Source: Elusimicrobiaceae bacterium (GTDB lineage Bacteria; Elusimicrobiota; Elusimicrobia; Elusimicrobiales; Elusimicrobiaceae). Taken from it: a DNA stretch of 10,279 nt. Each line of letters opens with the position of its first letter. The first letter of the stretch is position 1. Location of the stretch: assembly GCA_017647245.1 (NCBI GenBank), contig JAGCKY010000149.1:1-10279 (forward strand), in the 5' to 3' direction. Of this stretch, positions 1 through 10,279 are shown one piece after another. Position numbers and translations under genes: made by a program. The notes below the pieces were generated by a model. The model had not been told where the DNA came from, ran no database searches, and was given only the letters and a program-made list of their open reading frames with translations.

Positions 1-834
1 CGTCGTACCCATAAAAGCAATTTGCTGGCCGCGTTTGACTACATCGCCCTCTTTTACTTTTACGCCGGTGGTGTGGGCGTAAAGCGTAGAATAGCCAAAG
101 CCGTGGTCAATGAGCACCGCTTGTCCGTATCCGTTTACCCACCCGGTGTGGCGTACCACGCCGTTGGCGGTGGCAACGATGGGGCTGTCGGGTTTACCGG
201 CAAAGTCTACGCCGTTATGCATACGCCCGGTCGGACGTCCGAACGGGTCGTGGCGGTAGCCAAAGCCGGAACTGATACGCGCCGAAGACGGGCGGATAGA
301 AGGGGTAGAATCGTTGCCCTCTACCTGATTGGCATAGTACCAGGCAATTTCCTGGAAAGAAGCCAACCGCTCTTGCGCGTCTTCCTGCATACTGTCAATG
401 TATTTTTCAAATTCGTCTACGTCAAAATCTTTTAAATCGGCACCGAATAATTTGCGGGCACGCTCGTCTGCTTTTTGGTTTTTTTCTTCCAATTCTTTGG
501 GCAGTTTGACCAGTTTACTGCCGGGCATGCCGAGCATTTGGCGCATTTGGCTGTCGGTCGTTTGGGTTAAGTTTAAATACTTGCGCCCGCGTTCCAATTC
601 ATCGGCAATGAGTTGCATTTTCACGTGCATAATTTGGTTGTCGGCTTTGATGACTTGGTAGTCATACATTTTACTCCACGCCCAAAATGCACCCAACGTC
701 AGCACTAGCCACAGGCCGATGATACACGTTAAACTCAGTCCCGTGAGCTTAAATTTCCTAGAAGTACCCGCGCGGGGCATAATCATAATATCCACGCGGT
801 CGCTTAAAAAACGGGACAAAGCATTTTTCGCCAT
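1..834 (-). CDS. M23 family metallopeptidase (LytM-like), C-terminus beyond window
   Basis: Probable zinc-dependent peptidoglycan endopeptidase anchored in the inner membrane and acting in the periplasm. Translating the minus strand gives 278 residues with no stop before the window edge. Residues 31-53 form one hydrophobic membrane segment after a basic N-terminus. Residues 60-160 are charged and helical, probably coiled coil. The M23 domain starts near 188 with SGFGYRHDPFG, followed by HNGVD (ligands H206 and D210) and then H244 and YAH (H254), which match the HxxxD and HxH zinc/catalytic motifs. The last visible stretch (VKEGDVVKRGQQIAFMGTT) is the usual end part of the fold, so only a short C-terminal piece is missing. 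The ATG at 834-832 is the only possible start: an in-frame TAG lies one codon upstream. No Shine-Dalgarno sequence is visible before it. The family is clear; the exact bond cleaved is not. Confidence 0.93.
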   Translation of the reverse strand, partial: MAKNALSRFLSDRVDIMIMPRAGTSRKFKLTGLSLTCIIGLWLVLTLGAFWAWSKMYDYQVIKADNQIMHVKMQLIADELERGRKYLNLTQTTDSQMRQMLGMPGSKLVKLPKELEEKNQKADERARKLFGADLKDFDVDEFEKYIDSMQEDAQERLASFQEIAWYYANQVEGNDSTPSIRPSSARISSGFGYRHDPFGRPTGRMHNGVDFAGKPDSPIVATANGVVRHTGWVNGYGQAVLIDHGFGYSTLYAHTTGVKVKEGDVVKRGQQIAFMGTT

Positions 835-909
835 ACACTATTATTCTATCATATTGCGGGGGGATTGTAGGGTTTTGGCCGGGGCCGTTAAAAATTTCAA
901 AAATAGGGC

Positions 910-937
910 TTGACTTGTTTTTTTTTTTTGGTACAAT
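910..937 (+). promoter_or_regulatory. Promoter of first pilin, 16 bp spacer with T12 tract
   Basis: A sigma-70-like promoter: -35 TTGACT (910-915) and -10 TACAAT (932-937). The spacer 916-931 is 16 bases and consists of TG, twelve T, then GG. The AT-rich sequence just upstream (about 886-905) could act as an UP element. The predicted transcription start near 944 leaves a leader of about 137 bases containing the palindromic element. The homologous promoter of the second pilin has thirteen T and a 17-base spacer, so T-tract slippage would be expected to change promoter strength. The boxes are read from sequence; the start site is inferred. Confidence 0.75.
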
Positions 938-964
938 ACAGGGGTACGTGAATATTTTAAATGT

Positions 965-1061
965 CGTCATTGCAGGCGTGGACCTGCAATCCAGCGTCGT
1001 TTATGAGAGTAGTTTTTCCTTATAAACGGCTCTGGATCCTGGATCCATGTCCGGGATGACG
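965..1061 (+). repeat. Cloverleaf-like palindromic element in pilin leader, copy A
   Basis: The outer arms CGTCAT (965-970) and ATGACG (1056-1061) are complementary. They enclose three hairpins: ATTGCAGG/CCTGCAAT (969-976 with 983-990, loop of 6), CCAG...CGTTTAT/ATAAACG...CTGG (991-1004 with 1022-1035, loop of 17, one mismatch plus a G-T pair), and CCTGGA/TCCGGG (1038-1043 with 1050-1055, loop of 6). The outer stem and first hairpin share two bases, as at a multi-branch junction. The layout, with GTCATT, ATCCAG, CTGGAT and ATGAC blocks, resembles short palindromic intergenic repeats found in many bacterial genomes. It lies wholly in the predicted 5' leader and ends just before the ribosome binding site, so it may affect translation or transcript stability. 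Confidence 0.8.
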
Positions 1062-1080
1062 GATTAAAGGAGAGTATTTT

Positions 1081-1626
1081 ATGAAAAAAGCATTTACGCT
1101 GATTGAATTATTAGTCGTTGTTTTAATTATCGGTATACTGGCGGCGATTGCTCTGCCACAATATGAAAAGGCCGTGTGGAAAAGCCGCTACGCACAGGCA
1201 AAAGCAATGGGGATTAGTTTAGCGGAAGCCATGGAAGTGTATTACATGGCAAACGGAAATTATACTGCAGACATTGATAATTTAGATGTAAGTATGCCAG
1301 GTATTACAAGTACAACTTGTGATACGGAAGAAAAAAGAAAGACTGCCAGTGCGTGTTGGTGGTATACAGCATGGGGAATGTGCGTTTTGGAGACAAGGGG
1401 GCGCGTGTTCTGTAAAGTGAAGCGCGGAGGAGAGAGTTATTTAGGATATAGTATATTTCTGCCTAACAGCAGTGTCTATCGTGGAGAGGTTTACTGTCAT
1501 GCAATGAGCGCTTTTAAAGGGTCCACTCCGAATGCATCAGATCTGAATTACCAGATTTGTCAAGCAGAGACGGGTAAAAGAAATCCGGTGCTGACGTGGT
1601 CAGATGAGCCGGGTTTTTTATACTGA
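1081..1626 (+). CDS. Type IV pilin (PilE/PulG-like), first of pair
   Basis: Prepilin-like structural protein, 181 residues, expected to be cleaved by a PilD-type peptidase and assembled into a type IV pilus or pseudopilus. The very short leader MKKA is followed by the class III motif FTLIELL, with Glu at +5 of the mature protein (E9), and a hydrophobic helix to about residue 25. Ala rather than the usual Gly is at -1. The globular part has VYYMANGNYT and LDVSMPG, typical of PilE-like proteins, and six cysteines (80, 92, 101, 111, 139, 160), enough for three disulfides. It ends with a CQxETG motif (160-165) shared with the next pilin. A strong Shine-Dalgarno lies upstream. The body uses more AGA/GGA codons than neighbouring non-pilin genes. 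Major pilin versus minor pilin or pseudopilin cannot be decided from sequence alone. Confidence 0.93.
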   Translation: MKKAFTLIELLVVVLIIGILAAIALPQYEKAVWKSRYAQAKAMGISLAEAMEVYYMANGNYTADIDNLDVSMPGITSTTCDTEEKRKTASACWWYTAWGMCVLETRGRVFCKVKRGGESYLGYSIFLPNSSVYRGEVYCHAMSAFKGSTPNASDLNYQICQAETGKRNPVLTWSDEPGFLY

Positions 1627-1629
1627 TTT

Positions 1630-1698
1630 TTATTTTTTCTTTTTGCTTTTTTTAGCGGGAGTTTTGGCCGGGGCCGTTAAAAATTTCAAAAATAGGGC
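1630..1698 (-). pseudogene. Possible remnant of an amidase-like gene 3' end
   Basis: Read on the minus strand, the spacer between the two pilins gives an open frame ending in TAPAKTPAKKSKKKK and a TAA stop at 1632-1630. The amidase at 2428-4299 ends in SAKKTKSKKK and TAA at nearly the same distance after a pilin stop codon. Further in, the DNA around 1674-1692 (CCGTTAAAAATTTCAAAAAT) resembles 2483-2500 of the amidase (ACCGTAAAAATTCAAAATA), where the protein reads ILNFYG against FLKFLT here. No start or ribosome binding site exists, so this is not a gene. Homology to the amidase tail is an inference; lysine-rich ends can look alike by chance. Part of the same stretch is also present upstream of promoter A (872-909), but without the lysine-rich end. 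Confidence 0.4.
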
Positions 1699-1727
1699 TT
1701 GACTTGTTTTTTTTTTTTTGGTACAAT
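1699..1727 (+). promoter_or_regulatory. Promoter of second pilin, 17 bp spacer with T13 tract
   Basis: -35 TTGACT (1699-1704) and -10 TACAAT (1722-1727). The spacer 1705-1721 is 17 bases (TG, thirteen T, GG), the length usually optimal for sigma-70 holoenzyme. Both boxes are identical to those of the first pilin, so the one-base spacer difference is the only change in the core promoter. The second pilin is therefore predicted to be the more strongly transcribed of the two in this particular sequence. Confidence 0.75.
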
Positions 1728-1754
1728 ACGGGGGTACGTGAATATTTTAAATGT

Positions 1755-1851
1755 CGTCATTGCAGGCGTGGACCTGCAATCCAGCGTCGTTTATGAGAGT
1801 AGTTTTTCCTTATAAACGGCTCTGGATCCCGGATCCATGTCCGGGATGACG
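1755..1851 (+). repeat. Cloverleaf-like palindromic element in pilin leader, copy B
   Basis: Identical to 965-1061 except for one base: C1830 replaces T1040 in the third hairpin, turning a U-G pair into C-G, so pairing is kept in both copies. It occupies the same place between promoter and ribosome binding site. Confidence 0.8.
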
Positions 1852-1870
1852 GATTAAAGGAGAGTATTTT

Positions 1871-2410
1871 ATGAAAAAAGCATTTACGCTGATTGAATTA
1901 TTAGTCGTTGTTTTAATCATCGGCATTTTAGCCGCCATTGCCTTGCCGCAATATCAAAAAGCGGTAATGAAAACTCGTTATGCCGGACTGAAAAATCTGG
2001 TAAGAGGTATCACCACCGCGCAACAAGTGTATTATCTGGCTAACGGAGAATATGCTACAAAGTTGGATGATTTGGATATTAGTTTGCCGGCAGGATATGA
2101 CCCGGAAAAGAGCAGTGATAATCAATACGTGTATGAGTGGGGAAGTTGTGAAACCTATATAAATGCTTCAGAGAAATTGGCGAGCAGTTGTCATAATAAA
2201 CAAATTAGATTATTATACCAAGAAGGCTTGGGCCCCGATTTAATCAGAGACTGTTATGTATTGCGTACCGAGTCCGAGCAAAATACGGATTTACCACTGC
2301 CTAATGCAGTATGCCAAAACGAAACAGGTCTGACGGTTGAAGATAGTAGAGGACGATTTAATAGTATTTCTTTAGGCGAATTTACAAAATATGCCCGCTA
2401 TAGATATTAA
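1871..2410 (+). CDS. Type IV pilin (PilE/PulG-like), second of pair
   Basis: A 179-residue prepilin-like protein with the same first 26 residues or so as the preceding pilin: MKKA leader, FTLIELL with E9, and a hydrophobic helix, then PQYQKAV. The middle shares VYYLANGEYA and LDDLDISLP with the family, but the C-terminal half differs strongly from its neighbour. There are four cysteines (93, 107, 128, 148) instead of six, and the shared CQxETG motif is at 148-153. The same AAAGGAGAG Shine-Dalgarno sets the start. It has its own promoter copy and so need not be cotranscribed with the first pilin. Its stop lies 17 bases from the stop of the convergent amidase, with no clear hairpin terminator between them. 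The role is structural or surface-related; whether the two proteins alternate in one fibre is unknown. Confidence 0.93.
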   Translation: MKKAFTLIELLVVVLIIGILAAIALPQYQKAVMKTRYAGLKNLVRGITTAQQVYYLANGEYATKLDDLDISLPAGYDPEKSSDNQYVYEWGSCETYINASEKLASSCHNKQIRLLYQEGLGPDLIRDCYVLRTESEQNTDLPLPNAVCQNETGLTVEDSRGRFNSISLGEFTKYARYRY

Positions 2411-2427
2411 ATTGGCGGATATAGTTT

Positions 2428-4299
2428 TTATTTCTTTTTAGATTTCGTTTTTTTGGCGGACATCACCGGGGGCGGTTTGACACCGTAAAAATTCAAAATA
2501 CCCTCGTAAATAGTCTGCGCAAACAATTCTCGTCCTTCGTCGCTCATCACGAAAGCTTCCTGCTCCGGCAAAATCATATACGCATTTTCAATTAAAATGC
2601 TGGGCATTTCGCTGATGCGCGGCACAAACAGTACGGTATTATTAATTAGTCCGCTGTCGGTGAGCGGGATTTTTTTATTGAAAGCTTTGTGCACACTCTC
2701 GGCTAGTTTAAAACTGTGCAGATACATATAATACACCGAATATCCCAGCGGTTGCGCAATAGGATTGGCCGTGTCCGGCAGGGCATTGTGGTGCAAACTG
2801 ATAAACAAATGCGCTTTTTCGCGCAAGGCCTTTTTGTAACGGCCGGGCAGAGAAATGTGATTGTCACCTTGGCGCGTCATAATCACGGTCGCGCCGGCGG
2901 CTTGCAATTTAGATTTCAATACTTCGGCCAGTGCCAAATTGGCTTCATATTCCAAAAATCCCGACGGGCTGACCAACCCGTCATAGGGCGGTTTGCGTTT
3001 GGGACTGTGCCCTGCATCTAACAAGATGCGTGCACCCGCCAGCGGTTTTTTGGCGGTGGAGTTGATTTCGGGCTGATGATAGAGCTGTATACCAAAATCC
3101 GTTTCGTCATATTGATATCCGTGCCCCCACAGCGTTTGGTCCGGTTTAATAAAAAGGGTAAATTTAATCATGCCGTCTTGCACAGGTTGCCACGTGATGC
3201 GGTCCAAAATGGGGCTGGTGGCGTCAAAGTCAAAATTGTCTTCAAACGTGTCTGTGTAATAAAAGGCGACTTCCACGCGGTCTTTAAATTCATGCACAGA
3301 AACAGGCACTTGTTGCGTGCCTTTCCACGTAATGCGCGTGACGGTGGGCTCGGCCTGCGTGTGCACCTGCGAAAGCGTATTGGATTGATACGCATTGGCC
3401 CGTGTCAAATCCAGCTTTTCTTCTTCCAGCCAAGCGTGTTCTTGCCCCGTTAAACGCAAGCGGTACAAGCCCTTGTCGCGCCCGTCAATAAGCACATGAC
3501 CAAATGTGCGGTAATACGGGAAAAGATTTCCTTCGTGCACAGGGATTTTGCGCAGTTTAACGCCGGGGTCATTGACGCGCGCGGGTTGCGGCGGTTCTTC
3601 GGGGTCTAAAATTTGAAGTTTTTGCTTGGCCTTAATTTTGACTTTGGTACGGGTAACCGGGTCAAACATACGGTAGGTAATTTTGACCTTGCGCGGCTTT
3701 TGATTATTGGGTATTACATATTGGCCCGTATATAAACCCGGTGTGTGGATATTTTCCTGTAAAGAAATATCTTTTGCATTTTTAATACCCGATAGCGTAG
3801 CGGTTACTTGCGCGCCGGGCGTACCGCGTGCGGAGAGATTGAACGTATCGCCGGGCAAAAGCCAGACGGGTTGATTGGGATAAATTTGCTCGGAGTCAAA
3901 GCGGGCTTTATCTGCAAATTTCTCAAGGGGCGTACCGGGTACGGTAATGTGCCGCACGGCTTGATAGGTTTGCCCTTGGCTTTGCGCGGTCAGCACAATA
4001 TCAAACGGCCCTTGCTTGACGGGAATATAGGCAATAAAGGTGCCGTTTTTAAAAACAGGAACGGCTTGTCCGTTAATGTGCAAGGTAGCTTGCTCTAAAT
4101 TCAGTTTGCCAAATAAATAAATGTTTTGGGCCCCGGCCGCCACGGTGACATTTTCTTGCGGATGTTGCAAGGTAATGGGTGCGCGGTCATTTTGCGCAGA
4201 GGACATACCGGGTAAATACGGCGCCACCGCCATTTGCTGTGCACCGACGGTAAATCCACTTAAAAAAAACAGAGCTGCGCAAAAAAGGATTTTTTTCAT
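2428..4299 (-). CDS. Secreted N-acetylmuramoyl-L-alanine amidase (Amidase_3)
   Basis: Zinc amidase that cleaves the bond between N-acetylmuramic acid and the L-alanine of the stem peptide, expected in the periplasm. The protein is 623 residues long. Residues 1-20 are a signal peptide (KK, hydrophobic core, VGA/QQ). Residues 45-410 form a long beta-rich N-terminal part with probable Ig-like or SH3-like modules, which I cannot assign to a named family. The catalytic domain spans about 421-605: LLDAGH (H431), FLEYEANL (E450), SLHHN (H503) and ILIENAY (E571) match the three zinc ligands and the catalytic glutamate of the AmiA/AmiC type. The tail (614-623) is lysine-rich. Most bacterial amidases of this type are shorter, so the N-terminal extension is notable and may target septal or surface peptidoglycan. 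No Shine-Dalgarno is seen before the ATG. It converges on the pilin and diverges from the Nif3-like gene. Confidence 0.93.
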   Translation of the reverse strand: MKKILFCAALFFLSGFTVGAQQMAVAPYLPGMSSAQNDRAPITLQHPQENVTVAAGAQNIYLFGKLNLEQATLHINGQAVPVFKNGTFIAYIPVKQGPFDIVLTAQSQGQTYQAVRHITVPGTPLEKFADKARFDSEQIYPNQPVWLLPGDTFNLSARGTPGAQVTATLSGIKNAKDISLQENIHTPGLYTGQYVIPNNQKPRKVKITYRMFDPVTRTKVKIKAKQKLQILDPEEPPQPARVNDPGVKLRKIPVHEGNLFPYYRTFGHVLIDGRDKGLYRLRLTGQEHAWLEEEKLDLTRANAYQSNTLSQVHTQAEPTVTRITWKGTQQVPVSVHEFKDRVEVAFYYTDTFEDNFDFDATSPILDRITWQPVQDGMIKFTLFIKPDQTLWGHGYQYDETDFGIQLYHQPEINSTAKKPLAGARILLDAGHSPKRKPPYDGLVSPSGFLEYEANLALAEVLKSKLQAAGATVIMTRQGDNHISLPGRYKKALREKAHLFISLHHNALPDTANPIAQPLGYSVYYMYLHSFKLAESVHKAFNKKIPLTDSGLINNTVLFVPRISEMPSILIENAYMILPEQEAFVMSDEGRELFAQTIYEGILNFYGVKPPPVMSAKKTKSKKK

Positions 4300-4325
4300 A
4301 CGTATAAAAATGATAACATAATTCT
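4300..4325. promoter_or_regulatory. Very short divergent intergenic region without clear RBS
   Basis: Only 26 bases separate the start codons of the amidase (minus) and the Nif3-like gene (plus). The sequence is AT-rich, with TATAAA at 4303-4308 on the plus strand and TATGTT on the minus strand as weak -10 candidates. Neither start has a purine-rich Shine-Dalgarno. The promoters probably reach into the coding regions, and the mRNAs may be leaderless or nearly so. I cannot place a convincing -35 box for either gene. Confidence 0.35.
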
Positions 4326-5081
4326 ATGGCAACGCGCGAGGATGTTGTTAAATTCCTAAATGAATATCTGTTGGCAGACAGCATTGCAGACAACAGTTTG
4401 AACGGCTTGCAAGTGCAAGGCCGCGCGCGTGTGCGCAAAATCGTGTTTGGCGTGTCGGCCAATTTGGCATTGTTTGAACGAGCCAAAAAAGCCGGAGCGG
4501 ATATGATTATCGTGCACCATGGGATTTTGTGGGGCAAAGAGCAAGCGCTGACGGGTACCTTTGGTAGTCGGGTCGGGTTTTTGCTCAAAAACGATATTAG
4601 TTTACTGGGGTATCATTTGCCTTTAGATAAGCACCCCGTCGTCGGACATAATGCGCTACTGCTCAAAGCGGCCGGGGCGCATGATTTTAAACCGTTCGCC
4701 AGCTATCACGGGCAGACTATTGGTTTTTGGGGCACGCTTCCCAAAGCATTGCCTGTCAAAACAGTTGTGCAAAAATTAGAACGGGTATGCGGCGGCAAAG
4801 CGCAAGTGTTGCCGTATGGTCCGCAAAAAATCCGCACGGTAGGTATCTTTAGCGGCGGCGGGTGGAGTATGATACCCGACGGCGTAGAGCTGGGGCTGGA
4901 TTTGTTTGTAACCGGAGTATTAGATGAGCCCGCACAGGAATTATGCCGCGAGGGCCGTATTACGTGCGCCGCGTTGGGGCATTATAATTCCGAAAAAATC
5001 GGCGTGCGTGCGCTGATGGAACTGGTGCAAAAACAATTTGATGTAGACGTGCAATTTATAGATATTGCCAATCCTATTTAA
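4326..5081 (+). CDS. Nif3-like dinuclear metal center protein (YbgI/DUF34 family)
   Basis: Member of the widespread NIF3/YbgI family, which binds two metal ions; it is often annotated as GTP cyclohydrolase I type 2-like, but its cellular function is poorly settled. The protein has 251 residues, the usual length for the short form without the inserted central domain. Metal-site motifs are visible: IIVHHG (H64, H65), YHLPLDKH (H97, D101) and GHYNSEKIG (H219, E223), with the same spacing as in E. coli YbgI. The N-terminal NSLNGLQVQG is also typical. It is the first gene of a tight plus-strand run: the next gene starts 19 bases after its stop. No Shine-Dalgarno precedes the ATG; this start gives the standard family N-terminus. 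The link to the pilus genes further down the run is positional only. Confidence 0.92.
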   Translation: MATREDVVKFLNEYLLADSIADNSLNGLQVQGRARVRKIVFGVSANLALFERAKKAGADMIIVHHGILWGKEQALTGTFGSRVGFLLKNDISLLGYHLPLDKHPVVGHNALLLKAAGAHDFKPFASYHGQTIGFWGTLPKALPVKTVVQKLERVCGGKAQVLPYGPQKIRTVGIFSGGGWSMIPDGVELGLDLFVTGVLDEPAQELCREGRITCAALGHYNSEKIGVRALMELVQKQFDVDVQFIDIANPI

Positions 5082-5088
5082 ATTATAT

Positions 5089-5095
5089 GAGAGGG
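5089..5095 (+). promoter_or_regulatory. RBS that fixes the start of the M20 peptidase
   Basis: GAGAGGG lies five bases before the ATG at 5101. An in-frame ATG at 5065 would extend the protein by 12 residues into the end of the Nif3-like gene, but it has no ribosome binding site and adds residues that do not look like the family N-terminus. Confidence 0.7.
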
Positions 5096-5100
5096 AAAAA

Positions 5101-6333
5101 ATGACAAACGAATTACTCAAAAAAATTGACGGATACCGGGATTTCATTATTGATATCCAAACCAAAATGACGGCTTGCCCGGCGATAACACCGCACATTG
5201 AAGGCGGAAAAGGGGAAAGCGCCAAAGCAAAAGTGATATTAGATTTTTTGAAGAAAATGAAATTTGACGAAATTAAAGTAGTAGAAGTAAAAGATGCTAA
5301 ATCTCCCACGGGCGTGCGTCCCAACATCATTGCCAAATACTATGGAAAAAACCGCCAGAAAACCTTGTGGGTTATGGCGCATATGGACGTGGTGCCGCCG
5401 GGCGATTTATCTATGTGGAAAACCGACCCGTATAAAGTGGTGGTGAAAGGGGATAAAATTTACGGCCGCGGTTGCGAAGATAATCAGCAAGGTTTGGTAT
5501 CGGGTTTGCTGGTGGCCAAAGCTTTAATGGAAAGCAATGTCCGCCCGCCGGTAAACTATGCGCTGCTACTCAATGCCGATGAAGAAATGGGCAGTGACTT
5601 TGGTATTATTTCGCTACTTAAAAAACATAAGAATTTGTTCGGCAAACAAGACGGTTTTATTGTGCCCGACGGCGGAAACCCGCAAGGTACCATGATTGAA
5701 ATTGCCGAGAAAAATATGATTTGGCTTAAAATCACTACCACGGGTAAACAAGCGCATGCCTCTACGCCCAACAACGGAAACAATGCCTTTGTGGCGGCGA
5801 GTCACTTGATTGTGGAGTTGCGCAACTTATACAAGAAATTTAACAAGAAAAATAATTTATTTGCCGATATTAATCACAGCGTCTTTGAGCCGACTAAGCG
5901 CGAAGCCAATGTGCCTAACGTCAACACCATTCCGGGCAGCGATGTGTTCTATATGGACTGTCGTGTGTTGCCTTGCTATACCAATAAACAGGTCATTGCG
6001 GAAATTGCCAAAACGGCTAAAGGCATTGAAAAGAAATTCGGCGTGAAAATCAAAATTGAAGAACTGATTTGCGAAAGTTCCAAACCGACGGATAAAAACG
6101 CCCCGATGGTAAAACTCATTGCCAAAGCGGTAAAAGAAGTTTACCACAATAAACCGCAGGTACAAGGTGTGGGCGGCGGAACGGTGGCGGCATTCTTGCG
6201 CAACGGCGGATTTCCGGCGGTGGTATTTTCCAAATTAGACGAAACGATGCACGGTCCGAATGAGTATTCCAGTATTAAAAATACCATTGGCGATGCCAAA
6301 GTATTTGCTAAAGTAGTGATGAATCTGAAATAA
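5101..6333 (+). CDS. M20 family metallopeptidase (ArgE/DapE/ACY1-like)
   Basis: Cytosolic di-zinc hydrolase of the M20 family, which removes acyl groups or cleaves small peptides; the substrate here is not predictable. The protein has 410 residues and no signal peptide. The metal and catalytic motifs are complete: AHMDVVPPG (H94, D96), GRGCEDNQQG (D127), NADEEMGS (E161 catalytic base, E162 ligand), VPDGG (D190) and MHGPNEY (H384). The lid/dimerisation domain carries KQAHASTP (H219). The GGGTVAAFLRNGGFPAV segment before the last histidine resembles the DapE/ArgE-related M20 metallo-hydrolases common in archaea and anaerobes rather than true DapE. The start at 5101 is chosen for its Shine-Dalgarno. 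The pseudopilin begins nine bases after its stop, so the two are almost certainly cotranscribed. Confidence 0.92.
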   Translation: MTNELLKKIDGYRDFIIDIQTKMTACPAITPHIEGGKGESAKAKVILDFLKKMKFDEIKVVEVKDAKSPTGVRPNIIAKYYGKNRQKTLWVMAHMDVVPPGDLSMWKTDPYKVVVKGDKIYGRGCEDNQQGLVSGLLVAKALMESNVRPPVNYALLLNADEEMGSDFGIISLLKKHKNLFGKQDGFIVPDGGNPQGTMIEIAEKNMIWLKITTTGKQAHASTPNNGNNAFVAASHLIVELRNLYKKFNKKNNLFADINHSVFEPTKREANVPNVNTIPGSDVFYMDCRVLPCYTNKQVIAEIAKTAKGIEKKFGVKIKIEELICESSKPTDKNAPMVKLIAKAVKEVYHNKPQVQGVGGGTVAAFLRNGGFPAVVFSKLDETMHGPNEYSSIKNTIGDAKVFAKVVMNLK

Positions 6334-6342
6334 AGGAGCCCT

Positions 6343-6759
6343 ATGAAAAAAGGATTTACCGCGATAGAAATTGTCATCACAATGGTGATTTTTGCGGTAC
6401 TTTTGGGATTGACGGTACCCAAATTTATCGGACTGATTCACAAAGCGCATGAAGGCAGTACCAAACACGAACTGGTGCGTTTGCGCAGCGCCATTGCCGC
6501 CTATTACGGCGAGCATCAAGGCGTATATCCGACAGATAATTTATCCTGCTTGGTACCGGACTATATTGAAGCCATTCCGACGGCCAAGGTGCCCGGCTTT
6601 GCGCCTTCTGCGCAAGTGTCTGTGGGGAATAGTCAAACCGCACTGACGGAAACGGGCGGCTGGGCATATATCAATGAGCCGGCAGACCCGCGCTTTGGCG
6701 ATGTGTTTGTTAATACCACCAAAACAGACAGCTACGGCAAAGCTTGGCATACACATTAA
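6343..6759 (+). CDS. PulG-like pseudopilin / type IV pilin-like protein
   Basis: A 138-residue prepilin-like protein. The leader MKKG with Gly at -1 is canonical, followed by FTAIEIV with Glu at mature position +5 (E9) and a hydrophobic helix to about residue 25. The C-terminal part has VYPTDNLSCLVPDYI, then GWAYINEPADPRFGDVFVN and DSYGKAW (106-135), which resemble the C-terminal region of GspG/PulG major pseudopilins. It is clearly different from the two pilins at 1081-2410: no CQxETG end and only one cysteine (C69). The Shine-Dalgarno AGGAG (6334-6338) directly follows the stop of the M20 gene. The prepilin peptidase starts 16 bases after its stop, so substrate and processing enzyme are likely cotranscribed. 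It could serve a pilus or a type II secretion-like machine. Confidence 0.9.
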   Translation: MKKGFTAIEIVITMVIFAVLLGLTVPKFIGLIHKAHEGSTKHELVRLRSAIAAYYGEHQGVYPTDNLSCLVPDYIEAIPTAKVPGFAPSAQVSVGNSQTALTETGGWAYINEPADPRFGDVFVNTTKTDSYGKAWHTH

Positions 6760-6775
6760 TTTGTGAGGGATTGAT

Positions 6776-7558
6776 ATGAACGATATGATATTGATTTTTG
6801 CGGGGCTGTTCGGTGTGATTATCGGCAGTTTCCTAAATGTCTGCATTTACCGTATCCCCAACGGAAAATCCATTGTGTGGCCGTCGTCTTTCTGCCCTAA
6901 ATGCGGTAAACCGATTAAATGGTATGACAATATCCCGGTGCTCAGTTACATTTTGTTATGGGGCAAATGCCGCTTTTGCAAAGCGCCGATTTCCGTGCAA
7001 TATCCGCTGGTGGAAGCGTTTACCGCGCTGCTGACGGTATTGTTTGTGTGGAAATTGGGCCTTACGCCGTGGACGGCGGTAGTATTGGTGGCGGTATACG
7101 TGCTGATTATTTTGTCTGTGATTGACATGCAGCTGATGATTATCCCGGACCGCTTTTCTATCGGGCTGATTGTGTTTGGGCTGGCGGTATCGTGGCTAAA
7201 TCCGAATTTTGACGGAACGGCGTGGCAACACTTTTTGCAAAGTTTGCTCGGTGCGAGCGTGGGATTTTTCGGCACGCTGGCGATGGCTTTGTTGGGGTAT
7301 GCCCTGTTTCGCAAAGAGGCCATGGGCGGCGGTGATGTAAAACTGATGGGCGGTATTGGTGCGTTGATTGGCTGGGAGGGCGTGATTACGACGGTGATTT
7401 TTGCGTCTGTCTTGGGTCTGATCTATTCCTTATATCTCATGATTTTTAAAGGAAAAAAACGCGGCGATGCTATTCCGTTCGGGCCGTTTTTGAGTATGGG
7501 TGCGCTGATTAATTTATTTTATTTAGTCACGCCGTATATGCTGACTATTGAATTGTAA
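6776..7558 (+). CDS. pilD: Prepilin peptidase / N-methyltransferase (A24A)
   Basis: Inner-membrane aspartic peptidase that cuts the short leader from prepilins and pseudopilins and usually N-methylates the new N-terminus. The protein has 260 residues with about eight hydrophobic segments. The cytoplasmic N-terminal domain contains FCPKCG (C40, C43) and KCRFCK (C65, C68), the paired CxxC zinc motif of the bifunctional enzymes. Catalytic aspartates are seen at VIDMQLMIIPD (D117) and GGGDVKLMG (D187). FGPFL (235-239) is the conserved C-terminal motif. GAGGGA (6765-6770) five bases before the ATG is a good ribosome binding site. It is the last gene of the plus-strand run and is followed by a hairpin terminator. 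It presumably processes the upstream pseudopilin and the two pilins at 1081-2410, though a second prepilin peptidase elsewhere cannot be excluded. Confidence 0.95.
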   Translation: MNDMILIFAGLFGVIIGSFLNVCIYRIPNGKSIVWPSSFCPKCGKPIKWYDNIPVLSYILLWGKCRFCKAPISVQYPLVEAFTALLTVLFVWKLGLTPWTAVVLVAVYVLIILSVIDMQLMIIPDRFSIGLIVFGLAVSWLNPNFDGTAWQHFLQSLLGASVGFFGTLAMALLGYALFRKEAMGGGDVKLMGGIGALIGWEGVITTVIFASVLGLIYSLYLMIFKGKKRGDAIPFGPFLSMGALINLFYLVTPYMLTIEL

Positions 7559-7572
7559 TAAAAACGAAAAAT

Positions 7573-7603
7573 AAAAAAGCCTGACAATGCGTCAGGCTTT
7601 TTT
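7573..7603. terminator. Bidirectional Rho-independent terminator
   Basis: Stem GCCTGAC (7579-7585) pairs with GTCAGGC (7591-7597), with a five-base loop. The stem is preceded by AAAAAA and followed by TTTTTT, so it works on both strands. It lies between the convergent ends of the prepilin peptidase gene and the RdgB-like gene and should terminate both units. Confidence 0.92.
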
Positions 7604-7616
7604 GCCGATAAGAAAA

Positions 7617-8225
7617 TTAGCACGGTAAATTATTTAAAAAATCGGCCACCTTTTTAAATGCTTGCGCGCGGTGGCTGATTTTGTTTTTTTGTTCGGACGT
7701 CATTTCGGCCAGCGTTTGGCGCGTGCCTTTGACAATAAAAATAGGGTCGTAACCAAAGCCGTTTTCGCCGCGGTACCCAAAACCGATAAAGCCGTCCAAT
7801 GTGCCTTCGTGGCAAGTGGTTTTTCCGTCCGGCGCGGCAATGCACGCCACCGTGCGAAATTGCGCGGCGCGTTTGCCTAAAAATAAACCTTCCAATTCGT
7901 CTAATAATTTGCGGTTGTTATCGTCGGCATCTGCGTGCTCGCCGGCGTAACGGGCCGTATGCACGCCGGGCCGTCCGTCTAAAAATTCCACTTCCAACCC
8001 CGTATCGTCGGAAATAGCAAGCAGGCCCGACGCTTGCGCCGCGTAACGGGCTTTTAAGCGGGCATTTTCTTCCAGCGTGGTACCCGTTTCTTCCGGCAGG
8101 CGGATACCGCCGATATCTGCCAAGCTGACATACTCTAACTTCTCCCCCGTTTTGGTTTGGCGGGGGAGAATAGCGGTGATTTCTTCAAACTTGTGTTTAT
8201 TACCGGTAGCAAGCAGAATTTTCAT
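7617..8225 (-). CDS. rdgB: RdgB/HAM1 family non-canonical purine NTP pyrophosphatase
   Basis: House-cleaning enzyme that hydrolyses dITP, ITP and XTP to the monophosphate plus pyrophosphate, keeping deaminated purines out of nucleic acids in the cytosol. The 202 residues match the family length. Motifs in order: LLATGNKHK (4-12) for triphosphate binding, E46/E47, SDDTGLEV (72-79) with the catalytic and Mg-binding acidic residues, RPGVHTARYAG (85-95), GFGYDPIF (156-163) and SHRAQA (184-189). The last two form the base-recognition pocket. The start codon overlaps the stop of the upstream peptidase gene by one base (TAATG), which implies translational coupling. The gene body is visibly more GC-rich than that upstream partner. 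Confidence 0.95.
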   Translation of the reverse strand: MKILLATGNKHKFEEITAILPRQTKTGEKLEYVSLADIGGIRLPEETGTTLEENARLKARYAAQASGLLAISDDTGLEVEFLDGRPGVHTARYAGEHADADDNNRKLLDELEGLFLGKRAAQFRTVACIAAPDGKTTCHEGTLDGFIGFGYRGENGFGYDPIFIVKGTRQTLAEMTSEQKNKISHRAQAFKKVADFLNNLPC

Positions 8226-9952
8226 TATTTTTTGTTTTGCTGTGCAACTTCTTTGACTAAGTTCAAAGCCACTTCATAGGCCTTGAACATATCTTCTTCG
8301 CTGAGCCATTCATTAAGCCCGTGCGGATTATTTTGGCCTGTAAAGATAGCATACCCGCCAAAGCCCAGTTGTGCCATCATAACAGCAGGTGTTGTTCCAG
8401 AGCGTTTTTTTACAAAATTGGGTGTCACTCCGGCTGCTTTTACAGCTTTAGCGATGATTGTTTTCATTTCGGGTTTTACGCCATACGCTACATTGTCATA
8501 TTGCTTTGTAATGGCTATTTCCAAAGGTTTAACCAAATAGAGCGCTTTGCTGACGCTGTCGGCCACATGTTTTACTCTGTTTTGATAGTTCTTACCTTCT
8601 TCTTGATCAAAGTAACGTAAACGGAGATCTACCATATAAGTATCCATGTGGTGCGGCTCTAAATATCCTTTGTTGTAATGTTTTTCTCTTTCTTCTTCGG
8701 TCGTTTCTTTTCCGGTTACTCCGCTGTGATCGGGCAAATCTTCTGTTTTAACTGCATGAGCGACTACTTTAGCAATAGCTAACGAATAATCTCCCAAAGC
8801 TTCGGTGGCTTTTTCGGCTTTCATGCTCATCTTTATTTGTGCGTTCAAAGCAATCCGGTCAGTAGAAGTTTGAAGTGATTTGAGATATTCAAATGCCTGT
8901 GTTTGTTGTTCGCAGTATATTACAAAAGTATGCGTGTGTGTGTTGGCGATAGAATCATAAACGGTTTTAGGTTTTTCTACCGCTGAAAGGATTTGGCAAG
9001 AAGGAAACTGTTGTATGGAATCACTTGCCATATTAATCAAATCGGACAAGGGCTTGGGGGCATTTTTATATCCGTTGGTAGCCGCATACGATTGATGTCC
9101 GTTGATTCCTTGCGCAACTAAGGTAACACGGTATGCTTCTTTTAAATCAGGAGCAGACACGATAATTTTATCAGCAGAGAAATTGCCGATGGTAATTTGT
9201 CCGTCAACAGCGCCGTCAAAATCAAAAGCATAGTCGGGGTCATAGTATTTGCGCGGTTCTGGCTCGTTAAACGAAAAATCATAACTTTCCGCTTGCTCTT
9301 TGCGCGCAAGCCAGTCTTTATATTCTTGATTAATTCGTTCGGCGCTACGTCCGATTTCTTCGTTAGGGGTCAGCATGATATCAATGGGTCCGTGCGGAAT
9401 TTCCGGGTTTTCGGCCAATGTTTTAATCAAAGTCATTACGATGGTTATACCGGCTTTGTCATCGGCGCCCAGAATAGTCGTACCGTCGGAAGTAACAACG
9501 GTTTTTCCAATCATTTTTTGCAAATAGGGATCATCTATGACGCGGCCTGTTTTAAGTACAATGGGTTGCCCGTCATATTTTTCAATTACCTGAGGTTTGA
9601 TGTTGACGCCGTTGGTATCGGGAGTAGTGTCATAGTGAGCGCTGATTCCCAATGTGGGGGCTTGATGTTGTTTAAAGTTGGAAGGGATATTGACGTAAAT
9701 ATATTTGTCTTTGGAAAAATGAGTGGGAAAACCAAAAGCTCGTATTTCTTGATATAACATATTGGCCATTTTTTCTTGGCCGTCTGTCATCCACTCTCCG
9801 CTATTGGTGCTCATACTTTCTTGCTGTACGTAGCGCAAGAACATAGGAAGCATTTGGGCACGGTATTTTTGAGCTAGTTTATTTTGAGCAAAAACCGCGG
9901 GAGCACAAAAGAGTAGTGTTACTGCGACGGATAGAACAGCGTATTTTCGCAT
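8225..9952 (-). CDS. Peptidase T-like M20 family peptidase with signal peptide
   Basis: Probable exported di-zinc aminopeptidase related to tripeptidase PepT (M20B). The protein has 575 residues against about 410 for PepT. Residues 1-22 form a signal peptide (hydrophobic core, then AVFA/QN), which is unusual because PepT is cytosolic. PepT-like motifs: SAHYDTTPDTNGVN (H106, D108), TILGADDKAGI (D164), LTPNEEIG (E198, E199), FDFDGAVDG (D244 or D246) and FTGQNNPHGLNEW (H544). Extra length lies in charged inserts at about 205-240 and 400-435. The PepT signature RGGTDGA reads RSGTTPA here (518-524), losing the Asp. GGAG (9964-9961) gives a ribosome binding site nine bases from the ATG. It is the first gene of a two-gene unit with the RdgB-like gene. 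Composition is more AT-rich than the downstream partner. It may feed peptides to uptake systems in a fermentative gut organism; that is inference. Confidence 0.85.
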   Translation of the reverse strand: MRKYAVLSVAVTLLFCAPAVFAQNKLAQKYRAQMLPMFLRYVQQESMSTNSGEWMTDGQEKMANMLYQEIRAFGFPTHFSKDKYIYVNIPSNFKQHQAPTLGISAHYDTTPDTNGVNIKPQVIEKYDGQPIVLKTGRVIDDPYLQKMIGKTVVTSDGTTILGADDKAGITIVMTLIKTLAENPEIPHGPIDIMLTPNEEIGRSAERINQEYKDWLARKEQAESYDFSFNEPEPRKYYDPDYAFDFDGAVDGQITIGNFSADKIIVSAPDLKEAYRVTLVAQGINGHQSYAATNGYKNAPKPLSDLINMASDSIQQFPSCQILSAVEKPKTVYDSIANTHTHTFVIYCEQQTQAFEYLKSLQTSTDRIALNAQIKMSMKAEKATEALGDYSLAIAKVVAHAVKTEDLPDHSGVTGKETTEEEREKHYNKGYLEPHHMDTYMVDLRLRYFDQEEGKNYQNRVKHVADSVSKALYLVKPLEIAITKQYDNVAYGVKPEMKTIIAKAVKAAGVTPNFVKKRSGTTPAVMMAQLGFGGYAIFTGQNNPHGLNEWLSEEDMFKAYEVALNLVKEVAQQNKK

Positions 9953-9997
9953 AGTGCGTTCTCCATTAATTAAGTTAAATTAACATCCTACCTAATC

Positions 9998-10026
9998 ATT
10001 AAAATAATATTAGAGCTTTTATGCAA
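9998..10026 (-). promoter_or_regulatory. Candidate promoter for peptidase T-like unit
   Basis: On the minus strand TTGCAT (10026-10021) and TTTAAT (10003-9998) are 17 bases apart, a plausible sigma-70 pair upstream of the GGAG ribosome binding site at 9964-9961. The region is generally AT-rich, so other -10-like hexamers exist. It is the best candidate in the gap rather than a firm call. Confidence 0.35.
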
Positions 10027-10058
10027 GGGCCAAAGGGCCCAGATTGCTTTTAGGCCTT

Positions 10059-10084
10059 AAAAAACCCCCGCGGTAAAGCGGGGG
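10059..10084 (-). terminator. Rho-independent terminator of right-edge gene
   Basis: On the minus strand CCCCCGC (10084-10078) pairs with GCGGGGG (10071-10065) around a six-base loop, followed by TTTTTT (10064-10059). It lies just downstream of the stop codon at 10091 and separates that gene from the peptidase T-like unit. Confidence 0.9.
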
Positions 10085-10090
10085 GGAAAA

Positions 10091-10279
10091 TTATTTTTGC
10101 GGCGGGGGTAATTGATTGCCTTGTAAAGTGGCCGTCAGTAGCCCGCGCAAGGCCGCTTCCATAATATCTATGTCAGTATATTCCAGCGGCTCGCCGCCGT
10201 GAAACACACCCGTAAAGACGCCGACGGCGGGTAATCCGCGCGTAGTCAATACAGCAAAATCGGTATTGTTACGCACGGA
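10091..10279 (-). CDS. C-terminal end of probable M20-type peptidase, partial
   Basis: Sixty-two codons plus a TAA stop run to the window edge with no reliable start; a GTG at 10276 is in frame but sits inside conserved-looking sequence, so the gene continues outside. The visible protein reads RNNTDFAVL, then GLPAVGVFTGVFHGGE and DIMEAALRGLL. This lines up with the C-terminal part of the peptidase T-like protein in this window: RSGTTPAVM, YAIFTGQNNPHG, EEDMFKAYEV. It keeps the R-x-x-T-D block of PepT (RGGTDG) that the neighbour has lost. I infer the C-terminal end of an M20 (PepT-like) peptidase, possibly a paralog. M28 peptidases have a similar SDHxxF...GIPA pattern and are the main alternative. 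Confidence 0.5.
   Translation of the reverse strand, partial: SVRNNTDFAVLTTRGLPAVGVFTGVFHGGEPLEYTDIDIMEAALRGLLTATLQGNQLPPPQK

Follow-up and report, generated by a model that had tools for sequence, protein, structure and literature searches.

The question raised by this locus is whether a single thymine, by which the promoters of two neighbouring pilin genes differ, represents a switch of expression, a departure from a preferred form, or an error of assembly. The window, that is, the whole stretch of 10,279 nucleotides that was analysed (contig JAGCKY010000149.1 of assembly GCA_017647245.1), comes from an Elusimicrobiaceae bacterium, most likely a gut species, the genome of which is available as a draft, metagenome-type assembly of 1.117 Mb in 188 contigs, with a completeness of 78%.

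Inspection of the sequence revealed the same arrangement, TTGACT-TG-T(n)-GG-TACAAT, in both pilin promoters (910–937 and 1699–1727), and as the arrangement is otherwise identical, the change from T12 to T13 results in spacers of 16 and 17 bp, respectively (Table 1), these lengths being those of a metagenome assembly, which may be off by one through PCR stutter. When 872–1127 is aligned with 1661–1917 (a 256-bp match), the two copies differ by two substitutions and one indel, which lies within the T run. The preliminary description had reported the identical boxes, the two run lengths with their spacers, and the run as the sole indel between copies of some 256 bp, all of which is confirmed here. 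The two sites also appear to be promoters of the pilin genes, with a homopolymer as part of the spacer, as had been proposed. Both were recovered by a consensus scan of 800–2500, each with 10 of 12 matches and with hexamers of the sigma-70 type at a distance within the range of 16–18 bp, but the scan returned eight sites where 4.5 (sd 2.1) are expected in shuffles, so that it carries little weight by itself. A TG before the -10 box was found at only two of the eight sites, which are the two pilin promoters, and at promoter 1 this extended -10 is formed by the final T of the T12 run and the G that follows.

Table 1. Coordinates of the promoter elements, pilin genes, and leader elements of the two pilin units in the window.
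Feature	Coordinates	Strand	Basis
-35 box TTGACT, pilin promoter 1	910..915	+	sequence; consensus scan
T12 run in the spacer of promoter 1 (16 bp spacer)	918..929	+	sequence; consensus scan
-10 box TACAAT, pilin promoter 1	932..937	+	sequence; consensus scan
Leader palindrome of pilin 1, one long hairpin	963..1061	+	genome repeats; fold of 944-1085, z -5.95
Pilin 1, 181 aa, prepilin N-terminus MKKAFTLIELL	1081..1626	+	PF07963 28.7 bits (cut-off 21.2); TIGR02532
-35 box TTGACT, pilin promoter 2	1699..1704	+	sequence; consensus scan
T13 run in the spacer of promoter 2 (17 bp spacer), a minority length in the promoter family	1707..1719	+	sequence; genome-wide counts
-10 box TACAAT, pilin promoter 2	1722..1727	+	sequence; consensus scan
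Palindromic element, second copy, in the leader of pilin 2	1753..1851	+	alignment of the two copies
Pilin 2, 179 aa, N-terminus as in pilin 1, remainder different	1871..2410	+	PF07963 28.4 bits; PilE/PilA N-terminal matches

The products of the two genes resemble Type IV pilins and pseudopilins in their N-terminal prepilin cleavage/methylation motif, which scored above the cut-off of both PF07963 and TIGR02532, and in the case of pilin 2, the search against solved structures returned PilE and PilA chains, with matches confined to the N-terminus. Neither product, however, reached the cut-off of any named pilin equivalog model in the NCBIfam search, and the profile searches recovered no family that covers most of either sequence beyond the N-terminal motif. 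The products are probably components of a surface structure, presumably exposed on the cell.

The profile search for PF07963 in the genome of origin returned 137 matches, 136 of them over the cut-off, and this genome also contains 124 T runs of nine or more bases, against approximately 12 expected in 1.117 Mb with the base composition of the window, so that the runs cannot be attributed to chance. Among the 100 runs listed from these 124, 79 precede a pilin by no more than 500 nt, on its coding strand. When up to 500 nt upstream of each of the 137 pilins was surveyed for a run of at least nine T on the coding strand, 100 had one (80 T12, 10 T13, three T11, three T10, two T15, one T14, and one T9), and four further pilins have an A12 in its place, in the form TTGACA-AATC-A12-CAAAAT or an AACC variant, with a spacer of 16 bp. 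Neither type of run precedes 24 of the 137 pilins, each read over at least 350 nt, which include five neighbouring pilins on contig C134, and the remaining nine, with less than 350 nt of upstream sequence read, were left unjudged. The four A-run promoters (contigs C56, C61, C95, and C145) constitute a second class, in which the homopolymer on the coding strand is A. The presence of about 100 such promoters in the genome rules out the T12/T13 pair as an isolated switch.

The genome contains 53 exact matches to the core TTGACTTG-T(n)-GGTAYAAT, with T12 in 46, T13 in four, T10 in two, and T10GTT in one, and T12 predominates in each of the four larger subclasses of the -10 box (43/50 for TACAAT, 11/13 for TATACT, 11/15 for TATGAT, and 9/11 for TACGAT). 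The spacer could be read in 93 pilin promoters of the T type, in which it measures 16 bp in 78, 17 bp in eight, 15 bp in two, 14 bp in two, and 12, 18, and 19 bp in one each. In two cases, a T13 on C184 and a T15 on C102, the loss of a flanking G leaves the spacer at 16 bp. In seven other pilin promoters (on C109, C77, C38, C124, C148, C65, and C85), TTGAC is lost and TTG-T11 to T13 is kept, and in most of the seven, a consensus TATAAT is found further downstream, at a distance of a few bases.

These counts bear directly on the classical ON/OFF interpretation, under which the 17-bp spacer (T13) would be the ON or stronger state and the 16-bp spacer (T12) the weaker one, as the preliminary description had predicted. 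There is precedent for a switch of this kind, given that in the vlp system of Mycoplasma hyorhinis, the promoter region of each surface lipoprotein gene contains a homopolymeric A tract, and changes in the length of this tract switch the gene, according to an excerpt of PMC10502178. The longer run is also the more productive in the porA gene of Neisseria meningitidis, where the output of a poly-G run between the -35 and -10 boxes is graded from 11G through 10G to 9G, according to an excerpt of PMC3639595, and because of this gradation, a change from 16 to 17 bp need not be an ON/OFF event at all. Applied to the present family, however, this interpretation would assign weak expression to some four fifths of the promoters that could be read in this genome, and to the commonest spacer class in four relatives, and it is contradicted by a compensation between flank and run length (see below) that holds 16 bp rather than 17, all of which makes it improbable. 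The predicted ranking thus finds no backing in the counts; which of T12 and T13 is the stronger cannot be read from the sequence.

The same promoter design is found in other members of the family, with TTGAC-(T8+)-TAYAAT sites in 18 of 90 genomes, including that of the window. A slightly wider pattern recovered 85 sites in the genome G019, with T12 in 64 and a 16-bp spacer in 64, many of them with other flanks (TTGACACG..GCTACAAT). The spacer of 16 bp is also the commonest form in G016 (11/24, with T12 in 10/24 and the others shorter) and in G025 (9/22, with T12 in 13/22), and among the matches listed from the 57 of G038, T12 was present in 14/18 and a 16-bp spacer in 13/18; a further 49 matches were counted in G085, where lengths were left out of the tabulation. 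The genome G004 combines two types of promoter, TTGACA-TCG-T11-GC-TACATT and TTGACA-AATC-A11-C-GATAAT, both with 16 bp, and among the matches listed from its 65 A-type sites, A11 with 16 bp was found in 56/60. The A-type pattern is present in seven of the 66 genomes of the genus, again including that of the window, and is represented by A12 with 16 bp in 11/15 sites of G038 and by a looser form in G032 (16 bp in 18/38 rows). A-type pilin promoters with A11 or A12 were observed at the G004 loci L338–L357 and L388, mostly with a spacer of 16 bp. Single examples in the sister genus have spacers of 19 or 14 bp. A wider scan of the genome collection matched many other groups, and Elusimicrobia accounted for five of the 74 cases among the matches listed.

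The association with pilins also extends to the relatives, in which a pilin start lies within 700 nt of 42 of the 48 distinct T-type sites that were fetched, and within 420 nt, on the matching strand, of 33 of the 49 T10+ sites in seven genomes, the genome G032 being common to both samples. Given the 42/48 sites of the relatives and the 79/100 runs of the genome of origin, a promoter that serves genes of all kinds is unlikely. The number of T10+ runs tracks the first-look count of pilin candidates across the 66 genomes of the genus (Spearman 0.84, with 80 candidates scored per genome), and the two are uncorrelated in the 18 genomes of the sister genus (rho 0.22). The first-look candidates, partly scored, reach 238 in G004 (1.5 Mb) and 257 in G020 (1.7 Mb), which is an extreme expansion of one type of gene.

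A further indication of a preferred length comes from the bases of the spacer that lie outside the run. In the relatives, four such bases are accompanied by T12 in 32/45 T-type promoters, and five by a run of 11 in 11/17 T-type and 14/14 A-type promoters, and because four outside bases usually go with a run of 12 and five usually with a run of 11, the distance of 16 bp is kept. In the 86 promoters from relatives, the ratio of runs of 12 to runs of 11 is 33:4 when four bases lie outside the run and 1:25 when five do (Fisher p 2e-12, ignoring kinship). This test leaves out the other run lengths and eight promoters in which the outside bases number two, three, or six, and its sites had been selected for a minimum run of 7 to 10, depending on the search. 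The compensation is not steady in those eight fetched promoters. Given that 16 bp is the spacer in 78/93 promoters and the length towards which the relatives compensate, the T12/16-bp form is best seen as the set-point of the family, and the T13 as one of its ten T13 variants. As the compensation aims at 16 rather than 17, it is the T13 of promoter 2 that would be the deviant of the pair. A family optimum at T13 and 17 bp, as a further candidate, finds no support in either the spacer counts or this compensation.

The indel between the two copies was attributed by the preliminary description to slippage. The variation among copies is what slippage would produce, given that 20 of the 100 pilin tracts of the genome depart from T12. 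When the promoters were paired by the similarity of their flanks (99 of the 100, one being omitted for a cut flank, and shared ancestry being ignored), T length differed in 36% of the 11 pairs with 0–1 flank substitutions, in 22–33% of the pairs with 2–15, and, among the 1991 pairs with at least 16, in 39%, so length turnover looks quick relative to substitution. Six promoters have a nearest neighbour with an identical flank, and all six share its T length. The attribution to slippage stands in part: the indel is of the slippage type and similar copies do vary in T length, but the close pairs are few and the six promoters with identical flanks match their neighbours, so that slippage as the source of the variants is moderately supported. 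The narrowness of the length distribution implies, in turn, a restoring force, either selection or biased slippage.

An assembly or PCR artefact, in which the true run length would be equal in both copies, might be suspected in a draft of 188 contigs of the metagenome type, with near-identical copies in tandem. This is, nevertheless, highly improbable, given that ten T13 and ten other non-T12 lengths were found at separate loci, against 80 T12, and that length differences are also present in the assemblies of the relatives.

Given this, the reading judged to have about an even chance of being correct is that of a genome-wide array of pilin promoters with homopolymer spacers, held at 16 bp and jittered by slippage. 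Both promoters of the window are members of a dispersed family, comprising about 100 pilin promoters, in which one pure A/T homopolymer makes up most of the spacer and has its length set to place the boxes 16 bp apart, and the polymerase would use TTGAC and the extended -10 at this distance. T12 would be the length in normal use, and T13 would have arisen by slippage once the unit had been duplicated in tandem. Slippage would repeatedly generate variants of one or two bases at single pilin loci, with spacers of 15 or 17 bp, for example, that may alter the output, and selection on expression would pull these variants back to 16 bp. A minority of the pilin genes would have an altered output at any time, which would amount to graded, multi-locus phase variation around a set-point. 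In 14 of the 15 cases with an off-length spacer, the frame behind it is open for 168 aa or more, consistent with a recent or reversible change, but this does not discriminate, because most of the frames behind T12 also look open. Several findings run against this reading. A single spacer length is shared by 84% of the readable promoters, which is tighter than a freely flipping switch predicts, and the fraction of pairs differing in length drops to 22% before it rises to 39%. The lengths are also looser in G016, in G025, in the A-type promoters of G032, and in the eight fetched promoters without steady compensation, and they differ in the examples from the sister genus, in which tract and pilin numbers are uncorrelated. 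The conserved length could also derive from mutational bias, or from a recent amplification of pilin cassettes, instead of selection.

The tightness of the spacer is explained about equally well, together with the purity of the run and its two orientations, by a structural promoter element without functional switching, in which an A/T run would be needed at 16 bp by the polymerase or by a pilin regulator, and the slippage variants would be noise removed by selection. A pure A/T run forms stiff DNA with a narrow minor groove, and as such a property of the duplex predicts, the run has the same length in either orientation, T12 and A12, within one genome. The purity of the run is almost complete, with one interrupted run in the 104 T- or A-type promoters of the genome of origin, and none seen among the 24 readable pilins that lack a pure run. 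The positions beside the run are also more conserved than the -35 box proper, given that in 99 promoters, each base of the TTG before it is retained in 97/99 and those of the GGTA after it in 95–98/99, against 89–93/99 for TTGAC. This explanation is less at ease with the spacers of 14, 15, 17, 18, and 19 bp that precede open frames, with the many short runs of G016, and with the lack of any obvious need for the most slippage-prone form of A/T-rich DNA. It is considered quite possible, if somewhat short of an even chance, and is nearly as likely as the 16-bp set-point with slippage.

The set-point reading has partial counterparts in known systems. The vlp genes of Mycoplasma hyorhinis are few and clustered, with the A tract lying within the spacer, and they provide the nearest multigene precedent, given that they are also a family of surface proteins with a homopolymer in their promoters; the pilin genes, in contrast, number about 100, are dispersed, and have runs of mostly 11–12, with most at one length. 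The porA promoter shares with the pilin promoters the location of the homopolymer between the -35 and -10 boxes, but it belongs to one gene, has a G run, and varies demonstrably in clones, whereas the pilin family has a T or A run and spans many genes. In the vlhA family of Mycoplasma gallisepticum, a GAA repeat lies upstream of each promoter, and the one or few genes with a favoured length are expressed. The vlhA and pilin families are alike as multigene surface families in which every copy has a repeat tract and one length is favoured; this length is, however, restricted to one or a few genes in vlhA and found in most of the copies of the pilin family.

Homopolymer spacers, and slippage within them, are already known. 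To judge from the searches, the novelty lies in the scale (about 100 genes), the class of gene, the phylum, the two orientations of the run, and the compensation to 16 bp, given that no publication on the pilin promoters or pilin families of Elusimicrobia was found in the openly licensed PMC literature. If the runs slip in living populations, they would give a single genome, from a little-studied phylum, a very large number of promoter-based contingency loci, and would help to explain the retention of over a hundred pilin genes in such small genomes. A contingency array of this kind, with some hundred or more pilin promoters that slip independently and with most pilin genes having a homopolymer tuner of their own set to 16 bp, in which a clonal population would be a mosaic of pilin mixtures and the run lengths a combinatorial surface code, is conceivable, though rather doubtful. 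Even without slippage, a homopolymer spacer that tracks its flanks to hold 16 bp would provide a natural test of the influence that A/T runs within the spacer have on promoter activity.

The leaders of the window pilins contain a palindrome of about 100 bp between the promoter and the ribosome-binding site (Table 1), which recurs, in either orientation, in the leaders of other pilins in the genome, and several of its lone matches in the genome adjoin pilin starts. The window has no match in Rfam. Some pilins have leaders of only about 32–37 nt, which are too short for this element.

The surroundings of the two genes suggest how they may have been acquired. No pilin motif was found within about 1.5 kb of the amidase-gene orthologue in any of 20 loci of relatives (0/20), and in 18 of them the M23 peptidase gene is no more than about 0.6 kb from this orthologue; in nine further loci, the M23 gene is absent from the stretch covered. 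The two window pilins (872–2410) separate the M23 peptidase and Amidase_3 genes, which are close neighbours without a pilin in those 18/20 loci. The simplest reading is that the window pilins are additional genes at the M23/Amidase_3 locus in this lineage, and pilins may have entered the genome as single cassettes. A third pilin-like gene, in the 6343–7558 region, is not preceded by a T run and has a prepilin peptidase gene (6776–7558) immediately 3' of it; the best NCBIfam match of the pilin-like gene is GspG, below the cut-off.
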